This document shows positions 1 through 64,000 of a stretch of DNA of 64,000 bases, in pieces (within the stretch, counting starts at the first letter, position 1; each line of letters starts with the position of its first letter). The notes under the pieces are model-generated. The model was not told where the DNA came from, searched no databases, and saw only the letters and a program-made list of their open reading frames with translations. A program made the translations under genes and the position numbers. Where the stretch lies: NCBI GenBank assembly GCA_025786725.1, contig JAHLTZ010000006.1, positions 682,001-746,000 on the forward strand, given 5' to 3'. Source of the stretch: Syncephalis fuscata. Its lineage: Eukaryota > Zoopagomycota > Zoopagomycetes > Zoopagales > Piptocephalidaceae.

Positions 1-169
1 CTCCGTATTTATTTTGTCATTTTGATCAATCAAATCAATGATATTCCACTGTCAATTGCATTCAATAATATTCTAACATTTATCAAACAAAAACATGATT
101 AATTATACTGACTAGATCTTTAATAATACATTTAACAAAATGTATTAACAATTATATTTATATGATCCA

Positions 170-1637
170 TTAGGATCGATAGTCAGCATTAATGCTGACA
201 TAATCATGCGAAAAATCGCATGTCCACATGGTGGCTTCCTCTTGGCCAAGACCAAGATCGACGTGGATTTCGATATCCTCGTTTTTAAGTAGCTGTGCAG
301 CAAAAAATTCATCGACTGGCACTGGCTCACCCTTGCTTAGCACAGCAAGTGGCTGTTCAGGCTGAGCGGTGGCCTTAAACGTAACACTGACTCGTTCTGG
401 TTTAATGGTTGTTTCGCTGCCTGGAGCATAGCCAATGGCACAAAGTACACGTCCCCAGTTAGCATCTTGGCCATAAAGTGCCGTTTTTACTAAAGCACTT
501 GTGCAAATAGTCGAGGCGATTGTCTTTGCTTGGTTAAAATCTTGCGCATTCTATTGATAATAATACCAAGTATCGTATTAGTTGCATTGCTATGATAATT
601 TAATATACACCTGCCTTTACGCTAACGGTAACAAATTTTGTAGCACCTTCACCATCACGGACAACGAGCTGAGCAAGTTCAGCAGAGAACTCGGTCAATT
701 GGTCACGGAATGCAAGGTAGTCGGCGCTATCGGGTGTAATTACTGCTTGTCGATCACCATTACCGGTCCATGCCGCGCCATTGGCCAGTAGAGCAACTGT
801 ATCATTAGTGCTAGTATCGCCATCGATTGTAATTGCGTTAAAGGATCGATCAACAGCATGGCTAAGTGCTTTTTGTAGCGCATCAGCTCTAACTGCAGCA
901 TCAGTACAAACAAAGCTTAGCATGGTCGCCATATTTGGATGAATCATGCCGGCACCTTTGGCCATACCAGCCATACGATACTCTTTTCCAGACGGTAGTT
1001 GATAAACACGACTACGCAACTTAGGAAAAGTATCAGTGGTACAAATACCCCGGGCTGCTGTTAACCAATTTGTATGACTGTCACCAAGGTGATTTTGATA
1101 AACCTCAGGCACACCAGTACGAATGCATTGCATTGGTAATGGCTGACCAATAACACCAGTCGACATGACGAGTGTTGCATCGGTTGACGGTGCGTTTGAC
1201 GATAATAGCTCGTTAACCGATGCTGCCATTGCTGCCGCGTCCTTATCGCCTTGCGTGCCAGTAACCGCGTTGGCACAGCCAGCGTTAATTAAAATGGCGC
1301 GTATGGGCCGGCCACTTGGGTCGGCACGGTGACGAGCCAAAAGGGCACGGTCGAATTGCACGGGTGCAGCGGGAAATGCATTACGCGTAAATACCGCGGC
1401 TCCTGTGCATGGCTGGTCCGCCACCAGTAATGTAAGGTCGAGTCCAGACTTTTTTATACCGCAATGAACTGCGCCTAGTCGATAGCCAAGTGGATACGTA
1501 CCGTCAGTTGGTATAAAACGGTCTTTTGACGCTGATGTTGTGTAGTGTCGGCTATAGGCGGCACGATAGGTGCTTCTTGGCGCCAAACGAGAAACAGCTG
1601 CAGCGGTAGCTTGGAACCAAGACTTAGTCAACAGCAT
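170..1637 (-). CDS. ARG7: Arginine biosynthesis bifunctional protein ArgJ, mitochondrial
   Basis: Ornithine acetyltransferase/N-acetylglutamate synthase of the arginine acetyl cycle, mitochondrial in fungi. The N-terminus ([20 protein letters not shown]) is basic and hydroxylated like a mitochondrial presequence. The family autocleavage region is present around [14 protein letters not shown], with the nucleophile Thr after NMA. The first exon runs from 1637 to about 603. A short intron follows (donor GTGTAT, acceptor near 560-548; exact acceptor uncertain), then a second exon carrying [17 protein letters not shown] and ending [11 protein letters not shown] at stop 172-170. The length is normal for the family. 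The gene stands alone, with an AT-rich 5' flank. Function is confident; only the intron edges are uncertain. Confidence 0.93.
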
Positions 1638-2060
1638 AGTAGAAAAAGGTAACTAACTAGAGTAAAAACGAAAAAAATGATTTGTATTTAATATTGGTCC
1701 TGTTTTCTGGATGTCGCCGTAATTGTATTATAGACGTTTACAATTGAAGCTTATACAAATTTGATGTAAATCTTTATCAAGAGAAGGAAAGATAATATCT
1801 TTTTAGAGATGTAAAAATAATAATCTCAAAAAAAAAGATCAATCACATGGAGAAAGATGAATGATCATTTGGCTTTTAAATTATACTAATAGCTAATAAA
1901 TTGCTCAATAAAAATTAACTGCTGAATGAAAATCATAAATAATTTGCAACAGTTGATCAAATATAGTTAAAGTAAGATAATATGTTTATTACTACAAATT
2001 TGAATAGCTGAATAAACACAACTAAATTCGGTCTTGTTGGTAATATAGTAGCAAGATTGT
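1638..2060. other. Intergenic, AT-rich
   Basis: Spacer between the 5' end of ARG7 and the 3' end of micro-exon paralogue A. It is AT-rich with short A-runs. I see no coding exon, RNA gene or clear repeat. Confidence 0.5.
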
Positions 2061-3133
2061 TTAAAAGTTGAATAGGCTGGAGCATTGGCTGGACTTGGTA
2101 TATAAGTGAACTAACTTCTGTTGCTTGAGAGTTTTGCTTTTTGCCAAATATATACCTAGCTGTATTAAACTAGCATTCGATCAAACTACCAATACTAATG
2201 TCCTGGAAGCGCCGGTTATTCTATTTCTAAAAAATATACAACACATGCCATATAATTAGTGTATAGGCTAGAATTATAAAATCCCACTTACAAACTATTA
2301 TTATGAGTTATTGTACACAGTGTACAAAGTGTAATCAGTGTATTGTTACTAAATATATAATTTTACTTACGACCTATTGATAAAATTGTTAAATCCACAC
2401 GGTTTATGGCATATGATTAGCGTATAAATGATTGATATATAATGTCAGTTACTGCCTAATAATACAAGTTATCAAATGTACACGGTTTATAGCGTATGTT
2501 TAGCGTGTGTGTATGATTAATTATACGTATTTTTACTTACTAACTATTAATATTGAATTGTTGATATACATTACACAACATTCAATTAGCGTACTATTAC
2601 TAAACATATAATGTTACTTACCAACTATTGATATTAATTTGTTAAGTACATGCGATGCACAAAATATGCTAGTGCATTGTTAGATAACATAAAATGCTAC
2701 TTACGTCCTATTGATACAAATTATTAGAAGCACAAAGTAAATGGTGCTGATTTAATACACAATTACTTGTTATACGATTCTATTTACCTTCTATTAGTGT
2801 CAAATTAGTAAGCACATAAATATATTATGCAATCAGCGTGTGTGTTTATTCAAATAAAATAGCACTTACGACCTATCAATAAAAGTTGTTAAAGCACGGT
2901 GCATGTAATATGAAATCAGCGTATTGTTAATTAATATACACTATTACTTACGACCTAATTCATACATCCCATTAAACAAACACAATATATGACATATGAT
3001 CAGTGTATAGCCAGTTAACTCATTTTAGTTGGAACATACCACGACGAACTAAAATTGGCTTAGCATCCACTGTGACCATATTGGCTACAAAAGCAATGGC
3101 TACAATGCAGGCAATGGCGATAGAAAGCTTCAT
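2061..3133 (-). pseudogene. Micro-exon gene A: signal-peptide exon plus nine 3-nt micro-exons (possibly decayed)
   Basis: Paralogue of the large micro-exon gene at 63825-58646. Exon 1 (3133-3040) starts MKLSIAIACIVAIAF, a signal peptide, and ends KPILVRR plus one base at donor GTATGT. Nine 3-nt segments follow, each bounded by a TAG acceptor and a GTAAGT-like donor: 2954-2952 GTC, 2872-2870 GTC, 2790-2788 AAG, 2707-2705 GAC, 2624-2622 TTG, 2543-2541 TTA, 2455-2453 GCA (donor GTAACT), 2373-2371 GTC, 2294-2292 TTT. Introns are about 65-85 nt and strongly diverged, but each keeps an RCTRAT-like branch motif. A terminal exon (about 2226-2156) encodes FQDISIGS, as in gene B, and a last segment ends QCSSLFNF at stop 2063-2061. 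Read in the exon-1 phase, the frame stops on entering the terminal exon, so this is either a pseudogene or a ~40-residue precursor (RRGRQGLVSSL end). Not a recognised family. Confidence 0.6.
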
Positions 3134-6100
3134 GGTGATATAGATTTGTTAAAACAAAAAGTAAAATAAAAAATGCAGATGCTTGCGATGAAGTAGATAG
3201 TAACAGTGGTTTGTGCAGAAAGTAAAATGCAATGATAATACCATTAGTTATTTGCACGCATTTTGTGAACTATTTAAGTCTACGGTTGTGCTGGAATACC
3301 AAAGGTATGTATTTTGTAGAATATACCACTGAAATGCAATGCCAATTAATTAAACAAATTTACGTCATGACTTAAAGCACGCGTATATAGATAGATTAAT
3401 GCATCATAGTATGCGATTTAGTTCTTTGTTTTAACTTTGCACTTACAAGAATACTGCAACAATGGCAATTACCTGGTGCATATTTAATTTGAACATGCAT
3501 GTCAACCTTTGGTTGTATTTTTTGCACAATTCAGCAAAGCCATAACAAAGAACATGCTAGATTTATACGAACAATGATAATGGTGCCTTTATGTCTTTGT
3601 TCTCACTTTTTTGAAAAAACTGCAAAGGCTAATACTTGCTTTTACTTCAAAAAAATGCTACACCACAGCAAATTTATACATCAGAATACTATTTCTGCAT
3701 AGAATGGCAGAATCTTGTGCATAAACCATTGTAGTTTCTTGAAATACAGCAATATACTAATTTAATAATGTAGTTATTGTTATAAAAATGCATAATTACA
3801 CATGTCATTATATGCGTTGTATCATTGTTGACATATCGCGTAACAGAACTTTTGATAGCAATGTTTGTATGTAAGTCACTAGTTTATCAAAAAATTGTTT
3901 AGTCGTTCGCTTATTATGCGATGAACTACATCCATAACTATTAAATATATACTATGCTGTTTACATATAATAGAAAATAACAACTATAATGCTGCAATGC
4001 AATAAAATCATTGCAAACTGCTGCAAAAATACACTGGTTGCAATAATTGCTAGTAAAAACGTCTATTATGAATATATGACAAGTAAATACTTGTTATTTG
4101 TAAACATAAGAACGTTTTATTAATTAAATGATTGCTATTACTTTTTAACGCATATTCATTGAACGTTTACCGTTTGATGACACTGAACGCACTCTTTCTA
4201 TACTGCTGCATATTATCATAGCATTAACTCAATGATTTTGCGTTTAAATTTACAAGCCAACACTCTGTTGGTATTCAAAGTACTAGAAACGGAAATACGT
4301 TATTTTTGCTACAATCATATTATTATGCATAAGATATTACATTTTACAATAATTATATGCGTTAAAAATAACAAATAATGCAATACAATTTATCTATTGC
4401 ATGCTAAATACAGTATTGAATAAAAAAAAACAGAATGCAGAATTGCAAAATATAAACAAATAGTCTATTTGCTAAACTATACTTTATTATTAAAAGCGGC
4501 GATTACTATTAACTGCATGATTATCAACACATATAGGCATTACCGATACTTTTATCGGTGGGTGCCAATAGCTACATGGCAGACATTAGCATGCCGTATA
4601 CCTACACGTCCTACCGGTGTGATGATTACATTTGATGCACACACCATTATGTCAATAAAGCAGACATACACATAAATAACACATCGTTATAAAATGCGTA
4701 ATCAATGATTTATCTGTGCATACCACTGTACTATTGTACACTTCATTATGCCACATAATCTTGGAGTGTCGGCACATATAAATTACGTGTTTTTGAAAAA
4801 TCGTGAGAGTGCTACAAATAGAAATGGCAATATAATCGTGAGAAATGACATTTTCAAACACGTTTTGGTTGCTAGCACTTTCTCATGATTATCAAAAGCA
4901 CGTAATTTATATGTGCCGACGCTCCAAGATTATGTGGTCATAATGAATGATATTACGTATCTCTAGTTATATTATTAATTGAACTACAAATCGGTAAGAA
5001 TTGCCTGATTTATCCAAAAAAGCAGTAATGGTTTTTATTTGCCATTTTGCCATTATAACCGCACACAATACCAATCGAAAGTGTATTAAATATTTAACTA
5101 ACTAATTGCAGTAAACAGTCGCTTGTATGTTGGCAACATTGATTGATGTAGCAATAACTGGCCATTGCTAGTTAGTGTACATACATTACCATCCATTATT
5201 AGCGTTGATCATGTGTCCGTGTTGTCTGGCTAGTACACTAATAGTATAGCTGGCCTATTAAGCTATATTAGTAGCATATGAATAGCATTGAGTATTGATA
5301 CTATTTAATATATAATGGCTATTGGCACGCATTTTGATCACAATCATTGCATGGCACTACTATTATTTTGTGATTATAACAATCGTATTAATCGTTGGTA
5401 TTGTGTGCGCACTAACATATATTTCACGTTGTTGTAATTGCTCAACTGCATGTTTGCTAGTACTGCATCCATATGTGCATATTGCTGACGTATATTGACA
5501 CTGATCGCCATCCATGCCAGTTGAATGTTATCGACAGGTCTGCAACTATAACAAGCAGTGGTTGCTGTTTTTATATCCGCTAACAAACATGATCATTGCT
5601 GTTGCTTTCGTGTATCATTGGATGTATGTATATATGGATGTCAACTGTTTAGTATGATATTTATATTGTAATGTTGATTTCCATCATGGTACTATGCCTA
5701 CCTTGTTTACAAATAATATCAAATACAGCCACTTTCTTATAGCTACTCTAACATCTAGCATATTTAAATTGTAACTTTATTATAAAAGCAATACTAATAG
5801 AATCTTCAGTAGTTTGGTATGTCATTATCACATTATGATTTATTATTTTATTTGGCTGTCTTATTTGTGTTAGTTTATTGCATTACTATTAAATAATTTA
5901 ATGTAATTTGGTAGCTAAATAATTAAATTTGATGCTAACAGCTCAATTGAGCTACACATCTACTTTATTGAACATAGATCCGGGTGATGAATGACACCAG
6001 TCATTAACTACTTATTATTATATATTTACAATTTAGTATGCATATATACTCCATCCACCAATAGCATTACCACGGTATCCCATACTATCATATATTATTT

Positions 6101-6444
6101 TAGCATATATTGGCTACATTATATTTGTTACAAATTTCGAGTATATCTAGTTTGATGAACAAAAATAAAAATAACATTGAATAGAGGGAAGGCTGGACGA
6201 TTATAAAATGATATATAGAATGAAAAATGTATGGTGAGAAGACATATAAAATAATATTAAAGTTATATTGCATATAACGCATTGAGTGGAGTGTGTTAGT
6301 GTATATAATGAATTGGCAATGAAAGACATAAATAAAATAACTAAATGAATCATTGGTGTTGCTGTTTAAATAAATCGTGTACATTTGTGTAATATGTAAT
6401 TATAATCTAGCTATTTAAAAAATAATAAACTTTTAAACAAATAT
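3134..6444. other. Long AT-rich gene-poor stretch
   Basis: The first ~150 bases are the 5' flank of micro-exon gene A; the sequence just upstream of its ATG (ATATCACC) is shared with gene B. The remainder is AT-rich with only short ORFs that look accidental. The one structured element is the inverted repeat at 4744-4945, listed separately. Confidence 0.5.
4744..4945. repeat. Long imperfect inverted repeat (MITE- or hairpin-like)
   Basis: Left arm 4744-4813 and right arm 4874-4945 are near-perfect reverse complements, about 70 bases each with a few mismatches and small indels. They enclose a ~60-base loop. The arms share a long core around ACGTAATTTATATGTGCC and CCAAGATTATGTGG. I see no coding content. 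It could be a MITE-like element or the template of a hairpin RNA; no target-site duplication is obvious. Confidence 0.8.
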
Positions 6445-6831
6445 ATGGACAATAGTAATAAAACCTTTATTATAATATCACGTTATCTTAATAAATACAC
6501 CACACACCTCCTTATTCAAGCCATTATATATAATTATTATTCTCTCTTTACAACCATAGCCACTTTATTTACTCAACCAATGCACTTAATAAATATGCAA
6601 TACCAATACCAATTGACACCTGACTTGATAAAAAATCAAATAAATATATATTTTCCTCCATTTGGAAAACTATGCCAAGTAATAGCATCAACAACAATGT
6701 ATCATACTACTGTTGATACTTGTGCCAATGAAGGCAATCATTGGTATTGTAAATCGCATACAAAAACGATGGCCTACAATGACAAATGCAGTTTAGATAT
6801 ACTTGTTGATCCGGCACCAATGCTTGAATAG
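6445..6831 (+). CDS. Hypothetical small ORF with Cys-containing C-terminus (duplicated downstream)
   Basis: 128-codon ORF of unknown function. The N-terminal half is low-complexity and AT-driven, so the true start or an upstream exon is unclear. The C-terminal part (after about residue 75) has four cysteines, a CANE..HWYCKSH segment, and ends in ILVDPAPMLE. That part recurs at about 13096-13231 in the second copy of the duplication, where the ending DNKCSSDILVDPAPMVE is kept but a 1-base indel breaks the frame. Conservation of the C-terminus suggests it was once coding. Not recognised. Confidence 0.3.
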   Translation: MDNSNKTFIIISRYLNKYTTHLLIQAIIYNYYSLFTTIATLFTQPMHLINMQYQYQLTPDLIKNQINIYFPPFGKLCQVIASTTMYHTTVDTCANEGNHWYCKSHTKTMAYNDKCSLDILVDPAPMLE

Positions 6832-8887
6832 CTATAATAAAAGTGCATTAGTATTGTTTAGTAGTAATAAAATAATTATGTCTAGCTGATTGTTGTTTGT
6901 ATATAAGTTATAAAATACATTTAAGATAATTCTTTTGCTGTTTGGATATTGTCATTATTTGTTATACAATACTATAAATAAATGTAAAAGTTGTTAAAAG
7001 TTGCTAATCATGATGATCAGCTAATATAGAAACTATGCGTCCACCTGGAATACTGGCAATACTACGACTTGGGCGTAAGTAACAGTTGTCAGAAGCACAT
7101 AGCCCTATACTAGCTTCCTATCAAGATGACAATACGGTTTATTAAACGATATGATATGCAGTAATAAACATCACTGGACTACTGGTTCACCCAATTGTAG
7201 CTAGTGTGTAAAGCTAAGTGTATAAACACCACTGCATACTACGATTAAAACGGATATTGCCAAATGCTGCTGCATTATTAAATGGTCACAGCATAACCAT
7301 AGTGGTATATCATCTAGCATACCGCGCTGTTGCATGCGAGCCCGAGGGGTCGTTACATTTTTCCGTGACTGGCGACACGGCGTTTAAATGATATGATACT
7401 AATGAAGTTATACTGTGATTCATTTAACAACACCTACAAGTAAACAGTATAGATATACGTTCGCCTATTACAGGCGTTCACATACCACATCCGGTCTAGT
7501 GTGTTATGGTAGTATTCAGCAAGTTAAATTCTACCCCACACCTCCAGCGCGCGCTCAATGCAAATAGGCACTAGTATATGGCCACCCATTACAGGCGCAC
7601 CGCCTTAACATGAGGTGAAGCACAGCAAAACTACCCAACTTGCTAAATAATGTTGCAGCCACTCCCAATTTCCACATGCATCCGCACTACACTAGTATAC
7701 AACCGCCTATTACAGGCAACTGTATAATACCGATCCAGTATAATATAATAGTCTGCAATATTATATTACACACACAATATAGCCCACAAGCAAAAACACA
7801 GTATCTCACGATCAACCAGCAAGGGGATCATATGCCGCCGGATGTAGCTACTAAACCTGATGGTATACCATTAACAAGCGGTTTATAGCACATTAACAAC
7901 TAGAAACAGAAGAAGGCGAGATAACGAGCAAAAGTAAGCTCAACACAACCTTATAAACTTACTTTAAAATATATCTACCAATTAGAATGGATAATATTGG
8001 TAAATAGTATGTGGCAACTGTTCATTGGCGTATTGCAACTGACTGAAACCTTCTAATGCCAGATACCATCTTATCAGTAAATTGGATTATAATCCCTTCC
8101 TTATTTCCATATTTGCTCACTTTTTGCCTTCCATTTGCCGGTCATTTCCGCGCATAATCAGCATATCTATACTGGCTAGTTGAATCAATTGGCCAATGCA
8201 ACTGAAACATAGCCAAATGCGACCATTCTTAATCAGTTGTACCACTATAATAGCGGTTCTTTCCGATGCTATCAATATTGTCAGGGCTTAGCAGGTATTT
8301 TCACTTTTTCTCAAGTATTCTTGCCATTCGCACACAATTAAATCAGTCGATCCACACAATTTATTACTGTATTAGTTAAATAAAATGACTACTTTTCTTT
8401 AGAAATATGGTCTATAACATAATTCACCGATTGAGTTTCAATGCTACTAAATAGAATAAAATACACGCTGTTCATATTACATTACAAAGTCCGTTAAAGT
8501 TATGAAGTAAAAACAGGAATAAACACGTAACCATATCGACTGCAAAGGCCAACATGAAAACCAGTATGATGTAGCACATGCATGCTTAGCCAAGTGACTA
8601 TATAAAATACCAATATGCACAATAGTTTGCTATACACTTAGGACTGAGCTATAGCATCAGTAAGCAGAACATACTACAAGTATAATGCTATTAATTGTAC
8701 AATAAAGTATTATTGTTTTATTACCATCAATACTGACTGATATTGTAATATTGTGTGTTTTTAAATTTATGAATGTCGCAATAAACAGAATCTTTTGCTT
8801 TACTTTTTGTTACCACTTCATTTTCAACGCTTACTTTTACTTTGAAGCTTTATTCATTGAACATCCGTACTTAACATCGTTATCACC
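6832..8887. other. Spacer upstream of kinase 1, with short palindromic repeats
   Basis: Non-coding by eye, and matched by about 13.23-15.23 kb in the second unit. It contains three related short elements around GCCTATTACAGGC/CCCATTACAGGC at about 7462, 7585 and 7703, two of them preceded by CACTAGTATA. The rest is AT-rich. It probably includes the kinase promoter, but no specific site can be named. Confidence 0.5.
7460..7720. repeat. Three spaced near-palindromes, CGCCTATTACAGGC type
   Basis: The motif CGCCTATTACAGGCG at 7462-7476 has inverted ends (CGCCT/AGGCG). Variants occur at about 7583-7597 and 7703-7716, roughly 120 bases apart. The second duplication unit has degenerate counterparts at about 13983-14000 and 14101-14115. 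Possible protein-binding sites or remnants of a short tandem repeat. Confidence 0.5.
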
Positions 8888-11431
8888 ATGACATCTTTGA
8901 ACTTTGATCAAATATCCATTTCTATTCCTACCTCCTTTGTCTTTACGGGGGGCTCGATCCCACATACTCCGACGGCAGTTCCCGTAGAACTGCCATCAGA
9001 TCTTTTAAGTGATGAAGATCTGATGTATTCAAACATTCCAAGTTGCTGGAATGTTTTATCTGAAGAAGAGCGTACCGGTATAACTGCTTGGGCTGAAGTA
9101 TACGAGGCAGGGTCTAAGAGTAAGTTGAGTTTATGATGAGCATATAGTTGGCTAATGATAGTCGTTAAGCAAACATATTGTTAAAAAGCAAATATTACAC
9201 CATTGGAGCTAGTAATTGCTGGTAACTATTCAGCAGTATGAAATCTATAAAGAAATAAGCTGACATTATATGTGTATTACTAGTGACTATTGTTTAACTG
9301 CAGTTCCTATGCCAGATCGCTGTTTTGAAATCTTAGTGGTAAGTACAGCATATACTTTCATAAACTGTTTTTAATGGTGTATTGATATAGAACAATGGCA
9401 CTGTTAGCTGTACAGTAAGTAAATGACTATTTACCACATTCATTACTAACTAGCAATCTAGAATGTTGGACTGCCAGTATTAATAGGCTAGTTTAGATAG
9501 TAATATCAACAAAGTTGCTAACATTTGGTTTAGTTGATGGAATTGGATTATTTGCTAATGATTCACAAACAATTACTGGAGATTGTACCATTGGAACACC
9601 CAATGGTGAAAGTAAGTAGTAAATATCATTTATTATTATTGCTTCTAATACTGTATAATAGTAACGCTTAATGTTCATGTCATTGAACGTTGCCTACCTA
9701 TGAAAATAGAAGAAGGCGAAGAATACGAAGAGGTAAGTTTATAAGCCTATTTAAATATTACTAATATGCCAATTTTATCAATACCATAGGTGTTGAATAA
9801 ATGGGTGATGATTACAAACGATCAGCCCCTTGGGGAGTAAGTAATTAAATTAGGCAAATCAATCAACTAACTATTCATTTATAACAGGGGCAGTTTTGGC
9901 GAAGTGAAGCTTGGGATAGACCGCAAGACGCGCGAGCGTGTTGCGGTGAAGGTCTCACTGCATTGCCATGACTTTAAGAATTACAAAAGAGAGGTCCGCG
10001 CTTTACACGCGGTTGGAAACCACTCTCTTTTTGTACGGGGTCTACGAGGAGGGATCACCAGCCTGAACACGTACTTGGTGATCCAGTACATGGCAGGCGG
10101 TGATCTCTTTCATTACGTTAATCGCCACCTTCCCCTTCCAGAGATGGAAATAAAATATATCTTCAAGCAACTACTTGAAGGCGCGAAGGTAAGTATTACT
10201 AAAGTTTACTAATCAAAATACTAACATTACAATAGTTTTTGCATGAAAATAATATCGTGCACCGCGGCAAGTATATTTAATTATTTGCTAATACATTTAC
10301 TAATTATCATTATCATTATTATTAACTATCTAATTAGATATTAAGGTAATTTATTAAATTAATATCAAGCATTGTGCTAACTACTAATTAGCTGGATAAC
10401 ATCATGTTATCTGAGGATTGCCCATATCCCAAGGTCAAATATACTGACTTTGGGATGGCTCACTTCATAGAGCCTTCCTCCGAGTGGCCCACTTGCTGTG
10501 GCTCCGTACCATACATGGCGCCTGAAGCGTCATTATGGTCCAATCAACGGCACCAGTTGCTGGAGCGTGCCAAAGCAGTTCCAGGAATGCACCGGCAATT
10601 AACCTCGGCGCCGTTTGACGTCAATGGGTACGGCAAACCCATTGACATGTGGGGCTTGGGGGTCATGCTCTACGTAATGCTACGGGGTAAGTACAAACAA
10701 AAATAAAAACAAAATACTAACTATTCTATATTATAAATAGGTAAATTTCCCTATAGCAATTCAAATGATACACTGGTTTGTCTTGAACGTATATTAGACA
10801 ATCCAGTTGATTTTGAACAAGAGCTAAGCCAATTCAGCCGTGAAGGTAAGTAAAGCATTTATTTATTAACAATAGCTAATATTGCATAGCAATTGACTTA
10901 GTGAAGGGGCTACTTGATGTCGACAGTAGCACGCGCTACACCGCTGAGAGTGCGCTAAACTGTGGCTGGTTTAACAGCGAAGAACAAATAGATACAGATG
11001 TACCACTTGAAGAAGCCTCCACAAGTCAAATAGGTCCAACAACATCAGTAGCATTAATACCAGTAGCATCAACAACACCAGTGGCAACAACGCCTACACC
11101 TGCTCCAACAACACCAGTGGCATCAACACCAGTGGCATCAACAACAACACCAACAACAACGCTTACACCTGCTCCAGCAACAGTAGCTGCACCAGCCACG
11201 CCAACGGTGCCTACAATTAGTACTGCGTCACCAGCATCACCAGTACTAGCAGCTACAACTACATTTACAACTATAGCTACACCAACTGTAAAGAAGCGGT
11301 GGTGGCCGTCGCTTACGTTTAAACGACGATGCCAACCAAAACGCCATTGCTACTCTAAGTACAAGACACAAGGCGTAGCCAAACGGGTGCTTTCCATCCG
11401 AAAGTGCCGTCTCAACAAGAAGGCGCTTTAA
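8888..11431 (+). CDS. FHA-like/Chk2-like serine/threonine protein kinase, copy 1
   Basis: Multi-exon kinase, first exon 8888-9119. Small exons between about 9190 and 9840 cover the region that looks like an FHA domain in copy 2. The kinase domain has the Gly loop (GEGSFGEV, exon 9888-10188), Lys in VAVKV, and the catalytic loop split over three exons: 10236-10266, an 8-nt exon 10338-10345, and one starting 10392. Together these read HRDIKLDN. Then come DFG (TDFGMAH), an APE-type motif (YMAPEA), a ~30-residue insertion before DMWGLG, and exons 10741-10845 and 10890-11431. The intron after 10266 has a GC donor (GCAAGT). The C-tail is Thr/Pro/Ala-rich, then basic. All catalytic residues are present, so it is probably active. 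A 3'-UTR intron seems to follow the stop. The CAMK/Chk2 assignment is inferred from the N-terminal FHA-like part of copy 2. Confidence 0.82.
10338..10345 (+). other. 8-nt micro-exon inside the kinase catalytic loop
   Basis: ATATTAAG lies between a TAG acceptor and a GTAATT donor. With the preceding G it completes the Asp codon of HRD and adds Ile-Lys. The same 8-nt exon is kept in the paralogue (16659-16666, ACATTAAG). Confidence 0.85.
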
Positions 11432-12950
11432 AAGGTAAGAACTCACTAATGATTATACAAACCATAATACTAACCATCTATGTACTTAGCTGTTTCATTT
11501 CGTCTATTCATTGCTTTGTTTGCGTGTTATCAATAAATAATGTAAATGCTCTTTTATTTAGTATATAAATTATTGCTCTATCTTCTATAATGCGGTGAGA
11601 ATTGGTATGTTTTATTTTAATGGTTTTTGGTGTCAAATGACTTTTATTCTTTTAATACATTCGCCATTATACTGAATATATGTTCTATAATAATGAGTAG
11701 TTTTGGGGGTAAATAACTTTTATTCTTGATGCATTTATTCATTTACTATTAATCTGTTCTATGATGTACTGACATGTTGGGTAGATTGACTTTTATTATT
11801 TCACACTCCATTTATTAATGAATTAAACTCGCTGTTTATAAATATTGACTGACAGGTTTACATCTCACAATCTACGTCATCACACTTCCTTTCTCTTTCT
11901 TTACACTTGATAGCATATATCCATTGCATATACTTGTACACTCTATATGTATTATATAGATAGTGTCAGTAGTTGACTGACTACTAGTTATGTGCAAACA
12001 CCTTCTACACTATGTACTTGCATTGCTCTTTTGTAATCTGACCTTTTTTGCAAATCACTTTCCTTGCTCTGATCGTTGCTTTTGGCAGCTTTATTGACAC
12101 GGTAAGTGCATTCCTGGCTTGTTTTATGTTATTTTGAGCATATGCTGTGAAGTCTCGTTGTATACCTTGTTTATGCTATGGATCATTGCAAATTACGCTA
12201 TTGTATATGCACAACTGCCAGTACGACGAATGTAGCGACCATATGCTGCCAAAGCTACTGTATGCCTTGATTTGCTATAGATGGCCACTATAGATTGTGC
12301 TGGTAATAGCATATACAGTAGCGACAGTAGTAGATTGCACTGTATGGTACTGAAATGTTATTCAGTGGCCGTACTAAAAGTGCAATCTACTACTACTTCT
12401 AAAACGACTGCAGCGGTGATCTATGGCAAACCAAAGCATGCAGTGAGTTTAGTAGCATGATGATTGTACTGCTATGCACCAATAACTTCCCAAAGATAGA
12501 ATAATATATGTTAGTCTGAGTATATAATAAAAATCTATATGTATACTGAATATATGCATACTGGATAATGAATCTACAACGATAAGTATTTGATGATTGA
12601 TGTCACTCACCACCCATCATCATGTTCAATAGATTGATGTTATTAAATGCAGCCATTTGACCACCGGATCATGTTAAATGACAATAAATAAGACAGTAAT
12701 AAATAAATCATTGGCACTATTATTAAAATAGTTGGTGTAGATGCAGTATTGAATGTAGCTACTTGTAATCTAGCTATTCAAGTATCAGTGACTTTAATTG
12801 AATACATGTACCAGTATTTTAGTTTTATTAAACAGAATAAGCACAACTTTAGACAAACTAGTAATGGAGTCACAGTGTTATGTCGATTCAGCAAACACCT
12901 CATGCGCTTCTTTATTAAATCTACCATTTCAATGTAATATATGTGTAATG
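11432..12950. other. 3' region of kinase 1 and spacer
   Basis: Starts with a probable 3'-UTR intron (donor GTAAGA after the stop, acceptor CTTAG near 11489). The block 11639-12152 is nearly identical to 17663-18175. It contains a short hydrophobic open segment (about 12050-12108, LALIVAFGSFIDT) ending at a GTAAGT donor. No in-frame ATG precedes that segment in either copy, so I do not call a gene. The remainder shows nothing definite. Confidence 0.45.
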
Positions 12951-13240
12951 CCCACCACCTCCCTCTTTATTACCACCACTTCAATCAAACCAAAGCATTT
13001 AGCAGATGCGCAATAGCAATGCCAGTTAGTGTTGGGTAATATAAACCAGATAAGTATATGTCCCATTTAGAATCCAGCCCAAACAATAGTACCAACGACA
13101 GTATACAGTATTGTTGTCGATGCTTGTGCCAACGAATTCTATAGTTGGTATTGTAAGTTGCATGCAAAATATTTGTGCCCGATAACAAATGCAGTTCAGA
13201 TATACTTGTTGATCCAGCGCCAATGGTTGAATAGCTATAA
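12950..13240 (+). pseudogene. Frameshifted second copy of the small Cys ORF
   Basis: Matches the 3' half of the ORF at 6445-6831. VVDACANE and SWYCKLH are recognisable in one frame and DNKCSSDILVDPAPMVE in another, separated by a 1-base deletion near 13170. The 5' half is not open. Interpreted as a decayed duplicate. Confidence 0.5.
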
Positions 13241-15237
13241 TAAAAGTGCGTTAGTATTGTTTAGTAGTAATAAGCACCTACATCTAGTTGATTGTTCCTT
13301 GCGTATAGTTTATAGTGTACACGAGTGTAGTTGTTTGTGTATTGTTGTTATTTGTTATACAAATAAACTAGAAATGTTGTTAAAAGTTGCTAAACAAGAT
13401 AGCAGCTAATATAGCAACTATACGTCCACCTGGAGTACCGACAATAATACGACTTGGGCGTAAGTAATATTTGTCGGATGCGTACAGCTCTATATTAGCT
13501 GCTATCTTGATGGCGATGCTGTTCAATAAATGTTATAAGATGTCATGGCAATTCAAGCGTAGCAATAAGCTGCACCAAACTATGGATTCACCCATTTGTA
13601 GTTGGTGTCTAGAGCTGAACACATGAACACCACAACATATTACAACTAAACAGCACGTTTCATATGCTGATGCACTATTAAGGTCTCAATATAGCATTAA
13701 TACCAAGCTTCATTTATAAAATCCCGTGCTAATAACGCTAGCACAGCGCATCATACACTATAGCCTGTTGCCAGGGAACGGGCATTTAAATGATTTGATA
13801 CTAGTGCTATATTACAATTTATAACCTGTGCCCACAAGTAAACAATAGGTGATATATGGATACATCCACCCAGATAAACCACATATCTCATCAATCCAGT
13901 GTGTGATGGCAGTGTTCAGCAAGTTGAACAATACCAACACACCTCCAGCGCGCGTTACAAACAGGTGAGCACTAACATATGGTTACCCATCACAGGTCGC
14001 CGCATCCACATGAGGGGAGCGTGCAGCAATACTGACTTGCTAAACACAGTGCTGCACACCCTGTTATCCCACATGTCTCCGCACTACACTAGTATACAGC
14101 CGCCTATTACGGGCAGCCATATAATTGTTGAGCCAGTATAATACAGCAGTCTGCAAATACTGTATTGCACATTCAACACAGCTCAAAAGCAAGAACACAG
14201 TATATCGTGATCAACCAACAAGGGGACCCCACACCACTGGATGTAACTACTAGATTTAATGCTAACCATTAACAAACGGTTTACAGCACATTAACAACTA
14301 GAAACAGGAGAAGGCGAGATAATGAGCAAAAGTAAGCTCAACACAACCTTATAAACTTCAAAACATATCTACCAATTAGAATAAATAATATTGGTAAATA
14401 GTACGTGGTAGTTGCTCATTGGCGTATTGCACCTGACTGAAACCTTCTAATGTCAGATACCATCTTATCAGTAAATCGGATTATAATCCCTTCCTTGTTT
14501 CCATATTTGCTCACTTTTTGCCTTCCATTTGCCAATCATTTCTGTGCATAATCAGCATATCTACACTGGCTAGTTGAATCAATTGGCCAATGCAACTGAA
14601 ACATCACCTAATCGACCATATCAGCGGTATTTTCCGGCACTAGCGGATACGCCCTTTTTTCAAAATGCTTTTATCATTTTGCACGCCATTAAATTGAATA
14701 ATCCACACACAAATTTATTACTTTATTAGATAAATAAAATGATTTGCCTTTTAAAATATGGTATATCACATAATTAACCAATTGAGTTTTAATGCTTTAA
14801 ATAAAATAAAATAATTTATACGATATTACAAAATACATTAAAGTTAATTGAATGAAAACCGGAATAGATACGTAATCATATTACTTTCAAATGTCTATAT
14901 AAAAACCGGAATAATGTAGCACATGCATGCATGACCAAGTAATTATCTAAAATACCAATAAACATGACAGCTTGCTATACAATTTGTGAACCGTATTGTA
15001 ATATCAACAAATATACTAGGCTATGACAGATGTAGTATTAACATATTTGTAAAATAAAGTGTTATTATAAACAGATTATTTTCATACTGATTGACATTGT
15101 AATACTGTACGTTCGTTTAAATACATGCACGACGCAGTACATTGAGGCTTTTTGTTTTACTTGTTTCTTTATTCAACTTTTAACACGCTCTTTTATTGAA
15201 CAACTGTTTATCGCCTTTTCTTGAAACTCAAAACGCC
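13241..15237. other. Spacer upstream of kinase 2
   Basis: Counterpart of 6832-8887, with scattered substitutions and indels. Degenerate versions of the CCTATTACAGGC elements are present. Only short, non-matching ORFs occur, so it is treated as non-coding promoter and spacer DNA. Confidence 0.5.
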
Positions 15238-17479
15238 ATGAGTTCAACTATTAAAACACTCTCCAATGCTACTCCTACGATTGTTGCTCCTACGCCACAG
15301 CCAGACGCTCCTGCTGCGGCTGTAGCTCCTGCCACATTGCCACAAAATCCTTTAAGGGATGATGGCATGTTTTATTCAAGGCTTCCAGCTTGCTGGGATG
15401 CTTTATCAGAAGAAGAGCGCCAGAGCGCCACTGGCTGGGTTGAGGTGTATGGTATTACATCACAAGGTATGTTAAAGTTATATTAAGTGTATATTCATTT
15501 AAACAATAATTACTTAGAATTTATGTTAACTGCTGATCAAGAATTCCTTGTTGGAGCCAGTCAACACTGGTAAGTGACATCAATGTTCATATACAGCACT
15601 TAATTAACAATATGTCATATGTCAAATAGTGATTATCAACTGGATGCGGACGATATTCCACAGTCTTGTTTTAAAGTATCGGCAGTAAGTGAGCTATATA
15701 CACTGATGAACTAGACTAACCATAAACTAATACAGAACAACGATACTGTTATATGCACAGTAAGTGAATGGCAATTTAATTTTTTTATTACTAATCATTA
15801 GTTTAGAACATCAATGTGCCAAAGCTTATAGGTTAGTTTTTATAAGTAATAGCTAGTAAATTACTAACATTTGATTTAGTCAATAACGCTAGACTAAGCA
15901 GAAATGTTGTAGAGCAACATAACGACAGTTGCTTTATTACAATCCCCGGTTGTAAAAGTAAGTAATAACTATTTATTATTATTATTATTAACCACGAGTT
16001 GTAGCAACCTTTACCGTTCATAAACTCAAACTTACTGGCTCAACACCAATAGAAGATAATATTCAATATGAACGAGTAAGTATATAAATATAGCTAAATA
16101 TTAAAATAACATATTTATTAATATTATAGGTCATTCGCCCACGCTATATCATCCTTAATGGATTTATTGGCGAGTAAGTATTAAAACTAAATGAAACAAC
16201 TGACTGATTAATTTATTGAAATAGTGGCCAATTTGGTATAGTTCGTATTGGACTAGACCGCAACACGTTAGAGCGTGTTGCGGTCAAAATTTCGCCGTGC
16301 AATCGCGGCTATAGAAGCTTCAGAAGAGAGCTTCGCACCTTGAAAGAGGTGGGCGACCATCCACATGTCGTAAAACTGTTAGGGGAGGGAGCCACCGACC
16401 TAAATACGTACTTGTTTATTGAGTACGCAGCAGGCGGTGATCTGGGCAGCTATATTGAGCAGCACTTCCCCCTTCCAGAAATGGAAGTAAAATATATTTT
16501 CAAACAATTGCTTAAGGGAATTAAGGTAAGTATTTTTATAATTTAATAATTAAAACACTAACATTGTATTAGCATTTACATGACAAAGATATCATTCACG
16601 GTGGTAAGTAAGCTTTTATTAATTAATACAATTACTAACTATTATTATTATTAATTAGACATTAAGGTGGTTATTTATTTAACTAATATTATACATCATT
16701 ACTAACAATTAAATAGCCCGAGAATATATTATTGGCGGCACACCATGAGTGGCCCAGAGTCATGCTTACTGACTTTGGGACAGCTCAGGTGGTGGGTTCC
16801 TCGGTGCGGCCCATATTTTGCGGCACCATCCCGTACATGGCGCCAGAAATGGTGCTATGTAGCGACCAGCGGGGTGATATGCTGGAACGCGCTAAAGCGT
16901 TTCCAGCTATTCACCGCCAACTAACATCGCCGCCATTCGATGTTAATGGATATGGTGTATCCATTGACATGTGGAGTTTGGGCGCCACATTATACGCGAT
17001 GTTAACAAGTAAGTACAAATAAAATAAAATAACTATACTAACTATTCTATAATACAATTAGAACAATTTCCCTATGGTCGACCAAGGGATTTCTTTATTT
17101 ATATCAAGACCGTATTTACGGCACAGCTCAATTTTGGGCAAGAAGCAGAACAAATAAGCAATGAAGGTAAGTCAACTACATATTTATTAGCAATAACTAA
17201 CATTGCGCAGCGGTCGATCTAGTGAAGCGTCTACTGGACATCGACAGTAAAACACGCTTCACTGCGGATCAAGCATTAGACCACGACTGGTTTAAGGAAG
17301 AAGTACAAGAAGTAGTGCCAGCGGTAGAAGTAGAAGTTCCGCTGGAAGAAGAAGCACAAGAAGAAGTTGTGCCGGCAACAGAAACAGTACCAGTTGCAGA
17401 AGTGCAACAGCAGCCGGTATCTAAAAAACGGGTGCAGCCAGATCGTCAGGCTCGTCACGGCAAAAAGTATTATAGATAA
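15238..17479 (+). CDS. FHA-like/Chk2-like serine/threonine protein kinase, copy 2
   Basis: Paralogue of the kinase at 8888-11431. First exon 15238-15466, in the same phase as copy 1. The next exons read FLVGASQHCDYQL, DDIPQSCFKVSA and NNDTVICT, which align with the core of an FHA domain. The usual Arg of GR and His of HF are replaced (GA, CF), so phosphothreonine binding is doubtful. The kinase domain begins in exon 16225-16525 (GQFGIV loop, VAVKI). It continues through 16573-16603, an 8-nt exon 16659-16666, an exon from 16717, and two more. The catalytic loop reads HGDIKPENI, with Gly for the usual Arg of HRD. DFG (TDFGTAQ) and the APE motif (YMAPEM) are intact. The C-tail is Glu/Val-rich, then basic, unlike the Thr/Pro tail of copy 1. 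A 3'-UTR intron follows. Confidence 0.8.
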
Positions 17480-18958
17480 AAGGTAAGTAATTACTAACAA
17501 TTAAACAAATCATTATACTAATTATTTAAATACCTAGATGACAGTATATTACTCGCTTATTACTCGTTTGTTTATTTGAACAAATATATTATTTTTTATT
17601 TAGTATATAAATCATCGTTTCATTTTCTATAATGCAATAAAAATAACATGCTTCATTTTAATGACTTTTATTCTTTTAATACATTCGCCATTATACTGAA
17701 TATATGTTCTATAATAATGAGTAGTTTTGGGGGTAAATAACTTTTATTCTTGATGCATTTATTCATTTACTATTAATCTGTTCTATGATGTACTGACATG
17801 TTGGGTAGATTGACTTTTATTATTTCACACTCCATTTATTAATGAATTAAACTCGGCTGTTTATAAATATTGACTGACAGGTTTACATCTCACAATCTAC
17901 GTCATCACACTTCCTTTCTCTTTCTTTACACTTGATAGCATATATCCATTGCATATACTTGTACACTCTATATATACCATCTAAATAGTGTCAGTAGTTG
18001 ACTGACTACTATTTATGTACAAACACTATTTACACTATGTACTTGCATTGCTTTTTGTAATCTAACCTTTTTTGCAAATCACTTTCCTTGCTCTGATCGT
18101 TGCTTTTGGCAGCTTTATTGACACGGTAAGTGCATTCCTGGCTTGTTTTATGTTATTTTGAGCATATGCTGTGAAATCTCACTATATGTTTTATTTTTAT
18201 TATAGATTGCAATTGCAGGTTATCTAACAGCAAATTTGCGAACAGCTACTGTTGAGACTGTGCAGTCTATTATTAGCATGATATGCAGTGGCAATCTATG
18301 GTAAATTAAATTATAAATAACTTTGGCAGCATATAGCCACTACAATAACCGTAATAGCTATACAAGTTGTTACTTCTTCATTTCTTTCTGGTATGTAGTC
18401 ATTAGTGACTCTACAGAACTGCATTGACCTTACCAATATTGTTTTGTTTTTCTGAACCAGCATTATGACTGGCATGAAAATTTATGTTTAGTTGTTATAA
18501 ATTCTCTCATTAGTTGCCTATTAATATACATTTAAAGCAAATACCATCCCTCTAGATTCGTAGGTAAGCAATACTACATTTTATTGAATTTGCATATTAT
18601 TAGCAGACGTAAGCAATGCAACGTAAATAGTCGTTGAAGTGTCCATCGCCCATTGTTTAACAAGAATATAGACAGTTAAAACTATATTGTTGTTATAAAT
18701 GACTGAAAATACCACACAATAAAAGTTTATTTTTTATACATCAATCTATCGTCTATACAGCTATCACTCTATGTGTGCGCTGTTGTATAAATTTAACGAT
18801 AAAATATTACTATTTGTGTCTATATTTGCTTTGGTCTTAAAAATAAATAAATAAAATGATTATTATTCATCAATATACACTAATTACAAATAGTACACGA
18901 TATAGTAAATTTGAATACGTATTGTTTATCCTTAGATTAGCCAATATTACGAGCAATA
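17480..18958. other. 3' region of kinase 2 and spacer to PYC
   Basis: Contains the probable 3'-UTR intron of kinase 2 and the 17663-18175 block shared almost exactly with unit 1. After that block an intron-like GTAAGT...TTATAG (about 18126-18205) leads to a 33-codon open stretch ending near 18302. No start codon supports a gene. The rest is AT-rich. Confidence 0.45.
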
Positions 18959-21900
18959 CTAGTCTTTGACAATATGAGCAATAAGGTCGCCTGCTACCAA
19001 TGAGTCATTTGCTGCAACCAAAATACGTTCAACTCGGCCGGATACTGGAGCAGAAACAACGGTTTCCATCTTCATGGCGCTTAATACACAGATAGGATCA
19101 CCGTCATTAACATGGACGCCCTCTGTATTATATTACAACTGTATCAATAACGGCAATCATAAAATACTATTGATTAACTTACCTTTCACGCGTACTTCAA
19201 CAACAACACCCGACATTGGACAGCCAATATCTCCTGGCTCATTAGCACTGGCCTTTTCGCGCTGTACATGCTCAATCGCTATTGTAATAATGTCAGTCGA
19301 TCATCAATATATAAACATGAATAATGTATTCAACTTACCGGCATTCTTATCATCAATACCAACGACACGGGTCTCACCGTTTAATTCAAAGAATACGTCA
19401 CGTAATCCAGTATGGGAGTTAAGTGGGCCGATGGCTAATAGCTTAATAATAATAATCTTGCCCGGCTCAAGTTCGACTTCAAATTCTTCGTTGATATGTG
19501 GCTTGGCCAAAAAGTATTGCGTTGGCAGTAGAGAAAGATCGCCATACTTTTCAACAACCTCTTGGAATTCATCGTATACTTTAGGATAGAGTGCAGCACT
19601 AATCACATCAACATCACGCACATGTCGTCCATTATGGGCCTTTTCAAGCTTGACTTTTAATGATTCAAAGTCAAATGGCGCCATAGATTCGCCGGGACGA
19701 CCTTCAATAGGTGGCAAGTTTTTAATGATCTATAGACATAGTATATTAGATTAGATTAGCCAAGTGTATACTCATTGATTTGTATAATAAATACTTACAT
19801 TTGAACGAAGTGGTTCAGGGAATCCACCAACTGGCTGGCCCAATTGACCCTGGAAGAATTCAACAACTGAAGTAGGGAACGATAAACTACGTGCTTTCTC
19901 CTTGACTTGCTCAGCTGTCAACTTGTTTGACACCATAAACTGAGCCAAATCACCAACCACCTTAGATGATGGCGTGACCTTAACAATATCACCACAGAGG
20001 TCATTGGCCGCACAGTATGACTTCTTTACTTCTTCCCATTGTTCACCAAGACCAAGAGACTGAGCCTGGAAAAGTAGATTCGTATATTGTCCGCCCGGCA
20101 TTTCATGCTCATAGACACCTGAATCGTTACTCTTTAGTCCAGGATCAAAGCAGCTGTAGAGCATGCGGATCTGTTCCCAATAAGCATTGATAGCCTGTGT
20201 ATCGGCATGTCTAATACCAGTATCAAGGGAGGTGCCTTGCAACGCAGCAACAATTGCTCCCATAGATGGCTGCGATGTTAAACCAGACATGCCTAATTGA
20301 TAAATTAATAAATAACTTATTATATTGTATTACATTCAAGTGACGACTTACTATCAACGGCCACATCAACAACATCGGCGCCAGCTTCGGCAGCAGCCAA
20401 CATACTGGCCACACCTGTACCAGCCGTGTCGTGTGTATGTACATGAATTGGCAAGTCAGGGAACTTTTCACGAATGGCCTTTACTAGCATGGTAGCAGCT
20501 CGTGGTTTTAATAAACCGGCCATATCCTTAATACCCAATACATGAGCACCCTCCTTGACAAGTTGTGCCGTTAAATCAAGATAGTAATCAAGATTGTACT
20601 TTGTCTTTTGTGGATTAGATACATCACCTATAAAACATTAATAATAAGTATAGCAATAGTAATAATTGATTAGTCAAATTAATCATAATTCAAGTGATTA
20701 ACGTACCAGTGTAGCAAATAACTGCTTCAATAACACCGCCTGCTTGTCGTACAGCATCCATACCAAGTTTGAGATTTTCCATATAATTCAAGCTGTCGAA
20801 CACACGGAATACATCAATACCGTATGATCGGGCCTTTTTACAGAATTCATAGGTCACATTATCGGGATAGGATGTGTAGCCGACTGCATTGGCGCCACGT
20901 AGTAACATTTGGAATGGAATGTTTGGGCAAAGTGCACGTAACTTCTTTAGACGATCCCATGGATCTTCATAAAGGAACCGCATAGCTACGTCAAATGTCG
21001 CACCGCCCCACATTTCCATACTAAAGGCATTCTTAAAGGCATGGGAAGAAACGGCAGCTACACGGGCAATGTCAATTGTACGGAGTCGTGTGGCCAGTAA
21101 ACTTTGATGTGCATCACGCCACGTTGTATCCATAATCAATGTACCCGGGTGCTTTCGAATGGCTTGAGCAAATGCTTCAGGTCCATTTTCAAGCAGTATT
21201 TTACGCCAACCTTCTGCGCATGGCTTTGTCGTATCGGGCAAAAGATCATTAGGACCACTGCTGCATGGTGGCGGCAACACAGGGATTCTTAACTTTTCTC
21301 TATAAGTAGGTTCGCCCTATTAATAGCTGATTAATAAGCGGACCATATGTTAATAAAATTAAGCTGCTAGAACCTACCATTTGTCCTTTAATACTGCTAC
21401 CATTGACGGCAAGATCGCCAAGGTAGGCAAGTAAACGCTGGGCACGGTTAAGATTGGGAACAAGGTCGAATAGTTCCGGTGTATCATCGATAAACGTCGT
21501 CCAACAAATACGCTCACGGAATGTTTCGTGCTGAATAAGTTGTTGTAAAAATGAAATGTTGGATTTAACACCACGAATACGAAACTCGGTTAAGGCACGG
21601 AAGACACGGTCTACAGTTGTTGAATAGTCCATGCCACGGCAGGTCAACTTGACCAACAACGAGTCATAGTGTGGCGTGATTATACTGCCGGCAAAGCCAC
21701 TTGCACCATCAAGTCGAACACCTGGACCGCCTGCCGATCGAATATACCTCAATTCGTCCAGTATCTGGCTGGAAGTTTTGCTGCGGATCTTCAGTCGTAA
21801 TACGACATTGAATAGCATAGCCGCGTAGTTGGATTGATTCTTGAGTTAAATTTAATTCAGGCAATGTCACGCCAAAGGCGATTCGCAATTGAGCAGCAAC

Positions 21901-23202
21901 AATATCAATGCCAGTAATTTCCTCTACACACATTATATTAATTCATTGATAACATATCTATATTGTTCACTTTATACCCCTTACCAGTAATGGTATGTTC
22001 CACTTGAATACGTGGATTAATTTCGATGAAATAATGGCGGCCATTTTGGTCAAGTAGAAACTCGGCTGTGCCAGCATTTCGATAATTAACATAACGAGCC
22101 ATTTTAACGGCATCGTCTAGAATGGCTTGGCGTATTTTTTCCTATTAATTATAAATTGTATTGGTGTCTATTAATTAATAAAGCACATCTTTTGGCTTAG
22201 CGTAAATACTATTCTACTTACATCAAGGAATCGAGCTGGAGCAATTTCAACTACTTTTTGATGACGACGTTGAACGGAACAGTCACGTTCAAATAAGTGA
22301 ATTACGTTGCCGGCACTATCGGCCAATAGTTGTACTTCGATATGACGTGGCCGTTCAAGGAATCGCTCAATGAACACAGTACCATCGCCAAATGCGGCCA
22401 GTGCCTCGCTTTGAGCCCGTTCAAATGCATCTGCTAATTCAGACTGGGCATTAACTACACGCATACCGCGACCACCACCGCCCATAGCAGCCTTGATGAT
22501 GATAGGAAAGCCATGTTCGGCACAAAATAACTCGGCTTCCTTTAATGATTTTAGGGGTCCTGGTGTACCTGGAATAACCGGCACACCACACTCGATAGCT
22601 ATTCAAATATCATCAACGTGCAAATTAGTACTTAGTTGGATCTATATCCCGTTGGTGTATTGATAACATAAATATTTCCCATTTCATTAAGCTTTTAAAA
22701 ATAGCCCGGAACACACTTGCCGCTTTCCGTTATCAGGTCCGCAGACCAATCAACGTGCGGCTTGTCATAGCTTCTTACCAATTTGACGAGCTCGTGTTTT
22801 ATCGCCTAGCTTCTCGATGACATCAGCCGGTGGCCCGGCAAATGCAATACCGGCTTGCTCGACCTTTCGTGCAAACTCGGCGTTTTCTGACAGAAAGCCA
22901 TAGCCTGGATGGATAACATCGACGCCCTGTTGCAAGGCAATACGAATAATTTCGTCCTGTGCTAGATAGGCACCTACTGGACTAAGCTCTCCTGGCTTGC
23001 TAATCATGAAGCCGCCATCAGCGTGCGAACGATGTAGCGAAAAGCGATCCTCATAACTGAATATCGCTACAGTGCGCAGACCAATCTCGTGAGCAGACCG
23101 GAAAACGCGTGTGGCAATTTCACCTCGATTTGCAACTAGTACTTTAGAGTTTACGCTAGCACCACTGCTACGTCGACGAATACTTTCCACGGTCGGTTGC
23201 AT
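18959..23202 (-). CDS. PYC: Pyruvate carboxylase (cytosolic type)
   Basis: Biotin enzyme making oxaloacetate from pyruvate and bicarbonate. Ten exons read from splice signals: 23202-22779, 22598-22222, 22141-21985, 21923-21378, 21316-20707, 20627-20352, 20292-19799, 19729-19339, 19278-19183, 19122-18959. Domains in order: biotin carboxylase ([20 protein letters not shown]), carboxyltransferase ([25 protein letters not shown]), and C-terminal biotinyl domain with the biotinylated Lys in AMKME. There is no presequence, as in other fungal PYCs. Oddity: within exon 4 the frame changes by one base near 21740-21746 (GRIEVY to RSAGGPG), with no room for an intron. The rest of the gene is intact, so an assembly error or a recent mutation is possible. 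Confidence 0.95.
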
Positions 23203-23982
23203 GTTAATGGCGCGCGTTATTCCTGAGATAGACGGACTAGACCAAGCTAATGGTAAAAGACAATCCTTATTAGTAACCGTGGCTATTATGCAGGCTAAAG
23301 AGTCGCTACAAGAAAGTAGAGACCGCTATATACCACGTTGAAAGAGTAGAGAAGAGATGAAGGAATACAAGTAGTGGTAGAGAAGAGATAGCGGTTGAAA
23401 CGGGTGGTTTAGAAAGTAAAGAGAAAAGAAGCAGTAACAAGCCTTCTAGACGTGGCAATATATTGTATCATGTGACCATGACGTTGCCATGATTGAATCC
23501 AAGTTGTTCCAGCTAATTTATATTAGCTAAATACAACTTATTGACAACTAACTGATTAATGATAATATATAATATATAATCAAGTTGGTGAAGCTACTAT
23601 TGATTAAATCTTATTACTAATTACAAGTTTGAGTAGATGGGAATTTTATTAGGTGCAGCTATTTAATATTACTCCAAATCTATTGTGATGATTTAAATTC
23701 TCTTTTATAATACATATAAACATGTACAGTATATCTATGTAATTTATAAGCTATAGAATCTATTTATTAGCTTAGTATCATACTTTATTGATACTTTTAA
23801 ATAAAACTAGCAAATATATATGGATTAATTTGCATTATTGCTATTACCAAATGCATGTTAAAATGCAGTGCACAATTAAAATTACAGATTTTGGCCAATT
23901 AAAAGATTTCATCGATCTCACCTGCCTTTCTTTCAATTGTCTACACTTTTACTCTTGTTTGATACACATAGTCTATCTAGCA
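23203..23982. other. Divergent intergenic region PYC / WRS1
   Basis: Shared 5' region of two divergently transcribed genes. It has purine-rich stretches near PYC (23320-23450) and AT-rich DNA toward WRS1. No other feature was recognised. Confidence 0.5.
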
Positions 23983-25951
23983 ATGGCTGACTCTCAATCA
24001 GCGTCTACCGCTACTAAATCGGAAACGACTACCACGTAAGTTGATCAGAATGTAGCTATTAACGGCACACCTACTGAACTGTGGTGAAAATTCAGCACGG
24101 CGAAAGAACATGAACAAGTTGTCACGCCCTGGGATGTAAGTAGAATTTGCGTGGTATATTTAAATCTGTAATAATCTCTTTATTATACTGGGAGTATAGG
24201 TTGAAGGCGCTGTAGTGGATGGCCAGGCACAAGCAATTGATTATGACAAACTGGTTATTCAGTTTGGTACTCGTTCAATTGATGCTGCTTTGCTAGAACG
24301 CTTTGAGAAGTTGACTGGTAAAGCGCCACATATGTTTTTACGCCGTGGTATCTTTTTTTCTCATCGGCAAGTATTGCTTGATAAGCACATTTGTCATTTT
24401 TATATTAATTTTTTATTATTGTTATTATTAACAATAGTGAATTGACTCGTGTATTGGATCGATATGAACAGGGCAAACCATTCTACTTGTATACAGGTCG
24501 TGGTCCAAGCAGTGCTTCAATGCATCTTGGTCATATGATTCCATTCATATTTTGTAAATGGTTACAGGATGTTTTTGATGTGCCACTTGTTATTCAGCTA
24601 ACTGGTAAATATACAGTTTATAATTAATATGAGCTTAGTAATAAGCTGTTCTAATAGATGACGAAAAGTTTTTGTTTAAGAACAATCTGACTATTGAGGC
24701 ATGCTTACAATATTCACGAGATAATGCCAAGGATATTATTGCCGTAGGATTTGATCCAAAGAAAACATTTATCTTTTCCAATTTATCACATGTTGGGTAA
24801 GTAGAATATTAATAGATTAATAGATTAATAATAATGGTAATTAGTGGTGCATTTTATCATAATGTTGTCAAGGTATCTCGTTGTATTACATCCAGTGCCT
24901 CAAAAGCGACATTTGGATTTACGGATAGGTAGAATAAATGAGCGATTGTTTATATAAATACTAATTATTTGATTTTATTAGCGATTGTGTAGGCAAACTG
25001 CACTTTGTGGCTGTTCAAGCTACACCATCATTTTCCAATTCATTCCCTCATATCTTTGGCGAAAAGAAGGATATTCCATGCCTTATTCCATGTGCTATTG
25101 ATCAGGTAGATATTCTATAATAATGTATTCAATAGACAGTTACTAACTAGAAAATAGGATCCATACTTTAGATTGACTCGAGATGTGGCACCTCGACTAA
25201 AATATCAAAAGCCTGCTTTGATTCATGCCAAATTCTTCCCGTCATTAAAGGTTGGCACTTTAATGATATCCAAATATACTGAATCTAATATTATTATTAT
25301 TACTACTATTAGGGACCACAATCTAAAATGAGTGCATCTGATGATTCATCCGCCATTTTCATGAGTGATACACCTGCCAAGATTAAGAACAAAGTAGCTT
25401 ATTAATAGTAATTACTCATATTGTGTTATTAATAATGTATTGTAGATTAACCGATATGCATTCTCCGGTGGCGGTGACACCATTGAATTACATCGTGAAC
25501 ACGGTGGTAATCCCGATGTTGATGTGGCTTACCAATTCCTTGGCATGTTTTTGGATGATGATGCCGAATTAAAACAAATTCACGATGTAACTAGCTGAAA
25601 TCAATTACTAATCACAATGTAGCTTACATGAAAACTGTAGACTTATCGTACCGGCGAATTGTCCACCAGTGAATTAAAGAAACGCTGTATCGAAGTGCTT
25701 CAAGGCATTGTTGGCGATTTCCAAGAGGCAAGAGGCAACAAATACATCATCTACATTATAAACTAATACATTTGCTTACTCTACAGAAAAAGGCCCAAAT
25801 TACCGATGCAGTAATTAGTCAGTTTATGGATGCATCTAAACAGATGGAATGGTCCGTTGCCAAAGCAGCTGCCAGCACTGCCCCAACCAGCGTAAACACT
25901 GCTTCGGATAGCACGAATCTTGAAACGGAAATCAAAGTTATTGCATCTTAG
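23983..25951 (+). CDS. WRS1: Tryptophan--tRNA ligase, cytoplasmic
   Basis: Class I aminoacyl-tRNA synthetase charging tRNA-Trp. Twelve exons: 23983-24035, 24096-24135, 24200-24366, 24438-24604, 24658-24796, 24846-24928, 24982-25105, 25158-25250, 25313-25393, 25446-25586, 25641-25727, 25787-25951. The HIGH-type motif is in [14 protein letters not shown] and the KMSKS-type motif in [13 protein letters not shown], both as in eukaryotic cytosolic TrpRS. All exon phases join cleanly. Two introns have GC donors: GCAAGT after 24366 and GCAAGA after 25727. The C-terminus ends ETEIKVIAS. The N-terminal extension is short, as in fungal enzymes. Confidence 0.96.
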
Positions 25952-26181
25952 CTGACAATAAATGAACATGACTCATTATTCGCACGTTCGGAGAAATTCT
26001 GGATGCCGAGTGTATAAAATTGATCGATTTGATTCCTACAAATTCTACACAAATAAATACATTCATTACAACGCGGTACACATCACATTCTATTGTTATT
26101 TTTCACTTTTCCAGATCTCACTTTTGAATTGCATTTAGCAATCGCTGCTACTACTACCACTACTACCACTACACATTCAGT

Positions 26182-26764
26182 ATGGCTCGTCGTCGCTCCG
26201 CCCCTATGCAGCAGCGCCGTTCGGCATCTACTATGGCTGCGCCAGCTCGTGCTGCACCTGCACCTCCTCCACCAGCTAGATCGGCTGCTGTAGCTCCACC
26301 GGCACCGACCGCACCCACTGCTACTGCCGCCGCACCTTCTCAAGGTCCAGGTCTTTTTGCTCAGGTAAGATTCATTGATGATCGTTATTAGTCATAATAA
26401 TGACACAGCATGAAAATTCAAAACTTACTCTATTGATCTTGCGCGATGACGTATTTAGATGGCATCGACAGCGGCTGGTGTTGCCGTAGGTTCGGCAGTT
26501 GGCCATACCCTTGGTGCCGGTCTTACCGGTATGTTTAGCGGCAGTGGTAGCGAGGCAGCTCCCGCTCCAGCGGCCGAACAGCCTGCTCCTCAGCCATACT
26601 ACGCACAAGCCAACACGACAACATCGTCGGTAGGCGCTACTTGCGAGGCAGATGCACGCGCTTTTACGCGCTGTATCGAACAAAACAACGGTGATATGAA
26701 TTCCTGTCAGTTCTATTTTGATATGCTTCGCCAATGCCAGCAATTCCAGGCCAATAGCATGTAA
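26182..26764 (+). CDS. Twin CX9C mitochondrial protein, CHCHD2/Mix17 family
   Basis: Two exons, 26182-26364 and 26459-26764, giving 162 residues. The N-terminus is Ala/Pro-rich and basic (MARRRSAPMQQRRSAS), with a central glycine/alanine segment (VAVGSAVGHTLGAGLTG) typical of the family. The C-terminal CHCH fold has two CX9C motifs: C-EADARAFTR-C and C-QFYFDMLRQ-C. Members reside in the intermembrane space and are oxidised by the Mia40 relay. Follows WRS1 on the same strand, about 230 bases downstream, probably as an independent unit. Confidence 0.9.
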
Positions 26765-27689
26765 TTGTCGAGCTCATCACGACTGATAATAAAGAAAATC
26801 AATGCATTAATTTTATTATAGATTTAGCGCATATAAAACTAAAATACTTTGTAATTAGCTTAATTTATAGTGTATTACTGTGGAATTTTTTATCAGTGTT
26901 TAATTCAAATATAACAAAACATAGTTACTATTCCACTGTTTAAGTATAATAAGCAAAACAAATAGATTTGTAATTATGAACTTGCCTAGAGTAATAGTTG
27001 CTTTGTATTAATAATACTAAAAATATTGTTCTATAAAATACATTGAAATAATATTTAGGTCAGCACTGTGTCTACTCAACTAGCTATTCAGATGAATAAG
27101 TAGATGTAATTGTTGGTATAGTAATATGGATTAGATATTGATAAACACAAACTTATTGTGTGCAAATGAAACGACCATATTTATAGCTCATGTAAATTGT
27201 TTGTATGCATTTGACGATTGTAAAATAATAACAATATTAAATTCTACAAATAGCATGTAGCAGAGTGGTAGATTTGATAGTAACTTTAATTATACTGAGG
27301 CTATAATTAAATTAATATATTAATTTTATTTGCATATTACCGATGTTTTATTATTTATATTATCGCTAGCATATAGTATACAAGTTTGAATTTAAAATTA
27401 ATAATGCGATAGTAAAAGCACAATATGTGCATTATTTAGTATTTTTATAAGCTGCTATAATAATTTGATTCAACACTAGCGCATATTCATCCATTAGTAT
27501 TATTTTGCGCTATACTTTGATTTACGTAATGGAAAAATAAAATGGCCAGTCGCGTAATTATAGTTTTAAACAAATTGCTTAAAAATGGCGTCAATAACAG
27601 TAATAATTATCAATCAATAATACTAGTTATAATAATACTAGTGTTTTAATATAAATGGCAATAGCATATTGTACAATGAATAGTAGATG
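26765..27689. other. Intergenic, AT-rich
   Basis: Region between the 3' ends of two convergent genes. Strongly AT-rich, no ORF of note, no repeat recognised. Confidence 0.5.
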
Positions 27690-28686
27690 TTAGTTATCAG
27701 CTAGTGAAAATTCATTGGCAGTCTCAGTTTGTGGGATATTTGGCGTATGAGTGGTTTTTGGACAGCTGGACAAAGTGGCTCTTCGCGTACCATTACAATG
27801 CCGTATTAGAATAGTTGAGGAAGTTACCCTAGTTAGAGTTAGTATTGCCATTCTACTAGCAAAATTATTAACGTTCTTACCAATCAACAAGGACAAATAT
27901 TTCGGATAAATCTCCAAATGCATCAAAAATAATAATTGCTCCACAAACTAGTTTGCATAACATCGCTAAACACATTACTTGAATGCCTTCACGTGCCAGC
28001 CTTCTCCAGGCGTCCGAGCCGAACATCCTGTACTGTTGGTGTGCAACGTAGGCAAAGATAGTTGTAAACATCAACTGGCTTGGTGCTTCAATGCCCATCC
28101 AGATCCATGGAAGATAGTATGGGTAGTAAAAGGTACACCCACGCTTTAGGTCGATGAGTATCGGACAAATTGCCCACGTAATTATAGAAATTATTATTTG
28201 TGGCAAAATAAATATTATTCCAACTATAAGAACCCATCGTTTTCGAAGTAGAATTAAGTATGCCTTTTGTAGTATTATAGCACTGTTGCACATCGAAGAA
28301 ATGGCAAGACCAAATGCCAAATACCAAATCGCCATTCGACAAGTAAGATATATATAGGACATTGCTAACATAACACACATGACCCAGGTAATACCAAATA
28401 TCGGCGATATGATACAAAACCAGCCTGAAAGCACGCGTGGGCGGCTTTTGATCATTTTAAAGGCAATGCCTAGATTATTGAAGAATATCCAGGCAAGAAC
28501 GATATTAATGAGTACCTGTCTTTGTAAGCCTTCAAGGCAGTCTTTTGGCGTCTTGGTTTGTGACTCTCGCTCTATTAGAACCGAAGGATCTATCTCACCG
28601 AGCGGATGCAGCGGAATACCAAGCACATATGTGGCGTTTACTAGCCATTTTGTACCGAGCTGGTCGTTATTGTAAAAGACGGGCAT
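27690..28686 (-). CDS. Seven-transmembrane (GPCR-like) protein, unknown ligand
   Basis: The main exon (28686 to about 27875) encodes a hydrophilic N-terminus and six to seven hydrophobic segments, for example around VLINIVLAWIFFNNLG, WFCIISPIFGITWVMC, WYLAFGLAISSMCNSA, VLIVGIIFILPQIII and IQVMCLAMLCKLVC. A C-terminal polar tail (SRMAILTLTRV to NEFSLADN, stop at 27690) is in frame only if a 25-base segment GTAAGA...GCTAG (about 27882-27858) is removed. Otherwise the protein ends just after FVLVDW. Upstream open segments (29060-28863) may be further 5' exons but the joins are unclear. No known GPCR signature was identified; topology only. Confidence 0.6.
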
Positions 28687-30049
28687 AGAATTAAAAACAA
28701 ATGCAAATTTAAGGGCTAGAAAGTTGAGCTTGAAACAGAATTAATGTATATATGTGCCAGATAACTAACAAAATGTAAAAATACAAGGTTAAGTCTCAAG
28801 TTGCTAAGTAGTGCAACATGTAACTACCTCAGGCGCTACCATCTCAATACAACGGTTGGTAATTAAATCAAGTACCTCGCATATTGGAGATATTCATTTA
28901 TTTGGGGATACGCTAAGGCGAGACGCCCTATGCCTGCATTTGGTTCATCATGCACGAGGCCACCAGTTGGATAATAGACATGCGTAGCCGATAAAACGAT
29001 ATCATAATTTGTACTGCATAAATGTCGACACCATTTAACATCAAAACAGGAGTGTAGCACAGATAAATTAACGAACGCTTTTGGACAAAAACCATTACTG
29101 CAGTTACCGACTTTAATCGATTTTACTGAGCAGAAAGTGAATATTTCAGTATATCATTTACCGCTTATTCTTTGCATTGTACATTAAATGAAGCAATATG
29201 CATCCGCCATGCTACAGACATATACAGAAGTGGTGGGCATGCTGCAGTAGCCAACCCTGCAAAAGGCTGAATTGGAAGTATAGGACTGTATTGCAGTGTG
29301 AAGACTAAGCGGCATATTCATTATGAAAATAGGCGAATCACAAAGATAACAAAGAAATTGCTGCAAGGATGCAAGATCGGTACTGATAACCACATGGACA
29401 GGCAGAAACTGTACCACCAATGAGGTCTAGACCAAACAGATAGTTTTGTTTGTAGTTTTAAATAATTGCCCTTCATTAGTTTACAAGCTATGAACAACAG
29501 TCCATTGGTGGCAGGAATAATGCCGATAAACTTTGTCAATGGTACTAAAAATAAGCACCTTAGTTTGATCGGCATGCGCAATGTAACAACAATACATTGT
29601 AGTTATAGATTATTGCTAAATAAAGCAGGTTTATATATATATGTAATAGTAATATGGTCTATTTAAATCGTTAATTGTAACTTAATAATAATAACAAACA
29701 ATTTTTTGTCACAAATATCACATACGTAGTATTAGTTATTGCTCACAAGACATTATTCTTGAAAGTAATAAGTTTATATATTATGCAAAATATTGTAAAT
29801 AGAAATTTCTTGGGTGGCAGTTCACCATAAATGCATGTTGATGCTTTGCAATACACGATCTAGCAAATGCTTGTGCAAATATTTCTAGCAATTATACGGT
29901 GCTACTGCAAACTACCGCATGATCTATAGATATAGACTGCCAAATAAAGTAATGCTGTATTGCGACAAGCACACATAATTGTAAGCTAGAATTTAGATAT
30001 TATCCGTTAACTGAATAGATTCTGCGTAAGAATTTGATATGGTATTAGT
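28687..30049. other. Possible 5' exons or remnants of the 7TM gene, otherwise spacer
   Basis: On the minus strand, 29060-28866 reads NYDIVLSATHVYYPTGG and GRLALAYPQINEYLQYA before a possible donor (GTACTT). 29581-29184 holds hydrophobic fragments in shifting frames. These may be exons or a decayed copy of a membrane protein. I could not build a consistent gene model. Confidence 0.35.
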
Positions 30050-31554
30050 TTATTTACTTTTACACAAGCATGATGGAGTTTTCCCGAGTATGCCGGCACA
30101 AAGATTTTCAACTGCTGTAACTGCCATTGCATTGCGTGTCTCATGCGTTGCACTAGCAATGTGTGGTACAACAATGCAGTTTTTTAGTAATAGTAATTCG
30201 TGATTTGCTGGCAATGGTTCGGGCACAGCTACATCCAAACCGGCACCGTATAACCGGTTTTCTTTCAGTGCTCGCACAAGTCCATCTTGATCAATAACAC
30301 CGCCACGTGCTGTATTTACCAATATTGATGACGATTTCATTGCGCAGAATTCATTGTAGCCAAGTATATTGCGTGTTGTATTATTAAGACTACAGCAAAC
30401 ACAGAGAATGTCCGATTCTTTTAACAATGTATCCAGCGACACAAATTCGCCATTGACCTCGTCTGCTTCTGGACGCGGCGAGTTACCGTGATACAGAATA
30501 CGACCTACGTTGAATGCACGCAATCGTTTTGCCGTAGCCAAACCAATGCGTCCCATGCCAAGAATGCCGACAGTCTTGCCTCCGATGTGCATTCCTGATC
30601 ATTTTTTCAGTTAATTTAATATTATATAAATTTAATTGCACTAACCTCGTATCCAACTCTGTAGCCATACTCCTTCCTTATAGTAATATTAATAACTGCA
30701 AACATCAACCCATTTAAAAAATACCTTTTCCATTCGTGCCGCATCAATGGCCTATTGCCAATGCATCAATAATAGGAATTGTGAACATATCATTTTCCTA
30801 CCTCATTGAGCCTTCGAGCAACTGCCAATACCAGGGTAACAGTAAGATCAGCACTGGCGTCAGTAAGCGCATCAGGTGTATTACATACGGTAATACCGTG
30901 AGTTTGAGCTGTTTCTACATCAATATGATCAAAGCCGGCCGACATGGTTGATACAATCTAAATAAGCGTTAATCCAGCTATTTTCTAGCGTATTGTACTA
31001 ATCAGCATACTTTTAAGCTGGTTCCTTATTATTTAAAAAGTATGTTTGGTATTAGTGATAATGTTTAGATCAAACAATATGATGGAGCTGCGTACCTGCA
31101 TATGTAAGTACTTCTTTATTGATCGGCAAATCTACTTTGCATAGTATACCGTTTACGCCTGTAAGTAACAAGGCCATTAAATTAGATCTACGTATATGAT
31201 GCGCTAATAAAAGCACGCTACCTTTTTTTAACAGTTCATAAAATGTTTGCTGTGAAATAATTTGTTCATGCTCCCATTGCTCAATGATCCATCCGTATTT
31301 CCTATTTATTTGTTAATAATGGTAATAATTCATTTATATTCTTACCTTGCCCTCTCATTCAGCAGTTTCTGTCCTTCATGTGGAAGCGGAAATGTAACTA
31401 CTATCCGCTGTGTATTTTGAATTGGCGATCGTTTAATTCTTGATGATTTACAATTTGTAAGTGATCTGCTAAAAGGTACGAGTATATCGCGTGCCAGAAG
31501 AATGTTTGATTGACCGAAAGTACCGGTGATTTGCTTGGTGCTTATTTCTTCCAT
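30050..31554 (-). CDS. D-2-hydroxyacid dehydrogenase, glyoxylate/hydroxypyruvate reductase type, copy 1
   Basis: NAD(P)-dependent reductase of the GRHPR branch. The last exon (from about 30592 to 30050) carries the Rossmann motif [16 protein letters not shown], the catalytic Arg in [12 protein letters not shown], Glu in [12 protein letters not shown] and His in [13 protein letters not shown]. Upstream exons read from the minus strand: the start at 31554 (MEEISTKQITG) ending ERAR at donor 31345, then KYGWIIEQWEHE, a segment with GVNGILCKV, one with STMSAGFDHIDV (substrate-side loop), and short connectors. First of four tandem copies. The N-terminus is longer than in copy 4 (36875), so the start is less certain than the function. 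Confidence 0.82.
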
Positions 31555-32152
31555 TTTAAAGAGTTATAATAGTAATATTGTGTATTAAATTGCTGATCTG
31601 AACGGTAAGAAAATTATGCTAAAGCGTAGACGTAGACAAAACTCCACATACCTAACTGCTTTTAAATTAATCTCATCAATAAATAGCCTCTTTGCATTAA
31701 GCATATGCGCGAGATATCCAATGCCTCAGGGGCAATACCAAGTCTATGTAAACTAAGGCTTCGCTAGGGGGTAGCGTTAAGGAGATTGATTGTCTGATAT
31801 TGTGGCGTACCAAATCACAGTCATTAAAATTTGACTATACGGGTGTGTAGTTTAATGCATTCTATTGTTATGCAGTAGTGACCATTAATCGAATATAAAA
31901 GCATTTACATTACATTGCATGTATTTATTTAGCAATGCTTTAAAAATGGCCAATTGTTTTATTGAACATTACATAATGTTTGCAATGGTTTTTATGCAAA
32001 TTTGTCTACTAACATATGCAAAAATGCTAACAATATTTATTTAAATAATAGTATAGATAGTTAGAATAATAGCTAAATAATAAAATCATATACTCAATGA
32101 AATTATTAAACTTTTAAATGGTTTATAATAAAACATATGTACATGGCATTGA
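31555..32152. other. Spacer between reductase copies 1 and 2
   Basis: AT-rich spacer; no exon or repeat recognised. Confidence 0.4.
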
Positions 32153-33670
32153 TTACAATGAATAAGGTAATGGTTTTGCCATTAATCCAGCGCAAAGATT
32201 TTCAACAGCAGTAACCGCCATTGTGTTGCGTGTCTCGTGCGTTGCACTAGCAATGTGCGGTACAACAATGCAATTTTTTAACGACAATAACTCATGATTT
32301 GCCGGCAATGGCTCAGGTATTGCTACATCTAGACCGGCACCGCATATCTGGTCTTCTTTCAGTGCTCGTACAAGTCCATCTTGATCAATAACACCGCCAC
32401 GTGCTGTATTTACCAATATTGATGACGATTTCATTGCGCAGAATTCATTGTAGCCAAGTATATTGCGTGTTGTATTATTAAGACTACAGCAAACACAGAG
32501 AATGTCCGATTCTTTTAACAATGTATCCAGCGACACAAATTCGCCATTGACCTCGTCTGCTTCTGGACGCGGCGAATTACCGTGATACAAAATACGACCT
32601 ACGTTGAATGCACGCAAGCGTTTTGCCGTAGCCAAACCAATGCGTCCCATGCCAAGAATGCCGACGGTTTTGCCTCCGATGTGTGTTCCTATTTAATGAA
32701 TATTAGTTATGTTACAGCATCACTAAATTTTCATACCCAAAATCCAGCTTTGCTCCCAAGTTCCTGGCTAAGTTATTTAAAAAAATGTTAAAAGCGGTGT
32801 AAAATAATTACAGTTGTATACTTACTCTGCCTTCACGCACAGCATCAATGGCCTGAATGATAATGACAGTTAATGTATATTTTAGTTACTTTTTATTATT
32901 ACCTCGTTTAGTCTGCGTGCAGTAGCCAATACTAGCGTCACTGTCATATCTGCGCTGGCATCTGTAAGAGCGTCGGGAGTGTATCCTACTTGGATGTTAC
33001 GCTTTTTGGCAGCTTTTAGATCAATATGATCATAACCGACCGACATGGTCGAAACCACCTATTGATTAGCCAATTTAGCTAGCCTACACTTTATTGAACG
33101 TGCTTCGAATCTATTATACCTTCAGTTCGTTTCCTGCATTGACGTCAATAGGAAGAAACCAAGCTATATAAAAAACACTTACCTGCCTCGTAAAACATAT
33201 CGTTTCCAATAGGTACGCCTAGTTTACAAATAATTCCATTTGGTTTACTTGCAGACAGGGCAAGTAAAAGATTGCAGGGAATCGTTGTATCTTTTCTCCA
33301 TTGTATCAGAGACCAGCCATGCTGCCTATCACTACTGTTAGCATAACTAGATTATCGAGTATTTTGGCACTTGCTTCACTCTGTCCTCCAAAACACGCTG
33401 GCCATCAGGTGGAAGGTAGTAAGTGGCTAGAATGCGCGGGCTACTGGGTTTACTTCCGGGCGTAACATGAACATATTTGGACAAATCCTCAGCTTGAAGT
33501 AGCAGATCTGGTGGTGTTGCAATATGCGCAATAGATAGCTCTTTGGTCGTTATGTCATGCTGTAAAATGATATCGAGAACGCTTGGTGTTTGTGTTGTGT
33601 GCTTCATATTGGTGAAATATATTACCACTGAACGATGTGTTTGCAAAAAAACAGCTAAACGCTTTCGCAA
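32153..33670 (-). CDS. D-2-hydroxyacid dehydrogenase, GRHPR type, copy 2
   Basis: Same architecture as copy 1. The catalytic exon ends at 32153 after [17 protein letters not shown]. It has [37 protein letters not shown] and [13 protein letters not shown]. Upstream exons include HGWSLIQW with [26 protein letters not shown], and a 5' exon with [14 protein letters not shown]. The first exon is open to 33670, but an internal Met ([10 protein letters not shown]) is an equally likely start. Its donor (GTGAAG, after DR) is weak, so that junction is uncertain. About 340 bases of the catalytic exon are nearly identical to copy 1 while the flanks differ. Confidence 0.75.
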
Positions 33671-33960
33671 ATTTATACTAAAGCTTTTGCAATAACTTAT
33701 TTTAAATATGAAGGCTTAGTAACCATTGCCAAGTTATACAAAATATAGATAACGCTGATACTCATGTTATTTAAATTTATTGGCTCGGCAATTTACACGA
33801 AATTAAATAAATTTAGTATTTGCCAGCAATAAGTTGGGCTGAAGTAAAAGCCGGTCTATTTAGTTTCGCTTGGTTTATAAAATAATTACAACGTTTTTAA
33901 ATTGTATCAATTTTGCCTTGATATAGGCTTATTGGCGGTTTATTATAGCCGACATATTAA

Positions 33961-35184
33961 TGAGCTCCAGAAACACCAGCACAGAGATTCTCCACAGTTA
34001 GTATAGCCATTTCATTATAAGTTTCAACAGTGGCACTACCAATATGTGAAAGTACTGTGCAATTTTAAGACTTAGTAGGGGATAATTGGGCGGCAATGGC
34101 TCGGGAGTGGTGATGTCCAAGCCAGCCGCAGCAATACTCAACTCCTTAAGTACGCGCAATAGTCCATCCTGTTCAATGATGCCACCACGGGCTGTATTCA
34201 CAATGATAGATGTTGATTTTATTTAGCAGAAATTATTTTAGCAGCTGCTTATACAAAACAATTTCACTATTCATTTCAGTTACTTCAGGCCATGGTGCGC
34301 AATTATAATAAATAATACGGTTTATTCCAAATGTTCCCATTTCTTTGCTGTTGCCAAACTAATACGGCCATACTAAATACACTTAAAGTTTTGCCGCCAA
34401 GATCTATTCCTATGGCGATAGTTAGAACAGATGCTATTCACACTAGATGACGTACCAAGAAGCCATGTTGCATTTCCTAAGACCCACGACAATCGGCTTA
34501 CAAATTAACTATTATTAATAAATTGGATTACAAATGACTTACTGTTCCATTTTTCACGGCATCGATTGCCTATCATTTACAAATAATTGTCACCATCTTG
34601 GTATTAGCTGTATTAGTGTAATCACCTTATCCAAGCGATGAGACACGGCTAATGCCAATGTCACGAGCAGATTGGCCGTAGCATCAGTCAGTACATCTGG
34701 TGTATGGCCAACTTAAATACCGCATTGTTTCACATACTCAAAATTAATGTTCATAGCCCACGGCTATTGTAGATATCACCTAAAATAGCATGTGAAGTAG
34801 CAGCATCTTACAGTTAATTGATATTCTGACCTTTAATCGCTCACTTATATCTACTCTATTAGCTATTATAGCAGTTTATATTCTACTGCCTACCAGCAAG
34901 TTTAATTAACTTTTTATCAATAGTATTTGCTCCTCTGTATACTATTTCATCAACTCATTAAAACTATATTAAAATCAGCACAAAGATACACATATATTAT
35001 TTGCCTGGTGTCACTACGTTGAATAATTTTTTACAAGTCATTGGTGTTGCATTTTGAATTGGTTCCCAGCCATGTTCACTATTCAATGATTAAATGGTTT
35101 TTTAGCGTAAATGTCACTTGCATATTTTTCACGCATTTTCTGCCCAGCCTATGCTAAAATAGAATTTGCTACGATACGTATCAT
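33961..35184 (-). pseudogene. Decayed GRHPR-type reductase, copy 3
   Basis: Aligned by order with copy 4 (36875-35551), including the start (MIRIVA, near 35184), NTARGGIIEQDG and the TTPEPLPPNYPLL segment. The Rossmann glycine motif is replaced by unrelated residues (GKTLSVFSM), part of the catalytic exon is deleted, and frameshifts occur around 34060 and 34230. Clearly non-functional. Confidence 0.85.
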
Positions 35185-35550
35185 TGTTGCTAGTTTGCAG
35201 ATATATGAAAGTAAAAGCAAAGAGATATAAGTTTTACAATAGTTAAACCAATGCAAATATTTTATTTAAAGTAACGCTGTAATTCAATAGTGGCTGCTAC
35301 ACGAATTACAGTTTTGAAGCAGGTAAAGCAACAAAGCAACGCTTATAAATAAATACAACTTTTTTAAAAATATGCTAAAACTTATTATTTTCTATCTAAA
35401 TGCAAAATAGCGTTTGGAATATGGCAAAGTTTAGAATATGAAGCTGAATGTAAGAAAAGTTAATAATTACTAAATATAATAATAACTATATTAACAAAAT
35501 ATGTTGTGATAAGATCTAGCTAAATGCTAATAAAAATCATTAACAGTTTA

Positions 35551-36875
35551 TTATAGTCCACGTATTACTGGGGATCCAGAAACACCGGCACAGAGATTCT
35601 CCACAGTTAGTATAGCCATTTCATTGCGAGTTTCAACAGTGGCACTACCAATATGTGGCAATACTATGCAATTTTTGAGACTTAGTAGGGGATGACTGGG
35701 CGACAATGGCTCGGGAGTGGTGACGTCCAAGCCTGCTGCACCAATCTTCTTTTCTTCAAGTGCACGCACCAATCCATCCTGCTCAATAATGCCACCACGA
35801 GCTGTATTCACAACGATAGATGTTGATTTCATCTGACAGAATTGTTCGTAGCCTAGCATGTGCTTGGTACTTTCAGTGAGACTGCAGCAAATACACAGAA
35901 TATCCGATTGTTTTAGTAGCTGCTCAAACGAAACAAGTTCGCCATCCACCTCCGCTGCATAGGAACTTGATGAGCGATTATAGTAAATAACACGATTCAT
36001 GCCAAATGCCTTCAGCCTTTTTGCTGTTGCCAAACCAATACGCCCCATACCAAGTATGCCTAGTGTTTTGCCACGAAGTTCCATTCCTATGGCAATAGTT
36101 AGGATAGATGCTATTTATAATAGGTAGCATACCAAGAAGCCATGTTGGATCCCATGTCGTCCACTGCAGTCAGCTTGTAGATTAATTGCTATTAATAAGT
36201 TGGATTACAAATGACTTACTGTTCCATTTCTCACGGCATCAATTGCCTATCATTTACAATTGTTATTATTTGATAATAGCTATACTAACACACTTACCTC
36301 GCCCAAGCGGCGACATATAGCCAGTGTCAATGCCACGGTCAGATCGGCCGTAGCATCAGTCAGCACATCTGGTGTATGGCCAACTTGAACACCGCACTGT
36401 TTTGCATACTCAAGATCAATGTGATCATAGCCCACACTAAGTGTAGCTATAACCTAAAGTACGATGTAAAACAAAAAGCATTCCACAATCGACCAATACA
36501 CTAACCTTTAGTTGTTGACCTATATTCGTCTTATTAATTATAATAGCAACTTTATATCCTACTACTCACCAGCAAGGTCTATAATCTTTTTATCAATAGT
36601 ATTTGATGATTTGCACACTATTCCATCGACTCCTTAAGTTCATACTGAGATCAATACATACAAATAGAAAAAGATATACATATTATTTACCTAAAGCCAC
36701 TGCTTCAGCTATTCGTTCATAAGTCATTGCAGTGCTGTCTTGAATTACTTCCCAGTTGCGTTCACTATTCAATAGTTAAACAGTTTTCTTAGTAAAATGT
36801 CACTTACCTTGCATATTTTTCAAACAACTCCTGTCCAGCTGGGGGCAGTATATAAGTTGCTACGACGCGAACCAT
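35551..36875 (-). CDS. D-2-hydroxyacid dehydrogenase, GRHPR type, copy 4
   Basis: Starts MVRVVATYILPPAGQ at 36875, without the N-terminal extension seen in copies 1 and 2, which suits the family. Several short exons follow, then the catalytic exon 36084-35551. That exon has [58 protein letters not shown] and a C-terminus VIRGL. All catalytic residues (Arg, Glu, His) are visible. Closest in layout to pseudogene copy 3 next to it. Confidence 0.85.
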
Positions 36876-37232
36876 TGTCGGTAATATGTTGGTATGTGAA
36901 AATAGAAAATAGAAAATGTTACGACAATTAAATCAATAAACGTACGTCATCGTTTACATTTAGTTCAAGATGGTGCTACATATAATTCGTATGACATTTG
37001 CTGTTGATGCAAATTAAATATAGATGCAAGAGTCGTACTTTGTTCTTGTTATTGCCGTAGAAAAGCATCGAATGTGTATATTAGCTATAGATTATATTGT
37101 ATTTTCATGTTAAACAGTCAGCAAACCACTGTATCATCTGTTATTTTGCAATCATTTCTTATAAATATAATTCACTGTAACATCAAACATTTAAAATTTA
37201 CTAATACATAAAAAAGATAGTGCTGTAGCCGT
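36876..37232. other. Spacer, AT-rich
   Basis: Between reductase copy 4 (5' end) and the 3' end of the multi-pass protein gene. Nothing recognised. Confidence 0.4.
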
Positions 37233-38495
37233 TTATTTGCCGATAATGCCTGCAGAGAATCCTGTTTGGAATTTAAAAATAACACCCGGCCAGCACCAGC
37301 CAGCAGTAGGCAACAGTGCTAGCACGGATGGTAATATAATACGTATATCCATTGTTATAAAAGTATGTATTGGGTCAACATGGGCCAATATGAGATGATA
37401 GGCAACAATAGGCAATATGCTAATTATATTTGCCAATAATATCTTGATTTGTAGCCTTTTTCTCTCTACAATATCGCCTCGTATAGCCCAGACGTTACTG
37501 TAATCGACAATCATCCATATACATATCGTCAATCCGGTCAGCAGACAAATTGTAACCAGCCAAGCACCAATCATTTGCATTAACGAAGCATCCAATGTAT
37601 ACACCGTGCCGAGTGTTCCTTGCGAAGCCGCAAGTGCAATTTTTCGAATTAGTAACGCGGTGCCACTGATGTACAGTATTGTGCCAATTAAAGTTACCGG
37701 CAAGGCAGCGTAGTAAAGGCCCTTAGCCGCTGCATAAACTCTACTGGATAGCTCATCTTTAGTCGATAGCGCCCTAATTGATAAATTATATTAGCTATTT
37801 ATTAAGTTAGAATTAAGCAACCTACCACCAACGTAATAGTAGTAAATTAAGAAGTACAAGCAATGACGTAGATAGCTGCTGTATAGCATCCGACCATTCT
37901 ACCATCGGAACTATTTGTACTTCTTTTTTGCCATTGTTTTGTGTATTGCTATCATACATTGGTGGAGTAACAGTTGGTTTGATAATTGGATGAAGGGTCA
38001 ATACTTTGGTTGGGGGTGGTTGTACCGCTGGATTAACTGCATTATCGAACTGACGTCGTACGAATTGAGGCTGCCAGGTGTCTTTTGACGATAAAGTTTC
38101 ATCCAGTTTCAATCGGGATGCGCCCTTGGCTGATGCCAACTGAAAACTATCTGTATTTCTCAAAATCTTATTGACGATTGCTGGCGGTTTTTGTTCACTT
38201 GAAAGGGCCGGATCTGCAAAATTTGATTTTGCTTCCGCGTTAGCTACAGCATTCGGACTTGCGTTAATATCCGTAAACAGTACAATAACTGACGCCGTAA
38301 TACGAGCTAGATGAATAAAACTGTATTAGTAAAAAAGATTGCATTATTGCTTGCTAGTAATTATTTACCAAATATCAGTAGTGCTAATAATAAATAGACA
38401 TACAGTTTTTTATGTCGGTAGAAATAGCATATGGGCAGAGCCAATAATGCCGTGTAGATGCACGTTGCCACCAATGGAACAATGTTGAGGGCCAT
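37233..38495 (-). CDS. Multi-pass membrane protein of unknown function
   Basis: Four exons on the minus strand: start MALNIVPLVATCIYTALLAL at 38495 (two hydrophobic segments, donor GTAAAT near 38369), an exon with ITASVIVLFTDI then a long polar Ser/Pro/Lys loop (to about 37827, ending in LLVLLNLLLLR), and a last exon (about 37773-37233) with four hydrophobic stretches including VTLIGTILYISGTALLI, IGAWLVTICLLTGLTICIWM and ILLANIISILPIVAYH. The donor of the middle exon is probably GTGGGT. In total about six to seven membrane segments with one large soluble loop. No family recognised; no convincing similarity to the 7TM gene at 28686. Confidence 0.6.
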
Positions 38496-40900
38496 TTGTA
38501 GCAAGTGTTTTTAGTACGTAAATATCGTTAATATGGCTTAGATGGAAGAGTAATAATATGTGCTAGTTAATTGATATCGCCTTGGTTTAAATCATAAAGT
38601 AATTGCCGCGGCTGTCTGGGCCTCCACACAGTAGCACCCGTGGATAAAATTGCGTAATGTTTTATCGTAAAAAATAAAAAAGATATTGTTGAATACGAGA
38701 CGGAAAAGGAAAGAAAAACGTGCACACTGCACCTAACTGAATGGAAAGTGGAAAGCTGGCGAGAGCGCTATCTACGTGGCGTAAAGAAAGGAGAGTGTGA
38801 GAATTTGACTTGAACTTCCAGCCGGAGGTGTTCTTGCTGATTATATATCATCAAAGTGCAACAGGAGATGGTAGCACGTTATTGAGAATCCATTGCCTTT
38901 TTCCGGCAAAAAATATATTTTTTAGGAGTTGTATAGTATATATGTAAATGTACACGTGTAACTAATTTAAAACAGATGGAAACTGGCCAATTCGCTTGAT
39001 ATTTACCATTAGTAGCACGGCAATCAAAAAAAGCAACAAGGCAACAGTCCTTAGAACTATTTTAGTACAGGGACAGCTTTAAAACACCGTAGAAATCGAT
39101 AGATAGTTTGTGTATTACATGATGTCATGATTTAATCAATAACAACACTATAAATCGTCGTTACATATAAATAAATTTATATTTCAATCACAGCTTATCT
39201 AGATTGAATTAATGGAAAGCATAAGTACCATTTCAGTTATTAAAAAACATGTTAGTGACTGCGAAATCTTATGGTTTATCTTGACCCCCATATTAACTTG
39301 TTAAATTAATTGAATTTATTAGCTATTTATTATCATTTTGAGGATTGCGTAATTATTTAATGGCATTCGTTTTATTGAACATGATGGCGGGTGGTGAATG
39401 ACATTAGTTATCAAAATACTTATCTTTAATTATCCAGTACGTATATATCCTATATATCTATATTGTTATGCCTATACTACTATATATCATTTTATGCCAT
39501 GTGTAGAAAGATTAATCAAATATTAATAAAAGCCATTGATTGCGATTCCATATCGTTCCGCAGTTGTTATTGTTGTTACTAAGTAGAGTGTGGTTTTTTC
39601 TATTTTCCAATCTTCTACCGTTGCATTTTGGGCATATCTACAATGTAAGATACTTGTCTATGATGGCAGGAAGGTAGGACGACTAACATTTCTGATATTC
39701 ACCATTCTCTTAAGCATTCTTAGTATTAACTTGGTAGGCACAGTTTATTTGTCTACCATTGATGAAGCAAATGGCCTCCACCATATGCAATAATGATAGG
39801 TTGAGTGTCTTCACCAGGAAGATCTTGTGGCGACAGTTGTAACTAGAATATACGGCATGCCGTTGAGGTTACTTGAACAGATGTTAATGTAAAATAAGAG
39901 AAATAAAGCCTAGAGACTGAATAACGTTCTTTATTAATGTTCAAATATGCATGTTACTTATATTGTTATATTCGGCATTATTATATAATATATTACCGAA
40001 TAGAACAATAAATAGTAATAAAAAATGGTGAAAGGAGTAAATAAAAGATATGGAAGGCAAAGTACAGTAAAACCATTAAGTCTATTTAATACCAAAAGCC
40101 GTTGTTATAAAACATACTATCAATAAACTACTAAGTGTAATAAAAATGCAATCAAGCCAATGTTTCTTAAAGACAAGTGTAGTCATAGAAGGTGTCATTA
40201 TTAAAATAATGAAATATAGTCATATTATAGACGATGAAGCAATAGACCAATGATTTATATGAATGAATAAATAATGCGATGTTAATACCAGCAGAAACAT
40301 GCACTGTATATTCAGTACAATGGCCAGTGGTGAACCAAGGTCTTCTAATTTCTTACTATCTATTAGTATAAGAAATCAAACTGACACTGTTGCATCAACA
40401 TTACAATCAAATGTAGCATTTTATTGTAAGTAGCATGGAATACTATTTAACATTTATTAACACTAATATTAAGTATAGAAAATAGTGCAGATTAATTAAA
40501 ACTTTGATTAATTCAATCGGAGTTGATATGGCACTGCTTCAACAAACCACTTCTCAGTAGTAAAAGCTGATTGACGATTTAATATTCAAATTATTGATCT
40601 CTTTGTCCCAGTTTAAAGCTAGGGGCTCAAAGTAAAATAGTTTTATAATTAATAATGATTACTGTCCCCACACACACCAACGATAACACTATTGGTGTTA
40701 TGATGTTTTTACTAAAGGCCAGCTGCAGTATAGCCTTAGTGCATGGATTTCATGACAGTCGTGATAGCTTTTGGCCCCATGTATTGATGTCCTTCCTATT
40801 TGCCCTCTATCTTTGTCCTTAGTTTCTGACATTTGGTAGGGTGGTTTTACAGTATATTTTTAGTCAATTAAATAGCCTTACTCTAACAAGCAATACACCA
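38496..40900. other. Intergenic; one small hydrophobic ORF
   Basis: Spacer between two divergent genes. A 67-codon plus-strand open stretch at 39590-39793 includes FLIFTILLSILSINLVGTVYL, one strong membrane segment. It has no good ATG context and may be a remnant. Otherwise AT-rich. Confidence 0.4.
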
Positions 40901-42630
40901 ATGGATACCAGTCAATGGACGAGACAAACAAACGTCACACCGACAGTCTCTTCTTTTTCGCAAGCATCGCATAACAGCAACCTTGACCGCCGCAACATAG
41001 GGGAAACAGCTAGCACAGGTGGCTATAGCGCTTTATCTAGCTCGGGTACCGCTTATGCTAATCAACAAACGGCGGCAGTTGTAGCTCCGTCGTGTTTATT
41101 TGGTAGAAATACAAGGGCATCCGTAGGATCACATTTGCCAGATACTTACGCCATGAATACATTTGAATCAGTAGCGCCGCGTGAATCATATCGCTCGACC
41201 GATACACGCGCGATACCATCAACGCCAGCTAATATTGCTAATGCCGCTGCTATGGCACACGTACAGCTTTTACTACGCATATCAACCGTTTATTGCTATA
41301 CGGTGATTGATGAGCGTTACTATCATTTGGCCTCTGGTCGACTTCTACTCCACCGTATTGCTATACCCAACGTAAACGAGTCCAATGCCCCGCCCCTTTA
41401 TGATATTGTATTTTTAACGATAGGCGACGGATTACAGCTGCCGCTGCAGCATGACGGTCGTGCATGGCAAAGCGACCAAATGTGCTGGGTAGTACCAATA
41501 GCCGGCCGCTGCTCCAACGTGCATATCCGTTTTAATTTGCAGTAAGTAGCAGACATGGGAGAAGCCAATAATAGCATCGGCTAACTAAGCCTAATAGAAC
41601 ACCACAGATAAGGATTGATGAATGGCAGACATTATTAAGTCGATATACAATTTACGAATTGGATTCATGGTCCCATTATGAATTTGATGAGGATTGGCTA
41701 TTTCCCACGACCCTGCTAGAACCGCTACCTACCTATGAATACGTTGTAAGTGAGTATATATTTAACTAGCATTACTGATCAGCTGGTATACCAGCTATTG
41801 GAGAAAAGTTTCCAATGGCGTTTAGCCGGATGGGCTGGAGATTGGCTGGTTGGCACGTCTAACACAATTGCCAATCGAATGCGCCAAATAGGGGATACAG
41901 TGGGCATGTTCGCGTATCTGTAAGCTATTTAAAGCAATCATGAGGCTTTATTAACCGAATACACCCATTTGCAGTATGACAAGACAAACAAAACAAAACA
42001 GATCGATCCATGCTAGACCCGAGTTACATGGGCATCAAAACCACCATACTAATCACCATCAAGTAAACGAGCATAGCTGTTTAGATATTGAATCTGCTTC
42101 AGTAGAGTCAAATACGTCTTTTTATATCTCGCCTAGTACTCGTGATTACACACTAGCTATTGCTCGTCAAACTGGACAGATTACCCAAGGTATTTTATTA
42201 TATTTGTATAAAATAGATTTTAACTGTGCTTTAGCTGTATTTTCATTTGGTCATGGCACGCTAAAGTGTATATCAGAATCGGTATTTGGAATACAGCGTG
42301 AAACTATAGTAAGATTTTATTAACTATTGGTTATTTTATAGCTAACAGTAAACTAGATGTATTCCTCGTCACTCGAGCGTATACGTGGCCAAATGGGCGA
42401 GGCTTTGAACGTTTTATGGAAAGGCATGGAAGAAGGGACACAATCGGCAACTAGCAGTATTTTCAATAGCGCCGTCGACTTATTAGAACAAAGGTAATGA
42501 ATATATCTATATATCGTTTTATGTCTATATAATAATTTAAAATACTAATAGATACGGCCCAAATGCCAGTCGATTCCTAAAAGAAACTGTTACAGCCTTT
42601 TTACAAGAAAAAGTACTAGAAAATACATAG
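40901..42630 (+). CDS. Spartin/senescence-domain protein
   Basis: Exons: 40901-41542 (Ser/Thr-rich N-terminus, then a folded region with VYCYTVIDERYYHLASG), one at about 41610-41748 ending LLEPLPTYEYV, one starting near 41783 (LVYQLLEKSFQWRLAGWAGDW with TSNTIANRM), one around 41980-42190 containing SPSTRDYTLAIARQTGQITQ, one at about 42358-42494 (SLERIRGQMGEALNVLWKGM), and the last ending EKVLENT at 42630. The arrangement of a variable N-domain and a C-terminal helical domain with ARQTGQITQ and YGPNASRFLKETV fits the senescence domain of spartin (SPG20)-like lipid-droplet proteins. This was assigned by pattern, not by search. Start chosen at the first ATG (MDTSQW). Confidence 0.6.
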
Positions 42631-42947
42631 CATAGCATAATTGTGCATAATTTAAAGAAATGCCACATTTATATAATTTAATATCAATTATTTATTTTAG
42701 AATAATTATCTAATTTATTTGTCTAATAAAACCATTGTTCATAATTGATGCCATTTTATTTAATGTACTAACAATACATTTTAAATAGCTAGCATTACTT
42801 AAGCTACAACACAACTATATAGTAACCAACACAATAGTCTATGCAAACATTACACTTATTATTAATACGCATACTTTTGATAGTACTAATAAACAATCTA
42901 GTAGTATTTATTGAATATAAATTTGTATAAGTATATATATCTCTCTT
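42631..42947. other. Convergent 3' intergenic region
   Basis: AT-rich gap between the convergent spartin-like and OSBP genes; nothing else seen. Confidence 0.5.
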
Positions 42948-45900
42948 CTACCATAGTGTATGAGTTGTTTCAAACTGCCGTTTCTCTCGTGCCTCCCAGT
43001 AACCACCGGTATATTGCCAGCAATCCTCTTTGCAGTTGGGATGTTTCTTCAGCTCGAACCATTGCGTCTGCCAGGTACGACCTTCCGCTTCCATTTGACG
43101 ACGGCGCTGTCGTTGCTCATCCTCGAGTTTAACCTTAATCACGTCGGCCTCATCAACCTGACCCTCTTCATAGGCTCGTTGATCAGGACGCAGACGTGTA
43201 TCGGTGATGGGCAACACACCAGGCACTTTGACATCTGGGGTCATTTCATTTAATTGCACTGTAAATGTAGTAAAGCCATACTGTGATTCGTGATTTGTTG
43301 GTGGTGGCTGTGCTCGCCATAGCACATTAAGTTGATTCTTTTCTCGTTCGTGGTACATAATCTCTGTCCATCGTCCATTAATGGTATGTACCTAGATATA
43401 ACCATAATAAAATAGTTAGCCATCTTATTTATTTACTTACAAATCAGTATTATTACCTTTTTGCCTTTGGCATTATAGGCCACGCCAATAACTTCATTAG
43501 TACTAGCACTAAACATGCCTCCTTCTTTAAAGTTCAATAAACAGTATTCGCCAGTTGTATGATTCTGTACGCGTACTTCGCCAGAATGTTCCAAGTACCG
43601 ATTACCAGCTAACATATTACGCATCCAAGTTGCTGGTTTGCAATATGTATATTCTTCATTCCATTTGGGCAGTGTAATATGAACTGTACCACTTGGACTC
43701 AGTTCCATTGATTTGCCTATAAATCTATTAGTATTCACATTTTTAGTCCCAAAACATAAATTAACTTACCCCAAAATTTACTCTTTAGTTTGGAATCTTG
43801 ATGGAAAATAAAGTTATCCGATTCGGCATGACACTGGTAATAGACAATTTTATTAGTCAAATCAATCAAATAGCTAATTAGTGTTACTTACAGCCATTAC
43901 AGGTGGATTATGACTAACTTTTTCAGATATAAATTTAAATCCTATTCAACAGAAATTAATACTAATAAATAATATACTAAAGCTGGTATTTACCTTTATC
44001 CTCGCGTACACATTCGTACGTCTCGCCGTGAAGTGGATTAAACGGTTTGCGTGTACTACGATACTGAGTTGAAGCATAACCGGATACAACAAACGCCGAA
44101 ACGAATAAAAGACGCTCTAATGAGTCGGTTTGTTGACTCGCTTGATCCAATAGTTCACTATACTCTAATTCTTCACATAGCTTTTGCAGTAGATTAATCG
44201 GTTCATTAAGAGCTACCGGCATAGCAATAGTCGATAAATCCTTGCCAATATTCTTCCTTAATAGCGATAAGAAACTAATCTCTGTTTCACAAGTTGGTGC
44301 TGGCAATTGGGATCGTCTTTCAAATGACACTACTTCATTACTACTATCATCAATGATCGTTGCAGTTGCACTAGCCGTATCCGATGTAGTATTGTCGCCT
44401 AATGTGGCACCAACACCACCATCAATAGGTGATTCGCTTACACTATCAGATGCTAATACATTGCCATGACTATCGGCAAATATACGTGATGCACGTTGTC
44501 GTTGCTGTTTCTGTTTAATTGTATCTCTACTCTGTTCAGAAATAGCCACACTAGAACGACGACCAACAATAGTGCCACCTGTAGTGGCAACCACACCAAC
44601 AATCGCTTCTTCAACCTGTTCAATAATGCCTTCATCGTCGTCATCGTCATTATCAATATCGCTTAATTGGAATGTAGCATTGGACGCTTCTTTATCGCCA
44701 TCGCCACTACCATCTGCCTCATCTTCTGAATCAGAGTCAGAGTCATTCGCTAGTATAATGTCTTCTGAAGCATCAAAGAAGATATCAGATGCCTTTGACG
44801 CTGTACTCATAATAGATATTCTACGAGATACTGTACTGGTCAAATAGTCAGCAGTCGATTCATTGCCATTTATAGTACTGATATTGGTTGGCATCGTTGT
44901 ATTCCAGGTAGATTCTGGATCAAATATGGTTGAGGCATTGTTATCACTGGCTGATGGTTCAAGGGCTTCTTTGCCTAATTGAGCCCGTAGCTCGTTAATC
45001 TCGGCACGGTAAGTGTTGATTTCATTTTGGGCCAGTAATCGCCATTGATATCCTTGTTGTAACAGTTCACATTGATGCCTATTTTCACGTCGAATTAAAT
45101 CAAGCGACACTTTGAGTTTGTCTAGTAGCATACTAGAAAGTACAAGTGTACCCTCAGTATCATTGGGAATGCCTGTTGTATTGGCACTGGTTGCCGTATC
45201 CCCATTACCAGCACTTTCACGTTTATCTAATCATTATATAGAATATATATTATTATTCTGTCATCTTTATTATTATACTAGTGGTAGTAGTAACTTACCT
45301 CGATTAGGTGTAAAAGAGAATCGTAATTTACCGCCTGATTTGGCCGTTTGACCTTGTTTTATCGATGTATTAGAAATTGATGGCGATGTACGATGTTGAT
45401 TAACAACATTAATACCGTTTGCTGCCCCACTGGCCACTAATGACGATTCATCCAAAGAAGCCCGTGCTGATGCTGTTAACATAACAAGAATGTTTTCCAG
45501 TTCCAAATCAATTGGAGATGTAAAGGCACCTGATTCATGTGGTGCCATGCCTGCTAATAATGCAGTTTGTTGTGACTTTAATGTAGCTACACGTAAATCA
45601 TTCGACGATATTGACGAACTTGTATGATGGTGCTGGTGATGACTAGACGATGGTCCTTCTGTTAAGTCGCCTTCTGCTGGCATATAATTGGAAAGTGACT
45701 TGTAACGCCGTAAAGCATCCACACATTGTTTAAAGTTCTCGTCGTTGATTGCTTTCATATGATAGGTGGAAGTACCCGAATCAATATGAATTGTTCGATG
45801 TTGTGGCATCACCGAAATAGTGGATAGCACAATACGAACTGATCCACGCCATGTACTATGTGGATATTTACCATAAGATAGAACACCATCTTCAATTTGT

Positions 45901-47222
45901 ACCCATCTCTTTGCCCATCCTATTAATAGATTTAATATATTTAATATATTTAATATATTTAATAGATTTAGTAACATTATTACAATTATTATATTTTGTA
46001 TTTTGTATTTACCTTGCATCATTTTACGCTTCTTTTTCAACACCCATCCTGCATAATCTAGTTTAGCCGTTGATTCTGATGGACCTATTATACATTATTA
46101 ATAACTATACACTATTTAAATGGCTAGCTATTCTATTTACCATCTTTGGCCGCCACAAAGAACGTTAAACGCTTTGTAGTATTCCACGAGAAAGAATTAT
46201 CTAATTGGCATTATCAATATGCTATTAGCTGTATATATCTACATATTAATTAACTGTAACTTACCGAAAATAAATACATACGTGCCCGGTTCTTTTACTT
46301 CATACTGGCCTTGAATTGTACGTCTTGATGATTCGCATACTTCAACAGGAAGTAACTCCTGCATACGTGGATCCTTGGGACGGAAATTAGTGCGCTGACG
46401 ACTACGCATCGTCGGTGTAGGCGGTGGTGGCGGTAAATTCGATGGACTCGTATTATTCAATGGTGCAATAACACCAGAAGCTGAAATAATCGATGCAGCC
46501 GGTGAAGCTGACTGTGGTATTGTTGGCGTGCCAGTTTGTGCCAAATGTACACTTTGTGGTGAACTGCTTAGAACAGATACTGGTGCAGTTGCGACCGCTG
46601 TGGCCGCCAACAATGGATCCATAGGCAGCATTGGAGAACCGCCTGCGGTTACAACACTCCCATCCAACACTGTACCGGCCGGTAAAGACGATCTCACCAA
46701 TCCAGCCGGATTCATCATAGCGCTATTTTGGTCGACTAGATTCGGCGAATTGGGAAAATGGTTGCCATCAGCCATTGGATAGGCACCATTACCACCACCC
46801 AGACTAGCGGCCATTGAAGAGACACTAGAACCACTACGACGGTTACGTGCTTTCATTTGAAACGTTATTGCCCCACCCGCTGTCGTTGCCGCCATTGGCT
46901 CGTCCGTCTCAGTGTTGGGCAGTGTTACAGAGACCGACCGACCCATGCGAGCTGCCGTCGGTATTAACATACGATTACCATCAGTATTCGGTGTTGCATT
47001 ACCGGACAAGTCCGACCCGCTACTTGGACTAGCCGCCACCGACGAGTCGGGTTTTAACTCGGCCTTCACTTGTGCGCCTTCAACATGGCCCGGTAGATAA
47101 TAAAGACCAAAAGCGATGTTATGCCGCTTTGTGTTAAACCACCAAAGTAGATTACGCTCTGGTCTATCTACATAGACATAGTGCGCGAATGTATCACGCG
47201 GTGGTACCTCCACTTCTTGCAT
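42948..47222 (-). CDS. Oxysterol-binding protein with GOLD and PH domains (Osh3-like)
   Basis: Lipid-transfer protein at membrane contact sites. Exons: 47222-46265, 46200-46141, 46084-46013, 45919-45299, 45226-43994, 43941-43892, 43833-43770, 43716-43457, 43391-42948. An N-terminal GOLD domain (WWFNTKRHNIAFGLYY; DNSFSWNTTKRLTFFV) is interrupted by a long Ser/Pro loop. A PH domain follows (GWVLKKKRKM; WAKRWVQIEDGVLSYG), then a Ser/acidic linker and the C-terminal ORD (FNPLHGETYECV; YCKPATWMRNM; GYWEAREKRQFE). The family fingerprint EQVSHHPP reads EKVSHNPP here: Asn replaces the second His, one of the phosphoinositide-binding pair. The intron at about 46012-45920 contains repeated ATTTAATAT units. 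Confidence 0.92.
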
Positions 47223-48084
47223 GATATAGTATAGAACTAACGAGATAGAACAGAGTCACGAACCAATAGATAGATAGATAGATAGATAGATAGCAACTAG
47301 ATAAAAGTGAATACTACTAAATGAATACCAATTCTGGTTGATAAATAGTAGAGTGTCTACAACTTTAGTATAGATAAGTAGACGTGAATAAGATGAAAGT
47401 GCTGTGGACAAGAAACAGAGATGGCGCGGCCGAGGCGTTTAAGTTGAGTCTCGTCGCAATGTGTGAGAGTGAGTAGGTGAGTGCTGTACTATGCACTGTT
47501 GTTACAACAACAACAATGTGTGACCGGAGAAAGTAAGTAGTACCTCAATAATAGGTCGATATAGATGTGTGGATATGCGTGGGTGTTTTAAACGACAACT
47601 TGTACAAATAAGCGGAGTTTGGCGATTTTCTTTCAATTATTTCCATTAAATGAATCTGTCTTTAAATAAATAGAATATAGATTGAATCAATGGATGCGTG
47701 TCTATGTGTATACACAATGGTTGGGGCAATAACTATCATTGTATAGAGTAATATGACAGATGATGTGCGCGTGTTCAGTCACATTATAGGTCATTTGGCA
47801 GTATCATGATGGTGATGATGATGATCATGATAAGTATGGCCTGATGTATTTGATTTAACTATTAGAAACTGTGTTAATTACCATTATACAGTTTTAACTA
47901 TGAACATGAACATGAACATAATATTTACTTAATATTTAATATTGATCTTTTGAATTCACAATTTACATTCAAACTATTGACGTTGATTCACGCGCGTGTA
48001 TATTGATGTGCTTTGTACACACACGCTATATCTATAGAAACTAAGAGATCACTATTTATACCGCATACTATATTAGTAGTAACA
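47223..48084. promoter_or_regulatory. Divergent promoter region OSBP / RPC6
   Basis: Shared 5' region of two divergent genes. Contains a (GATA)n microsatellite near 47268-47292 close to the OSBP start, then mixed sequence with short repeats (ATGAACATGAACATGAAC near 47900, GATGATGATGATGATC near 47815). No specific binding site assigned. Confidence 0.5.
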
Positions 48085-49576
48085 ATGGCGACCTCACATG
48101 TCGACACGCTCTATCGCTTCATTCAACAACATCCCGATGTAAGCTATCATGCGATCTGGCACGTGGCATTGATAAAGGCGCGCCTTCTACTTGCTATCGT
48201 GCCTTGTATTAAACATACGATATGGTATACAAGTACTGACTTGTATATTGATACACTTTGTAGGGAATACCCACCAAGGATGTTGATACGGCCATGGGCC
48301 AGATACCCGATATGCAACGGGTAGAAGCAATCAATTTAATGATTCGACGTGTAAGCTGTAATGTAATATGTAACATATAATATGTAACATGTAATATGAT
48401 AGGGCATGATTCAACTATTGCAACATCAAGATTCGTTTGCATATAAAGCTGTGCAACTTGATACCATGAGTAAGTAAGTAGCCATACATAAATATATATA
48501 CATATATATATATATATTATTGTTTAATAACCATCTATTTAGAATGGCCAATCTTAATGGTGACGAACGACTTGTCTATCACAAATTATGAATGCCGATA
48601 ATGAAGGTAATATATATAGATTAGATATGTATATAAATATAAATATAAGTATTCATAGCTAAATACTGATTATTAATAATATATTAAGGCATTTGGACAA
48701 AAACTATTAAAATAAGGACAAATCTACATCAACAAGTGGTGGCACGTTGTATTAAGACATTGGAACAAAAGAATTTAATTAAATCCGTAAAATCAGTTAA
48801 AGTAAGCTACTAAAAGTAACTATTAAATAAATTAACTTTGATTAGAATCCAACCCGTAAATTATATATGTTAATTGAATTAACACCATCCACTGAAGTAA
48901 CTGGTGGTCCATGGTTTACTGATCAAGAATGGATGTTGATTTTATTGAAACACTATCAAGTCAATGTTACAAGTATATCTATTCACGTGTAAGTTACATA
49001 TAATACATTATTATAGCATTTATTTATATGGAATGTAGAGCTTTCCACGTCAACCTCCTGATGCCATCTATCCAAGTAACTATTCAGGCTATCCATCAGT
49101 CCGTGAAATTGCCAAATTCATTGCCGATAGACAGATCAGTAATGTGGCACTTGGTATGGATGATATCGAGTGTCTATTGGATGTACTTGTTCTAGATGGC
49201 AAGATTGAAAAAGTGTCCTCTCATGGTATATTCTCTGAAATGTTAATGTCATCCAACGATGACCATAACAATAACAGTAATACACCGTCACTAGATCATG
49301 CAATGTCTATAGCATCATCATCATTATCTGACAATAATAATAATAGTAATAAGCCAGGACGAGTTGATTGGTCTTATAAAGCAATAAGAGATAGACAAGT
49401 CACAGGTAATCCATGGACCAATACACCTTGTGGTAAATGTCCAGTAAGTGGATTAGATAGATCATATTAATATATTAGTAATTAAAACTATTTATTAGAT
49501 TTTCTCATTTTGTACGGAAGATGGTCCCATTTCACCTAATAATTGTGATTACTACACTCGTTGGTTACAATACTAA
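48085..49576 (+). CDS. RPC34: DNA-directed RNA polymerase III subunit RPC6 (RPC34/RPC39)
   Basis: Pol III-specific initiation subunit with tandem winged helices. Exons include 48085-48138 (MATSHVDTLYRFIQQHPD), 48264-48350 (GIPTKDVDTAMGQ...), 48403-48469 (GMIQLLQHQDSFAYKA), then short exons around 48542-48610, 48690-48802 and 48845-48988. A large exon runs from about 49040 to 49443, and the last ends at 49576. Conserved family segments: LYMLIELTPSTEVTGGPWFTD, YPSVREIAKFI and a C-terminal Cys cluster (PCGKCP, FSFC, NNCDYYTRWLQY) matching the [4Fe-4S] site of RPC6. A low-complexity Asn/Ser insert (DDHNNNSN...SLSDNNNNSN) sits before the Cys cluster. Confidence 0.93.
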
Positions 49577-49675
49577 CAACAAGTGTATTGATGTATCACT
49601 TTTCTCTCTCTCTCTTCTATTATAGCCTTCTTATTCTTATGCACCATAGACGTGTAATAGATGAAAGTATTCGGT

Positions 49676-52600
49676 TTAAATGAAACAGTCAAGTTCATGT
49701 CTTACATAATAGTTACGTTCATCATCATCTAGACGTGGATAATAAGCAACCAATGCATCTTGTGATCCAATGTACATGTTATTGTAAACCTTCCAATAAA
49801 TCTCTCGTACACGACGTGCTGGATGGAATAGACCCTATAGTTATTATAAGAATAAGAATAAAGCGATTATAGCAGTCAATAAGCAATTAAACTAGTTCAT
49901 ATAGATCCACTTACTTGAAGTACATATTGCATAATAGTACATGGTCCCACTGACATACGAATACCTTCAACTGCTTCCAATACAGCATTAATAACATGAG
50001 GAGATGTTTCAAATATATTAGGCCAGACATGGTTCAATAAATGAACAAGTGCATCCTCACAGCCTAAACCATAAACACCAAGGGCCAAATCTATAGAAAT
50101 ATATAGAGATATATAGTATTAGTGTTAATATATAGTATATATTATATAGTAATGAATATTACTATTCAGTACTTACGTTTAACAGTAGCACAGGCTGTTT
50201 GACGATGAACAAGATCTCGATCAATAAGTGCATCTTCAAGTAAAGGTGTAACAGCATAGACATAATCTTTACCCATTTCTCCAATATATTCAAACATAAA
50301 TGACAATGACTAATAAAATAGTTAATAGTTAATTAATTAATTAATAAATGAATAGTATTTACCTTTAATACACCATTTTGAACATTTAATTCAGGTACTC
50401 GGTATTCATTCATGAGTGCTGGTAATACGGTGAAGGGTGAACATGTTTCTGCCACAATAGCTACATATACAATATTAATACGGCTATTACTCATCTATTG
50501 CCCTGTTACTTACCAATAGCAATGGTAGTACAGATACGATTTTGACGCTCTTGTACTTTAAGATTGTTTAATAGAGTGGCCAGTACATCTTGTGGTCCAA
50601 TCGCTTTAGCAATATAACCAAATGTATTGACAGATGCACGTCGAATAGCCTTTTTATGTGCTCGTAATAGATCTAACAACTCGAAACAGACCCGCATCCA
50701 TTCACGAGCACTAACAAATTCAGCACCTCTATCGGCAATACGACCAATAATATCCTAAATAGATCATCATTAATACAGTACACGGTAGCTATTTAGCTAT
50801 TAGTGATCGTTCAACTTACCACAACGTTTTCTTGTACTCGTTCGTGTCTATTCTTAAGAATAGGCGTTAATCGCGGTAATAGATCCTTAATCGGTGGGGT
50901 CATATTCGTCATACCAATAACATTGACAATGCCTTTAAGACCGGCAATGATCGATGCCAATACTTCGGGATACTCTTCGCCCAAGTATTCATATAATACA
51001 ACACCTAAATGACTCATCAACTTCTCTTCACCACATGTCTTCATGACAATGGCAATGCGCGAGATAAGATCAGCCGCTTGTTGGCGTACTTTGGCCGATT
51101 TGTTATTAAGTCGCCAGAGAATGGTGGAACAGATCTGTGGTAGGTATGGCTTCACTCTTAGACCAAGCGCGTTCACGACAACACCAAATCCATTAAGCAT
51201 AACCACATCTTCAACGGTTTGTTCTTGGAAAGCGTATAGAATACCGTCAATAAGTACTTCCTCCAAACGTTGATCAATATCGGTGGCCCCTAGTTCAGAT
51301 ACAACTTTCTCTATGGTTTCCATGGCCATTTTACGGAATGGTTCGGATTCATCTTTTAGACCATCGACAATACGCGTAACAATATCGGCTACACCGACTT
51401 TCTGAGCCAATTCCACCGTGGTTTCAACCAATTGACGGTAATTACGTCGATCCAGGGCCATACGACGTACCCAAAAGTTCTTAAAGTACTCGGGTAGAAT
51501 CTCTTCACGTAGATAATCGGCACGTACACCATCGGTAGCCGCACATTGCTTCACCACTTTAAGAACAATCTTCTTCATTTCTTCATCTGGTGATTGAAAT
51601 TCTCGTACTAGAATCTTCATTAAATTCTGTGTATACATATTGGCATCTTCGGCATTCATCAGTGGTGTAATGAATCCAACTGCCTTTAGAAATGCGGCCA
51701 ATCCTTTGCCTCGATGTTTATGAATACCGCCCCATAATGGCTCGAGAACGGTACCAAACGATTCAATACCGTAGGGGGAGGCTGCTTCAGCTAATGCTGC
51801 TAGAGCTAAAGCAGTAATCGTGCGTACCTTTTGCTGTTCATCGGTAAGACCATGCCCAATACATTCGACTAGATTGGTTAGGTGAGGTAGAACGGAACAG
51901 CCCATAAGAATGGCAATCTGTTGAATGATCTTAATACCTGTATGACGTGCTTGCCATGACTTTTTACTCTTACAAACAGCGCGTAAGAACGGTAATAGAG
52001 CTGGAATACCTAATGCTGATGCGACGACTGAAAAGGCACGGGCTGTCGTATTACGTACATATTCATCGACATTATCGATATCTGGCCGCATAGTAGCAAT
52101 CATAGTAGCTAGACCGGCCGCTTTACTAAGATTACTGATAATCTCTCGTCCTTCAACACGAGCATAATAGTCTTCATCGATTAACATAGGCTCAATAACC
52201 ACCAGTATTTTATGGACAAATGGTCGAACAAGATCGTCAAGTTTGTACATAATACGATCGATGACCTTGACTAGTAAATGGCGTTCTTGATCCTCAAGTG
52301 ACGTCGACATTAAAAGTGGCAGAATTTGGTTAAATAAAGAACCAGCACCAAATTCACGTGCCTTATCCGTAATTTGTCGAAGTGATGTTTTACGCATGGC
52401 CGGCGTACCATTCTTAATTTTAAGTAATAGACGCATGATTTTACGCTCTTTTAATTCTTCAATCGATAAATCGGCATCTTCCCGATTATCAAGTAACTTG
52501 CCAAAGTACTGTTTATCTTCAGCTTTAAACACTGGTAATTCGCCAACACCGGGAATATCACTCATGGGTATATCTGGTCTAGGTGTCATGCCTTCTTCAA

Positions 52601-53822
52601 GCATAAGGAAGCCACCGGCATCGCCCATAGGTGTAGGTGTAGCGGTAAGTTTACGGGCTGGTGTGTGAATAGGTACATATGAGCTGGGTGGTTCTAAAAT
52701 CTTGTAACCAGTCGATGGCAGTATTGAATTCAATTCTTCATCACTCATAGGACGGTTACGATCATCCAATTCACGTTCCCATCGTAGTTGTTGGGCTAAT
52801 TCAGGCGCTACACCTGCCATAGAACCAGCAATAGGTGTGGCCATAACGTTAACACCTGATGGTGTGGCACCCAATCCACCTAATCCACCGGCATTTACCA
52901 TAGGTGTCTCATCCCATCGAGAACGTTTAGGTGTTGCGCCTACCATTTGCGGTGTAGCATCCCATCGAGAAGCGCGTGGTGTTGCTTCTACACCAAGACC
53001 AACTCGCGGTGTTTCGTCCCATCGCGACCGCTTTCGTCCTTCACCAGCATCGGCGCGTGGAGTCTCATCCCAACGACTACGGCTTTCTTTAGCTCGTCTA
53101 TTAGCGCTCATTTCCTCCTCGTCGTCCTCGTCCCATTCTGACTTCTTTTGTGCACCAACTGCCGGCATAGCTTCGGGTGCCGTGCCATTTTGTAGCGCTT
53201 CAGCTCTTTCTTGCTCTTTTGCTGCAATCTTACGACGTAATTCTTGTTCTTCCCGTTCTAGTTGAGTCTGTCGCATAACCTCGGCATACGAGCGTGATTC
53301 GCCGCCATCTGTCTCGGCTTCATTGCTTCCTTTGGCGAATGCATCCCGACGTTCCGGTGATAGTGCGCGTTGATAACGACGTCGATGATAGTCGGTCTCG
53401 CGATCACTAATCTTTGATCGGCCACTACCGGCCATAGGATCAAAGTTACTTTCCTCGGCATCTCGTTCAATCTCATCGCGGTATTCACGCGGTGCAGTAA
53501 TAGACGAGAAGCCACGTCGAGAAGAGGCGTACTTGTCGGTCATCATGACGTCAAGTTCATCGCTACGACCGCCTCCACCCACTGCGATCGAGCGATCGTA
53601 GCCTTCAAAGCGATCTCCCGAGCCATATAGATCTTGATCGTAAGAGATCTTGCCAACTAACGCGGCACGTTTGGATTCCTGCTGTTCACGCAGAATCTCT
53701 TCCCGTTGGGCTTGTTGTGCCTTGATCTGCGCCTCAATGTCAATTTGTGTGCCTTAATAGCAGTATCAGTTATACGTGTTCATAATTTACATGTTGATCT
53801 ATTGCAACTTACCGTTAGACAT
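49676..53822 (-). CDS. SF3B1: Splicing factor 3B subunit 1 (U2 snRNP HEAT-repeat protein)
   Basis: Core U2 snRNP protein that clamps the branch-site helix. A tiny first exon (MSNG, start 53822) joins an exon of nearly 3 kb (about 53756-50820), followed by short C-terminal exons ending [11 protein letters not shown] at stop 49678-49676. The N-terminus has the U2AF-ligand-type tryptophan motifs (repeated RWDETP/RWDATP). The C-terminal two thirds are HEAT repeats, for example [36 protein letters not shown] and [17 protein letters not shown]. Length and layout fit the family. Relevant to this window because correct branch-site recognition would be needed to splice the 42 predicted introns of gene B. 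Confidence 0.97.
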
Positions 53823-54021
53823 GATTGATTATAAACTCAATGAAAAACTAAATGCACAGTATAGAAATTAAGATGTGAGAGAAGATAATATGGATTGTTT
53901 AAATAATAGCAAGTCTATTATTTAATTATTTGTTAATTAATCAGCTAATTAATTAAATTTTATTTATTTATCTTTTCACGCTTCCTAATAAATATACGTA
54001 ATAAATTTATAGCTTTATTAT

Positions 54022-57000
54022 TTATAAAGGAGTAACTGTTGTATTAGAAGAAGATAGCGCTACTGCTGCTCGACGTAATAGCTCAAGAAGTTCGGCCATT
54101 CGACCTGCTCTAACAAATTCTGTATAGAGACCATATTCAACATTGGCCACTAAATGGCTTAGATTCAAACTCTTTTCCATCGATCTACATGCAAATAGAT
54201 TAGCGTATATTCAATTGCTATTAATACGTATTACTTACCCAGGTAGAATCTCTTCACTTTCATAGAGAATCATAAATAGCTGAATAGTCAACTCGGTTAG
54301 ATAGAGTTCTCGTATTTTACCACATTCTTGTCGTCGTTGTTCAGCTGTAGTAATCATGATAAGCATTGATTAGTATGACATCTATTATATATATGTACAT
54401 CATTAATAGTTACCTGAAGGACTAAATGGATCCAGTTGACTTTCTTCAATATCCACGACTAGCCATTCGGTAATTAACAATTGATTGGCTAGCCTTTCCA
54501 TATCATTGACCAAAGTCTAATTAAATAATAAATAAATATAGCAATATATTAAGACCTGTACATGATATTACCTTCACTTTAACTAGTAGGTCATATTCGT
54601 TTTTACTATCGCTACTGTAACGATTAAATAGTGTTATTAATCAGTTATTATTAATACATTATTATAATTACTTACATGGCATGTGACTCTTTTGTGAATA
54701 GTGCCCATTCAGCAAACTTATCCTCAAATAAGCATAGATTGGCATAACCAGATATTTCACGTACAGCCACTGATAGTGCATCTGTTTGGTCAACCACTTC
54801 ATCAGTTGAGTGAACAGCACGTATATCACTTGGAATACTGTCCAAAAGCACTTTAACTGCATTCAATTTACCCAATACTATAATAATAACATTGTTATTA
54901 ATACGAATATAAATATTTAATACTAGTATCGCTATTATTTACCTAAAAAGCGACGGGCTAAATGACTTGCTTGAATGATGGCATCTTTAGATTGACTTGG
55001 TTCAAAGAAAAGCCATTCAAGTGCTCTTATTTGTTCTTGATCATTCTCTTCGACTGCACTATGGATTAATGTTAAGCTAACCGATCTATTACTAAACATT
55101 AAACTGGCATCCGTCTAAATTAAATAAATATTAGACTGTTGTTGTTATAATTAAATATATACTAACCGATGACTTGTAGGCTTCCAGTATCATTTGTACC
55201 ACTTGTACAGTGATGGCTTGTACATTCATATGACAATCCCGTGCCTTTTGCAAGTATTTGTATCGCTCATCCTTTGATACTTGTTCCAATGCTATTATCA
55301 TGGTTATTCTATATCTTTACTGATTATATAGATATATAGATATATTACTTACTACGTAGAAATGAGGCATAAGCATGTATTTGTAATGACTCAGGCAATA
55401 GAGCACAGTATTGTGCTACTAGATTATTCTAATATCCATATAAATAAATAAATAACAATTAATTAATACAGCTATTTATCTATTTACCTTCTTAATGGCT
55501 ATTAATAAATCTACATAGCATCGTACAATCTGATCACCAGCTGCATGATCAAATGGTAGTGCCTTTAATTGACGCATAACAATTACCCAATGTGCTGCAA
55601 ATCTTAATACGTGCTGCATACTAAATATAATAGACTAGTCAGTTGTCACTAATAGCTATATATATAATAGACACTTACTTTTCATCAAAATCATTTAATT
55701 CAGTGAAGTTGCTTGATAATGCACCAGCCAATGTATCTAGTTGATCTTGTATTACTAGTGATTGAATATAATGGAAAGGCTCCACCGAAGATGCACTATA
55801 GCAGATCCATTAATATACATATACATATACACCTTATTTCTCTTTAATTACCGAATATCTGGTTGATCTGATTTTGATAACCGATCAAATATTTCTTCAG
55901 GTGTCCATGATTTTAACATTTCTTGATATTTGCCTCGTTTTTGTGCCAAATGCTATTCAATTTAGTTATTATTTAATTGCTTGTATTTTATTCTATCTTA
56001 ATCTATTTACTTGATCCAATTCAGTCTCAATCATAGCATTATAATAGGCAAATAAATAATCTTCCCAATTTTGCGACACCATTAATAGCTATAGAAAGTT
56101 AGCTAATTAACCAACTATTAATGTTATCATTTATATAATAGTTACCGGTTCAACTTCTCCTACTAATAGCGCGTACATGGCTCGTTCATAAATATCGGCA
56201 TCCATCTAGTTAATATAAATTTATTATTTAATAACAATTAGCAATATATAATGACTGAATAGCTTACATTTTTTGATAATTGTCGACACATTGACTTCCA
56301 TAGTAAACGACGCGGATTACCTTGAGGTCCTTTTTGCCTCTTGGTTGGTGGTAACATTTCTTCATCTTGATCCCCTCTATCGACTACATCATACAAATAT
56401 GCATAAGTACAAATCTTATCAGTATAGCTTATTAGTTACCTAATGAATCATCAGAGTACATTGTACTGCCTGAAATGCTTGCTGCTCTCCAGGATTGATC
56501 TGATTTACGACAAAGATCCATAGCTTGATTAACTTGGCCGCGTCTTAAATACTCGTATAAAGTACGCATTAGATATTTATCAAATTCCTATTTTACATAT
56601 TAATACATTATATTTTACTCCATCAATTAGTAGTTACCTGATCTTCTGAGCAAGTAAACGCTTCTCACGACTAGGTGCGTCTGGATCCAAATGATGCACA
56701 ATCTTGGTTGCTTCTGGATCAGCCAGACTGCCCGTAGCTGCTACTCCATTAAATCGGCTGGTGTAGAACCAGTAACCGGCCCGTGGACCCACTGGTTGGA
56801 ATCTAGGTGCTACTTCTTGTAACCAATTTTTAACAATAACATATTCACGTAATGCAGTATGGCCACTACCCATAGTAAATAGTGGTGTAAATATTTGTAC
56901 ATCAGTAGCGAGTGTTGGGTCAGATGGATTCATTGGCATATCAGTGTTATTATTTGCCAATTCTTTTTTATGACAAATACGTTCTCTATAAATACACATA

Positions 57001-57614
57001 TTGATTAATTGTTATTTTTAATTTTAATTAACTTACTGATACATAGCAAATAATAAACGCCATGTACTCCATTCTCGCTCCCAGTTAGTCAGTGTTGTAT
57101 CGGTGTCTGTATTATTTTGATAACGCGTATTATTCTGCTGATCGCGTAATTCTTCCAAACTAACATATTTTTAACAACTACTTCGCTAGACTTTTCTATA
57201 ATTAACTTACTGACTCATCGATATCGCGCTAAATTGCTCTAATAAATAGAGTGCTGCTTCAACAGCTCTGCTATTACCTTCACCATCGTTATATTCCATA
57301 GTCTCTTCCTCTCTCTCCTCCTCCTCCTCCTCCGCTCCATGGTTAGCTGTAGTAAGTTGTGCACTATCTGCTTTGGACAGCCAGTAGGCAAATTCTGCAT
57401 AAGGATCGCCGCTACGGCTATCGTCATTGCCAGCTCCTCTTCCTAGTACGCCTAGGCCGCCATTGATACCATTATTACCGGCCGCGATGCTACCTGAAAT
57501 AAATGCAGCCAAATCACTACGCGTAACACGTCTCGGCAGGTTGATCTCATTCAACAGCGATGGAGACGACATTATTCTTTCAATATCGTTGGTTGACGCG
57601 ACAATAGTAAACAA
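54022..57614 (-). CDS. NUP107: Nuclear pore protein Nup84/Nup107
   Basis: Scaffold nucleoporin of the Y complex. About 18 short exons between 57614 and stop 54024-54022. The first exon is acidic (EEEEEEREEETMEY), ending LYLLEQFSAISMSQ. A later exon reads DPEATKIVHHLDPDAPSREKR, followed by LRRGQVNQAMDLCRKSDQSWRAA, which is characteristic of Nup107-type alpha-solenoid proteins. Helical exons continue to the C-terminus (MAELLELLRRAAVALSSS). Two ATGs are possible, 57614 and 57572 (MSSPSLLNEI); the second matches a more usual start. Identified by these segments without a search. Confidence 0.88.
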
Positions 57615-58645
57615 AGAAAAAGAAAAGTGCCTTTAGATTCATATAACACGATTCACTTCGTGCAATAGTGATAACTCAAGTACAAGTTTTGTCAAAGTGG
57701 TTTGAAATAAAGCACGTGATTATTGTAATGATCCACAGTATTATGGTCATGTGATTATCTACCATGCAATTGACTCATGACGCCCACCATGTAATCGAAC
57801 AACATGCTAACGATAACATATAAGTAGTCGCAACGACAATATACTAAATACTAGTACTAACAATTATAAACAAACAGCCATCCAAGGACATAACCAGTAA
57901 ACACTTGTTATTTACTGACATATAATCAACCATATGAACAAGATTTAAATTCTATTAGCAATGATGTTTACCATGAAATACTAGCTTTATTGGAATTATA
58001 ATAAACATATCAACATCTTTGATTTTTATATTTTTTTGTTTGCTTCAGTTGTGTTATTCCGTTACTAAAAGCCTAACTGTGGTAATTAATAATTAAAAGG
58101 ATAATTATTTATTGCTTATTTTATAATAGCATCAGGCTCATGTTATACTAAAGTAAGCTATCAATTAGTGGCTACTAATGTTTAGATGATAAAAGTAAGC
58201 ATAAACAAGACGGTAGCCATTAAGTTGCTAATTGTTACAGTGTAGTGCTAAGTTGTTAAAAATCAACGATTATTCGTATATCAATGCCAGTGCAATGTCA
58301 TTTCATTATATGATAGTGATAGATTTGTTAATATTCATAGTATATCTACAAATAAGCACAGTCACCTTTATTGCCAATATATATCACTACAATATTCACA
58401 TTTAACATTGATATATTCATATTAGCCTATGCTTATAGCTAATACAATACAATTATAGACTTTTTGTTAATTTAACTATTTGATTAATAGTTGTCAATTG
58501 TTGGATGCAAATAGAACATGAATATAGATATAGCAATTTGATTGTATATAATTAAGATGGAACCATAGGTTTATTACTATAAGCTTGCACAGTTGAATAG
58601 AAACAACTAGCTGCAAGCTTGTTAATAAAATAACGATTCCATTGA
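57615..58645. other. Spacer between NUP107 and micro-exon gene B
   Basis: AT-rich DNA holding the 5' flank of NUP107 and the 3' flank of gene B. No gene or repeat recognised. The part just downstream of gene B (58645-58494) is partly similar to the region downstream of paralogue A. Confidence 0.45.
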
Positions 58646-61600
58646 TTAAAGACTGGATAAACCGGAGCATTGGCCAAAACTTGATATATAATAGACTGGA
58701 CGGCGTAGTTGTCAAATGGTCTTGCTTTTCACCGAATATATACCTAAAGTGTATTGGAATAGTGACTTGATTGCACTACCAATGCTAATGTCTTGAAACC
58801 ATTGATTATGCTGCATTTACAAATAAAGATATTATATGCCATAAATTAATTTATAAATCATCAATATACAATAGCACTTACGTTCTATTAATATTAAATT
58901 ATTTATACACATGGTATATAGCATGTGATTAGTGAGTAATCAATTAATATACAATACGACTTACAGCCTATTAGTATTAAATAATTGGTACAATCAGCAA
59001 ATAGCATAGTTAATGTATAGTTAGTTAATATACAATATCACTTACAGCCTATTAATATTAAATAATTGGTACAATCAGCAAATGGCATGGTTAATGTATA
59101 ATCAGTTAATATACAATATCACTTACGATCTATTAATATTAAATAATTGGTACAATCAGCAAATAGCATAGTTAATGTATAGTCAGTTAATACATAATAT
59201 AACTTACAGCCTATTAGTATTAAATAATTGGTACAATCAGCAAATAGTATAGTTAATGTATAGTCCGTTAATATGCAATATAACTTACGTTCTATTAATA
59301 TTAAATAATTGGTACAATCAATAAATAGCATGGTTAATGTATAGTCAGTTAATATATAATATAACTTACGCCCTATTAATATTAAATAATTGGTACAATC
59401 AGCAAATAGCATAGTTAGTGTATAGTTAATTAATACAAAAATACAACTTACCCGCTATTAATATTAAATAATTGGTACAAGCAGTAAATGGCGCGATTAA
59501 TGTATAGTTAATTAACATACAATACAACTTACGCTCTATTGATATTAAATAGTTGGTACAATCAGCAAATAGTATAGTTAATGTATAGTCCGTTAATATG
59601 CAATACACCTTACGAGCTATTAATATTAAATAATTGGTACAATCAGCAAATAGCATAGTTAATGTATAGTCAGTTAATACACAATATCACTTACCATCTA
59701 TTAATATTAAACAGTTGGTACAATCAGCGAATAGCATGGTTAATGTATAGTCCGTTAATATGCAATACAACTTACGTTCTATTAATATTAAATAATTGGT
59801 ACAATCAGCAAATAGCGTAGTTAATGTATAGTCCGTTAATATGCAATACAACTTACCCCCTATTAATATTAAACAGTTGGTACAATCAGTGCATAGTATA
59901 GTCAATGTATAATCAGTTAATATGCAATACAACTTACGAGCTATTAATATTAAATAATTGGTACAATCAGCAAATAGCGTAGTTAATGTATAGTCCGTTA
60001 ATATGCAATACAACTTACCCCTATTAATATTAAACAGTTGGTACAATCAGTGCATAGTATAGTCAATGTATAATCAGTTAATATACAATACAACTTACAT
60101 CCTATTAATATTAAATAATTGGTACAATCAGCAAATAGCGTAGTTAATGTATAGTCCGTTAATATGCAATACAACTTACTGCCTATTAATATTAAATAGT
60201 TGGTACAATCAGCAAATAGCGTAGTTAATGTATAGTCCGTTAATATGCAATACGACTTACACTCTATTAATATTAGATAATCAGTACAATCAGCAAATAG
60301 CATAGTTAATGTATAATCAGTTAATACACAATATAAAGGTGGACGTTGCTAGCCCAGTAGGATAAGGCAGCGTCTTTTGAGCTGTAAGGCTCCGGGTTTA
60401 AACTTTAGTTCAAATCAATCCTTAAGTAAACCCCCTCCCAGTTTTTTAGTTAACAAAATTGCAAACCAGAACCCAATAAGTAGGTCCGGAAACAAGACCT
60501 TGGCCAGAATAGTCAAGGAAAAATAATTGGGATTAACTTTAAAAAATAGTGCTACACAGCACTATTCAAAAGAAGATGGTCCCGCGTGGAATCTACATGA
60601 ACCAGATTTGCGCAAAAACGTGGCAGTCCATTTGTTAATTTAGAAAAAGCCCAAAATAGTGGGGAGCAGCGCAAACTAAAATTATGCGCAGCGGGCGCTC
60701 ATAATCCCTTCTAATAAATAAATAAATAATACACAATGCAACTTACGTTCTATTAATATTAAACAGTTGGTACAATCAATAAATAGCATGGTTAATGTAT
60801 AGCCAGTTAATACACAATACTACTTACCGTCTATTAATATTAAATAATCAGTACAATCAGCAAATAGCATAGTTAATGTATAGTCAGTTAATACATAATA
60901 TAACTTACAGACTATTAATATTAAATAATTGGTACAATCAATAAATAGCATGGTTAATGCATAGTCAGTTAATACACAATACCACTTACCGTCTATTAAT
61001 ATTAAATAAATGGTACAATTAATAAATAGCATAGTTAATGTATGTCAGTTAATACATAATATAGCTTACTGCCTATTAATATTAAATAATTGGTACAATC
61101 AGCAAATAGCATAGTTAATGTATAGTCAGTTAATACATAATATAACTTACAATCTATTAATATTAAATAATTGGTACAATCAGCAAATAGCATAGTTAAT
61201 GTATAGTCAGTTAATACACAATATCACTTACCGTCTATTAATATTAGATAATCAGTACAATCAGCAAATAGCATAGTTAATGTATAGTCAGTTAATACAC
61301 AATATCACTTACCGTCTATTAATATTAGATAATCAGTACAATCAGCAAATAGCATAGTTAATGTATAGTTAGTTAATATACAATACGACTTACCACCTAT
61401 TGATATTAAACAATTGGTAAAATTAGTGCATAATATAGTCAATGTATAGTTATTTAATATACAATATCACTTACAATCTATTAATATTAATAATTGGTAC
61501 AATCAGCAAATGGCATGGTTAATGTATAGTCAGTTACTATACAATATCACTTACGATCTATTAATATTAAACAGTTGGTACAATCAGTAAATGGCATAGT

Positions 61601-63825
61601 TGATGTATAGTTAGTTAATACATAATATAACTTACCGGCTATTAACATTAAACAATTGGTACAATCAGCAAATAGTATAGTTAATGTATAGTCAATTAAT
61701 ATACAATATCACTTACTCCCTATTAATATTAAATAATTGGTACAATCAATAAATAGCATGGTTAATGTATAGTCAGTTAATATACAATATCACTTACTCC
61801 CTATTAACATTAAAAAATTGGTACAATCAGCAAATAGCATGGTTGATATAAAGCCAGTTAATAAATAATACAACTTACAGCCTATTGATATTAAGTTATT
61901 GATACACACAATACACGATATATAATTAGTCAGTGGTCAGTTAATATATGATGCTACAGCATTTCCCGAGCTAAAGGCTCCAAGTCCAAACCTCAGTTTG
62001 AATCAATCCTTAAGTGGAAATCCCCCCAGTTTTTTTAGTTAACAAATTGCAAACCAAAACCAAAACCAAACAAGTAGATCCGGAAACAAGACCTTGGCCA
62101 GAATAGTCGAGGAAAACCAATTGGGGCCAACTTCAAAAAATAGTGATGTGTAGCATCATTCAAAAGAAGATGGCCCCGCGTGAAATTTATATAGGTGTAT
62201 TTTACGCAAAAACGTGGCAGTCCATTCGTTAATTTGGAAAACTCCAAATATAGTGGAGAGCAGCGCAAATTAGCAAAATTATGCGCAGTGGGGCTCACAA
62301 GCTCTTCGAAATAAAATATAATGCTACTTACATACTGTTATAATATTAATTTGATACAAACAGTACATGGATATAATCAGCAAGTAGTTAGTTCATATAC
62401 AATACAACTTACTAGCTAGTAATATTAAATTATTAATGCACACGCAATACATGGATGTAATTAGTGTATAGTCAGTTAATATGGAATATTACTTGCCATC
62501 TATTCCATTAAGTTATTGATACACATAGTGCACGATATATGATTAATTTATAAATTATCAACATATAATACAACTTACAGCCTATTAATATTAAGTTATT
62601 GATATACACAGCACATAATATATAATTAGCCAATGCTTAATTGATATACAATATAACTTACATTCTATTAATATTGAGTTTTTGATAAACATGATGCATA
62701 ACATGTGATTAGTGCATAATCAACTAATATACAACACAACCTACTTTCCGCTAATATTAAGTTGTTGATAAATACAGTACATAATATATAATTAGTATAT
62801 ATTTAGTTAATATATAATATCATCGCCAACCAAAAGAAATAAGGAATGGCGGAGATGACGAATGATTGAGGAAAAGAGATGCTGTTAGAAAACAAACGAT
62901 TAATATCAGTAGAAAAAGAAAAAGATGTACAGATTCCAAGTCAAAAAATAACAGAAAACAGAGACAAAAGTTATATGACGATGGAAGACGTGGGAATAAC
63001 AGTTACAAAAAGCAACCAAACAAAAGAGGATGGTGCAGGCAAGTATAGGCGCGTCTGCAATCAGCAGTCCAAGAATTAAAGTAATGGGCACAGCGCAGAG
63101 TAAATGGAATCAGACACAAAAATACAGCCAGAAACAATGATAGTATTAAGAAAAACAAAGAAAATAAAATGAGATAATGACAATCATGTAGGCAATAATA
63201 GCCAATAAGAACAAGTATAATGATTTCAGATAGCCAGCTCATACCGGACGCAGTAGAAAGAGGCGGAAATGCGAAGCAGAGACTGAAAAGTGAAAAAAAC
63301 GAGTATGACAGAAAGGAAAGCCATGACGAAATTGAAACAGCAATAGCCAGTAATTAGGTATCCTCAAGTGTTAAAGAAGTTCTGTAACAAAGGCCAAAGC
63401 CAGTAGAGCCATAGGCAAATAATACATCCAAGATTATATCAAATGGAGCTTTGGCAGAGCGTCAGTTAATATAACGGCCTTAGTGTGAAATTAATAGAAC
63501 TCAGCTTCACGCAAAAACGTGGCGGTCTACTTAGTTTTAAAAACGCTGTACATTTAGCAGAAACGGAGAAGCAATGCAAATTCTCAATTATATGTAATAG
63601 GGATTCACAAGCTTTTCAAAATAAAAATAAAATAAATACAATACCACTTACTATCTATTATAATTATTGTTTAGAAATACTATTAGTAAATAAAATGCTA
63701 TGCCATATTTATTGATATTGCAACATACCACCACGACGAACTAAGGCTGGTTTAGCATCAACCATGGATGTACTAGCTACAAGCGCAACGGCAATGGTGC
63801 AAACGACGGCAATGGAAAGCTTCAT
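58646..63825 (-). CDS. Micro-exon gene B: secreted six-cysteine protein with 40 micro-exons
   Basis: Not a recognised family. Exon 1 (63825-63729, 97 nt) encodes a signal peptide (MKLSIAVVCTIAVALVAS...VDA), then KPALVRRG and one extra base before donor GTATGT. Forty micro-exons follow (listed separately), then exon 58810-58744 (contains FQDISIGSAIKSLF) and exon 58695-58646 (ends FGQCSGLSSL). Conceptual splicing gives 336 nt, 111 residues plus stop, with no internal stop. A dibasic RR at residues 30-31 looks like a Kex2 site. Cys sit at 37, 41, 47, 51, 57 and 105. About 6.5% of the 5.2-kb locus is coding. Each intron has a GTAAGT-type donor, a CTGAT branch-like motif and a TTAATAG-type acceptor. 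Paralogue A shares exon 1, the FQDISIGS exon and the QCS C-terminus. Role unknown; an effector-like or signalling peptide is plausible. Splicing is not proven. Confidence 0.8.
60333..60726 (+). mobile_element. tRNA-derived SINE inserted in an array intron
   Basis: The head contains an A-box (TAGCCCAGTAGG, near 60350) and a B-box-like segment (AGTTCAAATC, near 60407), as in tRNA-derived SINEs. It ends in a TAAATAAATAAAT tail. An 11-base direct repeat, TAATACACAAT, flanks it (60322-60332 and 60727-60737) as a target-site duplication. It lies antisense in the intron between micro-exons 22 and 23, leaving splice sites intact. Confidence 0.85.
61958..62320 (+). mobile_element. 5'-truncated copy of the same SINE family
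   Basis: Matches the element at 60333-60726 from just before the B-box (CAGTTTGAATC) to the 3' end. It shares GGAAACAAGACCTTGGCC and GCAAAAACGTGGCAGTCC but lacks the A-box. The direct repeat ATGCTAC occurs at both ends (61951-61957 and 62321-62327). It sits in the intron between micro-exons 7 and 8. Confidence 0.8.
62820..63640 (+). mobile_element. Composite insertion in intron 2 of gene B (unknown sequence plus SINE-like 3' end)
   Basis: Enlarges intron 2 to 901 bases. The right part (about 63500-63640) has GCAAAAACGTGGCGGTC and a TTCACAAGCTTTTCAAAATAAAA-type end, related to the 3' ends of the two SINEs. The left part (62820-63430) is purine-rich with short Lys/Arg-rich open stretches. I cannot assign it; it could be a fragment of the partner LINE or another element. 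Confidence 0.5.
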
Positions 63826-64000
63826 GGTGATATTGATTTGTTAAGACAAACAACTAAAAGAGATAGTAGAATGTGGCTGGTATAGAGTGGTAGGTAGTGG
63901 GTGTATAGCAAGAAGTAAAGTGTGATTGGTATAAAGTGGAGAGTAGTGTGTGTTTAGAAGAAAGTAGAGTGTGATGATGATATCGCAGTTGGTTGTGTAT
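63826..64000. promoter_or_regulatory. 5' flank of micro-exon gene B
   Basis: On the minus strand this is pyrimidine-rich with several TATACC-like repeats. The bases just before the ATG (TAACAAATCAATATCACC) almost match those before paralogue A, suggesting a shared leader or promoter edge. The window ends here. Confidence 0.45.

Follow-up and report, generated by a model that had tools for sequence, protein, structure and literature searches.

Results

A micro-exon gene occupies the minus strand of the window

The window, which is the whole 64,000-nt stretch of DNA analysed here, comes from Syncephalis fuscata (Zoopagales), a member of a mycoparasitic genus. Using a splice decoder that is blind to exon length, we found a gene at 63825–58810 on the minus strand with a signal-peptide exon, 40 micro-exons and a terminal exon. 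The original prediction had placed an array of about 40 micro-exons at this position and strand, in agreement with the 40 decoded. It had also given nearly every unit exactly 3 variable bases, which is true of 38 exons; the remaining two have 2 nt and 6 nt. The gene has 41 introns, most of them 77–81 nt long; the three long ones (450, 483 and 901 nt) carry inserts. Its features are as follows.

63729..63825, minus strand: exon 1 (97 nt) encoding the signal peptide plus a short pro-region, MKLSIAVVCTIAVALVASTSMVDAKPALVRRG
63652..63654, minus strand: micro-exon 2, ATA (3 nt)
62751..63651, minus strand: intron 2, 901 nt, enlarged by insertion
62745..62750, minus strand: micro-exon 3, CGGAAA (6 nt), donor GTAGGT
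62332..62664, minus strand: array segment 1, five 3-nt exons with 78–81 nt introns: AAT (62662–62664), GCT (62579–62581), ATG (62497–62499, donor GCAAGT), CTA (62413–62415), TAT (62332–62334)
61882..62331, minus strand: 450-nt intron, enlarged by a repeat insert
60747..61881, minus strand: array segment 2, 15 three-nt exons with 77–78 nt introns, in order GCT GGA GGA CCG ATC ATT GTG ACG ACG ATT GCA ACG TCT ACG AAC
60264..60746, minus strand: 483-nt intron, expanded by an inserted repeat whose end resembles a tRNA (by eye, a possible SINE)
58882..60263, minus strand: array segment 3, 18 exons with 78–80 nt introns: AGT GCA GAT (GG) CTC GGG AAC ATG CTC AGC CGG GGC AAC GCT ATC GCT GCT AAC
60019..60020, minus strand: GG, the sole 2-nt exon of the array
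58646..58810, minus strand: terminal exon, starting at 58810; 58646 is the limit of the studied region, not an observed 3′ end

Exon 1 of this gene ends in phase 1, and the donor that follows it is GTATGT. The 2-nt exon either shifts the frame or stems from misassembly of a G run. An open spliced frame of 111 codons had been expected; we could not reproduce it, as the decoded path has 105 codons and continues into the terminal exon, where its frame is the one imposed by the 2-nt exon. In phase 1, the terminal exon opens CA-TAA, the same TAA context that ends the intron-free paralogues described below, and a conserved 3′ region follows. Across the 38 three-nt units, the exon columns have a mean entropy of 1.85 bits, compared with 0.52 bits for the 50 flanking intron columns. 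The NCBI model of the gene, P0123, keeps exon 1 but none of the micro-exons, and derives its latter half (APFDIILDVLFAYG...) from an ORF that lies within intron 2. As a side observation, 6-nt exons recur close to the start of several other arrays.

A second, smaller family member lies in the same window at 3133–2220, also on the minus strand.

3040..3133, minus strand: exon 1 of the second gene, MKLSIAIACIVAIAFVANMVTVDAKPILVRRG
2220..2954, minus strand: nine 3-nt exons, GTC GTC AAG GAC TTG TTA GCA GTC TTT (2952–2954 ... 2292–2294), and the start of the terminal exon

Read in phase 1, the product of this gene ends RQGLVSSL-stop.

The 3-nt spacing recurs throughout the genome in a large gene family

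Searching the genome for exact TATTAATAG-N(k)-GTAAGT, we obtained 1,519 occurrences at k=3, against 8 at k=0–2 and 10 at k=4–12. The zero-length exons of recursive splicing are therefore not what these units hold. Reversed-pattern controls gave 0 (k=0–2), 0 (k=3) and 3 (k=4–12), and the 3-nt spacing between acceptor and donor is far beyond chance. With up to two mismatches allowed, the genome contains 267 copies of the signal-peptide start, some of which may be alleles, and 15 of 20 loci sampled from this list contained arrays. All 12 protein matches at E≤0.1 came from Syncephalis fuscata.

We examined 29 genes with an exon 1. Decoding succeeded for 23, of which 22 are arrays; in the other, L017, both decoded introns were spurious and the gene is intron-free. 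L016, L019, L022, L023, L028 and L034 lie outside the decoded set. Among 710 internal exons decoded without regard to length, 659 are of 3 nt, 13 of 6 nt and 27 of 15 nt; the remaining 11 have other lengths, including eight of 2, 4 or 5 nt and two of 20 nt. A gene of the family appears to hold up to about 70 micro-exons, mostly of 3 nt. Many short internal exons with lengths in multiples of three make this a micro-exon gene architecture.

In 14 of the 22 decoded arrays, the frame is unbroken through at least 10 micro-exons to the terminal exon. Eight of the 22, the window gene included, contain one or more exons of a length not divisible by three, so that some of the copies may be pseudogenes or contain assembly errors. 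L001 runs into stops after its 2-nt exon, the exon-1 copy of L025 has an in-frame stop, and L019 has lost the exon-1 donor.

Micro-exons joined in order read in phase 1

In 23 of 24 array genes the intron after exon 1 is in phase 1; L019, the exception, has lost the exon-1 donor. To count stops and cysteines we used 17 of the 22 arrays, leaving out the near-duplicates L004, L006 and L018, and also L001 and L031, whose frame-intact runs are shorter than five exons; each run was ended by the first exon whose length is not divisible by three. Among 595 phase-1 codons there was a single stop, which is the terminator of L021. Shuffling the exon order of the same arrays gave 19.25 stops (s.d. 3.3), and 0 of 5,000 shuffles reached the observed value. 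Phase 0 had 4 stops in 612 codons and phase 2 had 31 in 595. Cysteines in phase 1 numbered 48, compared with 21.3 (s.d. 3.4) in shuffled order (0 of 5,000 shuffles).

The tests of CxxxC motifs, codon usage and paralogue matching were confined to 14 arrays, with the repeat-type L027, L029, L030 and L031 also excluded. Here CxxxC motifs numbered 16, against 1.3 (s.d. 1.1) after shuffling (0 of 3,000). Host codon usage was better in phase 1 than in order-shuffled exons (0 of 2,000). The absence of stops and the excess of cysteines and CxxxC motifs thus exist only with neighbouring exons joined in order. These data fit a reading in which each codon would take one base from one micro-exon and two from the next. 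The one-codon-per-exon claim of the original prediction is not supported: the exons are of codon length, but the codons are split by introns.

Intron-free paralogues encode similar peptides

Intron-free paralogues in the same genome encode similar Cys-rich peptides as continuous ORFs. We compared 17 such peptides, 14 of them read from the genome; in L038 and L044 the frame was still open where the retrieved sequence stopped. P0125 was verified as continuous and is a single uninterrupted ORF at two genomic places, while P0121 and P0126 were taken as NCBI proteins. The spliced product of L032, RDPAKCEECRKRC...FCVGLCSKYC, aligns with the continuous P0125, KDPAKLCDKCIDKC...YCLGYCRKEC, at a score of 78 (0 of 200 shuffles). 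The window gene, over the exons ahead of its 2-nt exon, matches L028 at a score of 42 (0 of 200 shuffles). Summed over the 14 genes, the match score was 551 in phase 1, 297 in phase 0, 291 in phase 2 and 357 for shuffled exons. Individually, the match was exceeded in fewer than 5% of shuffles in 8 of 14 arrays; in the other six (L003, L009, L010, L020, L021 and L033), it did not rise above shuffles at the 5% level.

An intron-free gene, L022, is 97.9% identical over 427 bp of upstream DNA to L012, an array gene with 15 introns. Where L012 has the exons TGG-AGC-CAT-GTT-GGC, L022 holds TGGAAGCCATGTTGGC; 19 of 5,000 shuffles attained the score of this match.

Array introns have conserved spliceosomal-type ends

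Array introns are mostly 70–85 nt long across the family. The donor is GTAAGT in 559 of 657 array introns of 60–95 nt, and at least 11 start with GC. In the SF3B1 gene of the same genome the ordinary introns are also short, and 4 of 5 start with GTAAGT. The array introns resemble U2-type introns in their GT/GC-AG ends and in a donor that the genome's ordinary introns share, with the ends read by a decoder that accepts only GT/GC donors and AG acceptors. CTGAT 27 nt and CTAAT/CTAAC 43–45 nt before the acceptor are frequent; we found no branch-point position universal to all array introns.

Pooling five of seven gene pairs (the near-identical L009/L018 and L003/L004 were left out), we counted differing sites at 22 of 1,904 splice-site positions and 642 of 11,391 intron-body positions, a conservation that is partly ascertained because units without sites escape decoding. 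Micro-exons diverged significantly faster than introns in three of the five pairs; L005/L006 and L027/L030 showed no faster divergence of micro-exons.

The predicted product is a short secreted peptide

A hydrophobic, signal-peptide-like N-terminus is common to the family. The product is predicted to carry a secretion signal, an RR site and a short, variable mature peptide, often Cys-rich with CxxxC. The RR at the end of the pro-region is likely a Kex2-type cleavage site. CxxxC-n-CxxxC occurs in 5 of 14 spliced products and C-x2-C-x3-C in 10 of 12 intron-free relatives typed. The AlphaFold model of intron-free P0125, built with three sequences, has helices at 34–48, 52–62 and 64–67 and a mean pLDDT of 63.5. 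Pfam assigned no family to 6 of 7 proteins and gave the seventh a sub-threshold Gloverin match (E=0.051). A PDB profile search returned two matches, neither significant (among them BWI-2c, E=1.3), and Foldseek with the P0125 model returned nothing at E≤0.001. We infer that the peptides are secreted and may act on fungal hosts or competitors.

Sequence evidence thus supports a micro-exon gene with spliceosomal-type introns and a signal-peptide-like start, as first proposed, and the analysis adds the size of the family, the intron-free paralogues and, behind an RR site, a predicted mature peptide that is often rich in cysteine.

Discussion

We show here the architecture, reading frame, splice-site conservation, family and matching intron-free paralogues of these arrays. 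The explanation that we propose, at a probability of roughly 0.87, is that the array encodes the mature peptide of one gene from a large S. fuscata family of secreted peptides, with the micro-exons in phase 1. Exon 1 would supply the conserved signal peptide, followed by a short pro-region with RR at its end. The mature peptide would come from phase-1 3-nt exons set between homologous introns of ~78 nt with GTAAGT donors and AATAG acceptors, and the stop would usually coincide with, or lie close to, the beginning of the terminal exon. The spliceosome would remove the introns through intron definition, one after another, because an acceptor and the next donor, 3 nt apart, probably cannot be occupied together. 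Each ligation would place a new donor three bases past the junction, a ratchet like recursive splicing in which 3 nt are kept per step. Homologous introns would let units be gained or lost one residue at a time with the frame kept.

We also put forward, more tentatively, that this is a distinct kind of gene, a tandem intron array in which each codon of a hypervariable secreted peptide is split by its own copy of a homologous intron. An intron plus 3 nt may form a single-residue cassette, so that unequal exchange between near-identical introns, or exon skipping at the RNA level, could add or remove single residues in frame, and arrays may collapse into intron-free genes, apparently through mRNA. 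On balance we doubt somewhat that the whole of this holds, but it could make the family a diversity device in a fungal arms race.

Other readings of the arrays have to be weighed. If each 3-nt exon were one codon in phase 0, an ORF of ~105–111 codons would continue into the terminal exons. Stops are few in that phase (0 of 306 triplets with the window gene counted twice, besides the count in the larger set given above), and host codon usage scores slightly higher (mean log2 odds −0.08, against −0.26 in phase 1). However, the end of exon 1 sets phase 1, TGA and TAG occur among the exons, and phase-0 peptides hold 4 Cys rather than 48 and are unlike the intron-free paralogues, so we rejected phase 0. 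The scarce stop triplets, at first sight proof of that phase, were rejected as evidence for it: TAA, TAG or TGA after a TAG acceptor may create a competing, overlapping donor (GTAAGT, GTAGGT or GTGAGT). The frame, paralogue and CxxxC tests have already largely refuted this highly improbable reading. No more credible is a non-coding satellite or intronic tandem repeat, with an mRNA that joins exon 1 to the terminal exon and triplets that mean nothing. Tandem arrays are common and the NCBI gene model skipped this one, but such a repeat accounts poorly for the exact 3-nt spacing, for a triplet that is near-maximally variable between conserved flanks, for the order-dependent absence of stops and the CxxxC motifs, and for the match to intron-free peptides. 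Least credible of all is removal of the ~78-nt units at the DNA level, like the internal eliminated sequences of ciliates. The existence of intron-free genomic copies speaks for it, but the units have GT/GC-AG ends and the complete GTAAGT donor that ordinary introns here also carry, and we know of no such process in fungi.

Improbable, though to a lesser degree, is that the intron-free copies are the working genes and the arrays mostly decaying or intron-invaded relics, poorly transcribed or mis-spliced. The 8 arrays with frame-breaking exons, the stop in exon 1 of L025 and the donor loss in L019 agree with decay; the arrays in 15 of 20 signal-peptide loci, the 14 frame-intact arrays and the splice sites more conserved than intron bodies speak against it. 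The last alternative is compatible with the phase-1 explanation: most micro-exons might be skippable in frame, so that each gene would yield many related peptides. The units have similar donors and similar acceptors, and because all 3-nt exons are symmetrical, skipping any of them leaves the frame intact. We still hold it unlikely; the spacing of the cysteines depends on a constant register, and random skipping would abolish that.

If the phase-1 arrays are spliced as predicted, tens of consecutive 3-nt exons would be a new extreme for the spliceosome, with well over a thousand 3-nt exons in one 29-Mb genome, and the use, order and fidelity of splice sites 3 nt apart would become testable. As array and intron-free genes with 98% identical upstream DNA share the genome, it offers a natural laboratory for intron gain and loss. 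The NCBI annotation misses the micro-exons; similar genes may therefore hide in other genomes.

Comparison with known systems

In the literature searched, with subscription journals and preprints mostly outside its scope, we found no description of a gene of such architecture. Alpha-hairpinins, described in plants, are short peptides with CxxxC-n-CxxxC, a spacing seen in 5 of the 14 spliced S. fuscata products and thus a possible resemblance; the profile match to the alpha-hairpinin BWI-2c was not significant, and Foldseek gave no structural relative at its threshold. In recursive splicing and stwintrons, each step rebuilds a splice signal at the preceding junction or close to it; what remains between steps is nothing or a split splice signal, whereas the S. 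fuscata arrays would keep 3 coding bases. Isolated tiny exons of the 1-nt/3-nt class are reportedly joined in Drosophila homothorax and Fusarium CYP621A. The tiny exon of Arabidopsis APC11 indicates that exons of 1–3 nt can be joined (PMC4674806). All three are single tiny exons in ordinary genes, unlike the tens in a row that make up a whole mature peptide in S. fuscata.

The parallels first drawn with aphid bicycle genes and schistosome micro-exon genes (MEGs) are apt. Bicycle exons are longer than 3 nt. The account of bicycle genes consulted describes fast-evolving putative effectors with many micro-exons and a mean of about 17 exons, in which almost every internal exon begins at the second codon position, as in S. 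fuscata; these are insect genes, and a homologous-intron array is absent from that account (PMC9168663). In S. fuscata as well the internal exons lie in one phase, set by exon 1 and by exons of 3n nt, but the gene is fungal and its 12 protein matches give no bicycle homologue. Schistosome MEGs, in the sections of the source cited, number 35 genes with exons of 6–81 bp (or 3–81), mostly 15 bp, and introns of 0.1–5 kb (PMC10526429). They are secreted parasite products and, as in S. fuscata, come from runs of tiny exons, mostly multiples of three, that are difficult to annotate (PMC10526429). As far as those MEG descriptions go, their exon range, intron range and schistosome lineage set the S. 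fuscata genes apart: here the organism is a fungus, the signal-peptide start recurs 267 times against 35 MEGs, the exons are nearly all 3 nt, and the introns are homologous tandem repeats of ~78 nt.

The window gene reads as an array of predicted three-base exons

Two members of the family lie in the window, both on the minus strand:

63825 (start of a 97-nt exon), minus strand: exon 1 of the window gene, encoding MKLSIAVVCTIAVALVASTSMVDAKPALVRRG
2220-3133, minus strand: a second, smaller family gene, with a related signal peptide in exon 1 and nine 3-nt exons

Downstream of exon 1, the window gene consists of units of ~81 bp, each reading acceptor, three variable bases and donor on the minus strand. 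A decoder that scores the splice sites and gives no weight to exon length predicted 41 introns and 40 internal exons, of which 38 have 3 nt, one has 6 and one has 2; the terminal exon starts at 58810. Across the 38 three-nt units, column entropy averaged 1.85 bits in the exon columns versus 0.52 in 50 flanking columns. Insertions of other sequence have lengthened three of the introns, to 901, 450 and 483 nt. Dispersed-repeat inserts were seen within array introns at about 60340-60730, 61950-62330 and 62800-63640; the end stretch of the first resembles tRNA-derived sequence and looks SINE-like by eye.

The NCBI model at this locus (P0123) joins exon 1 to an ORF within intron 2 and misses the array, so it neither supports nor opposes splicing of the array. 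Several of the models P0122-P0124 and P0130-P0132 look truncated or extend into introns or repeats; the second half was confirmed to lie in intron 2 for P0123. Elsewhere in the window, an SF3B1 protein (50811-53582) is 98% identical to that of Syncephalis plumigaleata over the residues searched (420-920), and three tandem minus-strand ORFs at 30050-36084 resemble, by eye, paralogous D-2-hydroxyacid dehydrogenases.

Arrays are abundant in the genome

Syncephalis is a member of the Zoopagales, and its species are parasites of other fungi, chiefly Mucorales. All 12 matches of a protein search with the family came from Syncephalis fuscata. Genome-wide, exact copies of TATTAATAG-NNN-GTAAGT number 1,519, and allowing one mismatch raises the count to 3,116, against 0 and 8 for the reversed control. 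The same acceptor and donor are found 8 times at a spacing of 0-2 bases and 10 times at a spacing of 4-12. The signal-peptide start has 267 matches at ≤2 mismatches (control, 0), some of which, as near-identical copies on small contigs, may be alleles. Arrays were present in 15 of 20 loci fetched from the first 100 of these places in contig order.

Decoding 22 array genes, which carry 11 to 72 introns, together with one spurious model, we obtained 710 internal exons: 659 of 3 nt, 13 of 6, 27 of 15 and 11 of other lengths. Exons of 2, 4 or 5 nt number 8 of the 710, and those of 20 and 31 nt are probably decoding faults. Counting 20-nt exons too, 8 of the 22 arrays hold a frame-breaking exon; in one of them (L001) stops follow it. 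Two arrays that are 99.6% identical, L018 and L009, differ in one exon that has 2 nt instead of 3 in L018, which could be a mutation or an assembly error.

Information for the predicted peptide sits in the exon junctions

In 23 of 24 array genes the last base of exon 1 opens a codon; the exception is L019, whose donor is lost. If the exons after it have three bases, every codon is made of one base from one exon, its first, and two from the following exon (phase 1). In 17 non-redundant arrays with 497 micro-exons, stops made up 1 of 595 codons in phase 1, 4 of 612 in phase 0 and 31 of 595 in phase 2, and the sole phase-1 stop is the end of L021. Shuffling exon order within each gene raised phase-1 stops to 19.25 (s.d. 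3.3) and lowered cysteines from 48 to 21.3 (s.d. 3.4), and none of 5,000 shuffles reached either observed value. In 14 genes, we counted 16 CxxxC motifs versus 1.3 (s.d. 1.1) after shuffling, and the pattern C-x3-C...C-x3-C in 5 genes versus 0.01 (0 of 3,000 shuffles for both). Because phase-1 codons need neighbouring exons to be joined, this information sits in the junctions. Host codon usage counts against phase 1, ranking phase 0 above it (-0.08 versus -0.26); the phase-1 score is higher than in all 2,000 order shuffles.

TAA as a micro-exon had 0 exact matches genome-wide and was absent from 565 decoded micro-exons, and TGA is rare, both being harmless in phase 1. Placed after a TAG acceptor, either triplet would give rise to a second donor that overlaps the acceptor and competes with the proper one.

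Read in phase 1, the window gene encodes ...VRRGDTEKCYAICWRTDHCDDDCNVYEQCR before its 2-nt exon. After RR, the arrays L005, L032 and L035 encode DAIEDCRRGRAACFKKCQSTWRDSASLEYRSCSMDCASYWRIC, SRDPAKCEECRKRCPKVYGTLFCVGLCSKYC and DIYGCLDQCYNKYFYNNNMDYYLCRTRC, respectively; the second window gene encodes only RQGLVSSL after RRG, a predicted mature peptide of about nine residues. The RR ahead of the mature peptide hints at processing by Kex2. Not all arrays are Cys-rich: cysteines are few or absent in L003, L009 and L021, and L027 and L030 (72 and 53 introns), also among the exceptions, yield PTPISIW tandem repeats from blocks of 3-nt exons plus a 15-nt exon, CTACGCCGATATCAA. In the terminal exon, the stop codon TAA lies two bases in for L006, L012 and L020 and a few codons further on for L010, L026, L032 and L035. 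Any function assigned to these peptides is a guess, drawn from the presence of a secretion signal and of cysteines, from their size and from how fast they change.

Intron-free paralogues match the predicted spliced reading of 8 of 14 arrays

Intron-free paralogues carrying the family signal peptide exist, most with a matching 3′ region. One of them, L028, holds MKLSIAVVCTVVVALIATTTTMVDANPDPSLIKPADCKACIKDCTRWWRLDYDKCRYKSCRDYCG in a single ORF, and the intron-free NCBI protein P0125 matches two genome places uninterrupted over all 69 residues. Of 14 such genes read from the genome, all 12 with the end seen stop at TAA, in a sequence context common to most. We compared mature peptides predicted from 14 arrays with 17 intron-free ones; the best scores added up to 551 in phase 1, against 297 and 291 in phases 0 and 2 and 357 in phase 1 after exon order was shuffled. 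The window gene, L005, L032 and L035 scored above all 200 of their own shuffles, and L012, L024, L025 and L026 above all but 1 to 5; L003, L009, L010, L020, L021 and L033 had no match to the 17 peptides passing 5% of shuffles.

The array gene L012 and the intron-free L022 are 97.9% identical over 427 bp upstream of the start codon, with nearly identical 3′ regions and an exon 1 nearly identical except for a 21-nt insertion. TGGAAGCCATGTTGGC of L022 corresponds to five L012 exons, TGG-AGC-CAT-GTT-GGC (19 of 5,000 shuffles were as good). The pair would be explained most simply by recent recombination with a DNA copy of a spliced RNA, in which all 15 introns were lost at once. In a non-Cys-rich branch, a further correspondence was seen between AVEPLAK of the intron-free L017 and VVGPLAK of the L027 array, the latter spanning exons TTG, TTG and GACCATTGGCTAAGA.

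Splice sites are conserved between related arrays

In five related array pairs, we counted 22 differences at 1,904 donor and acceptor positions versus 642 at 11,391 intron-body positions. The proportion of differing bases is higher in micro-exons than in intron bodies for L010/L026 (12/57 versus 79/1,339), L029/L031 (55/156 versus 269/3,247) and L020/L021 (23/30 versus 116/723); no such excess was found in the other two pairs, L005/L006 and L027/L030. In these comparisons decoded units carry splice sites by construction, and in distant pairs the units may be matched in the wrong register. L005 and L006 are 98% identical and have 42 and 43 introns, suggesting that single units can be gained or lost with the frame kept.

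Proposed splicing and comparison with known systems

At ~78 nt, the introns would be well suited to intron definition. With only 3 nt between an acceptor and the donor that follows it, two adjacent introns can probably not be handled simultaneously, and removal is therefore likely sequential, every ligation presumably setting the next GTAAGT three bases past the junction. Such stepwise removal resembles recursive splicing, with the difference that the arrays here keep three coding bases per step.

Single 1-nt and 3-nt exons are already reported (PMC4674806, PMC7392893, PMC12940212); a gene with tens of consecutive 3-nt exons was not found in the literature searched. We file the S. fuscata arrays as a new, extreme variant of the micro-exon gene; the stronger claim, that they are a gene kind of their own, we put forward tentatively, at somewhat less than even odds. 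Judged from the distance between S. fuscata and the organisms with known micro-exon genes, an independent origin is likely. The nearest parallels are the schistosome micro-exon genes and the aphid bicycle genes (PMC10526429, PMC9168663), the latter having their intron phase in common with the S. fuscata arrays (PMC9168663).
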